Shown piece by piece: positions 1 to 64,000 of a stretch of 64,000 nucleotides of DNA. Each line of letters starts with the position of its first letter. Position 1 is the stretch's first letter. The position numbers and the translations under genes are program-made. Location of the stretch: contig MSGT01000058.1 in assembly GCA_001940825.1 (NCBI GenBank), positions 1-64,000 on the forward strand. Reading direction: 5' to 3'. This DNA is from Sphaerochaeta sp. Phil3. Lineage in GTDB: Bacteria > Spirochaetota > Spirochaetia > Sphaerochaetales > Sphaerochaetaceae. The notes below the pieces were generated by a model. It worked only from the letters and a program-made list of their open reading frames with translations, was not told the origin of the DNA and searched no databases.

Positions 1-25
1 GACTTTTGTTACAGCCCCTCTAAGT

Positions 26-97
26 TACGCGGAATAGGGTTTGAACCTATGACCTTCACCACGTCAAGGTGACACTCTCCCGCTGAGTTACCCGCGC
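26..97 (-). tRNA. tRNA-Val (anticodon GAC)
   Basis: Minus strand GCGCGGGTAACTCAGCGGGAGAGTGTCACCTTGACGTGGTGAAGGTCATAGGTTCAAACCCTATTCCGCGTA folds as a cloverleaf; anticodon loop TTGACGT. Confidence 0.93.
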
Positions 98-216
98 ATT
101 ACTCTCCCAATTATGCACGAAAAACAAAAAGTGTCTAGTGGTTTCTGAAAAACCCATCAAACGAAGACTCTCCAAGTTGTCACTTTTTCTGTGATTTTTC
201 ATCAATAGGACACTCA

Positions 217-258
217 CATGTCACTTTTTTGGAAAAAAACCATCAAAAAAGTGACATG
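217..258 (-). terminator. Likely bidirectional intrinsic terminator downstream of kbl
   Basis: Perfect 14-bp inverted repeat CATGTCACTTTTTT / AAAAAAGTGACATG. Confidence 0.7.
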
Positions 259-360
259 CAACCAATCACACGTCCAAAGAACGAGAAACCTGTTCGAAGT
301 TATTTGGATGAAAGCCTAGGCGACAGCGAAAGACAGTGCTCTTTGCACGGCTTGAGCGCA

Positions 361-1572
361 TCAACGACGGCTGTCGTCCAAAGAACGAGAAACCTTTATG
401 AAAGCGTCAACAGCTTTTTGAATCTGCTCTGGCGTATGCACCGCAGACAGCTGCACCCTTATGCGGGCCTTGCCCTTTGGAACCACAGGATAGCAGAATC
501 CAATGACATACACCCCCTCATTCAAAAGGGCATCGGCCATCTTGACAGCCTTGACCTCATCGTAGAGCATGACTGGAACTATGGCGGTGTTGCCTGGAAC
601 AAGGTCGAATCCTGCGGCTTCCATCTTGGAACGGAAGAGCCTTGCGTTCGCCATGGTCTTCTCTCGATATGGATTGCCTTTTTCAAGAAGCTCTATGACC
701 TTCATCGTTCCTCCTGCAACGGCAGGTGCCAATGTGTTGGAGAAAAGGTAGGGACGTGCGCGCTGACGGAACAGGTCAATTAGTTCCTGACGACCGCTTA
801 TGCATCCACCGCTTGCGCCGCCAAGGGCCTTTCCAAAGGTTGTGGTGATCAGATCAACCTTGTCCTGAAGCCCATAGTATTCGGCAGTACCACGGCCCGT
901 AGCGCCAATGTAACCCGTAGAATGCGAGTCATCCACCATGACCAGGCTACCGTACTGCTCAGCAAGGGCGCATATAGCATCAAGCTTTGCAATGTCGCCG
1001 TCCATGGAGAAGACGCCATCTGTGCAAATTATCATTCGCCTGCAATCCATAGAGACAGCTTCCTTCAAGCAGCTCTCAAGCTCAGCCATGTCGCTGTGCT
1101 TGTACCTGAAACGCTTTGCCTTGCACAGGCGAACACCGTCTATGATGGAGGCGTGGTTGAGCTCATCGCTTATGATCGCATCACCTTCTCCTAGAAGAGG
1201 CTCGAACACAGCTCCGTTCGCATCGAAGCAGGAGGAGAACAGTATGGTGTCGTCAGTTCCAAGGAACGCGCTTATCTTACGCTCAAGATCCTTGTGCAGC
1301 TTTTGGGTGCCACAGATGAAACGCACGGACGAAAGGCCGTAGCCCCACACGTCCATTGCAGCCTTGGCAGCCTCAACGACCTCCTTGTTGTCCGCAAGTC
1401 CAAGATAGTTGTTGGCGCAGAAGTTCAATACATCCACGACGCTTCCGTCTGGATTCTGGACCTTTATGAGTCCGCTCTGGGCGGAAACAATCACCCTCTC
1501 CTTCTTTGAAAGTCCCTGCGTCTCAAGTCCATCGAGAAACTCCCTAAGCTCTTTTCTAAGTGCATCCGTCAT
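361..1572 (-). CDS. kbl: Glycine C-acetyltransferase (2-amino-3-ketobutyrate CoA ligase)
   Basis: PLP alpha-oxoamine synthase motifs (DDSHSTGYIGATGRGTAEYYG, TTTFGKALGGASGGCISG); next to tdh. Confidence 0.93.
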   Translation of the reverse strand: MTDALRKELREFLDGLETQGLSKKERVIVSAQSGLIKVQNPDGSVVDVLNFCANNYLGLADNKEVVEAAKAAMDVWGYGLSSVRFICGTQKLHKDLERKISAFLGTDDTILFSSCFDANGAVFEPLLGEGDAIISDELNHASIIDGVRLCKAKRFRYKHSDMAELESCLKEAVSMDCRRMIICTDGVFSMDGDIAKLDAICALAEQYGSLVMVDDSHSTGYIGATGRGTAEYYGLQDKVDLITTTFGKALGGASGGCISGRQELIDLFRQRARPYLFSNTLAPAVAGGTMKVIELLEKGNPYREKTMANARLFRSKMEAAGFDLVPGNTAIVPVMLYDEVKAVKMADALLNEGVYVIGFCYPVVPKGKARIRVQLSAVHTPEQIQKAVDAFIKVSRSLDDSRR

Positions 1573-1575
1573 ACC

Positions 1576-2526
1576 TCAACCCCTCCTTGCCTGTATGGTT
1601 CTGATCATATCCTCAGTCATGGACTCCAAGTCGTAGTCAGGCTCCCAACCCCACTCCACCCTAGCGGCGTAGTCCTCAAGGCAATCGGGCCAGGAATCGG
1701 CTATGGCCTGCTTGACTGGGTCTATGTCGTATCCAATGGTGAAGTCCGGAATCAGATTCCTTATGTATGCCGCCTGCTCCTCCGGGCAGAAGCTCATTGA
1801 GGCGATGTTGAATGCGTTTCTATGGCGCAGTTTGTCAGGGTTTGCCTCCATGACCTGTATTGCGGCCTTGACGGCATCCGGCATGTATATCATGTCAAGG
1901 TACGTGTCGCTTCTTAGGAAGCATTCGTAGTGGTGCTTCTCCACTGCGGCGTAGTAGATGTCAACGGCATAGTCCGTCGTACCGCCGCCAGGAGGTGTCA
2001 TGTTGCTTATGACGCCTGGGAAGCGAACGCCACGGGTGTCCACATCGTACTTGTGGTAGTAGTAGTCGCAAAGAAGCTCGCCTGCGACCTTGGACACCCC
2101 ATATATGGAAGTAGGACGCTGGATGGTATCCTGTGGCGTGTACTGCTTTGGGGTGGAAGGTCCAAAGGCCCCAATTGAGGAAGGCGTGAACACGGCGCAC
2201 TTCTCCTGGCGCGCAACCTCAAGGGATGTTATAAGGCCGTTCATGTTTATGTCCCATGCACGCTGCGGGTTGCGCTCGGCCGTTGCAGAAAGAATTGCAG
2301 CCAAATGATATATCGTATCTATCTTGTGCTTTTTGACGACCTCAAGGAGCTTTTCGCCGTCGCGACTGTCCATCTTGTAGAACGGGCCTCCTTGGACAAG
2401 GTCCAAGTTGACGTCGTCGCGGATATCGGTAAGGACGACGTTGTCGCTTCCGTATTTCCTCCTCAAGCCAATGGCTATCTCAGACCCAAGCTGGCCTAGA
2501 GAGCCCACAACCAGAATGTTCTTCAC
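1576..2526 (-). CDS. NAD-dependent epimerase/SDR-type L-threonine 3-dehydrogenase
   Basis: Rossmann motif KNILVVGSLGQLGSEIA, YGVSK active site, adjacent to kbl. GTG start at 2526 preceded by GGAGG fits better than the ORF-track start. Confidence 0.88.
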   Translation of the reverse strand: MKNILVVGSLGQLGSEIAIGLRRKYGSDNVVLTDIRDDVNLDLVQGGPFYKMDSRDGEKLLEVVKKHKIDTIYHLAAILSATAERNPQRAWDINMNGLITSLEVARQEKCAVFTPSSIGAFGPSTPKQYTPQDTIQRPTSIYGVSKVAGELLCDYYYHKYDVDTRGVRFPGVISNMTPPGGGTTDYAVDIYYAAVEKHHYECFLRSDTYLDMIYMPDAVKAAIQVMEANPDKLRHRNAFNIASMSFCPEEQAAYIRNLIPDFTIGYDIDPVKQAIADSWPDCLEDYAARVEWGWEPDYDLESMTEDMIRTIQARRG

Positions 2527-2632
2527 AAACGGGCCTCCGTGAAACCTCGTATACAGGGACCTCCAAGTCCCTTGTAATTCATTGACAGCAAAAGCTGTTG
2601 GCACTAGAATTGGACCAAATGCGGACCCTTCG

Positions 2633-2704
2633 CAAAAGCTCCTGTCAAAGCTTCCGTAAAAGCTTGATCCAAAGCTGAACCAAAGACGGAACCAAAACAG
2701 AGCC
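2633..2704. repeat. Degenerate 12-nt tandem repeat (~6 units)
   Basis: CAAAAGCTCCTG TCAAAGCTTCCG TAAAAGCTTGAT CCAAAGCTGAAC CAAAGACGGAAC CAAAACAGAGCC. Confidence 0.75.
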
Positions 2705-2844
2705 CAGCCTAAGGATCCATACGAAGTTCAGTATAGTGAACGAATTTTAATATGTCAAAACAAAAGAACGTCTTTCAGCGACAAAACCGGGTTGTCTGAA
2801 GCACGTTCCTGTTGATGACCGATTACAGACCAAGGAGAGAGAAC

Positions 2845-3414
2845 ATGGAAGCCCCTCCAATGATAGGAAAGAACATACAGAAGATGCGCACGGACCGCGG
2901 ACTCACGCTCAACGTGCTGTCAGAGAAATCAGGCGTCTCAAAAGCCATGCTGAGCCAAATAGAGTCCGACAAGGTCAATCCAACCGTAGCGACGGTATGG
3001 AAGATCGCAAAGGGCCTAGGAGTGGAGCTCAACGAACTCCTCAACACTGATTCCCTTCCAAAGAGGATATTCAGCGTGAACCCCAACGAGACCAAGAGCG
3101 CAGCGGCCCTTGAGATGGTGGATCATGGTGTGACCATAAAGGTCCTCTCCCCCCTCAACATGGTGGAAGAGCTTGAGATGTACCTCCTTACGCTTCCAGT
3201 GGGCACGGAGCTTCCGTCCGAGCCGCACTACCCTGGCACGCAGGAGTTCCTTACAATCCTCAAGGGACAGGTTACGGTCACAGCGGGAGAGAACACGGCA
3301 ACGCTCAAGAAAGGCGATTTCCTTGTCTACCACTGCGATGTAGACCATACAATAGCAAACAGCGGCAGCCAGCCGGCTGAGGTCCACATGGTCGTGAGGT
3401 ACACCAAGAAATGA
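2845..3414 (+). CDS. XRE-family regulator with C-terminal cupin domain
   Basis: [56 protein letters not shown] plus cupin; SD AAGGAG upstream of ATG 2845. Confidence 0.88.
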
Positions 3415-4475
3415 TAGAGAAGCTAGACGAATTCAAAGGACAGCTCGAGGAGCTGGACTCAAAGCTATCGGATCCAAATGTCATGAAGGACATGTCCGCA
3501 TACAAGAACCTCATGCAGGAGAGAAGCCGCCTTGTTCCAATCGTTGAGGAACTGACGAGCCTCAAGGACCTCATGGAGGAGCTAAAGGACAACGAAGCGC
3601 TTTCCAAAGAGAGCGATCCTGAGATTGCAGAGATGGCAAAGGAGGAGATCCCAGCTCTCAAGGAAAGGATCGAGCAGACGCAGAAGCACTGCAAGATGCT
3701 CCTAGTTCCGCCGGATCCAATGGAAGGCAAGAACATAATCATGGAGATAAGGGCCGGCACGGGCGGCGAAGAAGCAGCCCTTTTTGCAGCGGACCTCTAC
3801 AGGATGTACTCATACTATGCCGAGTCCATGCACTGGAAGCTTGAAGAGATAAGCTCCAACGCAACGGAGCTTGGAGGCTACAAGGAAGTGATAGTCTCCA
3901 TCTCAGGCAAGGACGTCTACGGCTCGCTCAGATGGGAAAGCGGCGTCCACAGAGTCCAAAGGGTTCCTGAGACTGAAAGCGGCGGCAGGATACACACATC
4001 AGCCGTAACGGTTGCAGTCCTTCCTGAAGCGGAGGAGACTGAAGTGGAGATCCGTCAGGAGGACCTTCGCATAGACGTCATGCGTGCAGGCGGCCCTGGT
4101 GGGCAATGCGTCAACACGACTGAAAGCGCCGTTAGGATTACGCATATCCCAACAGGACTGGTCGTGATTTGCCAGAACCAGAAGTCACAGCTCCAGAACA
4201 AGGCCGAGGCCATGAGGGTCCTGCGTTCAAGGCTGTATGACCTTGAAGCCGGAAGAAAGGCAAAGGAACGTGCAGAGGAACGCAAAAGCCAGGTTGGAAG
4301 CGGAGACCGCAGCGAACGCATCCGCACATACAACTTCCCTCAGAACAGGCTTACGGACCACAGGATAAACCTCACCCTCTACAAGCTTGACCTCATCATG
4401 GAGGGCCACCTTGAAGACGTAGTCGAGGCCCTCAAGATAGCCGCAGGCGAAGAGGCCCTCAAGGAAGCGCAGTGA
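3411..4475 (+). CDS. prfA: Peptide chain release factor 1
   Basis: GGQ motif ([22 protein letters not shown]) and [24 protein letters not shown]. Confidence 0.95.
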
Positions 4476-5407
4476 CGACCGAACAACTGTACAGGGAGTG
4501 TTCCCGCGTCATAGGAAACGCCAGCGACACCCCTGCATTGGACGCACGAATCATCATCCAGGACGCACTTGGACTGGATGACAGCGCCTTCATGCTCAAA
4601 GGTCCTCACGAAGTCCCCTCAATTGACGCAGAGCGCATACTTGGCATGGTCCACAGCCGCAGGGATGGCACCCCGGTTGCATACATAACAGGCCACCGCG
4701 GCTTCTTCATGGACGATTTCCTTGTCAACGAAAGCACCCTCATCCCACGCGCCGACACAGAGGTCCTCGTCGAACACGCAATCTCAAAATCAAAGCCCAT
4801 AACCCTATACAAGGCCGATAATATTGCGCACACCCCTGTAAACAGGCCATTGTTTTCAATCCTTGATTTATGCTGTGGAACAGGCTGCATAGGAATATCG
4901 CTTGCCAAGACATTGGCCTTGGAACTTGAAAAGCACAACGCAGGCGGCTTCATAGAACTCACCCTATCAGACATCTCAGAAGGCGCTGCAACGGTGTGCA
5001 GACAAAACGCTTCGAACATCCTAGGTGCCTGCAACCCATGCAAACGGTCCAAAGTCTGTTGGAAAGTAGTCACCGGAGACCTCTTCTCAACAGTTGGAGA
5101 CTCACTCTTCGACATCATAGTCACAAATCCTCCATACATACGAAGTGATGTGATCCCAACGCTGGATGAGCAGGTAAGGAACGAACCTTTGCTTGCACTA
5201 GACGGAGGAGACGATGGTCTTGATGCCATTTGCCGCATAGTCGAAGATGCTCCAAAGCATCTTGTCACAGGAGGATGGATGCTCATGGAAATCGGCTTTG
5301 ACCAAGGGGATGCCGTGAAGAGGTTGTTCGCAAGTGCGGGCTTTGTTGACGTATGCGTGGAAAAGGACCTTGGTGGACGCGACAGAGTGGTCATTGGAAG
5401 GATTTAA
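4472..5407 (+). CDS. prmC: Release factor glutamine N5-methyltransferase
   Basis: SAM-binding [15 protein letters not shown] and NPPY motif ([11 protein letters not shown]); overlaps prfA stop. Confidence 0.92.
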
Positions 5408-5445
5408 CAGTAGAATAACGCAGACGAACGGTCAGGAAGGTTGGT

Positions 5446-7494
5446 ATGTACGAAGAGCTTGTAAAAAGATTCATGCAAAAGGTCACAAAGTACTCGCAGG
5501 AGGACCATGACAAGATAGAGAAAGCCGCCTACTATGCGAATCTCAAGCATGAGAACCAGAAGCGCAAAAGCGGAGAGCCGTACATAATCCACCCCCTTGC
5601 GGTGGCTGAGACCCTAATCCAGATGAACATGGATGCAGACACGGTGTGCGCCGGTCTGCTGCACGATGTCATAGAGGACACGGATACATCGGAAGAGAAC
5701 ATAACGGAACTCTTTGGCAAGAACGTGTGTGAGCTCGTGCAGGGTGTAACGAAGATTGCAAACATAAAGAACCTGTCCAAGAGCGCGCAGGAAGCCGAGA
5801 CCATAAGGAAGATGTTCATTGCAACGAGCAAGAACATGCCTGTCATAATCATCAAGCTTGCGGACAAGCTGCACAACATGCGAACGCTGCAGTACATGGA
5901 CCCCACAAGAGCCAAGGAGATTGCAAGCGACTGCCTTGACATATACGCACCCCTTGCAGACCGCCTTGGTATCTCCTGGATGAAGGCCGAGCTGGAGGAC
6001 CTTAGCCTCAAGACGCTAAAGCCGGACACCTACCAGTACATACAGGACTACCTGCTTTCCAAACAGGGAGAGTTCGACAAATACCTTGAAACGATAAAGA
6101 AGAAGATCTCCAATGCATGCATAGATGCAGGAATCAAGGGCATAAAGATAACATCACGCTCCAAACACACCTACTCCATCTATATGAAGATGAAGAAGCG
6201 CCGCAAGGAGATAGACGAGATCTTCGACATCCTTGGCGTGAGGGTGATATGCAACACCGTACCTGAGTGCTACACCCTCGTTGGAATAATCCACCAGCTG
6301 TGGCCGCCTATGGAAGGCCGCTTCAAGGACTACATAGCTATGCCAAAGGCCAACAACTACCAAAGCCTTCACACCACCATAATGACGATGAACGGGGTGA
6401 TCCTTGAAGTCCAGATCCGCACCTACGAAATGGATCAGATAGCGGAGTACGGCGTTGCATCCCACTGGGTCTACAAGGCAAGCCTAGGAGGGGCGCAGTC
6501 AAGCCAAAGCTGGGTGAACATGGACAGCCAGCAGCTTTCAAGGATAGCCTCCAAACTCAAGACATGGAACAACGAGATTGAGCAGAGCGAATCCTTCATG
6601 GACGACATAAAGAGCGAACTTTTGAAGGACACCATCTATGTGTTCACCCCAAAGGGACAGGCGATAGAGCTTCCCGTGGGAGCCACCGCACTTGACTTTG
6701 CATACACGATCCATACGGAGATTGGAAACCAGACCGTAAGTGCAAAGGCGAACGGCTCCATCATCCCTCTTGGACAGCCTCTTCAGAACACCCAGGTCAT
6801 AGAGATAATCACCCAAAAGAACGCCCACCCTAGGGTCTCATGGCTCAAATACGCCCACACAACAAGTGCACGAAGGAAGATAAGGGCGTGGCTGAACAAG
6901 TACGATGAGAACCTTCTCATAGAGAAGAACATCATAGCCCACAAGAAGGACGTAGAGGCCGCCATAGCAAGCGAACCCGCCGCATCTCAGGCACCGCAGG
7001 AACTTGCAGACAGCGACATAGTGCGTCAGGTCAACAACGACAGCACGAAGAGCACAATAACCGTTGCCAAGAACCGCAACATAATGATAAGCATAGCCCA
7101 ATGCTGCAACCCCGTCCCTGGCGATGCAATAGTTGGATACATATCAAGAGGCCGAGGAATCATCGTCCACAAGGCCGACTGCCCAAACCTTGCGCACATG
7201 TCAGAGATAGACCAGCGCAAGATAGAGGTCGAATGGGAGACCGCCGCAGAGACCGTCACCCGCCGCTTCATGGTGACCAGCAAACGCACCCAGGATCTCT
7301 TCAGCGAAATAGAAGGGGCCCTTCGCAACCACTCCGGGCACCTGGTGGCAGGTAGTCTCATAGACGATGAAATGGGAAACCTCGTTGGAACGTTCACGGT
7401 GGAATGCGACAACGAGGAGTCGTTCAAAAAGGTCGTCAAATCCATACGGAGCATTCCAAACGTTATAAAGATTGCCCCTGCACCCATGAATTAG
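5446..7494 (+). CDS. RelA/SpoT bifunctional (p)ppGpp synthetase/hydrolase
   Basis: HD domain (LLHDVIEDT), synthetase domain (YQSLHTTI), TGS and ACT domains. Confidence 0.95.
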   Translation: MYEELVKRFMQKVTKYSQEDHDKIEKAAYYANLKHENQKRKSGEPYIIHPLAVAETLIQMNMDADTVCAGLLHDVIEDTDTSEENITELFGKNVCELVQGVTKIANIKNLSKSAQEAETIRKMFIATSKNMPVIIIKLADKLHNMRTLQYMDPTRAKEIASDCLDIYAPLADRLGISWMKAELEDLSLKTLKPDTYQYIQDYLLSKQGEFDKYLETIKKKISNACIDAGIKGIKITSRSKHTYSIYMKMKKRRKEIDEIFDILGVRVICNTVPECYTLVGIIHQLWPPMEGRFKDYIAMPKANNYQSLHTTIMTMNGVILEVQIRTYEMDQIAEYGVASHWVYKASLGGAQSSQSWVNMDSQQLSRIASKLKTWNNEIEQSESFMDDIKSELLKDTIYVFTPKGQAIELPVGATALDFAYTIHTEIGNQTVSAKANGSIIPLGQPLQNTQVIEIITQKNAHPRVSWLKYAHTTSARRKIRAWLNKYDENLLIEKNIIAHKKDVEAAIASEPAASQAPQELADSDIVRQVNNDSTKSTITVAKNRNIMISIAQCCNPVPGDAIVGYISRGRGIIVHKADCPNLAHMSEIDQRKIEVEWETAAETVTRRFMVTSKRTQDLFSEIEGALRNHSGHLVAGSLIDDEMGNLVGTFTVECDNEESFKKVVKSIRSIPNVIKIAPAPMN

Positions 7495-7514
7495 GTATCA
7501 TTGAAGCAGGATTC

Positions 7515-7574
7515 GTCCCAAGTGGCATCATTCCAAGAAAAACCATTCCAAGAGATATCATTCCAAACGGAGGT
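7515..7574. repeat. Degenerate 15-nt tandem repeat x4 upstream of rpiB
   Basis: GTCCCAAGTGGCATC ATTCCAAGAAAAACC ATTCCAAGAGATATC ATTCCAAACGGAGGT. Confidence 0.85.
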
Positions 7575-7579
7575 TCGTC

Positions 7580-8023
7580 ATGAAGAAAGTCGTAGTTGCA
7601 AATGATCAGGGAGCCGTTGAGCTCACGGCATCTATAGTGGAGCATCTGAAGAAGCAAGGCTTTGAAGTCAACTATCTTGGCATAGGGGAACCTGTATCCG
7701 TCGACTATCCCGACATGGCAAAGGCCGCATGCGAAGAGTTCAAGAAAGGCGGCTATGAGTTTGGCGTGCTCTGCTGCGGAACCGGCATTGGCATCTCCAT
7801 ATGCGCCAACAAAATAGACGGCATAAGGTGCGCTCTACCCCAGAACTGCTACGCCGCCACCATGTGCAAGGAACACAACGACGCCAACTTCATAGCCTTT
7901 GGTGGCCGCATAGACTACCCCCAACCCGTCCTGAACATGCTTGACTCCTATATCAATACCGATGTCTCAATGGACGAGCGCCACGTTCGCCGCCGCGCCA
8001 AGATGATGGCGTTGGAGAAATAG
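7580..8023 (+). CDS. rpiB: Ribose-5-phosphate isomerase B (RpiB/LacAB family)
   Basis: VVVANDQGAVELTASIVEHLK, CGTGIGISICANKIDGIRCAL. Confidence 0.88.
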   Translation: MKKVVVANDQGAVELTASIVEHLKKQGFEVNYLGIGEPVSVDYPDMAKAACEEFKKGGYEFGVLCCGTGIGISICANKIDGIRCALPQNCYAATMCKEHNDANFIAFGGRIDYPQPVLNMLDSYINTDVSMDERHVRRRAKMMALEK

Positions 8024-8103
8024 AAGCCACTCCAAAAACCCAGAAACGCTAGGTTTATCGCCGTTTTTTATCGCCGTTTTTCTGCTCCAGAAAGGTCTCC
8101 GAC

Positions 8104-8661
8104 CTATCTTGCCTTCACGTAGTGGTCATACATTAGGATGGAGCAGAACAGGCTCACCTTTCCTTCCATGAAGTTCCAGGCAATGCCAATGGGCAAAAGA
8201 TGCTCGCGCCTACCTGAGTAAGGCATCCCAATGGTGAGGGTGTTGAGCCTGAACGTAAGGTATGTGGGCATGAACACCCCCTTTTCGTTGTGGGTGCTGC
8301 AGAACAGCCCAAGGCTCAGCATGGTGTTTATGCCCGTGCCTGCCGTGTTGCCGGCGCTGACACGATCGCCAAGAAGGGCATAGCTGAACTCAAAGCCGGC
8401 CACTACGTCTGAAAGAGGAGAAGGCACTATTGGGGTTATTGCCTCGACTGCTACCTCAAGACGCTTGGTGAGACCAAACGTCATTCCACCTAGGAAATGA
8501 AGACCAGTGTCCATATAGGAATCCCAAAGGAAAGAGCCGTTTCCAACCCTTATTCCAATATCCTTGAACAGCACGGAACCTCCGTTGACGGACTCAGCCT
8601 CACCTGCGGCCAAGGAGAACAGCGTGACAACGACAAGAACGACTACAAAGAACCTTTTCAC
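8104..8661 (-). CDS. Exported hypothetical protein
   Basis: GTG start with SD AAGGAGG then signal peptide VKRFFVVVLVVVTLFSLAAGEA; beta-barrel-like alternation downstream. Confidence 0.6.
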   Translation of the reverse strand: MKRFFVVVLVVVTLFSLAAGEAESVNGGSVLFKDIGIRVGNGSFLWDSYMDTGLHFLGGMTFGLTKRLEVAVEAITPIVPSPLSDVVAGFEFSYALLGDRVSAGNTAGTGINTMLSLGLFCSTHNEKGVFMPTYLTFRLNTLTIGMPYSGRREHLLPIGIAWNFMEGKVSLFCSILMYDHYVKAR

Positions 8662-8683
8662 AACACACCCTCCTTGCAAACCA

Positions 8684-9229
8684 TCAGACATGATATAGAG
8701 GAGTGAACCTGAAGAAGGTTACACCCCATAGGTAATTGACAGCAGCCAAGCCCAGCGACTGCATATCCAAAAGCACGAACGGAGAGAACCACTCGTACAC
8801 ATAGTCCTTATCCATCGTCCTGAAGGGGGAAGCCTCAAAGTACAGAGAAATCCCGCCAATGCCCTGATGAAGAAACACAAACCCCGCTGTAAGGCTTGGC
8901 GACCAAGGTCCGGGGTTGGAAAGGGTAAACTGCAACGGATTCCAAGAGAACCTGCCAATTTCCAAACAAAGGCCCAAACCAAGACCATCAAACGTCAAAC
9001 CCCTGCCATGACCGTCCCATGAGGCACCTGTCCAAGCCATGAACACAGGATTCAGAAGCGTTGAATCGAACGGCATATACGCGACATCAAAGGACATGGA
9101 GGAAACACTGTCGCTTCTTCCAGACAGCGACACGCCAACACCAAGGTTGAAATAGGAAGAATCGGCCAACAGAGGCAGGATACACACAACAACCAAGACT
9201 GCAATTACTATCCTTCTTTTCACAATCAA
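8684..9229 (-). CDS. Exported hypothetical protein
   Basis: Signal peptide VKRRIVIAVLVVVCILPLLA; start overlaps upstream gene stop. Confidence 0.6.
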   Translation of the reverse strand: MIVKRRIVIAVLVVVCILPLLADSSYFNLGVGVSLSGRSDSVSSMSFDVAYMPFDSTLLNPVFMAWTGASWDGHGRGLTFDGLGLGLCLEIGRFSWNPLQFTLSNPGPWSPSLTAGFVFLHQGIGGISLYFEASPFRTMDKDYVYEWFSPFVLLDMQSLGLAAVNYLWGVTFFRFTPLYHV

Positions 9230-10569
9230 CCCCCAAAGTAGTTAATGATGAAACAAAGCTTCCTAAGAAGGGTATGCCACTTGGATGCCTGCTCGTATGA
9301 AACCTGATTGGAATAGTCCTGAATCTCCAGATAATGTTCCTTGAGTTGCATAGCAAGTTCCGGGCTGTCGATCACCAACGTTATCTCCGATGAAATATGT
9401 AGGCTTCTATAGTTGAAATTGGACGAGCCGCAAATAACATACCGTTCATCGACGATCACAAGCTTTTCATGAAGCAACGACCCATTGGTGTAGGCAGAAG
9501 GATCTTCCATCCACACCTCCACTCCAGCATCCAAGAGATCCTTTGTTGCATATTTGGAAGCATTTAGAAGACTCGCCCTGTCGTCGTTTCTGAGAATCAT
9601 CTCAAACTTAACGCCATTTGAGGTACAGGCTTCCACCGCAGCGTACATATCCGAATCCAACGTTGGAAGGAAAGGAAGCATTAGAATCTCCTCCTTAGCC
9701 TGTGCCATGACCGCGCCATACATTGGAGCAATCTCTCCCCCATTTGTCTGGTTGGCAATCCAACCTGAAATCAAGGCCTCTTCATTGGAACCATCTTCGA
9801 CTGCATTGTCCGCAACGGCATCGGTCTCAAGAACGCCGGATTCCAAGCCCAAGGAAGAGATATCCTCCCAGCTGTAGCGATTCCAGAACTCCACGAAGTC
9901 GTCAGTGAGCTTTTTGGCACAGGATGGCGAGTCGAACACATACATGGCATCCCTGTCTCCGCCGTCCTCGATGCTACTCATGGAAATGTAATTCATGTTC
10001 ATACCTCCAACGGCCACATGGACTCCGTCCGAGACGAAGAACTTGCGGTGCTCCCGGTAGAACAGGTTGAATACCCATGGGATTCTGTTTGCAGACATCC
10101 TATTGTACTCAAAAAGATGCACGCCGTAGTCCCTAAGATCATACAAGGTACGCATATGATAGCGGGACTTCGTCATGTCCAACGCACTTGACGAATCTAT
10201 GACGACATAGACATCCACACCAGCCTGGGCTTTGGCCTTCATGGTATCGAAGACATCCTGGTTCAGGTCGCACTCGGATCCAAGGAACACAGTGCAAATG
10301 AAATAATCCTGCGTGTCCTCAAGCATCCTCACAAGGCGGTCCTTCCATTGACTTCCATCGTTGTAAACCGTGGGGAACGTCATCTCTATGCGCTCGTAGC
10401 CAAGGATGTCCAACTTCTCACCAAGTTCCAAGGAAGGGTCCTGCGACACATCATTCATCATCCCCAAGCCCGATACCCTTGAGCCAGACGATACCGTAGA
10501 ACATGAAACGGCCAATATAGCAAGCAAAGAGGCAAGGGCCAAGCAACACAGCGAACTTCTCAACTTCAT
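9226..10569 (-). CDS. Phospholipase D-like lipoprotein (cardiolipin synthase/HKD family)
   Basis: Two HKD motifs (HRKFFVSDGVHVAVGGMN; HEKLVIVDERYVICGSSNFNYRS); lipoprotein leader MKLRSSLCCLALASLLAILAVSCS. Confidence 0.85.
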   Translation of the reverse strand: MKLRSSLCCLALASLLAILAVSCSTVSSGSRVSGLGMMNDVSQDPSLELGEKLDILGYERIEMTFPTVYNDGSQWKDRLVRMLEDTQDYFICTVFLGSECDLNQDVFDTMKAKAQAGVDVYVVIDSSSALDMTKSRYHMRTLYDLRDYGVHLFEYNRMSANRIPWVFNLFYREHRKFFVSDGVHVAVGGMNMNYISMSSIEDGGDRDAMYVFDSPSCAKKLTDDFVEFWNRYSWEDISSLGLESGVLETDAVADNAVEDGSNEEALISGWIANQTNGGEIAPMYGAVMAQAKEEILMLPFLPTLDSDMYAAVEACTSNGVKFEMILRNDDRASLLNASKYATKDLLDAGVEVWMEDPSAYTNGSLLHEKLVIVDERYVICGSSNFNYRSLHISSEITLVIDSPELAMQLKEHYLEIQDYSNQVSYEQASKWHTLLRKLCFIINYFGG

Positions 10570-10580
10570 ACCATCAACCA

Positions 10581-11456
10581 TCAGAATTCGGTGAAGGAAC
10601 ATGGCATAAGGGTTCCAAACGAATAGTGCCTTACAACCCCACTTGTGCTCGATATCATGTAGACTTGGGCATATGGGGACATGAACTCGGACAAAAACTG
10701 CCTGCACAGTGCGCAGGGAGGCGCAGGGTCGTCTCCAGACGATGCCACGGCCAACAGCTTCAAAGCGGTCTTTCCCTCTGCTGCAATGGCCGCCATTGCA
10801 GCACCACGCTCAGCGCATATCGTGCCTCCAAAGGAGGCGTTCTCCACGTTGCAGCCCTTGTATATGTTGCCTTTTTCAGTAAGGAGCGCAGCTCCAACCT
10901 TGAACTTGGAATAAGGGGCGTATGCATTGTTCTGAACATCCAAAGCATTAAAAAGAAGGTCTCCTATGATGGTCTTATCATAAAAAGCTTTGGTTTCACT
11001 CAAAATTAGGCCATCGAACTCTTCAAGGCTTGAGAATGCAGGGAACTGGAAGAGGGACTTATATAGAATGTCGGCACCAGCTTCAAGCTGGTCTTCAAAG
11101 GAAGCATTGCCAACACCTCCAAAGATTCCAATGGAGCGACACAAAGCATCCTTTGCAGCCCTATGCCCATCAACCGAGGTCTCGACCACCACGCATTCCT
11201 CATGGGACAGGCCAAGCTTCAATGTGCAGTACCTGTAGGCATCGCCATGAGGCTTTCCCCTCTCGACTTCTTTGGCATATACAATGCAATCGAAGTCGCT
11301 GGCACAAAGACCGGCCTTTTCAAGGGCCATGTCAAGCTCTCCTGCATTCTCGGCACCATACACGGCAAGCTTCACTTCCGCCCTTACGGCATTGGACACA
11401 AGTCCAACAATGGATGAGCCAACTGCGCTTATATCAAAAACAATTCCCTTTGTCAT
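10581..11456 (-). CDS. Degenerate HAD-like domain fused to cytidine deaminase
   Basis: C-terminal CDA motifs CAERGA and PCALCRQ; N-terminal ~150 aa HAD-like (KPHGDAYRYCTLKLGLSHEECVVVETSVDGHRAAKDA). Confidence 0.82.
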   Translation of the reverse strand: MTKGIVFDISAVGSSIVGLVSNAVRAEVKLAVYGAENAGELDMALEKAGLCASDFDCIVYAKEVERGKPHGDAYRYCTLKLGLSHEECVVVETSVDGHRAAKDALCRSIGIFGGVGNASFEDQLEAGADILYKSLFQFPAFSSLEEFDGLILSETKAFYDKTIIGDLLFNALDVQNNAYAPYSKFKVGAALLTEKGNIYKGCNVENASFGGTICAERGAAMAAIAAEGKTALKLLAVASSGDDPAPPCALCRQFLSEFMSPYAQVYMISSTSGVVRHYSFGTLMPCSFTEF

Positions 11457-11485
11457 ATATCATCTCTCAACCGTCTAGCAACGCA

Positions 11486-12880
11486 CTAGCACTGTCTAAG
11501 GAACCTTCCCTCTCCAGGAACTCCATAGTATTCGCCATCCTCCATGATCACCTTTCCACGAAGAATTGTCATGACCGCCCTTCCCTGCACATCAAAGCCA
11601 CGGTATGGGGTGTACAACGAAGCGGAATGCACATTGGAATCATCCAAGGTCCACTTCACAGAAGGATCGAACAACACTATGTCTGCGTCCGTTCCAAGTG
11701 CGAACGAACCCTTGTTTGGATAAAGCCCAAACAGCCTTGCAGGGTTTGTGCTCATAAGTTCGACAAGTTTGGTGAACGGAAGGACCTCTTCGCCAGCATC
11801 CCCATTGGTTTCGACCCTAAACGTATTCAAAAGTGTGAACATCTCTTCAGTGCCGGGGATTCCAGGATAGATAGTCCTGCAGTCGCTGCTCGAAAGCTTC
11901 TGCTCCCTTGTGAATGCACAGTGGTCGGTTGCAATCACCTGGACCTCTCCGTCAACGACGGCTTCCTGCAAGGCCTTGTTGTCAGTCTTGTCCCTAAGAG
12001 GAGGTGTCATGACATAAAGCGATGCATCAGGACCTTCAAGCTTGCTTCTATCAAGGAAAAGGTAGTGGGGAGTCGTTTCCACATAGACCTCCAGACCCTT
12101 CCCTCTAAGTCTGCGCACCGCATCAAGGCCGCATTTGGATGAGACATGAACAACATACAAAGGGCACTCCGCTTCAAGGGCGATTCCTCCAAACAGGTCT
12201 ATCGCCTTGCCTTCAGCCTCCGCTGGGCGCAGCTTTGCATGCGATGCAGGAGAGAAATCACCTGTCCAGTTGTCTGAAAGCTCCTCGATCATGGGATTGA
12301 ACTCGCAGTGTGCGCACACCATGAGACCAAGCTTCTTTGCGTTCTTGAACAAATACAAAAGGTCGTCCCTGTTCTCGATCAGGTATCCGGTGTTCCTGTA
12401 TGTCGTGAATATCTTCAGGGTCTTTATGCCCATCTTCTTGAGGTCTTCAAGCTGCTTTCCAATTGTATTGTCATAGCCATGTCCATAGACCCCTTGGTGT
12501 ATCGTATAGTCTATGGCCATGCCCGGACGCATCTCTTCAAGCCTGTAGTTTGCACTGTCCACAAGACCCATGCCCTTGTTGTGGTCGGCAAAATCCACAA
12601 CTGTCGTCACGCCACCAAACGCAGCCAGCCTTGAGCCTTGCTCAAAGCTGTCGCATGTGACTGTGCCACGGCTTACAAGATGGTAATGGGTATGGGCATC
12701 TATGAGACCGGGCATCACAACAAGCCCTGAAGCATCCACAACCCTTGTACCAGTTGGGCACGAAGATTCATCTATAAAGGCCTCAACCTTGGAGATCCTC
12801 CCTTCTTCCACAAGAAGGTCTGCATCCCAAGATGCCTTGTCATCGACCAAACGACCGTTTTTTATGAGTATGGCAGACAT
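11486..12880 (-). CDS. Dihydropyrimidinase/D-hydantoinase family amidohydrolase
   Basis: Cyclic amidohydrolase motifs PGLIDAHTHYHL, VYVETTPHYL, VIATDHCAF. Confidence 0.88.
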   Translation of the reverse strand: MSAILIKNGRLVDDKASWDADLLVEEGRISKVEAFIDESSCPTGTRVVDASGLVVMPGLIDAHTHYHLVSRGTVTCDSFEQGSRLAAFGGVTTVVDFADHNKGMGLVDSANYRLEEMRPGMAIDYTIHQGVYGHGYDNTIGKQLEDLKKMGIKTLKIFTTYRNTGYLIENRDDLLYLFKNAKKLGLMVCAHCEFNPMIEELSDNWTGDFSPASHAKLRPAEAEGKAIDLFGGIALEAECPLYVVHVSSKCGLDAVRRLRGKGLEVYVETTPHYLFLDRSKLEGPDASLYVMTPPLRDKTDNKALQEAVVDGEVQVIATDHCAFTREQKLSSSDCRTIYPGIPGTEEMFTLLNTFRVETNGDAGEEVLPFTKLVELMSTNPARLFGLYPNKGSFALGTDADIVLFDPSVKWTLDDSNVHSASLYTPYRGFDVQGRAVMTILRGKVIMEDGEYYGVPGEGRFLRQC

Positions 12881-12976
12881 ATCAGGCTCCTTTTCAAATA
12901 ACATCCATAATGATACGTTATGGGTGGCCAAGCGACCACCCACAACCAAGTACAAAACATTCCAGTTGTACTAAAA

Positions 12977-14419
12977 CTACTGATGGACCACAGGGTTCTT
13001 CGCAGCCATGACTTCATCGACACGTCCAATGACGGTATGTTCAGGTGCGTTGCGAAGGCTCTGTGCATCCTTGTATGCAATGTCGTGGAGCTCTATCATG
13101 GCATCGCAAAAGTCATCCAGAGTCTCCTTGGATTCGCTCTCGGTTGGCTCTATCATAAGGGCCTCATGCACTATCATTGGGAAGTACATCGTTGGCGGAT
13201 GGTATCCACGATCCAACAGCCCCTTTGCAACGTCTATGGCGGTCACCCCCGTCTCTTCCTTGAGGCGGGAAAGGCTCATGACGAACTCGTGCATACACCT
13301 GTCTCCGTAAGGTACATCGTACATTCCCTTAAGGCGCGCAAGTATGTAGTTTGCATTCAGGACCGCATTCTCTCCGCACTCCTTAAGGCCTTCGCCGCCC
13401 ATTGCAAGTATGAAGGCGTAGGCTTTGAGGAACACCAAGAAGTTGCCCCAGAACGTACTTACCTTGCCAATTGAGCTTTTGCAGCCCCAATCGAAGCTAT
13501 AATCGCCATTGGCGTTCTCAACGACATCGGGCTTTGGAAGGAAGGCGCAAAGGGCCTTCTTGACCATGACAGGACCGCTTCCCGGACCGCCGCCTCCGTG
13601 TGGGGTGGAAAATGTCTTGTGAAGGTTAAGATGCACGACATCGAACCCCATGTCCCCGGGCCGCGCCTTGCCAAGGATTGCATTGAGGTTGGCGCCGTCG
13701 TAGTAGAGAAGTCCGCCGGCTCCGTGCACAAGGGATGCAATCTCAAGGATGTCCTGCTCGAAAAGGCCAAGGGTGCTTGGATTTGTGAGCATGATGCCTG
13801 CAACGTCAGGGCCAAGCTTTGACTTGAGGTCGTCAAGGTCCACGAGCCCGCGCTTGTCGGCCATAACCTGCACCACTTCGAACCCGTTCACGGCGGCGCT
13901 TGCAGGATTGGTTCCATGGGCCGATTCCGGTACGAGTATCTTCGTGCGGGTCACGTCTCCCTTTTCAAGGAAGTAGCTTCTGATTATCTTGAGTCCTGTG
14001 TACTCGCCATGTGCCCCCGCACAGGGCTGGAGGGTTCCCCAATCCATGCCGGTGACGGCGCAAAGCTGCTTGAGAAGGTCATGCATGACACCAAGGCAAC
14101 CCTGAACGGTCGATGCATCCTGCAAAGGATGAATGTCCGTGAAGCCAGACAAGGATGCAACCTGCTCGTTGACCTTTGGATTGTACTTCATGGTACAGGA
14201 TCCAAGTGGATAGAAGCCGTTGTCCACGCCAAAAGCCATTGTGGACAGCTTCGTGTAATGCCTAACGACATCAAGCTCCGACACCTGGGGGAGCGTTGGC
14301 GTATTTTGTCTTCTGAGATTCTCAGGAAGCCCATTGCAAGTGTTTGGAACATCAAGCCTTGGGAGTCTGAAGGAACCTCTTCCTTCCTTTGAAATGTCGA
14401 ATATCGTAGGGACGCTCAT
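12977..14419 (-). CDS. gcvPB: Glycine dehydrogenase (decarboxylating) subunit 2
   Basis: PLP motif HLNLHKTFSTPHGGGGPGSGPV; ATG overlaps gcvPA stop. Confidence 0.94.
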   Translation of the reverse strand: MSVPTIFDISKEGRGSFRLPRLDVPNTCNGLPENLRRQNTPTLPQVSELDVVRHYTKLSTMAFGVDNGFYPLGSCTMKYNPKVNEQVASLSGFTDIHPLQDASTVQGCLGVMHDLLKQLCAVTGMDWGTLQPCAGAHGEYTGLKIIRSYFLEKGDVTRTKILVPESAHGTNPASAAVNGFEVVQVMADKRGLVDLDDLKSKLGPDVAGIMLTNPSTLGLFEQDILEIASLVHGAGGLLYYDGANLNAILGKARPGDMGFDVVHLNLHKTFSTPHGGGGPGSGPVMVKKALCAFLPKPDVVENANGDYSFDWGCKSSIGKVSTFWGNFLVFLKAYAFILAMGGEGLKECGENAVLNANYILARLKGMYDVPYGDRCMHEFVMSLSRLKEETGVTAIDVAKGLLDRGYHPPTMYFPMIVHEALMIEPTESESKETLDDFCDAMIELHDIAYKDAQSLRNAPEHTVIGRVDEVMAAKNPVVHQ

Positions 14420-15768
14420 GCCATGAACCTCCTTGCGGTTTCAATGTAGAAATCCATCTGCTGCTTGGTCCTCTTCTCCGTAACGGCGACGACAAGGATT
14501 CCTTCATCCTTTTCATCGCGTGTCATCTCAGAGAGCTTAACCCCGGCGAAGACATCGTGTTCAAGAAGCTTCGCTACAAGGCCGTCGAGCTTTGAAGGGT
14601 CATCGAACCTAAGTGAGAACTCGCACCAGAAAGGCTTGTCGTATGCAAGGCTTATACCATCGATTCGGGAAAGGCCATCTGCAAGGTAGTGGCTCTTGGA
14701 GTAGCACTGCTCCGCCACCTCCCGGACTCCGTTCCAACCAAGCAACGAAAGATGGACTGCACTTGCAAGTGCCATTAGAGCTTCGTTGGAACAAATGTTG
14801 CTCGTGGCCCTCTCCCTCTTTATGTGCTGCTCCCTTGCCTGAAGCGTAAGGACGTAGCATGTATCGCCGTGGGTGTCCACGGTCCTTCCAACTATCCTTC
14901 CAGGAATCTTCCTCATCAGAGGCTGCTTCACCGCCATGTAGCCACAGTATGGACCGCCAAACCCCATTGGGATTCCAAACACCTGAGTGTCTCCAATGGC
15001 TATGTCAGCACCCCACTCGGCTTGGCTTTTCTGAAGGGCCAAAGACAATGGGTCGGCCTCGATTGCAAGCAGCGCACCTGCATCATGAACCTTGTCTGCA
15101 AGACCTGTATAGTCTTCAATGATGCCGTATTTGTTTGGGGATTGCACGATTACAATTGCAGTTGCAGGATTCAGGACATCGTTTACCGCACACAGGTCTG
15201 TCTGACCATCCTTTTCCGGAACGACATTCACGACATGCCCTCGTCCTTTGGCCCAAGTCTCTACACAAGAGATTGCAAAAGGATGCATGGTTGAAGACAC
15301 CACTATCTCATTGCTTTTCCTTCTGTTGGAGATGCCAAGGGCTGCGGCCTCAGCTGCAGCGCTGGCTCCATCGTAGAGGGAGGCGTTCGAGACATCCATG
15401 CCGGTAAGCGAGCATATCATGCTCTGGTACTCGAATATGCCCTGGAGCACACCCTGCGAAATCTCAGGTTGATAGGGGGTATATGCCGTGACGAACGACG
15501 GAAGAGCCGTTATAGCCTTGACCGCAGCAGGTATTATGTGGTCATAGCTCCCCTCGCCCAGAAACGAAACTCCTTTCACGTTCCTCTCCGCAAGGGCTTC
15601 TATGTGTTCGACAACTTCATGCTCGCTCATCCATTGTCCAACCTGGACAGGTTCCTTGAGCAGAACCTTGTCAGGAATGCACTCAAAGAGTTCTTCAATG
15701 GATTCCACGCCTATGGCCTTTAGCATGAGCTTTTGGTCTTCACTGGTATGGGTGATGTATGGGTTCAT
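14416..15768 (-). CDS. gcvPA: Glycine dehydrogenase (decarboxylating) subunit 1
   Basis: GcvPA N-terminal and YTPYQPEISQGVLQGIFEYQSMICSLTGMDVSNASLYDGASAAAEA. Confidence 0.94.
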   Translation of the reverse strand: MNPYITHTSEDQKLMLKAIGVESIEELFECIPDKVLLKEPVQVGQWMSEHEVVEHIEALAERNVKGVSFLGEGSYDHIIPAAVKAITALPSFVTAYTPYQPEISQGVLQGIFEYQSMICSLTGMDVSNASLYDGASAAAEAAALGISNRRKSNEIVVSSTMHPFAISCVETWAKGRGHVVNVVPEKDGQTDLCAVNDVLNPATAIVIVQSPNKYGIIEDYTGLADKVHDAGALLAIEADPLSLALQKSQAEWGADIAIGDTQVFGIPMGFGGPYCGYMAVKQPLMRKIPGRIVGRTVDTHGDTCYVLTLQAREQHIKRERATSNICSNEALMALASAVHLSLLGWNGVREVAEQCYSKSHYLADGLSRIDGISLAYDKPFWCEFSLRFDDPSKLDGLVAKLLEHDVFAGVKLSEMTRDEKDEGILVVAVTEKRTKQQMDFYIETARRFMA

Positions 15769-15776
15769 CTATTCTC

Positions 15777-16157
15777 CTAAACCTCTTCAGCAAGGAACTT
15801 CTCGTACTGGGCGGCATCTAGCAGGTCGTCTGCAAGGACGGCATCCTTCATCTTGTAGATGTATGCCTCGTATGGATCCTCGTTGATCTTCTCAGGACTG
15901 CCGTCAAGCTCTTCGTTCACTTCGCAGATCTCACCTGATGCAGGTGACACTATTGGACTTGCAGCCTTTACGGACTCTATGTTGGAGACCTCTTCGCCCA
16001 CCTCGAACGTAGCACCCACTTCCGGAAGTTCAACGTATACTATCTCGCCAAGTGCATCCTGTGCATGGTCCGTAATTCCAATGACGGCTACTCCGTCCTT
16101 CATCATGACCCACTCGTGGTCCTTGCTGTACATTCTGTCTGCCAATATCTTGCTCAT
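15777..16157 (-). CDS. gcvH: Glycine cleavage system H protein
   Basis: Lipoylation motif VSNIESVKAASPIVSPASGEI. Confidence 0.95.
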   Translation of the reverse strand: MSKILADRMYSKDHEWVMMKDGVAVIGITDHAQDALGEIVYVELPEVGATFEVGEEVSNIESVKAASPIVSPASGEICEVNEELDGSPEKINEDPYEAYIYKMKDAVLADDLLDAAQYEKFLAEEV

Positions 16158-16180
16158 GTAAAACTCCTATTTCGTTTTCT

Positions 16181-17722
16181 TCAGATTCTGTCTTCATCTA
16201 TGCAAAAGTTCTCTTCAAGGAACGCAAGGTCAAGCTGAGGATAGAGCACGAACCTTCCAAGAAGATTGTGTACACGCTCTATTGCCTGGGCCTTGGCGTC
16301 CTTGTCGGTCACGGCCTTGACCTTGCTCAAAGTACCCGCTTTCTCTCCCTTGGTTATCTTTGCCGGCCGCGTGTTCCTGAGTACGAACGAAATTATTGAT
16401 GCAATCTCCTTCATCTCCTCAGGCCCCATGCCAAGCGTCGTCACGGCAGGAGTGCCAATTCTAAGTCCGCTTGTATACCAAGGGCCATTTGGGTCGAAAG
16501 GAAGTGCATTTCTGTTGAGAGTGATTCCGCAGTCTATGAGAGCGGACTCGGCCTGCCTTCCGTTTATCCCAAAGCCAGCAACGTTCAGAAGCATGAGATG
16601 GTTGTCCGTACCGTTGGTCTGAAGCGCAAGTCCCTCGTCCAGGAAAGCCTGTGCAAGAGCCTTTGCGTTCTCCACTACCTTGCGGGCATAGTCTTGGAAT
16701 GCAGTACTTGAAGCCTCTGTGAGGGCAACGGCCTTTGCCGCCATGACATGAGGAAGCGGTCCTCCTATTACGAGAGGACAACCTTGGTCAACGGAATCGG
16801 CAAAGCGTTGCCTGCAAAGAATCATGCCACCCCTTGGACCACGAAGGGTCTTGTGCGTGGTCGTCGTGACGACATCGGCCCATTTGACAGGGTCATAGTC
16901 CCCTTCGAAGACCTTGCCAGCGACAAGACCTGCAAAGTGCGCCATATCACACATTAGGACGGCACCGCAGGAATCCGCAATCTCCCGCATTCTATGGAAG
17001 TTTATCTTCCTTGGATATGCGCTGTAGCCTGTAAGCAGTATGAGAGGTCTGATCTCCTTTGCAAGCCTTTCTATCTCATCGTAGTCCAGAAGACCCGTCT
17101 TCTCGTCCACAGAGTAGGAATAGGCATCGAACATCTGCGCCGATACATTTAGTCTGTATCCATGCGTGAGATGTCCTCCACTGTAATAGTCAAGACCCAA
17201 GAGCCTTTGGCTTCCGGTCCTCTCCCTTATGGTGTTCCACTGCTCCCTCGTAAGAGCCGCAGGGTTGGTCACACCCATCTCTTCAAGGGCGGGGACCTCC
17301 ACCATTGCATTGAGTATGGCCCAGTAGGCACAAAGGTTGGCATCGGCACCGCTGTGGGGCTGTACGTATGCATGGTCTGCTCCAAAGAGTTCACATGCCG
17401 TCTTGCATGCATAGTCCTCGATTGCATCCACGTTGTCGCAACCGGCATAGTAGCGGTGATAGGCAAAGCCCTCCGCATATTTGTCAGTAAGCAGGTTCCC
17501 CATTGAAAGATGCACTGCAGGACTGCTGTAGTTCTCACTCGCAATGAGCTTTAGGTGGCTTCTCTGGTTGTCCAGCTCCCGCACTATACGGCTCGCCACA
17601 AGGGGACTGACCTTCCTGACCTCTTCAAGCTGGGCCAGATACGCAACCATGACGTCATCTACATCCCCGCCAGAGACCTGCATCTTTTCCAGATACCTCT
17701 TCAATGCCGATTCCTTTGCCAT
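16181..17722 (-). CDS. glyA: Serine hydroxymethyltransferase (long form)
   Basis: KLIASENYSS, VVTTTTHKTLRGPRGGMILC; N-terminal extension and internal insertion. Confidence 0.95.
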   Translation of the reverse strand: MAKESALKRYLEKMQVSGGDVDDVMVAYLAQLEEVRKVSPLVASRIVRELDNQRSHLKLIASENYSSPAVHLSMGNLLTDKYAEGFAYHRYYAGCDNVDAIEDYACKTACELFGADHAYVQPHSGADANLCAYWAILNAMVEVPALEEMGVTNPAALTREQWNTIRERTGSQRLLGLDYYSGGHLTHGYRLNVSAQMFDAYSYSVDEKTGLLDYDEIERLAKEIRPLILLTGYSAYPRKINFHRMREIADSCGAVLMCDMAHFAGLVAGKVFEGDYDPVKWADVVTTTTHKTLRGPRGGMILCRQRFADSVDQGCPLVIGGPLPHVMAAKAVALTEASSTAFQDYARKVVENAKALAQAFLDEGLALQTNGTDNHLMLLNVAGFGINGRQAESALIDCGITLNRNALPFDPNGPWYTSGLRIGTPAVTTLGMGPEEMKEIASIISFVLRNTRPAKITKGEKAGTLSKVKAVTDKDAKAQAIERVHNLLGRFVLYPQLDLAFLEENFCIDEDRI

Positions 17723-17755
17723 TAGACTCTCCTTCTATACCCTACAAGCCTTTCT

Positions 17756-17887
17756 CTATCTTTCCTTGTCTTTCTTGCGTGATATCACTTCCGGTGCTAT
17801 GTATGCCGGCTGCTGCGACATCTTTTCCTTGGAAGACTTCTCTGACTTCCTTCCCTTGCTTTCCTTTCTGATTTCACCTCTTGCCAT
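17756..17887 (-). CDS. Candidate small basic protein (43 aa), not in the supplied ORF track
   Basis: MARGEIRKESKGRKSEKSSKEKMSQQPAYIAPEVISRKKDKER*; GGAGG 7 nt upstream of ATG; ends 33 nt before glyA. Confidence 0.6.
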   Translation of the reverse strand: MARGEIRKESKGRKSEKSSKEKMSQQPAYIAPEVISRKKDKER

Positions 17888-17975
17888 AGAAAAACCTCCA
17901 TTGCGTCTTTGACCGCACCTTCTATGCATTCAGTACATCCAAATGCATGTTTTTCCTATTCCATGCGGCTTTCTC

Positions 17976-18005
17976 ATGATACATCCTATCAAGTGTCAAC
18001 GTCAA
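17976..18005 (-). promoter_or_regulatory. Candidate sigma70-type promoter for the small ORF-glyA-gcv unit
   Basis: Minus strand TTGACG - 18 nt - TATCAT. Confidence 0.4.
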
Positions 18006-18127
18006 ACAATATTGACAACCAAAAAAGATTTGGGTTAACGTATCAATGCTCTATTTAACACTTGAATACAGAGGAACTTGCGAGGCGTAGCCTCAAGTGT
18101 TCCCATACTGCACAGCTTGGAGGAATG

Positions 18128-18346
18128 ATGGCTAAAGAAGAGGCGATTGAGGTTGAAGGTCTTGTCAAGGAGGCGCTTCCAAACGTGATGTTCCGTGTGG
18201 AACTCAAAAACAAACACGTGATTCTTGCGCACATGTCAGGTAGGATGAGACAGAACCACATCAAGATCGTCCCAGGCGACAGGGTCAAGATTGAAATGTC
18301 CCCATACGACCTTACAAAAGGCAGAATCATCTATAGAGAGAAATAA
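18128..18346 (+). CDS. infA: Translation initiation factor IF-1
   Basis: [79 protein letters not shown] upstream. Confidence 0.95.
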
Positions 18347-18393
18347 TATCCAAAAGAGATCTCCCCCGTATTCGTTTTTGCATTCGAATTTGG

Positions 18394-18421
18394 AACGTCC
18401 GGCTTTGTCTGGACGTTTTTT
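18394..18421 (+). terminator. Intrinsic terminator after infA
   Basis: AACGTCC...GGACGTT stem followed by TTTTT. Confidence 0.75.
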
Positions 18422-18682
18422 ATGGCCCAGACGCTGATGAATAATTCAACTAAACACTTTGGACATCGACCACATGTTTTAGTCAAACGCACCGACTTGG
18501 AAGGAGACGCACAATGTTACATATCGGAACATTCCATAGGCCTTTGTACCAATATGCAACACAGCATTTCCAAATGTGGGTTTTCATAACAAAATGTCTA
18601 AAAGGCTGTAACTCCCGGCCGTCAGGATTGTTTAGCTTCTGTCAACATCGTTTTACAAAAACGGATGGAAGGAGAGACTATC

Positions 18683-21099
18683 ATGAAGAAATGGACTACG
18701 ATCCTGCTGCTGGCTCTGCTGGCGGCTCTATGCCTTGCAGTGTCATGCAAGAACGACCCCCCCCGCACGAGCATGAGTTCGACCTGACGGCGTGGGAATA
18801 CAACGAGGACAGCCACTGGCACAAGGCCGTCTGCGAACACACGGATGAGGTCAAGGACAAGGCCGCACACACCTGGGACGATGGCACGGTGACCACGCCC
18901 GCCGCTCCGGGGAGCGCCGGTGTCATGACGTACAAATGCACCGTATGCAAACACACCAAGACCGGGCCGATCCCCGCACCGGGAGCGACGAGGTTCGCCT
19001 CGACATACACTCCGGGAAAGACCTACGACAAGACCCCCATCGAAATAGACAGAACCAAGGTCGTCAGGGTCGTTGGCGGAACGGAAGTCCCCGTCCCGCA
19101 GGAGCAGATCCTGAAAATCGAATTCAAGACCAAGGATGCGGAGGACAGTGCATACACGGCCACAGCCCCTACAATTGCGGGAAGCTACACCGTCAAGGTG
19201 ACCGTGGCGAAGACGCCCGACTGGGAGGAGGACGCCTTCACCCATGACTTCGTCATAGGCGCCATAGTGCTCGTGGGATCCTATACGCACCCCACAGAAC
19301 TTACCTACAACGGGGAAGAACAAACCCTAACGGACCTGACGCTGAAACATGGAGACCTGGGTTGCATACTCGAAGGGGATGAGGTTCGCATCACGTATAT
19401 CAAGACCAAGGGTGCGGATGCAGGGACCCCATATGTGTCGTACGCCATTCCTGGAGGGCAGAACTACCGCTCCGAATTCAACGACTCCAAGTTCGGCATC
19501 AAGGCCACGGTCAAGCCCATAGTGGTGAAGACCTCCATAAACGCAACGAAGGTGTATGACGGAAGCGCAACGATCATCCACAAGGACTGGGCGGCGGTAC
19601 CCGAGATCCTGTCAGAGGACAAGGGGAATCTAGAGCTCTCGATCGGAATGAAGGACGCGAATGTGGTCTCGGAAGGGAACGCCGTCTTCTGCAGCTTCCA
19701 ATACAGAAACAGCTCTGGCACGGCATCGCCTACAGGCAACTACGAGATCGACAAAAGCCTGCTGAAAGGCACGATAGCTCCTAAGGACGTCAGTTGCGAA
19801 TACGAACATCCATACGATGGGAAAGACATCGTAGTTGTAGAGAAGAAACACATCAAGGGAGCCGTCGAGAACGACAACGTCACGTTGAAAGTAAAGATGA
19901 GCGGCAAGGATGTCGGAGCCTCTGTGACTGATGATTTTTACTTATACGTCGATGGAAAGCCATCCGGGAACTACATCGTCAGAAAAAGCAATGTGCAGGT
20001 CAAGATTGTGGCCAAGAGGCTCATCGGAACCTTTGAGGACGTCTTCACATACAATGGCACAGACCAATTCATAGTCGAAGACCTGTCCGGATTCGAAGGG
20101 TTCGCCGAAGGGGATGACATCAAGGACTTCGTGCTTCTCGTCGTCTTCATGGGCAAGGATGCAGGTTCGGAGCTGAACTACTGCAACCTCCGGAAAAAGG
20201 GCGAAGCGATGGGCTATGATAACTACAAAATCGACCTGGAAGACATCCATTCCTCCATCGTGCCCAAGAAGCTCACCGCAAAGACAATCCCTACGAAGGT
20301 GTACGATGGAACCAACATCGTCGAGCTTCCATACGACCAGCTTGAAGGACTGATGGGCAGCGACGATCCGATCCTCTCGATAACCATGTCCGGCAAGGAT
20401 GTAGGGTCCGAATACAAAAGCCATGTGGTGAAATTCGTCAGCGGGGCGCTTGCAAGCAACTACTACGTGGCCGACGACGATCCAAACATGCTGCAGGCGA
20501 ACATCACCAAGAAGGTGCTCAAGTTTCCATCATTGAACGTCACGGCACGGCCCGATTCCGAGCGCTACGTGTACGTCCATCTTGGAAAGGCCAACCTTGA
20601 GGGATGGGACAACAAACCGGTTGGCGACGATGTCGTGAAGGTCAAGTACGAAAACAATTCCGTATCTTGGGCTCTTGGCAAATCTTTCCTCGCCGCCAGC
20701 GGAAGTGGAACCATTTCCGAAATAAGCAATGGAAATTATGATGTCCAGATACCAGCTACCGGCAGCAGGATAACGGTTATTCCAGCATCAGTAGATTGGG
20801 GGAAACTCGAAATAGGAAAAGCGAGGACATTTACTGTGAGTGACAAAACGGTCAAGTTCTATGGTTCCTTTGGAATGGAAAAAGACAGAGTCATGAAGAT
20901 AACCAATAAAGACGGAGCGGTAATGACAATGAAGAATCTCCTTACCCTAGGAGAAGCCTCTAAGAACACCATTCTCTACCAAGAGAATTTGGAAGGCAAC
21001 CAAGGAATACTCATCAAGAGTTATCCAAATGGTACCGGAGATTTCTATGTACACGGCCTTGAACCTGGTGAATACACCATCCTCCTTACGGACAATTAA
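18683..21099 (+). CDS. Lipoprotein with tandem YDG/MBG-like repeats, frameshifted at a C8 tract (phase-variable candidate)
   Basis: ATG 18683 (SD AAGGAG) encodes MKKWTTILLLALLAALCLAVSCKNDPP, which runs out of frame at C8 (18767-18774) and stops at 18785-18787. The body is open in the frame of ORF 18514-21099 with repeated YDG-type segments (KVYDGSATIIH, HPYDGKDIVV, KVYDGTNIVEL). Confidence 0.75.
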
Positions 21100-21157
21100 C
21101 CTTTCGCCCATGATGAAAACCCATCATAGGTAGTTGGAGACTGGATGGTTTTCCAAA

Positions 21158-21189
21158 AGGGCTGCAATGGGACGTTCCGTTGCAGCCCT
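21158..21189. terminator. Bidirectional terminator-like hairpin between convergent genes
   Basis: AGGGCTGCAA...TTGCAGCCCT 10-bp stem, T-run on the minus strand. Confidence 0.65.
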
Positions 21190-21302
21190 CCTTGTATCCA
21201 ACCGGTGGAGGGAGTCCCTCATGCCGTCACAACCTGTGCGTGTTGCGCACCCTGTCTGATCAATGCCCGCAGGAATCCCCAAAGCGGCGGTTGCGGCACA
21301 TT

Positions 21303-21875
21303 TCAGAGCCCAAGTTTCTTGAGCTCGATACCTCTTACTATTAGGTACTTCCTTAAATCCTGAAGTTCATGCAATCTGCCGTTGCAGGCCCTGATGAATA
21401 CCTTGCCGCAGTTTACAGCATCGTCCAAGGCATTGTGTGCATTGTAGTCCAAGCCAAAATGCTCGCTCAAAGCCGTAAGCGCATGGCTCTTTGCCAACGG
21501 CCACACCTTCCTTGAAATCTGAAGGGAGCACAGGTAGCATATATCAGGCATGTCGAATCCAAAAAGCTTTATGAGACTTGCAAGGACACCCATGTCGAAG
21601 CGGGCGTTGTGGGCGACAAGGAAGTCATCGTCTATGAAGTACTCGATCTCAGGCCACAGATACCCAAAGTCTGGTGCGTCCTTGACATCGGCAGGTCTTA
21701 TGCCATGAATCTCTATGTTGCGTCCAAAGAAGCGGTCGTATCCAAGAGGTGGCTTCATAAGGGAATAGAATGTATCCAGCACCTGGCCGCTCTCGTCAAA
21801 GCGGGCAAGCCCTACGGAACATGCGCTTTGTGGCATCTGGTTCGCCGTTTCGAAATCTATCGTGACGAAGTTCAT
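21303..21875 (-). CDS. DnaQ/exonuclease-family 3'-5' exonuclease (DNA Pol III epsilon-like)
   Basis: DEDDh motifs FVTIDFETAN, AHNARFD, HNALDDA. Confidence 0.88.
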   Translation of the reverse strand: MNFVTIDFETANQMPQSACSVGLARFDESGQVLDTFYSLMKPPLGYDRFFGRNIEIHGIRPADVKDAPDFGYLWPEIEYFIDDDFLVAHNARFDMGVLASLIKLFGFDMPDICYLCSLQISRKVWPLAKSHALTALSEHFGLDYNAHNALDDAVNCGKVFIRACNGRLHELQDLRKYLIVRGIELKKLGL

Positions 21876-21887
21876 ATCAAATCCAGC

Positions 21888-23192
21888 TCAGCAGTGTTTG
21901 TCCATCATGATGGACATTATGGTGCGGTCCGTCTGCTCCATGCCTTCGCTGCTTATCCTTGAAAGATGGACCATGCTCTCAAGACAGTCGCTTCCCACAA
22001 TACCGCACTCGGCACCGGGGGCAAAACCCTTGAGGGAAAGCTTTACACTCAAAGCCGATGCCTGTAGACACGAATAGATCTTGAGCGCACACGTGTTCTT
22101 TGCGCCGTCGCATATCACACCCGTAAGGTTTCCAACCATAGTGTTCACGGCTCTATCCATTGCAAGACGGTCTCCGTCAAGAAGGTAGACGTATGCACAG
22201 GCGGTTCCAATCGAAGCCGTGAATGCACCGCACAGAGCAGAGAGCCTGTTCTTACGTGCAGTCAGAGCAAGACCCACCAGTTGGCTTACACATACAGCCT
22301 TGGCAAGCTTCTCGTCATCAGCTCCCAGATAGCGGGCCACGATATATACGGGAACGGTTACGGTTATACCTTGGTTCCCGCTACCGCTGTTTATTACAAC
22401 CGGCATGGAGCATCCACTCATTCGAGCATCGCTTCCAGCGGCTGCATAGCTTGCAGCGACATCAAAGGCCTGTGAAAGGCTTGAAGGTTCAGACGAACCA
22501 TCCTCCAAGGTAGTCTTTCCAACTTGGAGGCCATACTCACCTTCGATGGCATGTTTAGCTATTGCAAGGTTGGTTTTCACAGCATCAAGGACGAATGGGA
22601 CATCGTCTATGGAAATCTGGTTTGCAAACTCAACAATGTCGTCAAGTTTGAGGGTCTTCAGGAATTCACCATCATTGGCCTTATCAAACGAGAAAGCCTT
22701 TGCATTGCCAGGTTCCAGGGGAGCATCAAGAAGAACCTTGCCATCAAGCTCAAGGCGGGAGAACCTGTCGTGTTCGCCTGATATGGTGGCAACCGCCTCG
22801 TGACCGCCACCAAAGGCCTTGACGCTTACAAACAGAGGTGGGGCATCAGAGACCAAAGAAAGCTCCATTGGTATAAGAGCGGCACCTTTCTTCTGGTCAT
22901 CAGTGATACAGGACAGAATGCTGAGAGATTTGGAGGTATCCCCGCCGCAGATGCCAAGAGCAACCGCTGCAAGAATCCCCTTGAGTTCACACCCAGGAAG
23001 CCCAACACCCATGGCGTTCTTCACCATGTCGCGAGACGCATATACATGGGCGGCATCCACAATGCAGCCCAAAAGCTCACGGGCCTTGGCACCTGCCAAA
23101 GCCGATGCGGCAGGTTCCGTGCACCCCATAGCAGGAACCATCTCCTTCTTCAAGAGCCCAATAATCCTAGACTTGTCCACAGAAACCTCCAT
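21888..23192 (-). CDS. UPF0597/CyuA-type L-cysteine desulfidase or L-serine dehydratase-related protein
   Basis: KEMVPAMGCTEPAASALAGAKA and C-terminal GMICDGAK-like VICDGAKNTCALK. Confidence 0.82.
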   Translation of the reverse strand: MEVSVDKSRIIGLLKKEMVPAMGCTEPAASALAGAKARELLGCIVDAAHVYASRDMVKNAMGVGLPGCELKGILAAVALGICGGDTSKSLSILSCITDDQKKGAALIPMELSLVSDAPPLFVSVKAFGGGHEAVATISGEHDRFSRLELDGKVLLDAPLEPGNAKAFSFDKANDGEFLKTLKLDDIVEFANQISIDDVPFVLDAVKTNLAIAKHAIEGEYGLQVGKTTLEDGSSEPSSLSQAFDVAASYAAAGSDARMSGCSMPVVINSGSGNQGITVTVPVYIVARYLGADDEKLAKAVCVSQLVGLALTARKNRLSALCGAFTASIGTACAYVYLLDGDRLAMDRAVNTMVGNLTGVICDGAKNTCALKIYSCLQASALSVKLSLKGFAPGAECGIVGSDCLESMVHLSRISSEGMEQTDRTIMSIMMDKHC

Positions 23193-23240
23193 CTTGGCAA
23201 CGTCCTGTAAGTTTAACGAAGTAAAAAACAAGTGTCCACA

Positions 23241-23280
23241 GCCAAAAGAAACTGCCGCAAGGACAAACCCCTGCGGCAGC
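23241..23280 (-). terminator. Intrinsic terminator
   Basis: Minus strand CTGCCGCA...TGCGGCAG stem followed by TTTCTTTTGG. Confidence 0.7.
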
Positions 23281-23301
23281 GCAATTGAATATCAACTTTC
23301 T

Positions 23302-24576
23302 TTACTTGTCGTATCCAAGGTTGAATCTGATGGTGAAGGAATCCACAGGCTTGTCTCCCAGTTCTGCACCAAACTCCTGCCATCCGTATGTTGCATCGAT
23401 CCTCATGCCAAGAAGACCAACTCCTGCGCCAACGGACATGTATCCGCGGTTGACACCTGCCCTGAGGTTGAAGCAAAGGATAGAGACTTCAGCACCGGCA
23501 TTGAGATGAAGAAGGAGGTCCTCAGCCTTGAACGAATCCGAACCCAAGCTCTTGACCATTCCAAGCATGTCAATCAAGTCAGCCGTAATGACAGGCTTGA
23601 AGATGACGTTTGGAGCGAATGCGAATCCAAAGTTCAATGTCCAAGGAGTCTTGATTTCGAACTTCTCCGATTCCTTTGCCTCATATCCTTCCTCAGGAGT
23701 GAACACCTCTGTACCTACAACGGAGTTGGTCATGTTTGCAAAGCTGTCGTAGCTGCTCATGCGGTATGTTCCGTTGAGGTTGTTTGCAGTAGCGCTAAGG
23801 CGAACCGCATCGTTGGCAAGCGAAAGCGTAACACCAAGGTCCACAGGGATTGCATATCCACCCATTGTTGGTGTGTTCCAAAGGAGTTTCTTCTGGACAT
23901 CGTTCCCATCATCGTCAGATAGGAGGGATGAAACCGTTGCGGCATCCTGTCCTTGGAGATAGGCCTTGTAGACGAAATGTCCTGCAGCTCCAATCTGGAG
24001 CTTTAGGGCATCGGTCTTTATGATGTTGAGACCAAGGGCGACTGTCTGGGCGACGTTCACCTCAGGGACGACCTTCACATTCGCAACGTTGGAAGAACCC
24101 TTTGCAATGGTGTGAAGCTTGACCTGAACGTTTGCACCAAGACCAAATGATCCAAACGCAGCACCTACGCCGGCATCTATGGTTGCAAGCGTGTTGTATC
24201 CGGAACCAAGGTTCTTGATCATCTTGTCCGCAAGGTTCACAGCTGCATTGTCGTCCGCCGTACCGTCGATCATGCTGTTTACAATAGTCATGGCTTCAGG
24301 GTCAGAAACAAGCTTCTGGACGTTGAAGAGAGTAACTGCAACGGTTGGAAGGCTAAGTCCAAACCTTTCCTCTGCAAGGGCTGCCGGGTTGGTATAGAAC
24401 GAGTCCATCCTACCAGCGGCGGCAAGACCGCTCTGTCCCATTGCATTGTATCTTGAAAACGTGGGCTGGAACGTGAAGTCTATGTCACCATAGGTGTATA
24501 TGGCCTGTTTGTCAGCAGCGAATGCAAAAGAGAAGCACATCGCAAGCACAAGGACACTCAAAAGAACTTTCTTCAT
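23302..24576 (-). CDS. Outer-membrane beta-barrel protein (FadL/UPF0164-like)
   Basis: Signal peptide MKKVLLSVLVLAMCFSFAFA, AMGQSGLAAAGRMDSFYTNPAALA, amphipathic strand pattern. Confidence 0.65.
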   Translation of the reverse strand: MKKVLLSVLVLAMCFSFAFAADKQAIYTYGDIDFTFQPTFSRYNAMGQSGLAAAGRMDSFYTNPAALAEERFGLSLPTVAVTLFNVQKLVSDPEAMTIVNSMIDGTADDNAAVNLADKMIKNLGSGYNTLATIDAGVGAAFGSFGLGANVQVKLHTIAKGSSNVANVKVVPEVNVAQTVALGLNIIKTDALKLQIGAAGHFVYKAYLQGQDAATVSSLLSDDDGNDVQKKLLWNTPTMGGYAIPVDLGVTLSLANDAVRLSATANNLNGTYRMSSYDSFANMTNSVVGTEVFTPEEGYEAKESEKFEIKTPWTLNFGFAFAPNVIFKPVITADLIDMLGMVKSLGSDSFKAEDLLLHLNAGAEVSILCFNLRAGVNRGYMSVGAGVGLLGMRIDATYGWQEFGAELGDKPVDSFTIRFNLGYDK

Positions 24577-24591
24577 ATCTATTCCCTCCCC

Positions 24592-26010
24592 TTAGTTGTT
24601 CTTGCCAAGCTCGTTCTTGAGGTTTTCAAATGCCTTTTCGAGCTCTTCGCCATAGGATTTGCCGTCTTCAGGCTTGAAGCCAGCCTTCTCTATTATCTTG
24701 AGGTCGAAGCCGGAATCAACAAGTATGACGGCGGCTGTGTTTACCGCTGTGACAGCTGAGTGTTCAAGGTGTTCTACATCATAGTCCTTCTTGCTCAGAT
24801 CAACGTCATTGAAGAACTTCTCGAAGTTCTCAAAGCGTTTTGCAAGATCCTCGTCTTCTAGCACGCTCGCATCCTTTTCCATGTAGGCCTTTACAGCGTC
24901 CTTGAAAGAGAGTTCTGAGCCATCCTTCACTGGCAACTTATTGCACTCCGTGAAAACAACGGATGCAGCATAGAGAACAAGGTCGTTTGCGGAGAAGCTG
25001 TCAAGACCAATTATGTTTTTGCCGTCGATTATGGCATCGACGACTGCGAACTGATCCTCCCCCTTGGCAAGAGAAGGAGTCACAAGCCAAGCGGTAGTCT
25101 CATATGCAGTCCTTATAGCCCTCATCTGGAAGATGAACCTGTTGTACTTCACTTCGTCGAACTCTCCATCTACACTTACCATCTTGGTGAAGCTGTCTAT
25201 TGCAGAGAACATGAACTTTCTCATTGCATCTTCGTCTTTTGGAGAAGAGGAATCGTCCGAAAGAGCCTTGCTCCCAGAACCGGATGAAGAGAAGAGAGAG
25301 GCAAGGTTGAAATCCTTGAGTATGTCAAGGTCTGCTGCAGTGCTTGTCACCTTGAGTGCATCCAAAGCCTGAAGGGCCTTGTTGGCATCCTCTATGATCT
25401 TTTCTGTATCAAGCTCTCCATCCGCCTTGTTGTACTGATCTGGGTTTTCAGCAATGTTCTTGACGGTATTTGCAAGGTCGTTCACGATGGAAACAGCTGC
25501 AAGATCCGCCTTCGTTGGGTTTTCAGATATGCTGTCCTTTATATCGTTCAAAGCGTTGGTGACAGAATCATAGGCGGACTTTACCTTGTCATCGGCGCTC
25601 GCCAAAACATCATCTTCCACTTTCGTGTCGCTGATTATATTCTCCATTTTAGTCCGCAAAGACTCTTGAACTTTTTTGGCAGTCTCTTCGTCTTTCGCAA
25701 GAGGTTCATCCAACTGCTTCTTGAGCTCCTCAGTCTTCTTGGTGGAGTTCTTTATCTCGGCTACGCTTGATATGAGGTCAGCCGGATCTACGAGTTCGAC
25801 CTCAACATCCCCCGCCTCATTCTTGGTGACCTTATTGTCGAACTCTTTGGTCGTCTCGTTGACTTGTTGCATGTTTGGCTCAATGCCATAGACGTTGTTG
25901 CCCATCTTTCCCATGGCCTCGCCAAGTTTGGCATACTCGTCCATGGAGCATGAAACTATGCCAATGACCAATAGAACGGTCAAGGCGACAATCAAAACCT
26001 TATTTTTCAT
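24592..26010 (-). CDS. Lipoprotein of unknown function
   Basis: Lipobox leader MKNKVLIVALTVLLVIGIVSCS. Confidence 0.7.
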   Translation of the reverse strand: MKNKVLIVALTVLLVIGIVSCSMDEYAKLGEAMGKMGNNVYGIEPNMQQVNETTKEFDNKVTKNEAGDVEVELVDPADLISSVAEIKNSTKKTEELKKQLDEPLAKDEETAKKVQESLRTKMENIISDTKVEDDVLASADDKVKSAYDSVTNALNDIKDSISENPTKADLAAVSIVNDLANTVKNIAENPDQYNKADGELDTEKIIEDANKALQALDALKVTSTAADLDILKDFNLASLFSSSGSGSKALSDDSSSPKDEDAMRKFMFSAIDSFTKMVSVDGEFDEVKYNRFIFQMRAIRTAYETTAWLVTPSLAKGEDQFAVVDAIIDGKNIIGLDSFSANDLVLYAASVVFTECNKLPVKDGSELSFKDAVKAYMEKDASVLEDEDLAKRFENFEKFFNDVDLSKKDYDVEHLEHSAVTAVNTAAVILVDSGFDLKIIEKAGFKPEDGKSYGEELEKAFENLKNELGKNN

Positions 26011-26109
26011 TCCCTAATCCTCCTGAATTTCTCAGATGGCAAATCACATTCCAATCGTCCGCCGCAAATGGCCGGCGAACATCCCAATCGTATTATAAAC
26101 ACCTTTCAC

Positions 26110-26862
26110 TCAAAAAGGTAACAACATTTCACTCAAAGGAATGAAACAAATCCCCAAAAGAAGAGCAATTATCGTCAGATTTCTGGAACCGGACCTCCTC
26201 GCAGCAGGCCAAAGCTCATCGAACGAAATGAAGACAAGTATGCCGGCAACGATGGCCATACACGCCGACAAAGCAAATCCAGCCTGTGAACCATGCAGGA
26301 AAAGCACGCCAAGCAAAGCCCCCAAAGGCTGGGCGAGCCCAACCAGAACGGCCTTCAAGACAGCTTGGCCCATGCTCGAACCTGCCGACATGACCGACAC
26401 AGCAAGGGTGGCCCCTATTGGAACGTTGTGAATTGCAATACCAAAAGCCATGCTCATGCCCAAATGCAGGTTGGACTGCGTCGCAACCCCAGTCGCGACA
26501 CCCTCCACTATGTTGTGGAGTACCAATGCAAGCACCATGCCCTTGGAAATGGCATGGCTGTGGGAGCATTCACATTCATGTATATAGTGTCCAGGTTCAT
26601 CTTCGTCATCGTGATGGTGAGGAAAAATCAAATCCAAAGCCAAGGAAAGGAATGCACCTAGGACCATGAAAAGCAGGGTGTACACAATCCCTATTCCTTC
26701 GAAGGATTCCGGGAGCATCTCCCCCAACGAAATCATGAGCATCAAACCCGTAGCGAACGCCAAGGAAAAGGCCCCAATGTTCTTGTTCTTGACCCTACTG
26801 GCAAGAACCGCTCCAAGAACGGTGGAAAGACCCGCAACCAAAGTCACAAGGATTGGAACCAT
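26110..26862 (-). CDS. ZIP-family metal transporter
   Basis: HNIVEGVATGVAT and HNVPIGATLAV motifs, His-rich loop HHHDDEDEPGHYIHECECSHSH. Confidence 0.88.
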   Translation of the reverse strand: MVPILVTLVAGLSTVLGAVLASRVKNKNIGAFSLAFATGLMLMISLGEMLPESFEGIGIVYTLLFMVLGAFLSLALDLIFPHHHDDEDEPGHYIHECECSHSHAISKGMVLALVLHNIVEGVATGVATQSNLHLGMSMAFGIAIHNVPIGATLAVSVMSAGSSMGQAVLKAVLVGLAQPLGALLGVLFLHGSQAGFALSACMAIVAGILVFISFDELWPAARRSGSRNLTIIALLLGICFIPLSEMLLPF

Positions 26863-26890
26863 ACAAAAATCTCCATACCCCCACAAAGGG

Positions 26891-28060
26891 TCAACTTGAA
26901 AGCTTCCTTCTGTTGGCAAGGCAAATCACGAGAGCCAACACAGGGAACACCACATAGGATGCAAACAGCGTCCCATACCCAAAGATATCTATTACAAAGC
27001 CTCCCGCCAAGACCCCAATCATTTCAGGAAGATTGGTAGCAATAGCCCAATAGAAACTCATAGCCAAAGAATAATGGCTTTCATTCACATTTTGGGCTAC
27101 GAATTTGGAAACTCCAATATGAAGGGCACCAAACGTGCAGGCATGTAGCAGCTGGGCGACGATGAATGCAGGGATCGTTGGAAAGAACCTGTAGATGAGA
27201 AGCCTAACCGTCATTCCAATTGCAGACAGCACAATAAGGCCGTATGCGGACACCTTCCCCTTTTGCATGAGGCGACCACCCACCACAATCATCACGAATT
27301 CAGACGCAGCACCCAACGCCACGAAAAGGGCAAAGCGACCTCCAAGGTTGAGCTCCTCCGTCATATATGAGGAAAGGAGCTTGTCTATCACAGCCTCTGC
27401 AATCCTCGTAAGTGCAACGACGAACATCATAAGGTAGAATTTTGAGCTGAACCAATCGAAGGAGAAGAACCTTCCCTTCTCCTCTAGGATCCCCTGCGTA
27501 TCCGTCTGCATCCCCGTATTCCTAGGTTCGTCCTTTGGCGCAAACAGCACCATGAAGCAGAACACAGACAGGGTCACAACCGTGCAAAGGGCTATGGAAC
27601 GATTGTCCGTCTCGACAGGAAAGCCTGTAAGCGCAAAGACCACAAGGCACACAAGATACCCCAACGTCCCCATTGCCCTCCCAACGCCATATTTGGACGA
27701 ATCGCCTTTGAAAACCCTATTCTCATAGCCATCGTTCATTGGGTTTATGGACCAGAACAAGGCCGATGCCACAAAGAAGCACCCTATCGTTACAGCAACG
27801 GAACCGCTAAGAGCGGTTGGCACGAAGGCAACGGCGGTACCAAGTGCAAGAAGAACGAAAAGAAGCCTTGTCTTCCTAGTCCTGTCAGACAACATGCCAA
27901 ACAGCACGGGAAAGAATATGGAGGCAACCTGTCCTATAGCTACAATCACTCCAACCAAGGAATGGGAATAGCCTTTGTTTCTAAGTAACAACTGTGTGTA
28001 TGGCGCTATTGCACTCACTGCGGCTTGCAGTGAGAAGTTGAGCAACATCAATCTGAACAT
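26891..28060 (-). CDS. MFS transporter
   Basis: 12-TM-like hydrophobic pattern, MFS loop FGMLSDRTRKTR. Confidence 0.8.
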   Translation of the reverse strand: MFRLMLLNFSLQAAVSAIAPYTQLLLRNKGYSHSLVGVIVAIGQVASIFFPVLFGMLSDRTRKTRLLFVLLALGTAVAFVPTALSGSVAVTIGCFFVASALFWSINPMNDGYENRVFKGDSSKYGVGRAMGTLGYLVCLVVFALTGFPVETDNRSIALCTVVTLSVFCFMVLFAPKDEPRNTGMQTDTQGILEEKGRFFSFDWFSSKFYLMMFVVALTRIAEAVIDKLLSSYMTEELNLGGRFALFVALGAASEFVMIVVGGRLMQKGKVSAYGLIVLSAIGMTVRLLIYRFFPTIPAFIVAQLLHACTFGALHIGVSKFVAQNVNESHYSLAMSFYWAIATNLPEMIGVLAGGFVIDIFGYGTLFASYVVFPVLALVICLANRRKLSS

Positions 28061-28120
28061 AGCCTAGATTATGCTCTTTTGCCCCTTGGTGAACAAGACC
28101 ATACTCAACAGCTATCGAAT

Positions 28121-29305
28121 CTACCTGTCGTTTGCAGCTTTGTAGATGTTGTATATATCGTCTTCGCAAAGCACCTTGAAATTGCCAAGCCTTATGGCTC
28201 CACCGCGACTTGCGGCGTTCGCCAAGGCCTCTATATCGTCAGTGGAAAGGCTTAGCCCCAGTTCCTTGAGACTGGTGGGCATACCCATCGACCTGAAGCA
28301 CTCCTCGAATGCCACAATGGTCCTTTCGCACGCAACCTTGCAGTCGTCATCATTCAAACCAAAGACCAGTTCGCCAAGGTATGCAAACCTATGGTAATCG
28401 ACGCTGGCTACATAGCGGGCCCAGGAACCCCAAATTGCGGCAAGGCCGGCTCCGTGGGACACATCGTAGAAGGCGGAAAGCTCATGCTCCATCTTGTGGC
28501 ACGCCCAGTCTCCTATGCTGTCATACCCAACATTGTTGAATCCATTGTGGGAAACGGTTCCAGCCCACATTATGTTGGCTCTGGCTTCATAGTCGCAGGG
28601 GTTCTCCAATGCAACCTTCGTGTACTTCACAACCGTTTTGAGGACATTGGCGCAGCTCTGGTCCGTGAACTCGAAAGCTGGACCTGAGTGGAAGAACCTT
28701 TCAAGGGTGTGCATCATTATGTCAACGCTCCCGCACCCCGTCTGATAGGCGGAAACGGTATATGTAAGCTCTGGATTCATGAACGCAACTGCAGGACGGC
28801 CCAGGTTGCTGTTGCAACCTACCTTCTCGTTTGGCGTCACTTCGTCGTTGGTGACTACGGAGGAGTTGCTCATCTCGCTTCCTGTCGCAGCCAACGTAAT
28901 GATGCATCCCACGGGAAGAGAGGCCTTTGGAGCGACATGACGTCCGTATACATCCCAAACATCCCCATCATAGCAAACACCGTATGATATGGCCTTTGAA
29001 CTGTCCAATGCGGAGCCTCCGCCAACTGACAGCACCATGTCCACGTTCTCGCTCCTTGCAAGTGAGATTCCCTTCCTTATGAGGGAAAGGCGGGGGTTCG
29101 GCTGCACACCACCTAGTTCCACGAAATGAATGCCATGTACTTCAAGAGAGGCTTCCACAACTCCAAGCAGCCCGCTTTTGACTACAGAGCCTCCTCCAAA
29201 ATGGATGAGAACCTTCTTGATCCCACGTTCCTTCAGGACACGCCCTACCTCGTTCTGTGCGCCTTTGCCAAAAAGCACGTATGTTGGTGCATAATACTCT
29301 GTCAT
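28121..29305 (-). CDS. Iron-containing alcohol dehydrogenase
   Basis: LSVGGGSALDSSKAI and HKMEHELSAFYDVSHGAGLAAI metal site. Confidence 0.9.
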   Translation of the reverse strand: MTEYYAPTYVLFGKGAQNEVGRVLKERGIKKVLIHFGGGSVVKSGLLGVVEASLEVHGIHFVELGGVQPNPRLSLIRKGISLARSENVDMVLSVGGGSALDSSKAISYGVCYDGDVWDVYGRHVAPKASLPVGCIITLAATGSEMSNSSVVTNDEVTPNEKVGCNSNLGRPAVAFMNPELTYTVSAYQTGCGSVDIMMHTLERFFHSGPAFEFTDQSCANVLKTVVKYTKVALENPCDYEARANIMWAGTVSHNGFNNVGYDSIGDWACHKMEHELSAFYDVSHGAGLAAIWGSWARYVASVDYHRFAYLGELVFGLNDDDCKVACERTIVAFEECFRSMGMPTSLKELGLSLSTDDIEALANAASRGGAIRLGNFKVLCEDDIYNIYKAANDR

Positions 29306-29348
29306 TTCTGCGAACTCCTTGGGGACAACCAAAGCCCCTCTTCAAAGA

Positions 29349-29393
29349 AAGGGACCATTGCCCAAAGTCGAACGACTTGCGCAACAGTCCCTT
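29349..29393 (-). other. Long imperfect RNA hairpin in leader/intergenic region before the alcohol dehydrogenase
   Basis: AAGGGAC...AAGTC-GTTC-GACTT...GTCCCTT nested stem on the minus strand; a second hairpin GCCACCTTTCGGTGGC is at 29401-29416. Confidence 0.55.
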
Positions 29394-29459
29394 GTTGTCA
29401 GCCACCGAAAGGTGGCAACATCGGTCTAGAAAAACCTATACAATGATATCGGCCTAGGC

Positions 29460-30554
29460 TCAGCGGATTGCAAGCTCGGTGTCGATATCGAAGAACTTGG
29501 CCTTCTCCATGTTTGGTGCAAGAGAGATCTTCTCGTCAACCTTTACGATGACGGATGGCTCGATCTTACCAGTGATCTGGTTCTTGGAAGTTGACACGAA
29601 TACGTGCGTCTCGGATCCAAGAGGCTCGACGACGGATACGGTTCCATCGATCGTCTGGCCATCGATTGCCTGTGCCGAATGTGCAACATCCTCTGGTCTG
29701 ATTCCAAACGTGACCTGCTTGCCTACGTAAGGCTTCAGGAGCTTTGCCTGGGCAGGTGTGACCTTGAGGCGGAAATCGCCTTCGTGGATATAGATGTCAT
29801 CGCCCTCTGCCATGACGTTGCAGACCATGAAATTCATTGGTGGGGATCCAATGAAGCCTGCGACGAACTTGTTGTCTGGGTTGTTGTACAGCTCAAGTGG
29901 GCCGCCTATCTGCTGGATGACGCCAAGCTTCATGACTACGATCTTGTCTGCCATGGTGAGTGCCTCGACCTGGTCGTGCGTGACGTAGATCATCGTTGCC
30001 TGGAGCCTGTTGTGGAGACCGGAGATCTCGGCTCTCATCTGGACTCTGAGCTTTGCATCAAGGTTTGAAAGTGGCTCGTCGAAAAGGAAGACCTTTGGCT
30101 TTCTTACGATTGCACGTCCTACTGCAACACGCTGTCTCTGTCCACCTGAGAGAGCCTTTGGCTTTCTGTCAAGGAGCTCTTCGATGTCGAGGATCTTAGC
30201 CGCTTCACGTACACGGGCGTCGATCTCCTCTTTTGGGAACTTGCGGATCTTGAGTCCAAACGCCATGTTGTCATAGACGGTCATGTGTGGGTACAGAGCA
30301 TAGTTCTGGAATACCATTGCTATGTCCCTGTCTTTTGGTGGAACGTCATTGACGAGCTTTCCATCAATGTACAGTTCTCCGCTGGAGATGTCCTCCAGTC
30401 CGGCGACCATACGAAGGGTTGTCGATTTTCCGCAGCCGGAAGGACCAACGAGTACTACAAACTCCTTGTCCTTGACCTCAATGTTGACGTCATTGACTGC
30501 CTTGACTCCTCCATCGTAGATCTTGCAGATGTTTTTCAACAATACTTCTGCCAT
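29460..30554 (-). CDS. Sugar ABC transporter ATPase (MsmK/UgpC/MalK family)
   Basis: Walker A GPSGCGKST, LSGGQRQRVAVGRAIVRKPKVFLFDEPLSNLDAKLR, TOBE-like C-terminus. Confidence 0.92.
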   Translation of the reverse strand: MAEVLLKNICKIYDGGVKAVNDVNIEVKDKEFVVLVGPSGCGKSTTLRMVAGLEDISSGELYIDGKLVNDVPPKDRDIAMVFQNYALYPHMTVYDNMAFGLKIRKFPKEEIDARVREAAKILDIEELLDRKPKALSGGQRQRVAVGRAIVRKPKVFLFDEPLSNLDAKLRVQMRAEISGLHNRLQATMIYVTHDQVEALTMADKIVVMKLGVIQQIGGPLELYNNPDNKFVAGFIGSPPMNFMVCNVMAEGDDIYIHEGDFRLKVTPAQAKLLKPYVGKQVTFGIRPEDVAHSAQAIDGQTIDGTVSVVEPLGSETHVFVSTSKNQITGKIEPSVIVKVDEKISLAPNMEKAKFFDIDTELAIR

Positions 30555-30638
30555 TGAAACCTCCAAGGTTTTATCTTATCCATTTGAGTATATTACGGCT
30601 TTTGGAAGGTGTAAACAAAAAGTTTCTACAAAGAAACG

Positions 30639-30682
30639 CCTTTGTTCGACCTTTGTCCAACCTTTGTTCGACCTTTATTCAA
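30639..30682. repeat. 11-nt tandem repeat x4
   Basis: CCTTTGTTCGA / CCTTTGTCCAA / CCTTTGTTCGA / CCTTTATTCAA, with a diverged fifth unit. Confidence 0.85.
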
Positions 30683-30717
30683 GAACGCCTTGATTCAAAC
30701 GAATCCATGGCTATACT

Positions 30718-31485
30718 TTGTCATCTATGGCGATATCGACCAACGTTCTTCTCTTCCTATGCCCCATGGTGTTCCTTGCAGGATTCATAGATTCCATTGC
30801 AGGGGGCGGTGGCCTCATAAGCCTCACTTCCTACATGGCATGCGGCATACCGGGGACCTTGGCACTTGGAACAAACAAGTTCTCATCATTCACGGGAAGC
30901 ACCATTGCATCGGTGAACTACATGAGGACGAAGAACTACGAACTAAGGACGCTTGTCAGCGCATCCATCGCAGCCATTGCCGGCTCATGGGCCGGCTCTT
31001 CATGCACGATGCTAATCGATCCAAAGGTGTTCTCAACCATCGTGCTTGTCATAACGCCAATCGCCGCAGTCATGGTCGTGGTGGACAAGAAGCACGAGGA
31101 ACGAGAAAAGGAGCTTACCACGACGAAGTCCATACTCATTGGCATAGCCATAGGCCTGGTCGTTGGGTTCTATGACGGCTTCTACGGCCCAGCAACCGGA
31201 ATGTTCCTCCAAATGAGCTTCATCCTCTTTGCAGGCCTCGACGCCAAGAAAGCCGCAGGAAACGCCCGAATCGCCAACTGGGCATCCAACTTCTCCGCAC
31301 TTGCAAACTTCATACGGACAGACAACGTCATCTACACCATAGCAATCCCCTGCGCCGCATGCTCCATGGTGGGCAACTGGCTTGGAAGCAGGCTCGCCAT
31401 CAAGAAGGACACAAGGATAATCAGACCGATAATGTTGTGCGTAATCTCTCTGCTGTTCTTCAAGATTCTGCTGGATCTGTTGTAA
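30718..31485 (+). CDS. TSUP (TauE/SafE) family permease
   Basis: GFIDSIAGGGGLISLTSYMACGIPGTLALGTNKF and GFYDGFYGPATGMF. Confidence 0.88.
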   Translation: MSSMAISTNVLLFLCPMVFLAGFIDSIAGGGGLISLTSYMACGIPGTLALGTNKFSSFTGSTIASVNYMRTKNYELRTLVSASIAAIAGSWAGSSCTMLIDPKVFSTIVLVITPIAAVMVVVDKKHEEREKELTTTKSILIGIAIGLVVGFYDGFYGPATGMFLQMSFILFAGLDAKKAAGNARIANWASNFSALANFIRTDNVIYTIAIPCAACSMVGNWLGSRLAIKKDTRIIRPIMLCVISLLFFKILLDLL

Positions 31486-31537
31486 TATAGCTGTATAGAG
31501 ACATGTCGCATGGACATAAAAGCACAAGGAGAGCAAC

Positions 31538-32710
31538 ATGGACTACGCCAAGGAATCACTTAGAAAACACTACGAATGGAAGGGGAAGATAGAGGTCAAC
31601 GCCACCGTTCCCGTTGCGACCAAGGAAGATCTTGCCCTAACCTACACCCCTGGCGTAGCCGCACCATGCCTAGAAATAAAGAAGGACATATCAAAAGGCT
31701 ACGAGCTTACAAGACGCCACAACCTATGCGCTGTGATCACAGACGGCTCCGCAGTCCTTGGACTGGGGAACATTGGACCAGAGGCCGGAATGCCGGTGAT
31801 GGAGGGAAAATGTGTGCTCTTCAAAGCCTTTGGGGACGTCGATGCCTTCCCTTTGTGCGTCAAGACCCAGGACGTGGACGAGTTCGTTGACACAGTCTAC
31901 AACATAAGCGGCTCGTTTGGAGGGATAAACCTGGAGGACATCTCAGCCCCTCGCTGCTTTGAGATAGAAAGAAAACTGAAGCAAAAATGTGACATCCCAG
32001 TCTTCCATGACGACCAGCATGGAACCGCAGTCGTGACCCTTGCAGGACTCACCAATGCATTGAAGGTCGTAGGCAAAAGAAGGGAGGATGTGAAGGTGGT
32101 CACATCAGGAGCAGGAGCGGCAGGAACAGCAATCGTGAAACTTCTTCTATCTGCAGGCTTCAAGAACATAACGATGACCGACATCCACGGCATAATCTAC
32201 AAAGGCCGTCCAGAAAACGACTGGTCCAACGAAGAGATGGCCGCCGTCACGAACCCCCTCTCATTGAAGGGTTGCTTGGCTACAGCAATAGAGGGTGCTG
32301 ACATATTCATTGGAGTCTCTGCCCCAGGTGTTCTCAAGCCGCAAATGGTCAAGAGAATGAATCGCGACGCCATAATCTTCGCATGTGCGAACCCCACCCC
32401 GGAGATCATGCCAGAGGAGGCCAAGGCCGCCGGTGCACGAATAGTGTCTACAGGGAGATCGGACTATCCAAACCAGATAAACAACGTCCTCGTATTCCCT
32501 GGAATATTCAGAGGAGCCTTCGATGTACGAGCAAGGGAAATCAACGAAGAAATGAAGATGGCCGCGGCAAACGCCCTGGCTTCTTTGATTTCAGAGGCCG
32601 AGCTCTCTGAGGACTACATCATCCCAAAGGCCTTCGATCCCCGCGTTGGAGTTTCCGTTGCAAAGGCCGTTGCAAAGGCCGCACGCAATACTGGCGTGGC
32701 GAGGATTTGA
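31538..32710 (+). CDS. Malic enzyme (NAD(P)-dependent)
   Basis: ALTYTPGVAAPC, VFHDDQHGTAVVTLAGL, SGAGAAGTAIVKLL. Confidence 0.93.
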   Translation: MDYAKESLRKHYEWKGKIEVNATVPVATKEDLALTYTPGVAAPCLEIKKDISKGYELTRRHNLCAVITDGSAVLGLGNIGPEAGMPVMEGKCVLFKAFGDVDAFPLCVKTQDVDEFVDTVYNISGSFGGINLEDISAPRCFEIERKLKQKCDIPVFHDDQHGTAVVTLAGLTNALKVVGKRREDVKVVTSGAGAAGTAIVKLLLSAGFKNITMTDIHGIIYKGRPENDWSNEEMAAVTNPLSLKGCLATAIEGADIFIGVSAPGVLKPQMVKRMNRDAIIFACANPTPEIMPEEAKAAGARIVSTGRSDYPNQINNVLVFPGIFRGAFDVRAREINEEMKMAAANALASLISEAELSEDYIIPKAFDPRVGVSVAKAVAKAARNTGVARI

Positions 32711-32712
32711 GT

Positions 32713-34272
32713 CTACAAGTCTTCCCCTGTAAAAAGGTCGTAGGCAAGTTTGACGTTTTTCCAGTTGTTGTCTCTGTCAAGCGCAAACCCCCGACCAATG
32801 CCATCGACGATTTGTCCTACACCAATTTCATTGAGCTTCTCTTCAAGTTCCCTTAAGAGAGCGGGGGCACTGCCAGGTTCTGTCGAACGACCGTCAAAAA
32901 TTATGTGAAGGAAAACATTGTTTTGGCCTAATTTCTTTGCAATCCTACAAATAGCCACAGCATAATTCATACTGCCATGCGAGGACCTATAAGAAAGATA
33001 TGTTAGTAGATGTAAAGACTTTTTCTTTTCAATGGAGCGTCCAACAGCCTCAATCAGGATGGGATTGTTTTCAAAAGTACCATCTTCTATGGCTTTGTCT
33101 ATTCTAATATCATCCTGAACGACACAACGCCCGGCACCAAGATTCATATGGCCAGCCTCCGAATTACCCGGCTTGCCATCACCAAGACCAACAGACTTGC
33201 CGCTGGCATCAAGTTTGGCGTATGCAAAACGGGAAAGAAGATCGTCCCAATAGGGCGTTGATGCAAGATGTATGGCATCATTACCGTCCCCCGTCCCAAG
33301 CCCCCAGCCGTCCAAAATAACCAAGAGAGCCTTTCTGTTTCTACCAAAACTGTAATCCTCAACCAAAGAATTGCCATCCATCGATACAGGCTTTTCTACG
33401 CCTAGGACATCCAAGATTGTAGGGGCAACGTCTCTCAATGAGCCATCGTTAAGACCGATTTTCCTATCCGATGCACCGTCAAGCAAAAAGAAGGCAACTT
33501 TGTTGGTGGTATGTGCAACATGAGGAGACCCTTTTTTTGTGTAAAGAGTTTCAATGTTGCCGTGGTCAGCTGTGATGGCGACGACATAGCCCTTTTCCAA
33601 AGCGGCTTTCACCACTTTCTCCAGGTTTTCACTTACAGCTTTGCAGGCCTTGATTTTTGCATCCGTGTTTGAAGTATGTCCAATGACATCACCATTTGCG
33701 AAATTGACAACGATGAAGTCGAATTTCCCAAGTCCCGCTATGACCTGGTTGGAAACCTGGACAAGGGACAACTCCGGCTTTTCATCAAACGGAATGCCTT
33801 TTGGAGAAGGAATGCAGCAGTCCACTTCTTTGTCAAAAGGTTCGTTTTCCCCTCCGTTGAAGAAGAACGTTACATGTGCATACTTTTCCGATTCCGCAAT
33901 GTGAAATTGAGTTTTGCCGTTTTCAGCCAACACCTTCCCAAGAGGTTCCTTTACGTGAAGGGGTGCAAAGGCAATGGGATAGGACATGAACTTTTCGTGA
34001 TATTGGGTAAGAAGTACAAAAAAGAGGTCGTCCAGTTTGTGTATTGGCACTTTGTCAAAAGAAGAATCGACGAACATATCGGTAAGCTCTATCTCTCGTT
34101 CTCCCCTACGGCAGCAAAAGACCATGCTATCGCCATTTGAAACTGCACCATCTTTACATACCCTTAGAGGAATCATGTGATAGTCGTCTATGCCGTTCTC
34201 ATATGCCTGTCTTACGAGCTTTATCAAAGAATTAGCACCCCTATCTTGGGTTGTGTTGCCTGTCATTTCCAT
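32713..34272 (-). CDS. Circularly permuted cofactor-independent phosphoglycerate mutase-like protein
   Basis: C-terminal iPGM half comes first (YENGIDDYHMIP..., AESEKYAHVTFFFNGG, NFANGDVIGHT, ITADHGN, PHVAHTTNKV, MDGNSLVED), followed by the N-terminal half (ALLVILDGWG, GNSEAGHMNLGAGR, FDGRSTEP, GRGFALDRDNNW). Confidence 0.88.
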   Translation of the reverse strand: MEMTGNTTQDRGANSLIKLVRQAYENGIDDYHMIPLRVCKDGAVSNGDSMVFCCRRGEREIELTDMFVDSSFDKVPIHKLDDLFFVLLTQYHEKFMSYPIAFAPLHVKEPLGKVLAENGKTQFHIAESEKYAHVTFFFNGGENEPFDKEVDCCIPSPKGIPFDEKPELSLVQVSNQVIAGLGKFDFIVVNFANGDVIGHTSNTDAKIKACKAVSENLEKVVKAALEKGYVVAITADHGNIETLYTKKGSPHVAHTTNKVAFFLLDGASDRKIGLNDGSLRDVAPTILDVLGVEKPVSMDGNSLVEDYSFGRNRKALLVILDGWGLGTGDGNDAIHLASTPYWDDLLSRFAYAKLDASGKSVGLGDGKPGNSEAGHMNLGAGRCVVQDDIRIDKAIEDGTFENNPILIEAVGRSIEKKKSLHLLTYLSYRSSHGSMNYAVAICRIAKKLGQNNVFLHIIFDGRSTEPGSAPALLRELEEKLNEIGVGQIVDGIGRGFALDRDNNWKNVKLAYDLFTGEDL

Positions 34273-34296
34273 TTTGCACCTCTAAACATCGCCAAT

Positions 34297-35400
34297 CTAC
34301 ATTGTGTTTCTTCGTTCGCGCTCCCCCTTCTCCTTTTGGTCCTCAGGTTCATACCAAGCAGGATTGTTGATGCGCAAGAAACATCGATCTCCGCTGTTGA
34401 AAATGTTTCTGTGCGGAGTCTGCACAAGAAGCGTTTCGTCTCCAGCCTTGACCAAATACTCTGCGAAATCGGTCTTGAACGTGCGTTTGACAATTGTAGA
34501 CGGGAAGCCGCTTTCCTTGCTAAGTTCAATTGAGTTGGGGCGTGTCGCCATGACCTTGGCTTTGCTGTCTGGAAGAAGGGAATCCTCGTAGATTGCATTG
34601 TTTTCGTCCCCTGTGGGGTACACCCTACCCTCTTTTATTATAACGTTTGTGAAGTTGGACTGTCCAAGGAAGCTATGTACGAACCTGTTTACAGGATGGC
34701 GATACAACTCCTGGGGAGTTCCTATTTGCTGGATCCGCCCCATATCCATAACGAGAATTCTATCAGAAAGAGCCATGGCTTCTGCTTGGTCATGGGTTAC
34801 GAATATGATGGTGAAGCCAAATTGTTTCTGAAGTCTCTTGATCTCGAACCTCATGGACTCTCTAAGATGTGGGTCCAGATTTGAAAGGGGCTCGTCAAGA
34901 AGAAGGACATCAGGGTTTACGACAATGGAACGCGCAAGGGCGATTCTCTGCTGCTGTCCACCGGAAAGATTTGATGGATATTCCTTTTCAAGGCCACTTA
35001 AGTTGCAGTACTTCAAAGCCTGTGTCACTTTTTCAACTATCTCACGCTTGGGAAGTTTCTTTACCTTTAGCGGAAATGCTACATTGTCAAAGACATTCAG
35101 GTGCGGCCATACCGCAAAGGCTTGGAAAACCATGCCCAAATCTCTTTTTTCAGGCGGAACGTAGATGTTTTTATCCCTGTCTGACACCAGTTTGTCTCCA
35201 AGATAGATAGAGCCTTTTGTTAGATCCTCAAATCCGGCAATCATTCTTAGGGTTGTCGTTTTCCCACATCCAGAAGGGCCTAGAAAGGAAAAGCATTCGC
35301 CTTTTTCAATCTCAAGGTTGAAATCGTCAACGGCAACAACGGTTCCAAGGGCTTTTGTTGTAAACGACTTGGTGACATGTTCCAAAACTATCTGTTTCAT
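34297..35400 (-). CDS. ABC transporter ATPase (FbpC/PotA-like) no. 2 of the locus
   Basis: GPSGCGKTTTLRMIAG, LSGGQQQRIALARSIVVNPDVLLLDEPLSNLD. Confidence 0.92.
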   Translation of the reverse strand: MKQIVLEHVTKSFTTKALGTVVAVDDFNLEIEKGECFSFLGPSGCGKTTTLRMIAGFEDLTKGSIYLGDKLVSDRDKNIYVPPEKRDLGMVFQAFAVWPHLNVFDNVAFPLKVKKLPKREIVEKVTQALKYCNLSGLEKEYPSNLSGGQQQRIALARSIVVNPDVLLLDEPLSNLDPHLRESMRFEIKRLQKQFGFTIIFVTHDQAEAMALSDRILVMDMGRIQQIGTPQELYRHPVNRFVHSFLGQSNFTNVIIKEGRVYPTGDENNAIYEDSLLPDSKAKVMATRPNSIELSKESGFPSTIVKRTFKTDFAEYLVKAGDETLLVQTPHRNIFNSGDRCFLRINNPAWYEPEDQKEKGERERRNTM

Positions 35401-35401
35401 C

Positions 35402-37123
35402 CTACTTCCTCCTTCTGTCCCCAATGACAAATTTGACGAGATTGTTGCAAATGATAATGAGTGTAATCGTAACAACAGATAGTGCGGCTGCCTGGGTAAT
35501 GTAGCCGTTTATTCTCAACTGGTAAATTGCGACCCCAAGGGTTCTGCTATTTGGTCCGTAGAGAAGTATTGAAGTAGTAAGCTCTCTCATGCATGGCAGG
35601 AACACTAGGAAGAAGCCAGATATCATGGCCGGTTTTATCAAAGGAAGTGTCACGTCTTTTAATGTTTCCATGTGTGACGCTCCACATGAACGGGCGGCCT
35701 CTTCCAATGAATAGTGAACCTGCTGCAATGCCGCTGAACTTGATTTTAGGACATATGAGAGGTATCGGGCTATATAAGCTACAAGAATAATCCAAATCGT
35801 GTTGTACAGCGTTATCCCAAAGAAAGCGCCGGACCATGCCAGCATACATCCTATTGCCATGACGGTTCCGGGCAGCGAGTATGGAAGAACAGCCATCATT
35901 TCAAGAACCGTGCCACCCTTTGGTTTGATTTTGTTGACAACGTATGCAAGCATTGTTCCCAAAACAAGACATATCAAACCTGCGGAGAATGCAAGGAAGA
36001 GCGAGTTCTTAACTGAATCGCTTACCATTATGTTGCCAACAAATATTCGTCTGTAGTTGGCAAGTGTCATGTTCTGGGATTCAAATGGGAGTCCGTAGGC
36101 CTTGACGAAGCTGATCAGCAAAATCATTACAATTGGTGCTACGACAACGACCAACAGGAAGATCAATGAAAACACAAGAAGAGGATACTTTGCGCCTCGT
36201 AGCTTTATGAGCATTGGCCTCATTGATTTGCCTTTGATGATATCGTAGCTACCACGGCTTGTGAGTTTCCTTTGTCCCCAAAGTGCAATTGCAACGACGA
36301 CTACAAGAATAATGGACATTGCCGCAGCTTCCCTTATTCCTTCAAAGCTTCCGCCCGCCCTATTCATGAGCTCCACTATCATTGTTGGAAGGGTGAAGAT
36401 GTTCTGAGAGAAACCAAGCATTGCGGGAATTCCGTAATTTGAAAGAGACGTAATGAGAATAAGCAGCATTCCAGAGGAAATTGCTGGAATCGTCAAAGGA
36501 ATGGTGATTTTCCTAATAACATAAAGCTGCCCAGCACCAGCGATTCTGGCGCTTTCTTCAAGTGTAGGATCCATTCTTTCAAGGGCGCTCACCACCTGCA
36601 TGTAAACAAACGGAAAATAGTAGACAACCTCAATCACAATGATTCCTGCAACCGAGTTAATGTTGAAAGGGGCGGAAGACAAGTGGAAAACCGACATGAG
36701 AAGTCTGTTTACATATCCCCCTCGACCTGAGAACATCATATCCCAAGACATAGCCGCCAAAAACGGGGGAATCATAAAGGGAATCGAAAACAGGAACTTC
36801 ATAAGCCCCTTAAGAGGAATGTCGCTTCTTCCAAGAAGCCATGCAAAGAAAACGCCCACTACCGTTGCAATGGCTGTTGTAAAAAAAGCGATTATTACAG
36901 TGTTCTTTATGGCTTTCAGGTTCCCCTGCTGCGTCAGGACCTTGACAAACATATCAATGTCTATTTTTGAACCATCCCAGAATGCGTAGTAGAAAATCAT
37001 TACAACAGGAAGGATGACTACTGTAATCAAGGCTGCATAGCATAAGACCGTCATAAGCTTATCCAAAGAGAAAAACCTTTTGCCCTCTAGTTTGAGGAAA
37101 TCTTTGTTCTTAACGGCGGTCAT
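35402..37123 (-). CDS. ABC transporter permease, fused two-domain FbpB-type
   Basis: 573 aa with two repeated permease cores (EAA-like EESARIAGAGQ and EEAARSCGASHMETLKDVTLPLIKP). Confidence 0.9.
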   Translation of the reverse strand: MTAVKNKDFLKLEGKRFFSLDKLMTVLCYAALITVVILPVVMIFYYAFWDGSKIDIDMFVKVLTQQGNLKAIKNTVIIAFFTTAIATVVGVFFAWLLGRSDIPLKGLMKFLFSIPFMIPPFLAAMSWDMMFSGRGGYVNRLLMSVFHLSSAPFNINSVAGIIVIEVVYYFPFVYMQVVSALERMDPTLEESARIAGAGQLYVIRKITIPLTIPAISSGMLLILITSLSNYGIPAMLGFSQNIFTLPTMIVELMNRAGGSFEGIREAAAMSIILVVVVAIALWGQRKLTSRGSYDIIKGKSMRPMLIKLRGAKYPLLVFSLIFLLVVVVAPIVMILLISFVKAYGLPFESQNMTLANYRRIFVGNIMVSDSVKNSLFLAFSAGLICLVLGTMLAYVVNKIKPKGGTVLEMMAVLPYSLPGTVMAIGCMLAWSGAFFGITLYNTIWIILVAYIARYLSYVLKSSSAALQQVHYSLEEAARSCGASHMETLKDVTLPLIKPAMISGFFLVFLPCMRELTTSILLYGPNSRTLGVAIYQLRINGYITQAAALSVVTITLIIICNNLVKFVIGDRRRK

Positions 37124-38202
37124 ACACTTTCCTCCATGTCGAAATATTTCACATTGACGAATTTAACGCCTACAGTTAGGTCTTCTCTGTATTTGTCGTC
37201 GTCTGTTTCACCAGTTGCAATACGCTGTACCCTGTACTCCTCTTTTCCAAGCGATATGAAGTAAGTGTAGATGTTTCCTAGAAACGTTGCCTGAACGATT
37301 TTGGCCTTTATTGGAGAATTGTCGTCAAATACAATGTCCATTGGCCTCACCCCCAAGAGTGCCCTTGTTTTTCCTATTGGATAGTCTTGGGGAATGTTGT
37401 CGTCCAAAAGGATTTCTTCATCAAGCGAGAGATAGCATTTGCCACCTTTTATGCAGGTTGGCAAGAAGTTTGAAACTCCAATGAACTGGAATACAAATCT
37501 ATTGGCCGGCTTTTTAATTATTTCTTCGTCCGTTCCAATCTGGGCAATGCTTCCGTTGTCGTTAAGAATCACTATTTCATCGCATAGTTGCATTGCAGCT
37601 TCCTGGTCATGCGTTATGTAAATGATTGTTGTGCCAAGCTTTTCCTGTAGCATTCTAATCTCTACAAGCATTTGCTCCCTTAGTTTTGCATCAAGGTTGG
37701 TGATTGGCTCGTCCATAATAAGAAAGTCGCTTGAAGTAGTAAGGGCACGCGCTATGGCAACTCTTTGTTGCTGTCCACCGGAAAGCTGTGAAGGAAGATA
37801 CTTTTCGTATCCTATCATGTTAACCTGCTCCAATACTTCTTCTACAAGTTCTGGAATTTGCGTTTTTGGGGTTTTTCGCTTCTTTAGCGGATACGATACG
37901 TTGTCATAGGTGGAAAGATGGGGCCAAACCGCATAATCCTGGAAAACAACACCAATTCTTCTCAGCTCAGGAGGAACATTTACTCGTCCGGTTTTCGAGT
38001 AAACCAGTTTGCCATCAATTAGGACCTCCCCTTTTTCTGGGTTAATAAAGCCGCAAATCGACCGGACAATGGTTGTCTTCCCACATCCAGAAGGACCTAC
38101 AATACCTATTATTCGACCTGCTTTTACAGTAAGAGAAAAATCTTCAAGGACTGCATGTTCTCCGTAGTGTACGGTAATGCCCCTAAGTTCGACTTTGTTC
38201 AT
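37120..38202 (-). CDS. ABC transporter ATPase (FbpC/PotA-like) no. 1 of the locus
   Basis: GPSGCGKTTIVRSICG, LSGGQQQRVAIARALTTSSDFLIMDEPITNLD. Confidence 0.92.
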   Translation of the reverse strand: MNKVELRGITVHYGEHAVLEDFSLTVKAGRIIGIVGPSGCGKTTIVRSICGFINPEKGEVLIDGKLVYSKTGRVNVPPELRRIGVVFQDYAVWPHLSTYDNVSYPLKKRKTPKTQIPELVEEVLEQVNMIGYEKYLPSQLSGGQQQRVAIARALTTSSDFLIMDEPITNLDAKLREQMLVEIRMLQEKLGTTIIYITHDQEAAMQLCDEIVILNDNGSIAQIGTDEEIIKKPANRFVFQFIGVSNFLPTCIKGGKCYLSLDEEILLDDNIPQDYPIGKTRALLGVRPMDIVFDDNSPIKAKIVQATFLGNIYTYFISLGKEEYRVQRIATGETDDDKYREDLTVGVKFVNVKYFDMEESV

Positions 38203-38288
38203 GAAAAACTCCCTACATGAGCTTTGAAAACGCTATTCAGAAACTGCCAATATGGTGCAGCCAATTCCCCAAAAGCCCGAAGAATAAA

Positions 38289-38324
38289 AAAGCCAGGGAA
38301 ATTTTGGATAATCACCCCGGCTTT
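38289..38324 (-). terminator. Intercistronic hairpin/terminator after the substrate-binding protein gene
   Basis: Minus strand AAAGCCGGGG...CCCTGGCTTTTTT. Confidence 0.6.
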
Positions 38325-38338
38325 AGAAATAAAGATCC

Positions 38339-39382
38339 TTACTTCTTGAAATAGGAATTGAATTTGTCCAAGAGGTTGTTTGAAACAACGGCAAGATCCT
38401 TCCAATCAATAGGGAGAGCCTTTTCTGCAATTTCAGAGGCTGTTAGCATTTCCTCTGGAAGTTTGACACCGTCTACGACTGGAGCAATGTTCTTTTGCGT
38501 AAGAATCTGCTGTCCTCCATTTGGATCAAGGATGAAGTCATAGAGAAGTTTTGCAAGTTCTTCATGAGGAGCACCCGTTGGAATTCCAATTGGACAAGGA
38601 ACAGCAACGATGTCCGTTGTGTCATGCCATCCAAGAGGAGATCCCTGATCCATCAAATTCTTTGTGTTGTAGTCAACTCCAAATGCAATCTTGTAGGAGC
38701 CTGCTGCAACAGCGTTGTTTACGGCACCGGAACTTGACTGCAACTCGGTTCCCATTGCCGCAAGCTTTTCGAAATACGACCAGCCGTACTTTGGATTATT
38801 TGACAGTGCATAGACGAGAGCCTTGGTCGAACCGCTTCCAGTTGGGTCGGACATGACAATTTGTCCTTTGAAGTTGTCTTTCAAGAGGTCAAGGTAGTCA
38901 TACGGAGCTTCTGCATCGCTGCAAGCAATCGTACTATAGGTAATTCCCATGATCAAAAGTCTTGCACCTGTGTAGTATCCGTCTGCATCCTTGAATTTTG
39001 CATCCATTTTTTCCGCATAAGGAGAGAAGTACTGAACCAGATGGTTGTCAGCCTTTAGCTTGATCATGGCCGATGGGTCTGCAAGCCATGCAACATCGCA
39101 TGTCACAGAATTCGTCTGAAACTCTGTTGAAAGCTTTGTTACACATTTTCCAGATGTTGCCGAATAATAGTCAAGCTTTACATTTGGATATCTGGCTTCG
39201 AATGCCCCCTTCAAGGCAAGAATCACATCCTCCCCCGTTGAAGAATAGAGCATAACAGTTCCGCTGTAAGAAGTGTCTTGTTCCACACCCTGAGCCTGTG
39301 TTGTGCTTTCCTTACTTCCCGCTGCAAAGAGCATTGAGCAGAGCAGTAGTGAGACAAAAACAACTGATAATAGTCTCTTCAT
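38339..39382 (-). CDS. Extracellular substrate-binding protein, FbpA/AfuA-like
   Basis: Signal peptide MKRLLSVVFVSLLLCSMLFAAGSKES; SGTVMLYSSTGEDVILALKGAFEARYPNVKLDYYSATSG. Confidence 0.88.
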   Translation of the reverse strand: MKRLLSVVFVSLLLCSMLFAAGSKESTTQAQGVEQDTSYSGTVMLYSSTGEDVILALKGAFEARYPNVKLDYYSATSGKCVTKLSTEFQTNSVTCDVAWLADPSAMIKLKADNHLVQYFSPYAEKMDAKFKDADGYYTGARLLIMGITYSTIACSDAEAPYDYLDLLKDNFKGQIVMSDPTGSGSTKALVYALSNNPKYGWSYFEKLAAMGTELQSSSGAVNNAVAAGSYKIAFGVDYNTKNLMDQGSPLGWHDTTDIVAVPCPIGIPTGAPHEELAKLLYDFILDPNGGQQILTQKNIAPVVDGVKLPEEMLTASEIAEKALPIDWKDLAVVSNNLLDKFNSYFKK

Positions 39383-39587
39383 GGCTAACCCTCCTAATTT
39401 GTTGGTGTGCCAAACGTTTTATGGCAAAGCACCATTTTTTTCGCATAAGGCTTTTGTAGTACATTTTGTAGTATAAAAGCCTGGAGTTGTTAACAAAAGT
39501 ACGAAATAGTGACTTATTATATTATGTTCGATTTTTATTGTTTTTGACTTTTATGTTGACACTCGCCATGATACCATACAGTGGAAA

Positions 39588-41837
39588 ATGAAAAGAAATA
39601 AAAAAATGGCAATTGGAAAAAAACTAAACCCGGCAGCAAAGGTATCGGCCTTTTTTGTTGGACCAATCTGCTTGGCTTTGATTTTTATTCTTGTAATGTT
39701 CGCAATACTTTTTTCTCAGTATCAACAATCCTTGGTAAAGACACTAGAAGACCAAACCTCTTTTTTCATCAATCATGTTGACGCTTCCACCTTCTTTGCC
39801 GATGAAATCCTAATAGACATCTCCAACCAGGTTTTTTACGATTCCACAATCAAAAAGCTTCGGGAAAACACAAACCTCACAAATATGGAGGTAATAGAAG
39901 GCATTCGAAAGCTAAATTCCATAACAGCCACAACCTCAATCGTTGACTCAATCTATGTATATAACGAGAAGACTGGATACATTTACAGCACTCTTCAATA
40001 TGGTGCTGTAAGCGATACCAGCGACCAATTCAAAGACACTGAAGCTGTTGACATATTCAGGCGAAGAAGTATAGAAACACGACTAACTCTTATTCCTCGA
40101 AAGACCTATACAACGGCAGGATACATCGATGCAGATCTTTATTCCTTCTTGTACTACGAGATATCGGCTACAGATGCGGTTTCTGACAACGCAATTCTAT
40201 TGAATTTAAAATCGTCGAATTTTGCCAAATTGTATTTTGCGGGCAGTGCGAATGACACTTCTTTTATCATCGACAGCAGTGGGACAATTATTTACGAAAA
40301 CCCAGGAAACAGCGAAATATTGAAAGACGAAAACCTCAAGAGAGCGATCATTTCCAATATCCTTGCAGATACCGTGAAGAAATCCGGACACGTCGAACAA
40401 AAAGGTAAGGCCGATGACTATGTGTGCTTCTATTCCTCTTTGGAAATAAAAGATTGGATTTTCGTCAAAATAATTGGAAAGAACGAAATAATGGGTAAAA
40501 TGCTTACAACCAAGCGCATTACGTCAATCACTCTTGGTGTTTTTATAATTCTTTTCATTTTTTTGTTCATTTTTGCAACTAGAAGGGTTTACATCCCATT
40601 CATTAGAGTCTCAAAGAAGGTATCCGAGATAAACGATTTAGATGACAACGAAAAAGGAAACACCTCTGAGCTGATCCAAAAAAGAATTGACACAATAATA
40701 GACGAAAGAAAGACTACCCGCAGCATGAGTGAAAAGCTCAAAGAAAGTCTACTTAGAGACATTCTCACAGGTGAAATTGCATATGACAGTCCTGAACTCT
40801 TTTTGGATGAATGCAGATTGCGCATTGCATTTGCTTGCCCTGTAATTCTTTATCTTATATCATCTTCAGATATCGTCTCCCTTCTTTCCGTCGTTCAAGG
40901 CGTTGTGACTTATAGCGAATGCGTGTCTTTTGGTTCCGATTTCACACTCTTTTTGCTCCAACCTACAGCAGAGCGTGATTTTGAGGATTTGAAATCCAAT
41001 CTCCAAACATCGTTTCCCGAAACGTACAATATCTACTCAGATGAAATCAACGATTGGGGTTTACTTCCAAATATGTTTGCACACATCAAGGAACGTTGGC
41101 TTTTGAGATTTCTGACTCCAAATATCCGTGTAATAGACATCTCTAAGGAAGAAGAAAGGAATCATTCGATTTCTGATTTGACGGAGAAAACGGCTGGAAT
41201 CATTTCCCATCTCAAGAAGGGTCAAAAGAGCAAGGCTCTTGAAGAGTACCAGGAATATGTGAAAATGCTGGAAAAGAAAAAGTATCCAATAGTAAGAAGA
41301 TCCCTGCTTAATTTTTCAGGCGCTGTTGTAAAACTAAAGGGAGAGGGTACAAAGCCAAATGAAAATGAGAATACAACTTTTATGACCCTACTTGAAAGCA
41401 ACCCCTCGAGCATGGAAGAAATCACCTCCTTCTTCATTGAAAATATCCAAACAATAGCCCAGCAGCAAAAAGACAAATTAAATAATAGGCAAGAAACAAA
41501 TTCCCAGGCAATTGCCGACTACATTGATGCCAATTTTAGAAATCCACAATTATCAACAAAACACCTTTCAACCGAATTCAATCTTTCAGAAGCATATCTT
41601 GCCCGCATTTTTAAAAAAGCACTTGGAATCTCCATCCAAGGTTATATCAACAAGGTCAGAGTCGAGGAAGCAAAAAGAATTTTGGCGGATCCAAAAATGA
41701 AAATCAAGGACCTTACAGAAATGATTGGCATTCAAAATCGTCAATACTTCTTCAAACTTTTTAAAAATTTAACAGGCAAAACCCCCAACGAATATCAAGT
41801 GGATCTTGAAATTCTTAGGTCAGAACCCCACAAGTAA
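39588..41837 (+). CDS. Membrane-anchored AraC-family regulator with extracytoplasmic sensor domain
   Basis: Two TM segments flanking ~250 aa; C-terminal HTH STEFNLSEAYLARIFKKALGISIQGYINKVRVEEAKRIL...KNLTGKTPNEYQ. Confidence 0.88.
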   Translation: MKRNKKMAIGKKLNPAAKVSAFFVGPICLALIFILVMFAILFSQYQQSLVKTLEDQTSFFINHVDASTFFADEILIDISNQVFYDSTIKKLRENTNLTNMEVIEGIRKLNSITATTSIVDSIYVYNEKTGYIYSTLQYGAVSDTSDQFKDTEAVDIFRRRSIETRLTLIPRKTYTTAGYIDADLYSFLYYEISATDAVSDNAILLNLKSSNFAKLYFAGSANDTSFIIDSSGTIIYENPGNSEILKDENLKRAIISNILADTVKKSGHVEQKGKADDYVCFYSSLEIKDWIFVKIIGKNEIMGKMLTTKRITSITLGVFIILFIFLFIFATRRVYIPFIRVSKKVSEINDLDDNEKGNTSELIQKRIDTIIDERKTTRSMSEKLKESLLRDILTGEIAYDSPELFLDECRLRIAFACPVILYLISSSDIVSLLSVVQGVVTYSECVSFGSDFTLFLLQPTAERDFEDLKSNLQTSFPETYNIYSDEINDWGLLPNMFAHIKERWLLRFLTPNIRVIDISKEEERNHSISDLTEKTAGIISHLKKGQKSKALEEYQEYVKMLEKKKYPIVRRSLLNFSGAVVKLKGEGTKPNENENTTFMTLLESNPSSMEEITSFFIENIQTIAQQQKDKLNNRQETNSQAIADYIDANFRNPQLSTKHLSTEFNLSEAYLARIFKKALGISIQGYINKVRVEEAKRILADPKMKIKDLTEMIGIQNRQYFFKLFKNLTGKTPNEYQVDLEILRSEPHK

Positions 41838-43023
41838 CATCATATCCCATGTCCTGCAGTTCTTCGATTAAGGATAACGTTTCATTGTAATTTGAGTGAA
41901 ACAGCATAACTCTTTTTGGTTTCGTTTTCTTGCATATCCCAACAACATCGGTTTTATCCGGGTGTACTTTTATTGTAACATGGCAGCTTTCAAGGCTTAC
42001 TTTGTTGTTTCCCTTCCATGTTTCGTCAAAAATAGAGCATGCCATTGTTCCTTGTGCGAAGTGCCCGGTGATAACCGTTTTGCAAGAGGGGTTGCCTTTG
42101 ATTAAATCAAATGCTGCAATCGATTTTTCACTTGTAAGCATTCCGTCTGGCACGATGACGGAACCATTGTAGTCAATTCCATGGTCCTGAAGTTCATCAA
42201 TCCGCTTCCAAAGGGGACTGTTTTTTATCCATTTCTTGTTTTCGTAGAGTTTTCTTGCGTTGCTGATAATTGTGCTATCTGTACTTACTTTGCAACCCCT
42301 TGATACTAGGTACAGAGCAATATCAATACCCCGGCCATTTGCGGGAACGGGATAAAGAACTTTTCCATGGTTTGCTTTAGCTTCCTGCTCAAGGGCATAG
42401 AGTTTTTCGTATTGTTCGCTCTGTTTGATTGTAGTTTTTGCATATGCACTGTCACAAATGAGGTATGTACACCGAGGAAACTCGTCGCGTTCAAGCAAGA
42501 GGCCGTCTGCGGTAGTGTCTCCAGTATAAAGAAGCGTTTCGTCTTCCAATTGAAACTTTAACCAAACTCCTCCCATCACATGGCCGTTTCGTCCTGTCTC
42601 AATTTCGATTCCATTTAAACTGTTTTTCCCAAGTGTCAGGTATGAAAACTTGATTTTATCTATATTTCCTTCGTCAAATGGGAGTTGTTGGCCATGGGAA
42701 ATCACGTAATGCACCCATTTTTTCATGAAAGACGTTGCAAGGAATGCCGTTTCTTGCGTGCAATAAACCTCCCCCCTAAAGCCAAGTTCGTACAAATAAG
42801 GGAGAGCAGCAACGTGATCCTCATGAGCATGGGAAATGAAAACAGCATTGAGAGATCTTGCTATCTCTTGTGTAAGCATTGGATACACTCTGTCAATGGG
42901 TGCTATTTCCCTTCTAACCCCGCAGTCCAACAAAAAGGCGTTTTTTTCATTTTCGTTGCCATATTGCACCCAAAAACAGTTTCTACTGTCTTCTCCGCTT
43001 CCACCTAAAGATAAAACCTTCAT
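41815..43023 (-). CDS. Metallo-beta-lactamase fold hydrolase, probably with beta-CASP-like domain
   Basis: HAHEDHV, NGHVMGG, YTGDTT, VITGHFAQGT, HSNY. Confidence 0.78.
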   Translation of the reverse strand: MKVLSLGGSGEDSRNCFWVQYGNENEKNAFLLDCGVRREIAPIDRVYPMLTQEIARSLNAVFISHAHEDHVAALPYLYELGFRGEVYCTQETAFLATSFMKKWVHYVISHGQQLPFDEGNIDKIKFSYLTLGKNSLNGIEIETGRNGHVMGGVWLKFQLEDETLLYTGDTTADGLLLERDEFPRCTYLICDSAYAKTTIKQSEQYEKLYALEQEAKANHGKVLYPVPANGRGIDIALYLVSRGCKVSTDSTIISNARKLYENKKWIKNSPLWKRIDELQDHGIDYNGSVIVPDGMLTSEKSIAAFDLIKGNPSCKTVITGHFAQGTMACSIFDETWKGNNKVSLESCHVTIKVHPDKTDVVGICKKTKPKRVMLFHSNYNETLSLIEELQDMGYDVTCGVLT

Positions 43024-43290
43024 GCCCCAATTATGCGATATTCGCTTTTTCTTGAAAACTGTAAAGTTTGGGAAAACGTCCTTTTGCCATCTATACGCTG
43101 TGTAAAAAGCATGTCAATAGCGGAAAATGCCATTCTTTCCGGTTCTTCTCGGATAAATCGGAGATGAAGGATTGTAATTGAACAGGAGAGCATCCAAGCC
43201 ACAAGGCTGTTTGCAGGGGAACGAAAAGGGATGCGAAAATGATTGCGGATCCAATACGCCGTCATGGGTTGCGTCCGATCCGTAGGCAAT

Positions 43291-43445
43291 CCGTAGCCAT
43301 GGTTGCAATGGTCGCAAGGGTTCCAATGGTTCAGAAGGTTGAATCCGTGGCGCATCTGTAGGATCTGTGGCGAGTGTAGCATGTGTTGCATCCGTAGCGC
43401 TTGTGGCATCTGTTGCGTGTGTAGGAAGTGTTGCAGGCGTAGAGA
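43291..43445. repeat. Degenerate 9-nt tandem repeats (two adjoining runs)
   Basis: From 43347: GTGGCGCAT CTGTAGGAT CTGTGGCGA GTGTAGCAT GTGTTGCAT CCGTAGCGC TTGTGGCAT CTGTTGCGT GTGTAGGAA GTGTTGCAG GCGTAGAGA; a related run TGGTTGCAA/TGGTCGCAA/GGGTTCCAA precedes it. Confidence 0.85.
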
Positions 43446-43494
43446 TTTTAGCACTTGTTTCCAAGGCTTATGGGGCGCACGGGGCTCACAGGAC

Positions 43495-43601
43495 GCATGG
43501 AAAGCTTACGGATTCATTCGCTTCATCCTTAGCTTCGTCTTCATGGCTTGCATTTCAGCGTCTCCAGCAATGGATCCATCCCCGAAAAAACACGAAGAAC
43601 C
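43495..43601 (+). repeat. Dispersed repeat family copy A
   Basis: Conceptual reading HGKLTDSFASS...SSWLAFQ...PRKNTKN; reverse complement of copies B/C. Confidence 0.75.
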
Positions 43602-43625
43602 TACTTTCCTTCAATTGCCAAACGT

Positions 43626-44009
43626 TCAGACGGGCTGCTCGCCAGATGAAGGACTTTCAAGATTGGAGTCCGTTGTGGTTGGTGCAGATTCAGATGTCCC
43701 CTGCTTGATATAAAGGCATGTGGAAGGCACGTCCTTCGAGTTCTTAGCCACAATCCCAGAGTTCTCAATCAACTCGCCAAACCCGTAGACGACCAGAGAG
43801 TTCACATACGAAAAGATGAACCCTCCTACGAGGATTCCAAAGAAAACAGGTGCATTCAGTTCCTTTTCGTCATAGTAGCCACCATAGTAGCGCCAATTAG
43901 TTGTTGTCTCGATTCCATATTCAAAAGCAAGGACAAACGTCAAGACTATTGCGGCGACGAAAACCACAATGGCGACGACTTTCAACTTCCTACCTGGATT
44001 ACCAAACAT
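43626..44009 (-). CDS. Small membrane protein of unknown function
   Basis: Two TM segments (VVAIVVFVAAIVLTFVLAF; VFFGILVGGFIFSYVNSLVVYGFGELIENS). Confidence 0.6.
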   Translation of the reverse strand: MFGNPGRKLKVVAIVVFVAAIVLTFVLAFEYGIETTTNWRYYGGYYDEKELNAPVFFGILVGGFIFSYVNSLVVYGFGELIENSGIVAKNSKDVPSTCLYIKQGTSESAPTTTDSNLESPSSGEQPV

Positions 44010-44080
44010 GCGAGAAAACCCTCCGTATCAGTCCAAAATCAATTGGCCATGAACCGCTGGCCATACCTCTTGCCTATGCA

Positions 44081-44140
44081 AGGCCGGTCAAGGAAAGTCA
44101 AGGCCAGTCAATGCCAATCAAGGACAGCCAAGGCCGGAAG
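44081..44140. repeat. Decameric tandem repeat x6
   Basis: AGGCCGGTCA AGGAAAGTCA AGGCCAGTCA ATGCCAATCA AGGACAGCCA AGGCCGGAAG. Confidence 0.85.
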
Positions 44141-44226
44141 AATGAGGGTGGTTTTGAAAGAACCTCCATGGACACCCCGTTTCCACATTGAAAAGTAAGG
44201 ATTCCCATGGGTTTATAATTGAAAAA

Positions 44227-44305
44227 GGCTCTTCACGTTTTCTCGGAGATTACCCCTTCTTGACGGAGGCGCTGAAATGGGCAACTCATGAGGACGAGGC
44301 GAATA
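44227..44305 (-). repeat. Dispersed repeat family copy B
   Basis: GGCTCTTCACGTTTTCTCGGAGATTACCCCTTCTTGACGGAGGCGCTGAAATGGGCAACTCATGAGGACGAGGCGAATA, nearly identical to copy C. Confidence 0.85.
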
Positions 44306-44399
44306 AATTTCCCCGGGGCAGAGCCCGCGGGGTATTCCGCCTAAGGACTCGGTGTCCACGTCTACAAGTTCAGCCAAAGCTGCTTGTAGTCCTTATCCT

Positions 44400-44690
44400 T
44401 CCTACACACGCAATGGAGGACGTGTACCAGCTGCCAGCGAATGGTGTGATGTCATATATGAATCACAGGTCTTCCCCGTGACAGCCTGGGGCGTAACAAA
44501 TCGACTTTCTCCTGAGTTGACTGAAAAGATCAAGGAGGCCTTCCTTTCGTTCGATTTTGTCAATTCAAAGCTTTATGAGTCGTGGCCTGAAGATGATAGC
44601 TTCATACCAATCGACTACGCAAAGGATTATGAAGTCCTTCGTGTCATTCGCGATGGATCTGCCGCAGTGGCGGAACTTCTAGGTGAATAA
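44400..44690 (+). pseudogene. C-terminal remnant of a PhnD-like phosphonate/phosphite-type substrate-binding protein
   Basis: NGGRVPAASEWCDVIYESQVFPVTAWGVTNRLSPELTEKIKEAFLSFDF...FIPIDYAKDYEVLRVIRDGSA; no N-terminal half or signal peptide. Confidence 0.6.
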
Positions 44691-44705
44691 TCAAAACTTA
44701 AATCA

Positions 44706-44739
44706 TGCCGGTGGTCATTTCTCCACCGGCTGCTGTTTT
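44706..44739 (+). terminator. Terminator-like hairpin after the PhnD-like remnant
   Basis: GCCGGTGG-TCATTTCT-CCACCGGC then CTGCTGTTTTC. Confidence 0.5.
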
Positions 44740-44755
44740 CAAAGAGAGAGAAAGC

Positions 44756-45538
44756 ATGAAAGTAACAGTTCTCGGGTTCTCAAATGGTCTTGACTGTCTT
44801 GACTCGTCAAATACAAGTTTGCTTGTCCAAACGGAACGAACGTCAATTATGGTTGATGTCAGTTCCAGCCCAAGACAATCGCTATTAAGAACCGGTATTG
44901 ATTCTCTATCTTTGGATGCGGTATTGATAACCCACGGGCATATTGACCACGTCTATGCTTTCCCCTCTTTAATCCATAGCATGTGGCTTCAGAACAGAAC
45001 CAAACCGCTTTTGGTAGTCGGTAATCGACTGGCTATTGAGGTGTGCAAGCATTTTGTTCTGTATTTTAAGCTCGATAAAAAAATTAGGTTTAGAATTGAT
45101 TGGAAAGATGTAACGACAAACAGGATTGGAGATGTTCGAATATCCTCTTTCTCCCTCTATCATAGGCCGGAAGTGCCGGTCAATGGTTTTACGTTTGTGG
45201 CTGACGGCTTTAAAGTTTCCTATTTCCCTGATAGCGTCGCTACCCTACCTTTGCCTGAATGTTCCCTTTTTTCAGATCTAATGATCCATGAAGCAGGTGG
45301 ACTCGAAAAGAATAAGGAAGAGATCAACTTGAGCCATACAACGGCCTTGCAGGCTGCGATGATGGCAAAAACAGCAGAAGTAAAAGAATTGGTCTTGGTG
45401 CATGTTCCAGAAAACCCGAAGCTAAGGCAAGAAATGTTGGATGAGGCCAGAAGCGTATTCCCCAATACTCTCATCCCAACTTCCGGGCTTGAGCTGACTA
45501 AAGCCAGAGAGGCCTTTTCCATCTTTGACGCTCTTTGA
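44756..45538 (+). CDS. Metallo-beta-lactamase fold hydrolase (RNase Z/PhnP-like)
   Basis: MKVTVLGFSNGLDCLDSSNTSLLVQTERTSIMVDVSSS, LITHGHIDHVYAFPSLI, LSHTTALQAA. Confidence 0.8.
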   Translation: MKVTVLGFSNGLDCLDSSNTSLLVQTERTSIMVDVSSSPRQSLLRTGIDSLSLDAVLITHGHIDHVYAFPSLIHSMWLQNRTKPLLVVGNRLAIEVCKHFVLYFKLDKKIRFRIDWKDVTTNRIGDVRISSFSLYHRPEVPVNGFTFVADGFKVSYFPDSVATLPLPECSLFSDLMIHEAGGLEKNKEEINLSHTTALQAAMMAKTAEVKELVLVHVPENPKLRQEMLDEARSVFPNTLIPTSGLELTKAREAFSIFDAL

Positions 45539-45613
45539 TTCTCTTTGACATGTGGACGTTCTTCAATGCTTTGGTTCTTGTCCCAAATCCAGTGTGAGAT
45601 GATTCAACCGCTT

Positions 45614-45697
45614 TGCCCAGAACAAGACTCGAACTTGCACAGTATTGCTACCACTAGGACCTGAACCTAGCGCGTCTACCAATTCCGCCATCTGGGC
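45614..45697 (-). tRNA. tRNA-Leu (anticodon CAG)
   Basis: Minus strand GCCCAGATGGCGGAATTGGTAGACGCGCTAGGTTCAGGTCCTAGTGGTAGCAATACTGTGCAAGTTCGAGTCTTGTTCTGGGCA; long variable arm. Confidence 0.93.
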
Positions 45698-46161
45698 TTA
45701 TCCAACATCTCCTTTCGGAAACATAGTGAATATAAAACAAAGAAACTCCGTTTGTCAATTGAATGCGTTGAAGAGCACCGCTACATTAAACCATGATTGA
45801 TTTGTTTTGGAATTTAAAAGGAAAACGGCATATAATCGATTATCTACTCCATTTCCCAACATCCTTACGTTTAAACCAAAGTTTAGTTGCCAATATCCAA
45901 GAAACACTTGTCAATCCTGGTAAATGATGCCGCAAAAACCTCTTTGCCCAGGAGGAAAAAGGATCCTAATATATACAAATCTTCGATTGATATGAAGGTA
46001 TAACTTGTTTCGTACATTACAAATATTACAGCACGAATTGAAACTGTAGCTGAAAGGAACCATATCTGGAATACTTTTTCATTGCTAATGAAGACACATG
46101 ATGTAACTAAATGAAAATTTGTTTGTTTACGTTGCATAAACGTCAATTTTAGGAGTTGATT

Positions 46162-47514
46162 ATGAAAAAACAGCTTATTATCTTTTCCTGCATCCTGCTA
46201 TTGTTGTTTGCAGCGATTTCATGCAAGCAGGTCGATCCAGAGATAAAGCCCGATGCCTTCGCATCTGCAAGCCAAGGAATTCCCGCTCCAACTACCAACA
46301 TGGACGAGGCACTACCCCTTACCGACGACCAGAAGGCATCATTCACATCCGACTTTGAAAAGGCAAAGGAACAAGTCTTCAGTGGACTGATAGGGTATCT
46401 TGTAACGGCAAGCTCCGAAGGAAAGGCAATCGAACCCAAAGATGTAATCGAGTACTATCTCAATAAGGGCGTTGCACCGACTGTTCCAACCGATGGCCCT
46501 GCAGCTCCGGATGCTGGAGGCGACTCTTTGACCGTAGGAATAGATTCATTGTCGGGATCATTGTCTTTTAAATGCAAAAGCTTTGTTTTGAAAAACTCAA
46601 TTGATGGAATGGAAACAAAACATCATTTCAGCGATGTTTCGGTAAACGCCACTCTTTCAGAGAAGACCGTTTCAATTGTCGCAAGCGGCAAACTTGACGA
46701 TCAAGCCTTTACATTCTCGGCCAAGATCGATGTACAGAAAATAATAGCTGGGGAAAATCCTTTCGTCGAAGGACCTACTACTACCCCTGAATCTCTAGAC
46801 ATCTTAAAAAAGCTAGAAGGAGCCATCTTGACCGAGGCAAAGGGAATAAAGATCGCAGCCTCCGGTATCAATATAAATCTACTTTTCGAGGCGACAGGCT
46901 GTGAGACCAAAGTTCCAGTGAAGATTACCGTTGAGGGATCTCTCTCGATTTCCTCCAACTCCAGTGGCCACATAGTGGTTCGTTTGGATTCACCTCTCAA
47001 AGTGAAGGTTGATGCCAATCAATTGGGCTTTGGCTCGATTTCGGCAACGGTCAGGGGACTGTTGATCGAGGTGAATCCAGCCACCGAGTACGATTTGGTA
47101 TCCTTCTCCATTCAAGAAATCGAAATCTCAGGACAGATTCTTCAAGAAATGGATAATATCAGATTGAAGGCTACGATGAAGGAACTCAAAATCATTCGTT
47201 TTGAGGAAGATAGCACGAGGCTGTCCATCGGATCAATCGAAGTATCGGCTTTAGGGTATCAGAACATTTCAGCGGCGTTGAATATATATAATTTCTCCTT
47301 CATACAAAGACCTTCCTCCGCAACAGAAGTGCTACCGTTCGACTTTGGAGTTGCGATTTCATTCGAGAACCAGAAGCTTGGTTTGAGAGGGCTGTTCTTA
47401 AGTTCCACGCCAACAATTGAAATTGCGGTTCTGAATGACGTTCCAGTCAACCAAGAAAGTCTTATCGCTTTTCTTGTAGAACTTCTCAAAGGGGGAGACT
47501 CAGGCACAGTCTAA
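46162..47514 (+). CDS. Lipoprotein of unknown function
   Basis: SD AGGAG, lipobox leader MKKQLIIFSCILLLLFAAISCKQ. Confidence 0.75.
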   Translation: MKKQLIIFSCILLLLFAAISCKQVDPEIKPDAFASASQGIPAPTTNMDEALPLTDDQKASFTSDFEKAKEQVFSGLIGYLVTASSEGKAIEPKDVIEYYLNKGVAPTVPTDGPAAPDAGGDSLTVGIDSLSGSLSFKCKSFVLKNSIDGMETKHHFSDVSVNATLSEKTVSIVASGKLDDQAFTFSAKIDVQKIIAGENPFVEGPTTTPESLDILKKLEGAILTEAKGIKIAASGININLLFEATGCETKVPVKITVEGSLSISSNSSGHIVVRLDSPLKVKVDANQLGFGSISATVRGLLIEVNPATEYDLVSFSIQEIEISGQILQEMDNIRLKATMKELKIIRFEEDSTRLSIGSIEVSALGYQNISAALNIYNFSFIQRPSSATEVLPFDFGVAISFENQKLGLRGLFLSSTPTIEIAVLNDVPVNQESLIAFLVELLKGGDSGTV

Positions 47515-47543
47515 AAGAAATTGAATCTGTTCGCATTGAGAAT

Positions 47544-47577
47544 CGGCTGCAACTGTCATGTTTGCAGCCGGTTTTCA
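47544..47577 (+). terminator. Intrinsic terminator
   Basis: CGGCTGCAA...TTGCAGCCG followed by GTTTTC. Confidence 0.75.
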
Positions 47578-47744
47578 TATATAAACCTGACTTCCGCAGT
47601 TGAAAAGCAAAAAACGCTGCAAATACCTACAATATAGATAAATACATCGACTTGCCAACAATTTTCTATTGTGTTACGTCAATACTGTTTTTTGGTTTTC
47701 CCCCTAATGGTTTTCAGTTCTTGAGCAGAGTAGTATTTTTTTTT

Positions 47745-47850
47745 GGGCTCTTCACGTTTTCTCGGGGATTGCCCCTTCTTGACGGAGGCGCTGAAATGGG
47801 CAACCCATGAGGACGAAGCGAATGAATCCGTAGGCTTTCCGTGCACCCCA
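47745..47850 (-). repeat. Dispersed repeat family copy C
   Basis: Minus reading HGVHGKPTDSFASSSWVAHFSASVKKGQSPRKREEP; ~94% identical to copy B across ~79 nt by eye. Confidence 0.85.
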
Positions 47851-47945
47851 TGGACAATCGTCGAACCTGGTCTGATATGGCCGCCGAACAATTCAAGGGT
47901 TCTCCTTCCGGACGGCTTGCCAGTCCCCTCGTGGAACAACAGAAC

Positions 47946-48206
47946 ATGATTGTCGTCACATGCCATGGATATATAAACGTTGAAGCCCTTGATTGGTTCA
48001 GGGAGTTCAAAGCAAACGAAACCCTTGGCGGAAACCTCAAGTTCTACCGCACGAGGGACAACCTCACCCAGACGCAGCTTGCAGAGAAACTTGGAACAAC
48101 AAGACAGGACGTATCGGGAATGGAGAGGAACAGCCACCCAATCAGCAAGAAGACGGCAAAGAAACTTGAGAACCTTTTCAAGACCTCTCCTGCAAAGTTC
48201 ATTTGA
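47946..48206 (+). CDS. XRE/HTH antitoxin-like protein, possibly truncated
   Basis: GGNLKFYRTRDNLTQTQLAEKLGTTRQDVSGMERNSHPISKKTAKKLENLFK. Confidence 0.6.
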   Translation: MIVVTCHGYINVEALDWFREFKANETLGGNLKFYRTRDNLTQTQLAEKLGTTRQDVSGMERNSHPISKKTAKKLENLFKTSPAKFI

Positions 48207-48375
48207 AAACAGAACAGAACTTTCTATTGGTTCTTGTATCACTTTAATTAGCCATTATTATACCATCTTAGCTAAAATTTGAGAAAAAACCTCAAACAAG
48301 CCATTGTTTTTTTATCCTGCTCCAATTATCATTTTGAATGAGGATGCTCCCCTCAAGGCGAATGAGGAACCAAAG

Positions 48376-49680
48376 ATGATTATCAGCTATACATTCGGAA
48401 ACTTCCGAACATTCAAAGAGGACGCTACCCTTTCAATGAAGGCTTCCTCCCAAACAACTTTCAATGATAGGCTCATAAGGACGAAAGAAGGCAGGATCCT
48501 TCCGGTCGCTGTCATATATGGAGCCAATGCAAGTGGAAAATCCAATCTGATTCTCTCTCTCATGGTGTTCAGAGACATTGTCCTGAATGGTTCAATCACA
48601 ACCCAGAGCCCTCAGACTACTATTGCAAATCTTGAACTATTACCAAGTCTGTGCACGGAGGAAGATGGACCAATGCAGTTCTCCATTGAGTTCATTACCA
48701 AGGAGGACCATTTCAGATACTCCATTGGAGTGAAAGTTGGAAGGCTTGAGAGAATTCAAAGGAAAGTGGTCTATGAGAAACTTGAATACTTCAAGAAAAA
48801 ACAATCCATTACTCTTTTTGAACGCAATGATTCTTCAATACGCATTGCAAGGGATAAGGATTCAATCAAAGTTCTTTCAGTTACGAAATCCTTTCTGGAC
48901 AATGTCGAAGAGGTACTTTGCAAGAACACTGATAAAACGGACATATTCCTAGCCAGAGGGTTCAAGTCCACGATATGTGGTCCCATTGCCGATTCAGTCA
49001 TGGAATTCTTCAGGAATGGGATTACCGCAATAACGGACTTTCCACTCAACAATCCAAGACTAGAACATGTACCGATTGAAGCGCAAAACTGTTTGCTTTG
49101 GAATGAAACTCTTGATAAGTTCGTCAAGAAAGCCGACTTTGGTTCCCATGGGATTTGTTTCAAGTGCGAGGAAGAAGATGATAAAGGAACAAAAAACAAC
49201 GCAGACCTTTTCTCAATATACGATAGAAATGGAAGCAAAGTCCTCGTAAACGCAGACCTAATGGAATCCAGAGGAACAATTAAGCTCATTGATTTTGCAA
49301 TCCTATTCTCTGAACATTTTTCAAATGGGAATGCGTTGGTCATTGATGAGTTTGATTCATCCTTGCATCCTGAAATTGTAAAAGGGATAATCTCCGTTTT
49401 CAGCGACCCTTCCATAAACAAAGCCGGAGCCCAGCTGATATTCACAACTCACAACCCAATATATCTCAGCAACAAACTCTTCAGAAGAGATCAGATATTC
49501 TTCGTCGAAAAGGACAGCTCTTCATACCAGAGCGACCTGTACACACTCGCGGATTTCGGGTCAACGGAAGTAAGGAACGATGAGAACTACATGATCAACT
49601 ACTTCAAGGGAAAGTATGCAACCCTTCCGTACATCGACTTTTCGGAGATTGTAAACAATGGAAAAGAGGAAACGATATAA
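48376..49680 (+). CDS. AAA-family ATPase (RloA-like/AAA_15-type)
   Basis: Starts MIISYTFGNFRTFKEDATLSM; Walker A YGANASGKSNLILSL; Walker B ALVIDEFDSSLHP; IFTTHNPIYLS. Confidence 0.85.
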   Translation: MIISYTFGNFRTFKEDATLSMKASSQTTFNDRLIRTKEGRILPVAVIYGANASGKSNLILSLMVFRDIVLNGSITTQSPQTTIANLELLPSLCTEEDGPMQFSIEFITKEDHFRYSIGVKVGRLERIQRKVVYEKLEYFKKKQSITLFERNDSSIRIARDKDSIKVLSVTKSFLDNVEEVLCKNTDKTDIFLARGFKSTICGPIADSVMEFFRNGITAITDFPLNNPRLEHVPIEAQNCLLWNETLDKFVKKADFGSHGICFKCEEEDDKGTKNNADLFSIYDRNGSKVLVNADLMESRGTIKLIDFAILFSEHFSNGNALVIDEFDSSLHPEIVKGIISVFSDPSINKAGAQLIFTTHNPIYLSNKLFRRDQIFFVEKDSSSYQSDLYTLADFGSTEVRNDENYMINYFKGKYATLPYIDFSEIVNNGKEETI

Positions 49681-50299
49681 GAAAACAGTTTTCTGCGTAG
49701 TCGAAGGACAACAGGAAGAATTATATCTGAAGCATTTGGCAAATCTCTTGACAGATTTTCCCACAAAAGTTGTTAAGTTCAATATTGTCAAAGGAAATGC
49801 CGACAAACTAAGAGGAAATGGCATCGAGTACGATAGCGCCTGTGTCTTTGACCACGATTTTGATGATGCATTGTTCTCCAAAAACTTGGAGACATGCATT
49901 GAGCTGGATAGAAAGTTCAGCAGAAAATCAAGGGAAAATGGACATAGAGTCCATCATGCTTTCAGCAATGTCTGCTTTGATCTATGGTTACTACTTCACA
50001 AAAGGGACTTCAAGAGTCCAATCAACACCACAGATGGGTATGTCAAGGAAATAAGGAAAGCGTTCGATCTTCCAGATGATGCAGACATAAAGAGTAAGAA
50101 AACAATTGAAGAAATACTAGGACAGATTACTTTGGATGATGTCTATGATGCAATATCACGAGCAGAATCAATCAAAGAATCGAAACTTGGCAGAGATCTG
50201 CATAGAACGAGCAAAGGAGCAGAATACTATGACAACCCTGATATGAGCATACACATCTTTATGAAAGAGCTCATTTCAGAGGTTATTGAATCAAAATAA
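49658..50299 (+). CDS. RloB-like protein (TOPRIM-type)
   Basis: KTVFCVVEGQQEELYLKHL (VEGxxE) and CVFDHDFDDALF (DxD); overlaps the ATPase gene by 23 nt. Confidence 0.82.
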   Translation: MEKRKRYKKTVFCVVEGQQEELYLKHLANLLTDFPTKVVKFNIVKGNADKLRGNGIEYDSACVFDHDFDDALFSKNLETCIELDRKFSRKSRENGHRVHHAFSNVCFDLWLLLHKRDFKSPINTTDGYVKEIRKAFDLPDDADIKSKKTIEEILGQITLDDVYDAISRAESIKESKLGRDLHRTSKGAEYYDNPDMSIHIFMKELISEVIESK

Positions 50300-50328
50300 A
50301 CCTACATAACTGAAAATCAATCCTTATT

Positions 50329-53300
50329 TCAGGGAAACATCAATCCAGACAAACTGTCATTAGATCCAAGCAAAGTTTCCGCAATCTTCGCGTTTTCCAC
50401 ATGGATCACTACTTTTGGCTCTTTCAAGTCGAAAGAAACCTTTGGACTTTCTTTTATCGAGCCTCCAAGAAGATTCAAATCTCCAAATAAGACGTCCAAA
50501 CCATCGAAAACACCAAACCGCAAGTAACAACAATCCTGTTCAAAAACAAAGACCTTCCTCTCTTTCAAGTACCTAAGGGATTCAAGCTGTGCATCGGAAT
50601 TGACAGCTTTGACCAAAGAAGAGGTTCTAATCTCTACTGGTACGCCTCGTTCAATCGCACAAAGAAGTTCATCAATAAGCTTCAAAGACGCCCTAGACAA
50701 AAACACTTCTGGACTACTTACGACAATCGACTTGGAAGCTTTTCTCACAAGAGAAACCAACAAATCGAATATATCATATTGTGAATAGAAACATTTTTCA
50801 TTGAGCAAACCTCCAACATCCCCATTTGAATGCAAAAGCATTTCAGAACCAAGAACATAACCCAGCTTTCTATATGAAGACAGCCTTTTTGCATACATCC
50901 TTGCATATTGCGGAACACAAATATCTACGTAATCATAAATGCAGACCTTATCTTTGCTCACAAACTCCCTAGCTATTCTACCAGCATATTGACTAACAAC
51001 ACCTTCCCATCCAACAGGAGAAACGACCATAAGGGTATCAAGATACGGAATATCTACGCCCTCCCCCAAATACTGACCGGTGGAAATCACAACAAATGAA
51101 CCATCAATGTTGGATTCAAGAATCTCATTCACTTTTTTACGATCCACCGCTTTCATCTCTCCAGTCAAAACAATCGAAGAAATGCCCCGCTCGTTTAGTT
51201 TTGCCTCCAGAATTCTTGTATGCTCAACCAACTTTGTCAGGATAAGGATTCTTTTCCCTGAATCCTTCAAAGCCACAACATCGTCTACAATGAGACGGTT
51301 CCTTGCATCGTCAATCGAAAGCTCCTTGATAGCTACAACATTGTTGAAAGGCTTTGCCTCAAAAACCGATAACATTGAATTTGTAAATCTTGGAACGAAA
51401 GTCTGCGCCAAACCTCTTTCATATGCAAGTTTATTAGCACCGTATTGAAACACCACAGGACCACATTGCGAGTGTATAAGACATTCAAGGCCATCAAGTC
51501 TTTTCACAGTCGCAGACAACCCATATACATACTTTGGGCGAACGGCATTCATGACCTTTAGAAAAGAATCAGCCGCTATATGATGACACTCATCGACTAT
51601 CACCATTCCATAGTCTCTTATGAACTCTGGCATACGAGAAGCAATGGACTGAACCATTGCTATATCAACGTATGAAGACAATGAGTCCCTTGCTCCTCCA
51701 TAGACACCAATACCTGTTTTGTTTGTACGTTTTCCTGTTCTTTTCAATGGAGCATTTCCAACAACAAGAAACTTCTCAAGACTGGCCTTCCATTGATCCA
51801 TTAGTTTTTGTTTCTGAACAAGCACCAGAGTTTTCTCTTTGCGTTCTGCAATTAGCTTTGCAGCAACAACAGTCTTGCCAAAAGAGGTTGCGGCATTAAG
51901 GATACCAATTTCAACGGCTTTCATTGAGTCCACAGCTTGAATCTGAACCTCCTTAAGAGTTCCATTGAAATTAACATCCAACCCAGTATTGTGGGCTCTT
52001 AAGTCTTTGAGCTCATAATCTATACCAGATGCTTTCAAATACCGTTCAAGTTCATCTTTCAAACCTCTTGGCAACTGGAGGACTTCGTCAGATTCCAGAA
52101 ACGATTCGACGAAGGAATTCAGTTTATCAGAAACATAACCTTTGTTTCTCTTTCGAGATTTGAAGTAGTTAGGATTCATAAAACAAGCCAGACGTTTGCA
52201 ACCATTCTGGAGCCTTGCTGTCATCGCACTTTTAGGAATACTCAAACCAGAAGACAAGAACACTGGGAGAGCTTTTGGAAGACAATCCTTCTTGGTTACT
52301 TTAGGCAGTCTTTTCTTCCAAATAACATCCTTTTCCAGTTCAGAACCATCATTAAAGAAGTCTAGACCGTTATCAGAGCCCCTGTGAGTTACAAGATACA
52401 AGTCGATATCGTCTTCAGAGTATCTTGGAACAGATGACAGGAATGAAATCTGATCAGGATAGACATTGAAATCGTTGTCAACAAATACCGTCCCTTTGCC
52501 CTCTTTTCTTCTAGCTGCGCCAGCCATTAAAGGCATTAGTATCAGATTTCCAAAACAACCTTCTTCGATTTCGTCTTGAGTTGGGAATACCCTATCATAG
52601 GATTTCAGACTTACAGTCCTTGAATTCTCACATGCTTCATCAAGGAACGAAAACGCCAATCTTCTTGCTTTGAAGGCAGGAACATCCTCACTAAAGAACA
52701 ACCAAAGATGTGCACCTTTTCCACTGAACGATTGCTCAATTGCCATCTGAAAACCCGATTTTCTAGCAACACTAGCTAATTCCAGAGCATCTTTTCTCCA
52801 CGTAGACTCATCCAAATCAATTGCAACGAACCTACATACATTTCCTGGAAGCATTGCATATATACCTACAGCTCCTTTGCCATGATCATTGTAATTGTAC
52901 ATGTTCCTAGAACAAATAATCTCAGGAGAAAGGCTTTCGTATAACCGGCATTGACAATCAGAACAACTCGGTCTAGAACCAACGGATTCTTTGTCCTTGA
53001 ATTTTTTGAGCAAACAGTTCTCAGTCCAGGCATTTAAGCAAACAGGATAATACGATGCTTTACTTGTCTTTTCATTCCAATTCCTTACAGCATACACATC
53101 TCTTCTGCCATGAAACAATTCGAAAAGAAAGTTCGCCTTTTCGCTTGGAGATGCCTGCATAGACAATGATGACTCTCCCAACCTGATTTCAACCCTTGAA
53201 GATGAAATTCTTTCCAAACGTCCCTGAATCGAACTTTTCCGTTGTTCTAATTCAGAGATCCTTCTCTGAAGCGCAACGATTTCATTTCCAATATCTTGAA

Positions 53301-53421
53301 TCTTGTCATCGACATCAATCAAAGAAGAAACCAAGGATTCTTCGCTCTCCAAGGAAAAAGAAGAACCCTCTATGTGCAAATCATCAATGAATGTAAAACT
53401 GGCATCTACATCATACATCAT
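50329..53421 (-). CDS. TOTE-type conflict protein: coiled coil, AEP primase-like domain, SF2 helicase, degenerate PLD-like domain
   Basis: Coiled coil EIVALQRRISELEQRKSSIQGRLE; primase-like CRFVAIDLDEST, SFSGKGAHLWLFF; helicase NAATSFGKTVVAAKLIAERKEKTLVLVQKQKL, VIVDECHHI, GLSATVKR. Confidence 0.82.
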   Translation of the reverse strand: MMYDVDASFTFIDDLHIEGSSFSLESEESLVSSLIDVDDKIQDIGNEIVALQRRISELEQRKSSIQGRLERISSSRVEIRLGESSLSMQASPSEKANFLFELFHGRRDVYAVRNWNEKTSKASYYPVCLNAWTENCLLKKFKDKESVGSRPSCSDCQCRLYESLSPEIICSRNMYNYNDHGKGAVGIYAMLPGNVCRFVAIDLDESTWRKDALELASVARKSGFQMAIEQSFSGKGAHLWLFFSEDVPAFKARRLAFSFLDEACENSRTVSLKSYDRVFPTQDEIEEGCFGNLILMPLMAGAARRKEGKGTVFVDNDFNVYPDQISFLSSVPRYSEDDIDLYLVTHRGSDNGLDFFNDGSELEKDVIWKKRLPKVTKKDCLPKALPVFLSSGLSIPKSAMTARLQNGCKRLACFMNPNYFKSRKRNKGYVSDKLNSFVESFLESDEVLQLPRGLKDELERYLKASGIDYELKDLRAHNTGLDVNFNGTLKEVQIQAVDSMKAVEIGILNAATSFGKTVVAAKLIAERKEKTLVLVQKQKLMDQWKASLEKFLVVGNAPLKRTGKRTNKTGIGVYGGARDSLSSYVDIAMVQSIASRMPEFIRDYGMVIVDECHHIAADSFLKVMNAVRPKYVYGLSATVKRLDGLECLIHSQCGPVVFQYGANKLAYERGLAQTFVPRFTNSMLSVFEAKPFNNVVAIKELSIDDARNRLIVDDVVALKDSGKRILILTKLVEHTRILEAKLNERGISSIVLTGEMKAVDRKKVNEILESNIDGSFVVISTGQYLGEGVDIPYLDTLMVVSPVGWEGVVSQYAGRIAREFVSKDKVCIYDYVDICVPQYARMYAKRLSSYRKLGYVLGSEMLLHSNGDVGGLLNEKCFYSQYDIFDLLVSLVRKASKSIVVSSPEVFLSRASLKLIDELLCAIERGVPVEIRTSSLVKAVNSDAQLESLRYLKERKVFVFEQDCCYLRFGVFDGLDVLFGDLNLLGGSIKESPKVSFDLKEPKVVIHVENAKIAETLLGSNDSLSGLMFP

Positions 53422-53456
53422 AGCTATGATATCACATTAAGGTAGCAAAATAGAAA

Positions 53457-53487
53457 AGGACCTTCCCCAACGAAAGGAGAAGGTCCT
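53457..53487 (-). terminator. Intrinsic terminator downstream of the second ABC operon
   Basis: Minus strand AGGACCTTC...GAAGGTCCT followed by TTTCTATTTT. Confidence 0.75.
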
Positions 53488-53508
53488 CTGAACAGAACAA
53501 GACATCAG

Positions 53509-55167
53509 CTACATCATTATCTCTCCATCCTTTGATACTCTGTTGAAGAGTAGGAGGGAAATAACCGTGAATATGGATACGACTGTGGCAAGCGCACAGG
53601 CTCTTCCATCTGTTGCATTTGCGACGGCCTTGTAGACCGCAATGTTCAAAGTCTGCGTCCTGAAAGAATACAAGAGCATTGAGGAGGACAGCTCGGTGAT
53701 GAGAGTGACCCAGCTCATGATGGCTCCTGCGAAGATTCCATTGAACATCATTGGAATTGTGATTCTAACCAATGTCTTGAGTTTACCGGCACCAAGGGAT
53801 TCAGCTGCTTCATCGATCGAGAGAGGAATCTGGGACAGAATGGCGACTGAAGACCTGATGGTGTATGGAATCCTTCTTACACACATGGCAATTACCATTA
53901 TTGCCGCCGTACCAACAAGAGGGAGATATGGATTGTTGAATGCAAGGATCATTGAGATACCAACGACAGCACCTGGAATTACATAGGGAACCATCGAAAG
54001 TGTATCTATCGTAGCGTTGAGGAAGTTCCTACGTCTTACGGTAAGATAAGAAATGAGAATTGCAAGGACAATGATAAGGACAAGGGCAAGACCACAGATC
54101 CTTATCGTGTTCCAAATCGTATTTCCCATCCTGTTGAACACATGCTGATAGCTCTGAAGAGAGAACCCTTCTTTGAAAACCTCTCCACTTGGGTTCGTCT
54201 TTCTGAATGAAAGATAGACAAGATAGAGCTGAGGCAGCAATGCAACGGCTACAAGGCCATATCCATACAAATGGATTAAGAAATTTGCCAAAGGCTTGGC
54301 CTTCTTCCTCTCGACGTGGTTCATCGCACTCATGGAAAAGCTGTTCTTCTTCGTCAGATATCTCTGAACAAGGAAAAACACCAACGTTATGAGGATTGCA
54401 ACGACCGATATCGCTGCGGCGAAGTTGTGGTTGGTTCCAACTTCACCAACGTATTCGTTGTAGATTATGACAGGGAACGTGGTGTATCCCTCACCTATCA
54501 TCAAAGGTGTTCCAAAGTCTGCAATGGCTCTCATGAAAACCATGAGAGTCGCCGCAAGAATCGAAGGCATACAAAGAGGTATTACAACGGAGAAGAAACG
54601 CTTGACTCCACTTACACCCATGTTGGCCGATGCCTCAAGCAGCGACTTGTCCACGTTCTTCATAGCGCCTGAAACGTACATGAACACCAAAGGGAATAGC
54701 TTGAGGGACAGAACCAGAAGTATTCCATTGAAACCATAGATGTTTGGAATGATGATTCCAAACGCGGACTTGAAGAACTTTGTTATGACACCTGCCCTTC
54801 CAAGAAGGTTGACCCATGCGTATGCACCAATGAACGGGGCCGACATTGAAGACAGGATTATGAGCATCTGAAGGAACTTGCGGCCCTTCACCTCGTACAT
54901 GTTGTAGAAATAGGCCAAAGGAATACCAAGGACAAGCGAAATTCCACATGTACACAGAGCCACCTTGAAGCTGTTGGTGAGAGTCCTGAAATAGTATGGC
55001 TGACTAAAGAACTTTATGAAGTGCTTCAACGTGAGCCTGCCAGTACCCTCATCTATTACGGACTGTCCAACTATCTTCAACAGAGGATAGACCATGAAAA
55101 GAAGGTAGAGGGCAAGTATGATAAGACTTGCAATTACCCAGAAATCGAATTTTGCTTTCTTCTTCAT
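53509..55167 (-). CDS. ABC transporter permease, fused two-domain FbpB-type
   Basis: MKKKAKFDFWVIASLIILALYLLFMVYPLL and two permease cores (LLEASANMGVSGVKRFFSVVIPLCMP; DEAAESLGAGKLKTLVRITIPMMF). Confidence 0.9.
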   Translation of the reverse strand: MKKKAKFDFWVIASLIILALYLLFMVYPLLKIVGQSVIDEGTGRLTLKHFIKFFSQPYYFRTLTNSFKVALCTCGISLVLGIPLAYFYNMYEVKGRKFLQMLIILSSMSAPFIGAYAWVNLLGRAGVITKFFKSAFGIIIPNIYGFNGILLVLSLKLFPLVFMYVSGAMKNVDKSLLEASANMGVSGVKRFFSVVIPLCMPSILAATLMVFMRAIADFGTPLMIGEGYTTFPVIIYNEYVGEVGTNHNFAAAISVVAILITLVFFLVQRYLTKKNSFSMSAMNHVERKKAKPLANFLIHLYGYGLVAVALLPQLYLVYLSFRKTNPSGEVFKEGFSLQSYQHVFNRMGNTIWNTIRICGLALVLIIVLAILISYLTVRRRNFLNATIDTLSMVPYVIPGAVVGISMILAFNNPYLPLVGTAAIMVIAMCVRRIPYTIRSSVAILSQIPLSIDEAAESLGAGKLKTLVRITIPMMFNGIFAGAIMSWVTLITELSSSMLLYSFRTQTLNIAVYKAVANATDGRACALATVVSIFTVISLLLFNRVSKDGEIMM

Positions 55168-55174
55168 CTGTCCC

Positions 55175-56263
55175 TCACTTGACCAACGCCCTTTCACCGT
55201 CTTCAGTGAACACGTTGATTTTCTCCGCCTTTACTGTCATCCTGACTTCAGTCCCATTCTCGATTATGTCATCGATTTGAGACTCCTGGATAATCTCGGC
55301 CCTGATACCATCCTTGAGCTCGACTTCATAGTGGGTGTTCAATCCAAGGAACGTACTGTAGAGAACCTTTCCTACAAGACCTCCTCCCTCTGCCGTTTGG
55401 CTTATGACAAGTTCTTCAGGCCTTACGGAGACAACGACATTCTGACCATTGGAAACGTCTGCAAGATTGTCCATCCTGACGGTATAGCCGTTGCCGAACA
55501 CAACTGATTTTTCGGAATCATTCACCTTTATCGTCGCATCCATAAGGTTTGTTCTTCCAATGAAGGATGCAACGAATCTGTTCGCAGGCCTTTGGTACAG
55601 GTTTTTAGGTGTTCCAATCTGTTGGATGACCCCATGGTTCATTACAGCAATCCTGTCGGAGACTGCCATGGCCTCTTCCTGGTCATGGGTGACATAGACC
55701 GTGGTGATTCCAAGCCTGTTCTGGATTTCCTTGATGACGGTCCTCATCTCAACTCTGAGCTTTGCATCCAGGTTGGAAAGGGGCTCGTCCATCAAAAGGA
55801 CTTCAGGCTCAATGGCCAAAGCCCTTGCCAAGGCCACCCTCTGCTGCTGTCCACCAGAGAGCTTTTCAGGAAGACGGTCTGCATATTCCGATATCTTCAT
55901 GAGAGCCATGAACTCATCCGTCTTGGCCTTTATCTGCTCTTTTGGAAGCTTCTTGTTCTTAAGTCCAAAAGCAACGTTCTTTCTTACTGTAAGGTGTGGA
56001 AAGATTGCATAGTTCTGGAACACCATTCCAATATTTCTCTTGGATGGCTCCAAATCGTTTATGAGGCGGTCACCAAAGTAGAAACTACCGCCTTCGATTG
56101 AGTTGAATCCCGCAATCATTCTGAGCAGAGTCGTCTTTCCACAGCCAGAAGGTCCAAGAAGAGTAAAGAACTCACCTGGTTGGATCTCCAGCGACAAATC
56201 TGGAATGGCTACGAAATCGCCATATTTCTTCACTGCATCGATTATTGTGATTTTGACATCCAT
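55175..56263 (-). CDS. ABC transporter ATPase (FbpC/PotA-like)
   Basis: GPSGCGKTTLLRMIAGFNS, LSGGQQQRVALARALAIEPEVLLMDEPLSNLDAKLR. Confidence 0.93.
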   Translation of the reverse strand: MDVKITIIDAVKKYGDFVAIPDLSLEIQPGEFFTLLGPSGCGKTTLLRMIAGFNSIEGGSFYFGDRLINDLEPSKRNIGMVFQNYAIFPHLTVRKNVAFGLKNKKLPKEQIKAKTDEFMALMKISEYADRLPEKLSGGQQQRVALARALAIEPEVLLMDEPLSNLDAKLRVEMRTVIKEIQNRLGITTVYVTHDQEEAMAVSDRIAVMNHGVIQQIGTPKNLYQRPANRFVASFIGRTNLMDATIKVNDSEKSVVFGNGYTVRMDNLADVSNGQNVVVSVRPEELVISQTAEGGGLVGKVLYSTFLGLNTHYEVELKDGIRAEIIQESQIDDIIENGTEVRMTVKAEKINVFTEDGERALVK

Positions 56264-56338
56264 TTTTCTACAACTCCGCTAGTTTAAAACTTACTTTTAT
56301 CTTCGCCCCATGAAAGAGACATATTGGAAGCAAATTAT

Positions 56339-56363
56339 GTGGCCCCAAAAGCCTAGGGGCCAC
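56339..56363 (-). other. Intercistronic hairpin between SBP and ATPase genes
   Basis: GTGGCCCC...GGGGCCAC 8-bp stem without a T-run. Confidence 0.6.
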
Positions 56364-56381
56364 AAGAAACTTCAAAACAGA

Positions 56382-57425
56382 TTAGTTCTTTCCGTACTTT
56401 GCCCAATACTCGTTCCACTTTTCCTTGATTGCTGCATTGTTTTTGGCAAGAGCCTCAGTGTCTGCAACCTTAACGTTGATTGTGGAAAGGTCGACCATCG
56501 TTGGGCTACCGCCTTCAAGCTTTGTCGTTGTTGCTGGTCTTGCTGCAGCATCGAGATAGGACTGCTGTCCTTCGTCTGACTGGAGGAAGTCCATGAAAAG
56601 CTTTGCATTCTCAAGGTTCTTTGCACCCTTGATGATGGCGGAGGCGAAACCAACGCTTGTGGTTCCCTCTTCCCAGAATACCATGTGGCCGCCGGTTGTT
56701 CCTGCATCGAGGAGCTTGACGATTGCTGGCTCATAGGAAAGTCCAACAACGTATTCGCCGGCAAGCGTTGACTTGCCAGGGACAGAAGAGGAGCTTACTA
56801 CGACGAGGCCGTTCTGCATAAGCTTTGCAATGTAGTCCCAGGCTTCCTCGCTCTCCCAACCGCCAAAGTCAGTAAGAAGGCACTGGAGGTTGTTCCATGC
56901 GGAAGAGGATGATGTTGGATTGGCCATGACGACCTTGCCATAAAGTGCTGGATCAAGAAGGGAGTTCCATCCTGTGACCTTTATGCCAAGCTCTGCTTCA
57001 AGAGCATCGTTGACAACGAGACAAGGAATCTGGATGTCGTGGAATGTGAGCTTACCGGATGTGTTGTGGTAACCTTCCTGCATCTTGTAGTCGTTCACGC
57101 TTACGTATGTATCAAAGTACTCGCCATATGCTGCGAGGTCGGCGTACTGAAGTCCTCCGAACATTGCATCGGCCTGTGGATTGGAAGCCTCAGCCTGAAT
57201 CCTTGCCTTGCAGTCACCAGCTCCACCATATGTGTAGTAGACCTTGATGTTTGGATAGAGTTCATTGAACTTTGCAATTGCAATGTCATAGTGTGCCTGG
57301 CTCACTGTCGTATAGAGGATGAGCTCTCCGGAACCGCCCTCAGCCTGTGTCTCGGAAGCAGCCTGTGCGAAAACTGCCGTGATCGCAACCAAAGCGATAA
57401 GTACGATACTTAGTGCTTTCTTCAT
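56382..57425 (-). CDS. Extracellular substrate-binding protein, FbpA/AfuA-like
   Basis: Signal peptide MKKALSIVLIALVAITAVFAQAASETQA; GELILYTTVSQAHYDIAIAKFNELYPNIKVYYTYGGAGD. Confidence 0.9.
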   Translation of the reverse strand: MKKALSIVLIALVAITAVFAQAASETQAEGGSGELILYTTVSQAHYDIAIAKFNELYPNIKVYYTYGGAGDCKARIQAEASNPQADAMFGGLQYADLAAYGEYFDTYVSVNDYKMQEGYHNTSGKLTFHDIQIPCLVVNDALEAELGIKVTGWNSLLDPALYGKVVMANPTSSSSAWNNLQCLLTDFGGWESEEAWDYIAKLMQNGLVVVSSSSVPGKSTLAGEYVVGLSYEPAIVKLLDAGTTGGHMVFWEEGTTSVGFASAIIKGAKNLENAKLFMDFLQSDEGQQSYLDAAARPATTTKLEGGSPTMVDLSTINVKVADTEALAKNNAAIKEKWNEYWAKYGKN

Positions 57426-57461
57426 ATTCTTTCTCCTTTTATTTATCTACACTCCGTGTAG

Positions 57462-58376
57462 TTATTCACCAATAATTCCAAGGACGACATCCCGGTTGGG
57501 GATCCCTGCCCTTCCTCCAGGGACTGCACACTTGCAGCATGCGGTCGCACTGGCAAACCTTATGCACTTCTCCAATGCCATGCCGGAAACATATGCGCCC
57601 AGGAACGCTCCGTGGAAGACATCTCCGCATCCTGTCGTATCAACGATGGACTTGGCCTTGAAGCTTGGAAAATCCACGACTCTTCCACCAACCACGAATT
57701 TGCTTCCCTTGTCGCCTAGGGTGCAGCCAACGACCTTCTTGCTCCCCCATGTGGACATTTCCAACAAGGCCTCGTCATAGGTGGCCTTTCCACTCACTTT
57801 CAATGGATATTTGCTGTTCATGATGAGGATATCGGCCATCGTTGCGAGGATTTTGTTCTTCTCGTTGTACTTTTGCATTGAGCATCCGTCCAAAGAAACC
57901 AGAACCCCATGTTCCTTTGCAATCCTTGCAGCGTTGATGGCATTCTCGTAATGCGTTCCATCAAGGTGAAGGATGCAGCAACCGCCAACGACGTCGGAAA
58001 GCCTGTCATCCCACGAAATTGGAGGATTGTAGTCCCTCTGTGGGAACTTTGTCCTTGACCCATTTGCAGGATTGACCATTACTATGGATTCAAGGCCGTA
58101 GCAGTCGTCTCGTCTTACCATGTAGTCAGTACAGACTCCATCGGACTGAAACATCCTTATGGTTTCATCGGACATGATGTCGTTTCCAATGTTTCCAATG
58201 AAGGCGCACTTCGTTCCAAGCCTGGACGCAGCGACCAAAGCCGTTGCAACCGCACCGCCTCCTTGGACAACCCTTGAGGTTATATGGGTGGAGCTGTCCT
58301 CCACAGGGAAATCCTCAACCATGCAGATCATATCCACACAGCTGTATCCCACTCCCACGACCTGAAACCTTTCCAA
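57462..58376 (-). CDS. PfkB-family carbohydrate kinase
   Basis: VVQGGGAVATALVAASRLG and DTTGCGDVFHGAFLGAYVSG. Confidence 0.9.
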   Translation of the reverse strand: MERFQVVGVGYSCVDMICMVEDFPVEDSSTHITSRVVQGGGAVATALVAASRLGTKCAFIGNIGNDIMSDETIRMFQSDGVCTDYMVRRDDCYGLESIVMVNPANGSRTKFPQRDYNPPISWDDRLSDVVGGCCILHLDGTHYENAINAARIAKEHGVLVSLDGCSMQKYNEKNKILATMADILIMNSKYPLKVSGKATYDEALLEMSTWGSKKVVGCTLGDKGSKFVVGGRVVDFPSFKAKSIVDTTGCGDVFHGAFLGAYVSGMALEKCIRFASATACCKCAVPGGRAGIPNRDVVLGIIGE

Positions 58377-58394
58377 AACGACCTCTCCGATACC

Positions 58395-59333
58395 CTATCT
58401 TCTATGGAGCTCCATCGCCTTCTTTGCGATGTTCTCCTTCGTAATCCCATATGCTTCGAGCAGCTCGGCGGTTGCACCGGACTGTCCAAACCTATCTTCT
58501 ATTGCAACATGCGATATCTTTATGCCATTCTCTTCAACCAACGAGCTGGCAACAGCCTCAGTTAGACCACATACCACATTGGACTCTTCGCATACCAAAA
58601 CCTTTCCGCCACACTTCTTCACTGCGGAGACGATGCCGTCCTTGTCGAATGGCTTGATGGTATGGACATTGACCAAGGAAGCACTCACACCATTATCTTT
58701 CAGAATGTCGAGGGCCTGCTTTGCAAGGCATGTCATCATTCCAGACGCCACGATGCAAAGGTCCTTCCCTTCTACGAGGGTCTGGATCTTTCCAAGTTCA
58801 ATGGAATCGGTCTGGCTTGTGATGTTCTCCATTGGTTCGCGTGATGTCCTTATGTAGACAGGCCCGTTGTGTTCATAGGCCATCCTTGCGATGAGTCGTG
58901 CTTGGTTGGAATCGCAGGGTTGAAGTACGACCATGTTGGGGAGTGAGCGCATGACACCTACGTCCTCGACACACTGATGGCTTCCACCGTCACCGGCTGC
59001 CGTGATTCCACCATGGCTGCCTACGATCTTGACGTTCAGGCGGGAATACGCAACTCCGTTCCTGATGATTTCGAATGCACGTCCCACAGCGAAAACCGCC
59101 ATGGAGGAGCAGAACGGAACTATCCCCACCTTGCTGAGTCCTGCGGATATGCCAACCATGTTCTGCTCGGCGATGCCTACGTCTATGTATCTTTCAGGGA
59201 AGGCTTTCTGGAATGCAACGGAACCTGTGGTCTTTGCAAGGTCGGCATCCAATGCGTAGATATTGGAATGCTCTTTTGCAAGTTCTACCAAACCTTCATA
59301 GAAACCAAATCTAGTAGCTTCCTTATTTGCCAT
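58395..59333 (-). CDS. Transketolase C-terminal (Pyr/TKC) subunit
   Basis: FPERYIDVGIAEQNMVGISAGLSKVG; overlaps the N-terminal subunit gene. Confidence 0.92.
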   Translation of the reverse strand: MANKEATRFGFYEGLVELAKEHSNIYALDADLAKTTGSVAFQKAFPERYIDVGIAEQNMVGISAGLSKVGIVPFCSSMAVFAVGRAFEIIRNGVAYSRLNVKIVGSHGGITAAGDGGSHQCVEDVGVMRSLPNMVVLQPCDSNQARLIARMAYEHNGPVYIRTSREPMENITSQTDSIELGKIQTLVEGKDLCIVASGMMTCLAKQALDILKDNGVSASLVNVHTIKPFDKDGIVSAVKKCGGKVLVCEESNVVCGLTEAVASSLVEENGIKISHVAIEDRFGQSGATAELLEAYGITKENIAKKAMELHRR

Positions 59334-60156
59334 AATCCACTCCCAGCTCCCTGTATGCCGCAACGATTTCGTCTCCTGAAGGAAGGGCTCCATGCCACTT
59401 CACTCCATTCTCCATGAACGAGACACCTTTGCCCTTGATGGTGTTCGCAACTATGCAATGGGGCTTGCCTTCATAGGTTCTGTCCAACGCATCGAAGATT
59501 TGTGCAAAGTCATGTCCGTCAATCGAATCGACTGCAAAATTGAAGCTTCTAAGCTTGTCCTCGACGCTGTCCAATGGATTCGTTTCCTCCGTTGGAGCAC
59601 TTAGCTGCAACCTGTTGCGGTCAATGATGATTGTGAGATTATCGAGCTTGAAGGCGTTCGCAGACATGAAGGCTTCCCAACAGATTCCTTCCTGCAACTC
59701 ACCGTCTCCTGTAATGACATAGACTTTACCGGGTCTATTCTGCTTTTTCAGACCCAAAGCCATACCGGTTGCAATACTTACACCTTGGCCCAATGAGCCA
59801 GTACTGCAGTCAAGTCCCGGACACTTGGATGAATCGGGATGTCCTTGGAAAATGCTACCATAACGCCTAAGAGTGTCTTTTGCATCCTTTGGAGCAAATC
59901 CAATGTCCATCAGCACAGCATAGAGTATTGGATTGGCATGGCCCTTGGACAACACGAAACGATCCCGTTCTGGATCATTGGCACCAGTGCCAAGGTTCAT
60001 CTTGTCATAGTAAAGAGCAGTCAAAAGCTCGGCTATTGAAAAGGATCCTCCAATATGGCCGGAACCGGCCTTGAGAACCATGTCCAAGGTTTCAACCCTG
60101 AGCTGTCTTGCCTTCTCTCTAAGGAAATCGAAATCTCTCATCAAATACTCCATCAA
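59323..60156 (-). CDS. Transketolase N-terminal (TPP-binding) subunit
   Basis: GSGHIGGSFSIAELL, GDGELQEGICWEAFMSANAFKLDNLTIIIDRN. Confidence 0.92.
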   Translation of the reverse strand: MMEYLMRDFDFLREKARQLRVETLDMVLKAGSGHIGGSFSIAELLTALYYDKMNLGTGANDPERDRFVLSKGHANPILYAVLMDIGFAPKDAKDTLRRYGSIFQGHPDSSKCPGLDCSTGSLGQGVSIATGMALGLKKQNRPGKVYVITGDGELQEGICWEAFMSANAFKLDNLTIIIDRNRLQLSAPTEETNPLDSVEDKLRSFNFAVDSIDGHDFAQIFDALDRTYEGKPHCIVANTIKGKGVSFMENGVKWHGALPSGDEIVAAYRELGVDYGK

Positions 60157-60178
60157 AAACGAATCGTCATGAATGAAA

Positions 60179-61045
60179 TCAAGCCTTTCCTATGCTTCCG
60201 AAAAGCTCCATCTTCTTTATGCACATCGCCTTCGTTGCCTCAAGACCAGGTGCGAGCACCGCTCTTGGAGTGAACCCTTTGCTTTCCTTGTCCTTACCCT
60301 CTTCAAAGTACTTCCTTGTGGCCTCCGTGAAAGCTATCTGGCACTCTGTATTGACGTTTATCTTTGCAACACCGCGTCTTATGGCCTCTTTTATCTGGTC
60401 CGCAGGAATGAGGGAACCGCCATGAAGGACCAATGGGAGATCTCCAATCTGTTCCTTAATGCTTGCAAGAACATCGAAATGAAGTCCTTCCCAGTCTGCA
60501 GGGTATTTTCCATGGATGTTTCCAATGCCGGCGGCAAGGAAGTCGATTCCAAGGTCAGCGATCATCTTGCACTGCTTTGGATCTGCGCATTCGCCTCTTG
60601 AGATGCGACCGTCTTCCTCTCCACCTATTCCACCAACCTCGGCTTCAACGCTGATACCTTTGGCATGAGCCAACCTAACGACCTCTTTGGTCTTCTCGAT
60701 GTTCTCTTCGATTGGAAGCGACGAACCATCGAACATAACGGACGAGAATCCGTTCTCAATGGCATCCAACGCCTCTGAATATTTGCCATGGTCAACGTGA
60801 AGGGCGACGGGAACCGTGATATCAAGGAAGTTGATGAAATCCTGAACCATGTCAGTGATTGTGCGATATCCACCCATGTACTTTGCGGTTCCACCAGAGA
60901 CACCAAGGATTATTGGGGATTTCACTTCCTGTGCAGCAAGAAGGAAAGCTCTTACGCTCTCCATATTGTTAAGGTTAAAATGTCCAACTGCATAATGCCC
61001 TCTAACGGCATCGTCCAGCATTTCCTTCGCAGAAACAAGCTTCAT
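60179..61045 (-). CDS. Class II fructose/tagatose-bisphosphate-type aldolase
   Basis: YAVGHFNLNNMESV, VPVALHVDHGKYSEALDAIENGFSSVMFDGS, IGNIHGKYP, LVLHGGS. Confidence 0.9.
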   Translation of the reverse strand: MKLVSAKEMLDDAVRGHYAVGHFNLNNMESVRAFLLAAQEVKSPIILGVSGGTAKYMGGYRTITDMVQDFINFLDITVPVALHVDHGKYSEALDAIENGFSSVMFDGSSLPIEENIEKTKEVVRLAHAKGISVEAEVGGIGGEEDGRISRGECADPKQCKMIADLGIDFLAAGIGNIHGKYPADWEGLHFDVLASIKEQIGDLPLVLHGGSLIPADQIKEAIRRGVAKINVNTECQIAFTEATRKYFEEGKDKESKGFTPRAVLAPGLEATKAMCIKKMELFGSIGKA

Positions 61046-61214
61046 AATAAGCCCTCCTACAATTCACCATACAATGGGTTTTCGCATCTGTAAAGAAAAA
61101 TTTTTACATTTTTTTGACAACTTTTTTACTTATTTTTGCAATTAATTTTGAAAATTTGCATAAATTATGATAATTTTACTTTACTTTTACCTCTTTCTGA
61201 TTTAGAATGCAACC

Positions 61215-61997
61215 ATGGCACAGAGAACACTCATACAGGAAAGGCGCAATAGAATCCTAGACTACATCACCAAGAACCAGAAGGCCGATATCAAAGAGCT
61301 TTCAGAACTGCTCAATGCAACCGAGATTACGATAAGAAGGGATTTGATAGAACTTGAGAAGAAAAAACAGCTTATAAGGACCCATGGTGGTGCAATACTG
61401 AACGAGCAGAAGAAATCGGTCTGGCAAACATCATCGATCTACAACAGGCTTGAAAGGAACAGGGAGAAAAAAGAGCGTATAGCCCAGTTTTCTGCAACGC
61501 TCATCAGAGACGACGAAAGCCTTTTCATAGACGGGGGAAGCACAAACCAAATCCTTGCACCACTTGTAAAAGACCGCAGAAATATGCTTTTCGTTACGAA
61601 TTCGCCTGATGTAGCAGATATACTGCTTGAAAACGAAGAGAACAGGATAATCCAAATAGGTGGAGAACTCACAAGAGACACCCATCTCACGATAGGACCG
61701 GACGCAGAGGACAACATTCGCAAGTACTATGTAGACAAATGCATAACCAGCGTCTCCGGCATAGACCCCGATGTTGGCTGCTACGCGGCAATTCCAAGCG
61801 AAGCAAGCATGAAAAGGACACTGGTCTCCCACTCAAGAGAAACCATTCTTCTCGTAGACAGCAGCAAATTCAACAGAAAGGCGTTCTGCCTTGCCTTCGA
61901 CCTGTCGGATGTCAGCACCGTTGTGACAGACTCAGACACACCAAAAGACGAAATCGAGAAGCTCAGGGACAGAGGCATAACCGTCTATGTCGTATAA
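61215..61997 (+). CDS. DeoR-family transcriptional regulator
   Basis: RRNRILDYITKNQKADIKELSELLNATEITIRRDLIELEKKKQLIRTHGGA. Confidence 0.92.
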   Translation: MAQRTLIQERRNRILDYITKNQKADIKELSELLNATEITIRRDLIELEKKKQLIRTHGGAILNEQKKSVWQTSSIYNRLERNREKKERIAQFSATLIRDDESLFIDGGSTNQILAPLVKDRRNMLFVTNSPDVADILLENEENRIIQIGGELTRDTHLTIGPDAEDNIRKYYVDKCITSVSGIDPDVGCYAAIPSEASMKRTLVSHSRETILLVDSSKFNRKAFCLAFDLSDVSTVVTDSDTPKDEIEKLRDRGITVYVV

Positions 61998-62046
61998 AGG
62001 CCCTTCTAAATAAGGTACGCGTATTCGCACATTTTTTGTGAAAGAT

Positions 62047-63168
62047 TCACAAAACTCTAAGGATGTTGTCCATTGTAAGGGCAAGGTCGCTCTTTGCACG
62101 GGTTCTTGCAATGGTATATGGAACAGCGACCCTGTTTATTGAGAACACGGCCTTGACTCCTTCGTAATAGATACCTTGGATATTGTCCCCAATGTCCCCA
62201 ACCAAGGCTATCACTGGAACTTTAAGCTCTTTTGCACGTTTTGAGACACCAATCACCACTTTTCCACGTAGGCTTTGGGAATCTATCCTACCCTCTCCAG
62301 TGAAGATGTAGTCCGCATCCTTGGCTGTTTCATCGAATCCAGTGCAGTCCAAGACCACGTCTATCCCCATCTTAAGTGGAGCGTTGAAAAAGGCCGAGAT
62401 GCCCCCGCCCATTCCACCGGCAGCCCCTGCGCCTGGAATGTTCTGGACATCCAGTTTCAGGTCACGTTTCATTACCTCTGCAATATGCATCAGTCCTGCA
62501 TCCAATTCCTTTACACATTCCTCGTCCGCACCCTTCTGAGGGGCATATACATATGCAGCGCCGCTCTCTCCATAGAAAGGATTGTCTATGTCGCACATTG
62601 CAACGATTGGGATATTTCTCACTGCATCATCCAAGGTTGAAACGTCTATGCGTGCAACGTCCTTCAAGGTTCCACCCACAGGAACGAATGAATTTCCATT
62701 GGTATCGTAGAACTTCACTCCACAAGCTGCAGCAAGCCCGCAGGCCGCATCGTTTGTACAGCTGCCTCCAAGAGCTACAATCACCTTCTTGGCACCGTTT
62801 TGAACGGCATGGAGAACAAGCTCCCCCACCCCGTATGTAGTCGTGTTCCTTGGATCTTTGCGGTTCTCAACCATTGGAAGGGATGCCACGGCGGCGGTCT
62901 CGACTACAGCCGTCATGTCAGGAAGCATAGCATAGTATCCCATCACCTTTTCGTTTGGAAACGGACCCGTAACTTCAACATTGACCATTTTTCCACCCAA
63001 AGCCTGAAGGAAAGACTCGCAGCTACCTTCTCCTCCGTCAGCCACTGGTATTGATACCACGTTGCATGAGGGAAACCTGCTCAAGATTTCTTTCTTCATG
63101 ATGCTGCATATCTCCATAGAAGACATTGTTCCTTTGAACGAATCAGGTATGAGTACCGCTTTCTTCAT
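62047..63168 (-). CDS. Glycerate kinase (GarK/GlxK type)
   Basis: MKKAVLIPDSFKGTMSSMEICSIM, ALGGSCTNDAACGLAAACGVKFYD, TGEGRIDSQSLRGKVVIGVSKRAK. Confidence 0.93.
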   Translation of the reverse strand: MKKAVLIPDSFKGTMSSMEICSIMKKEILSRFPSCNVVSIPVADGGEGSCESFLQALGGKMVNVEVTGPFPNEKVMGYYAMLPDMTAVVETAAVASLPMVENRKDPRNTTTYGVGELVLHAVQNGAKKVIVALGGSCTNDAACGLAAACGVKFYDTNGNSFVPVGGTLKDVARIDVSTLDDAVRNIPIVAMCDIDNPFYGESGAAYVYAPQKGADEECVKELDAGLMHIAEVMKRDLKLDVQNIPGAGAAGGMGGGISAFFNAPLKMGIDVVLDCTGFDETAKDADYIFTGEGRIDSQSLRGKVVIGVSKRAKELKVPVIALVGDIGDNIQGIYYEGVKAVFSINRVAVPYTIARTRAKSDLALTMDNILRVL

Positions 63169-63384
63169 GGTGAAACCTCTTGGGTGGAAGTATTTGTATC
63201 AATCAATGATGGACTGTTTACTACATCCTACTATGAACCTGTATGAACTTGCAACTTGTCAACTTGTTTTGGTTTCGAATAACGAATTGACCAAAAATGA
63301 AGACAGAAAAACTATTGAACTTTGACACTCCATTGACAAATCCCTACAATCATATAATTATAAAGGCATAATAAGGAGATTATT

Positions 63385-63645
63385 ATGCCACAAATAATAC
63401 CTATAAAAGACCTGAAAGACACTGCGGCAATTTCCGAGATGTGCAGCAATTCCAATGAACCGATATTTGTAACCAAAAACGGATATGGCGAAATGGTTAT
63501 AATGAGCATCAGTCTCTATGAACAGTACATGAGAAAACTTGAGGTATACTCGAAGATTGAAGAGGCTGAGCAGGATTTGAAAAACAACGACTACTACAAT
63601 GCAGACATGGCGGTTGCAGAGCTCAGAGAAAAATACCATGAATAA
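63385..63645 (+). CDS. Phd/YefM-family antitoxin
   Basis: IIPIKDLKDTAAISEMCSNSNEPIFVTKNGYGEMVIMSISLYE. Confidence 0.88.
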   Translation: MPQIIPIKDLKDTAAISEMCSNSNEPIFVTKNGYGEMVIMSISLYEQYMRKLEVYSKIEEAEQDLKNNDYYNADMAVAELREKYHE

Positions 63646-63940
63646 CCTAGTCGTCACATCCAAGGCTTATCAGGATATGGATGAGGCATTGGATTACATA
63701 ACAAACACGCTACACAACCAAAAAGTTGCAACCGAACTTATTGATGAAATCACGGAGTGTCAACGAATACTAAAAGAGAATCCTTTTGCATATTCGAAAT
63801 GCATCGATAAGAATCTTGAAGAACGTGGGTACAGGAGAGCAGTTGTCAAGAACTACATACTTCTATTCAAGATAGAACAAAAGAGAGTTGCAATCTTGAG
63901 GTTTTTCCATGGCGCACAGAACTACCAATATATGTTGTAA
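63638..63940 (+). CDS. RelE/ParE-family toxin
   Basis: NNLVVTSKAYQDMDEALDYITNTLHNQKVA...GYRRAVVKNYILLFKIEQKRVAILRFFHGAQNYQ; overlaps antitoxin stop. Confidence 0.88.
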   Translation: MNNLVVTSKAYQDMDEALDYITNTLHNQKVATELIDEITECQRILKENPFAYSKCIDKNLEERGYRRAVVKNYILLFKIEQKRVAILRFFHGAQNYQYML

Positions 63941-64000
63941 ATCATCGACATGATTCAAACCCAGTGGAAACCCTAACCCATAATGGTTTAGAATGACGTC

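Follow-up and report, generated by a model that had tools for sequence, protein, structure and literature searches.

In Treponema pallidum, the length of promoter poly-G tracts affects transcription, and the tp0126 promoter works best with 17 nt between its -35 and -10 elements (PMC7864442). An effect of promoter poly-G length on transcription is also cited there for porA of Neisseria meningitidis, where the strength of the promoter depends on a poly-G tract between -35 and -10 (as cited in PMC7864442). In the gut commensal Bifidobacterium breve, a G run lies between a signal ORF and the body of a pilin, with pili being produced when the length of the run is in frame (PMC9187656). A comparison of treponemes counted homopolymers of seven or more nucleotides per genome and tied some T. 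pedis pseudogenes to them; the sections available to us do not assign homopolymers to promoters (PMC8049484). A 2025 review names T. pallidum as one of the species whose repeat-mediated repertoire is large, and raises the question of why genomes with phase variation at multiple loci seem confined to pathogens (PMC11868660).

The gene considered here lies in the window, by which we mean the whole 64-kb stretch of DNA that was analysed. Its layout is like that of bbr_0113ab and bbr_1889ab of the gut bacterium B. breve UCC2003, where a Sec signal and a surface body are encoded in two ORFs around a G tract and an in-frame tract length leads to surface expression. Unlike the window gene, these loci encode sortase pilins with an LPXTG motif in an Actinomycete, and their length variation and in vivo enrichment have been measured; the accessible text describes two pilus loci and no promoter class (PMC9187656). 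The tp0126 and tpr genes of T. pallidum are likewise those of a spirochaete and have variable-length poly-G tracts in surface-protein gene promoters, the tp0126 tract being located between -35 and -10 as in the sister-gene promoters described below. However, their products are outer-membrane proteins (an OmpW homologue and Tpr) rather than HEH/YDG lipobox lipoproteins, their expression effects have been measured, and the run of the window gene is in coding sequence, not in a promoter (PMC7864442). N. meningitidis porA is a counterpart of the promoter class in our genome; it belongs to an unrelated organism and gene, its effect on transcription has been demonstrated, and it is not of the window gene's coding type (as cited in PMC7864442).

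The window gene consists of the following elements.

18669-18674, + strand: Shine-Dalgarno-like AAGGAG, 8 nt upstream of the ATG at 18683 (from the sequence)
18683-18787, + strand: ORF1 (34 aa), comprising signal peptide, lipobox LAVSC, KNDPP, an out-of-frame tail and the stop
18757-18764, + strand: C8 homopolymer, where the two frames meet
18766-21099, + strand: lipoprotein body, in a frame one base off ORF1 and open through to its stop (supported by codon log-odds)
18766-18957, + strand: N-terminal HEH...YHWH.A.CEHTD domain, common to the in-frame lipoproteins of congeners and the paralogues on contigs C36 and C66
20263-20475, + strand: top-scoring of three YDG domain (PF18657) stretches, E 1.1e-14

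ORF1 translates as MKKWTTILLLALLAALCLAVSCKNDPPRTSMSST, followed by a TGA stop at 18785-18787. It has the features of a bacterial lipoprotein, namely a basic N-terminus, a hydrophobic stretch and a lipobox cysteine (MKKWTTILLLALLAALCLAVSC), as do the homologues; this assignment was made from the amino acid sequence only. The body begins with HEHEFDLTAWEYNEDSHWHKAVCEHTDEVKDK and continues in MBG/YDG-like repeats, remaining free of stops for ~777 codons. Its PF18657 match scores 54.8 bits against a curated Pfam cut-off of 25. The codon log-odds are +0.206 per codon in the body's own frame, compared to -0.516 and -0.374 in the two remaining forward frames, where there are 43 and 20 stops. We confirm several features of an earlier sequence-only reading of this DNA: an ATG at 18683 with a good Shine-Dalgarno sequence and a lipoprotein signal peptide plus KNDPP behind it, an ORF1 stop from 18785, a repeat body open in a different frame, and a register between signal and body that is restored by adding one C or removing two. 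The tract itself had been placed at 18767-18774 and is in fact ten bases further left. The gene thus has the C/G homopolymer of about eight or more units at the coding start that marks a translational simple-sequence contingency locus, and a change of 1-2 units joins otherwise intact coding sequence. A simple promoter scan gave no clear candidate upstream of the window gene, which is a point against the phase variation considered next.

The window gene most likely encodes a surface lipoprotein that is phase-variable by slipped-strand mispairing at the C run. Mispairing at replication would alter the number of Cs that immediately follow the lipobox. Of the three possible phases, one would allow the signal peptide to be read through into the HEH/YDG body to give a lipoprotein of ~800 residues; in the assembled 8-C phase, the product would be a 34-residue stub only. 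Slippage of the C8 tract in living cells would then affect expression, and the lipoprotein may be displayed on the surface and have an adhesin-like role. A run of eight C is short for fast switching, and this counts against a switch.

The homologues indicate where the gene is broken. A genus search with the window body as query found lipoproteins of congeners in which the signal peptide runs on into the HEH domain without a break, and residues 1-85 of eight such in-frame homologues from other species of the genus were used to build an N-terminal profile. In a search of four sequences, ORF1 matched profile positions 1-28 (E 1.3e-5) and the window body positions 25-88 (E 2.2e-19). As the two matches adjoin, the two frames of the window are one gene, broken at the tract. 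The paralogue on contig C36 is split at a run of nine C and is off-phase in the opposite sense to the window gene; its two pieces match profile positions 1-25 and 25-87, so that its break, too, is at the tract. Comparing homologues for the tract, as the earlier reading had proposed, gave a divided answer: the contig C36 paralogue has one (C9), and the in-frame congener homologues examined lack any C/G homopolymer where the signal peptide passes into the HEH domain. To judge from these sequences, conservation of the tract at this site is limited to the contig C36 paralogue, which counts against the switch reading.

The C8 tract of the window gene is the sole C/G run of eight or more in the window. 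The 2.36-Mb genome contains 32 such runs, the longest being ten; the total was counted by hand from overlapping matches, and all runs were fetched and classified. Since 32 is near the chance expectation, a C8 tract by itself is unremarkable, but the placement of the runs is remarkable. Eight are located in spacers of promoters that precede lipoprotein genes, and four within ~14 codons behind a lipobox. For the latter, a rough estimate of the chance expectation is ~0.15, allowing for up to 250 lipoproteins; the lipoprotein number of the genome is itself an estimate, as sequence was taken only around C/G runs. All four lipobox-proximal runs are out of frame: C8 in the window gene, C9 on contig C36, and G9 on contigs C33 (...LVGCKDSPNDNP-G9) and C49 (...AVACDSEVPTPESV-G9), the last two splitting their lipoproteins directly behind the lipobox. 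Both kinds of frame offset occur among the split genes. A further four coding runs, 8-9 nt in length, leave the frame intact; they are on contigs C25, C36 (its second run), C47 and C18 (in a signal peptide).

These data bear on the possibility that the gene is a decaying pseudogene, silenced for good by a fixed frameshift. The assembled window gene is indeed out of frame, and the HEH-domain paralogue on contig C66 (L055:1474-4019), which we rejected as a coding switch, is broken at GCGCG, away from any homopolymer. However, the long, stop-free body of the window gene has retained its codon bias, and the three other split lipoproteins also have long open bodies (449, at least 414 and at least 398 codons), all broken at C/G runs. 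Decay is therefore very improbable.

Alternatively, an assembly or sequencing error may conceal a true tract length that is in frame, in which case the gene would always be read through. Homopolymers are prone to such errors, and congeners have in-frame homologues. Against this, the large ORFs of the window appeared intact in the ORF list, different genes would require opposite corrections, and the four coding runs named above need no correction at all. Since offsets of both kinds occur, the split genes are not explained by one systematic miscount in the assembly. A base-calling error at the window tract alone would leave the whole set of runs unexplained, including their clustering behind lipoboxes and in promoter spacers, and we regard error as unlikely. 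More generally, neither an error nor a frameshift that is fixed at this site accounts well for the genome-wide pattern.

Several other loci came to light in this survey. An exported protein on contig C25 (L034:5131-6271) has 118 aa followed by a 263-codon open body that is off-frame at a G8 run; its start is similar to poly-G-promoter proteins in other genera (L089, L096). A protein on contig C20 has an apparent frame change at a G10 run near its 3' end. On contig C71 (L054:1431-3958), three G9 runs occur within 2.5 kb near collagen-like GxY genes, possibly in a prophage tail region. A C8 run on contig C29 was discarded as a frame switch: it is in frame within the signal peptide of a lipoprotein, and the break is caused by a 16-bp tandem duplication. 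The repeated unit there (CGGTAATGATGTTATG twice, L037:1299-1400) is either a frame switch of another repeat type or an assembly artefact. The 21-bp repeat AACTTAAATAAATAACTTACC is found at the ends of contigs C3, C25, C27, C67 and C70 and also at C32:1883-1903, often immediately upstream of genes with C/G runs, and is perhaps the terminus of a repeated mobile element. A shufflon was considered for its presence at contig ends; the end of a repeated element, where the assembly breaks, is more likely.

The promoter class comprises eight lipoprotein genes. In each, a stretch of 8-10 G (or C) is situated 19-66 nt upstream of the lipoprotein start and is flanked by a perfect -35 element (TTGACA) and a hexamer resembling a -10 element. 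The runs are distributed as follows.

Promoter-spacer runs: contig C13 (a C10 run), contig C27 (two), contig C46 (two), contig C60, contig C61, contig C68

A matching promoter on contig C70 has G7. The promoter TTGACA-ATATGCT-G7..9-TAGACT precedes the lipoproteins at L035, L036, L043, L044, L048, L050, L053 and L056 (contigs C27, C46, C60, C61, C68 and C70). Several of these promoters have a 5' leader in common, TAGACTGACGTCGTCAGTCGGGGAGA...CATGCCCCGCTGTCAAAGGGG, and in several it includes the palindrome GACTGACGTCGTCAGTC together with a CGGGG...CCCCG pair. The poly-C version on contig C13 (L031:1280-1308) reads TTGACA-GAAGCTT-C10-TAAGCT ahead of a lipoprotein; TTGACAGAAGTGCT-C10 on the reverse strand of contig C32 (L038:39-48) is similar to it. 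Spacers of the lipoprotein promoters in this genome are 15-17 nt long. With hexamers assigned by pattern only, most spacers measure 15-17 nt both in this genome and in genus g2, and most measure 18-19 nt in g11. A poly-G or poly-C tract between -35 and -10, as in porA and tp0126, is thus present in the sister genes and not in the window gene. In the eight promoters, a change in run length would shift the spacing of -35 and -10, and the window gene would be one of several such switches, with four coding-start runs and eight spacer runs (of G, once of C). Within the genus, the promoter cassette is found in 1 of 11 genomes, i.e. only in this one, a distribution that counts against the switch reading.

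The promoter class is also relevant to a further explanation, by which the 8-C gene gives rise to the complete protein through programmed ribosomal frameshifting, or through slippage of transcription, at the C run. The shift required here is -1 on a C run, which is possibly slippery. But different shifts would be required in the contig C36 paralogue and in the remaining split genes, for which one programmed shift is insufficient, and the promoters have like runs without any reading frame. We thus give recoding very little credence. Phase variation, as proposed in the sequence-only reading, draws its support from the in-frame homologues, the intact body, the similarly split genes and the class of promoter runs.

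To see how far the promoter pattern extends, we scanned the family for TTGACA-N5-15-G6-TANNNT, with the reversed pattern as control. The pattern is present in 47 of 141 genomes and in 4 of 22 genera, with up to 15 sites per genome; summed by hand, there are ~266 sites compared to 3 for the reversed pattern. An ORF follows 60 of 64 distinct sampled sites, and 51 of these 60 encode a lipobox protein. As a background, at most 12 of the window's 47 largest ORFs have a lipobox in a lenient scan. Genomes with multiple copies have a nearly constant spacer outside the run and a variable run. Among 149 pairs of near-identical cassettes from the same genome, 88 are unequal in run length; as the sites were picked from those of the family scan for having sister copies, this figure establishes that there are length differences but gives no measure of their overall frequency. 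Genome G050, for instance, has runs of 8, 9 and 11 between nearly identical flanks. Run-length variation with conserved flanks was thus seen between copies within genomes, not between strains.

A G8 version of the pattern occurs in 66 of 395 genomes of the phylum, nearly all of the same class, with one reversed match. An exact scan of all species genomes for the cassette of this genome was discarded, as its 33 matches were mostly chance-like; one of them, in Treponema sp. UBA792, could plausibly be a promoter. In the family of that species, the pattern matches 28 of 61 genomes (the places coincide with family f3). Since f3 is of the same class as the genome studied here, that genome belongs to class Spirochaetia but to a different family from UBA792. 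A lipobox protein is encoded downstream of 9 of 24 promoters for family f3, a set that includes a few sites from other families. Poly-G spacers of 13 to 17 G are seen in G460, G160 and other single-contig genomes of f3, with fewer lipoproteins downstream.

A literature search that left out most subscription papers found no report of phase variation in Sphaerochaeta, which is weak evidence. The kind of system is known; what seems to be unreported is the multi-locus repertoire in this lineage, which is uncultured and, as far as is known, presumably non-pathogenic. The class Spirochaetia, presumed non-pathogens included, probably contains a large unrecognised repertoire of phase variation: with at least a dozen poly-G-promoter lipoprotein genes in some genomes, in addition to coding-run switches, each cell may have its own surface combination. 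For uncultured spirochaetes presumed to be non-pathogenic, the candidate switches given above form a definite set that can be checked. If their tracts vary in metagenome reads, surface switching could readily be followed in a natural community, and it could be asked whether phage, host immunity, diet or competitors are the selective agent.
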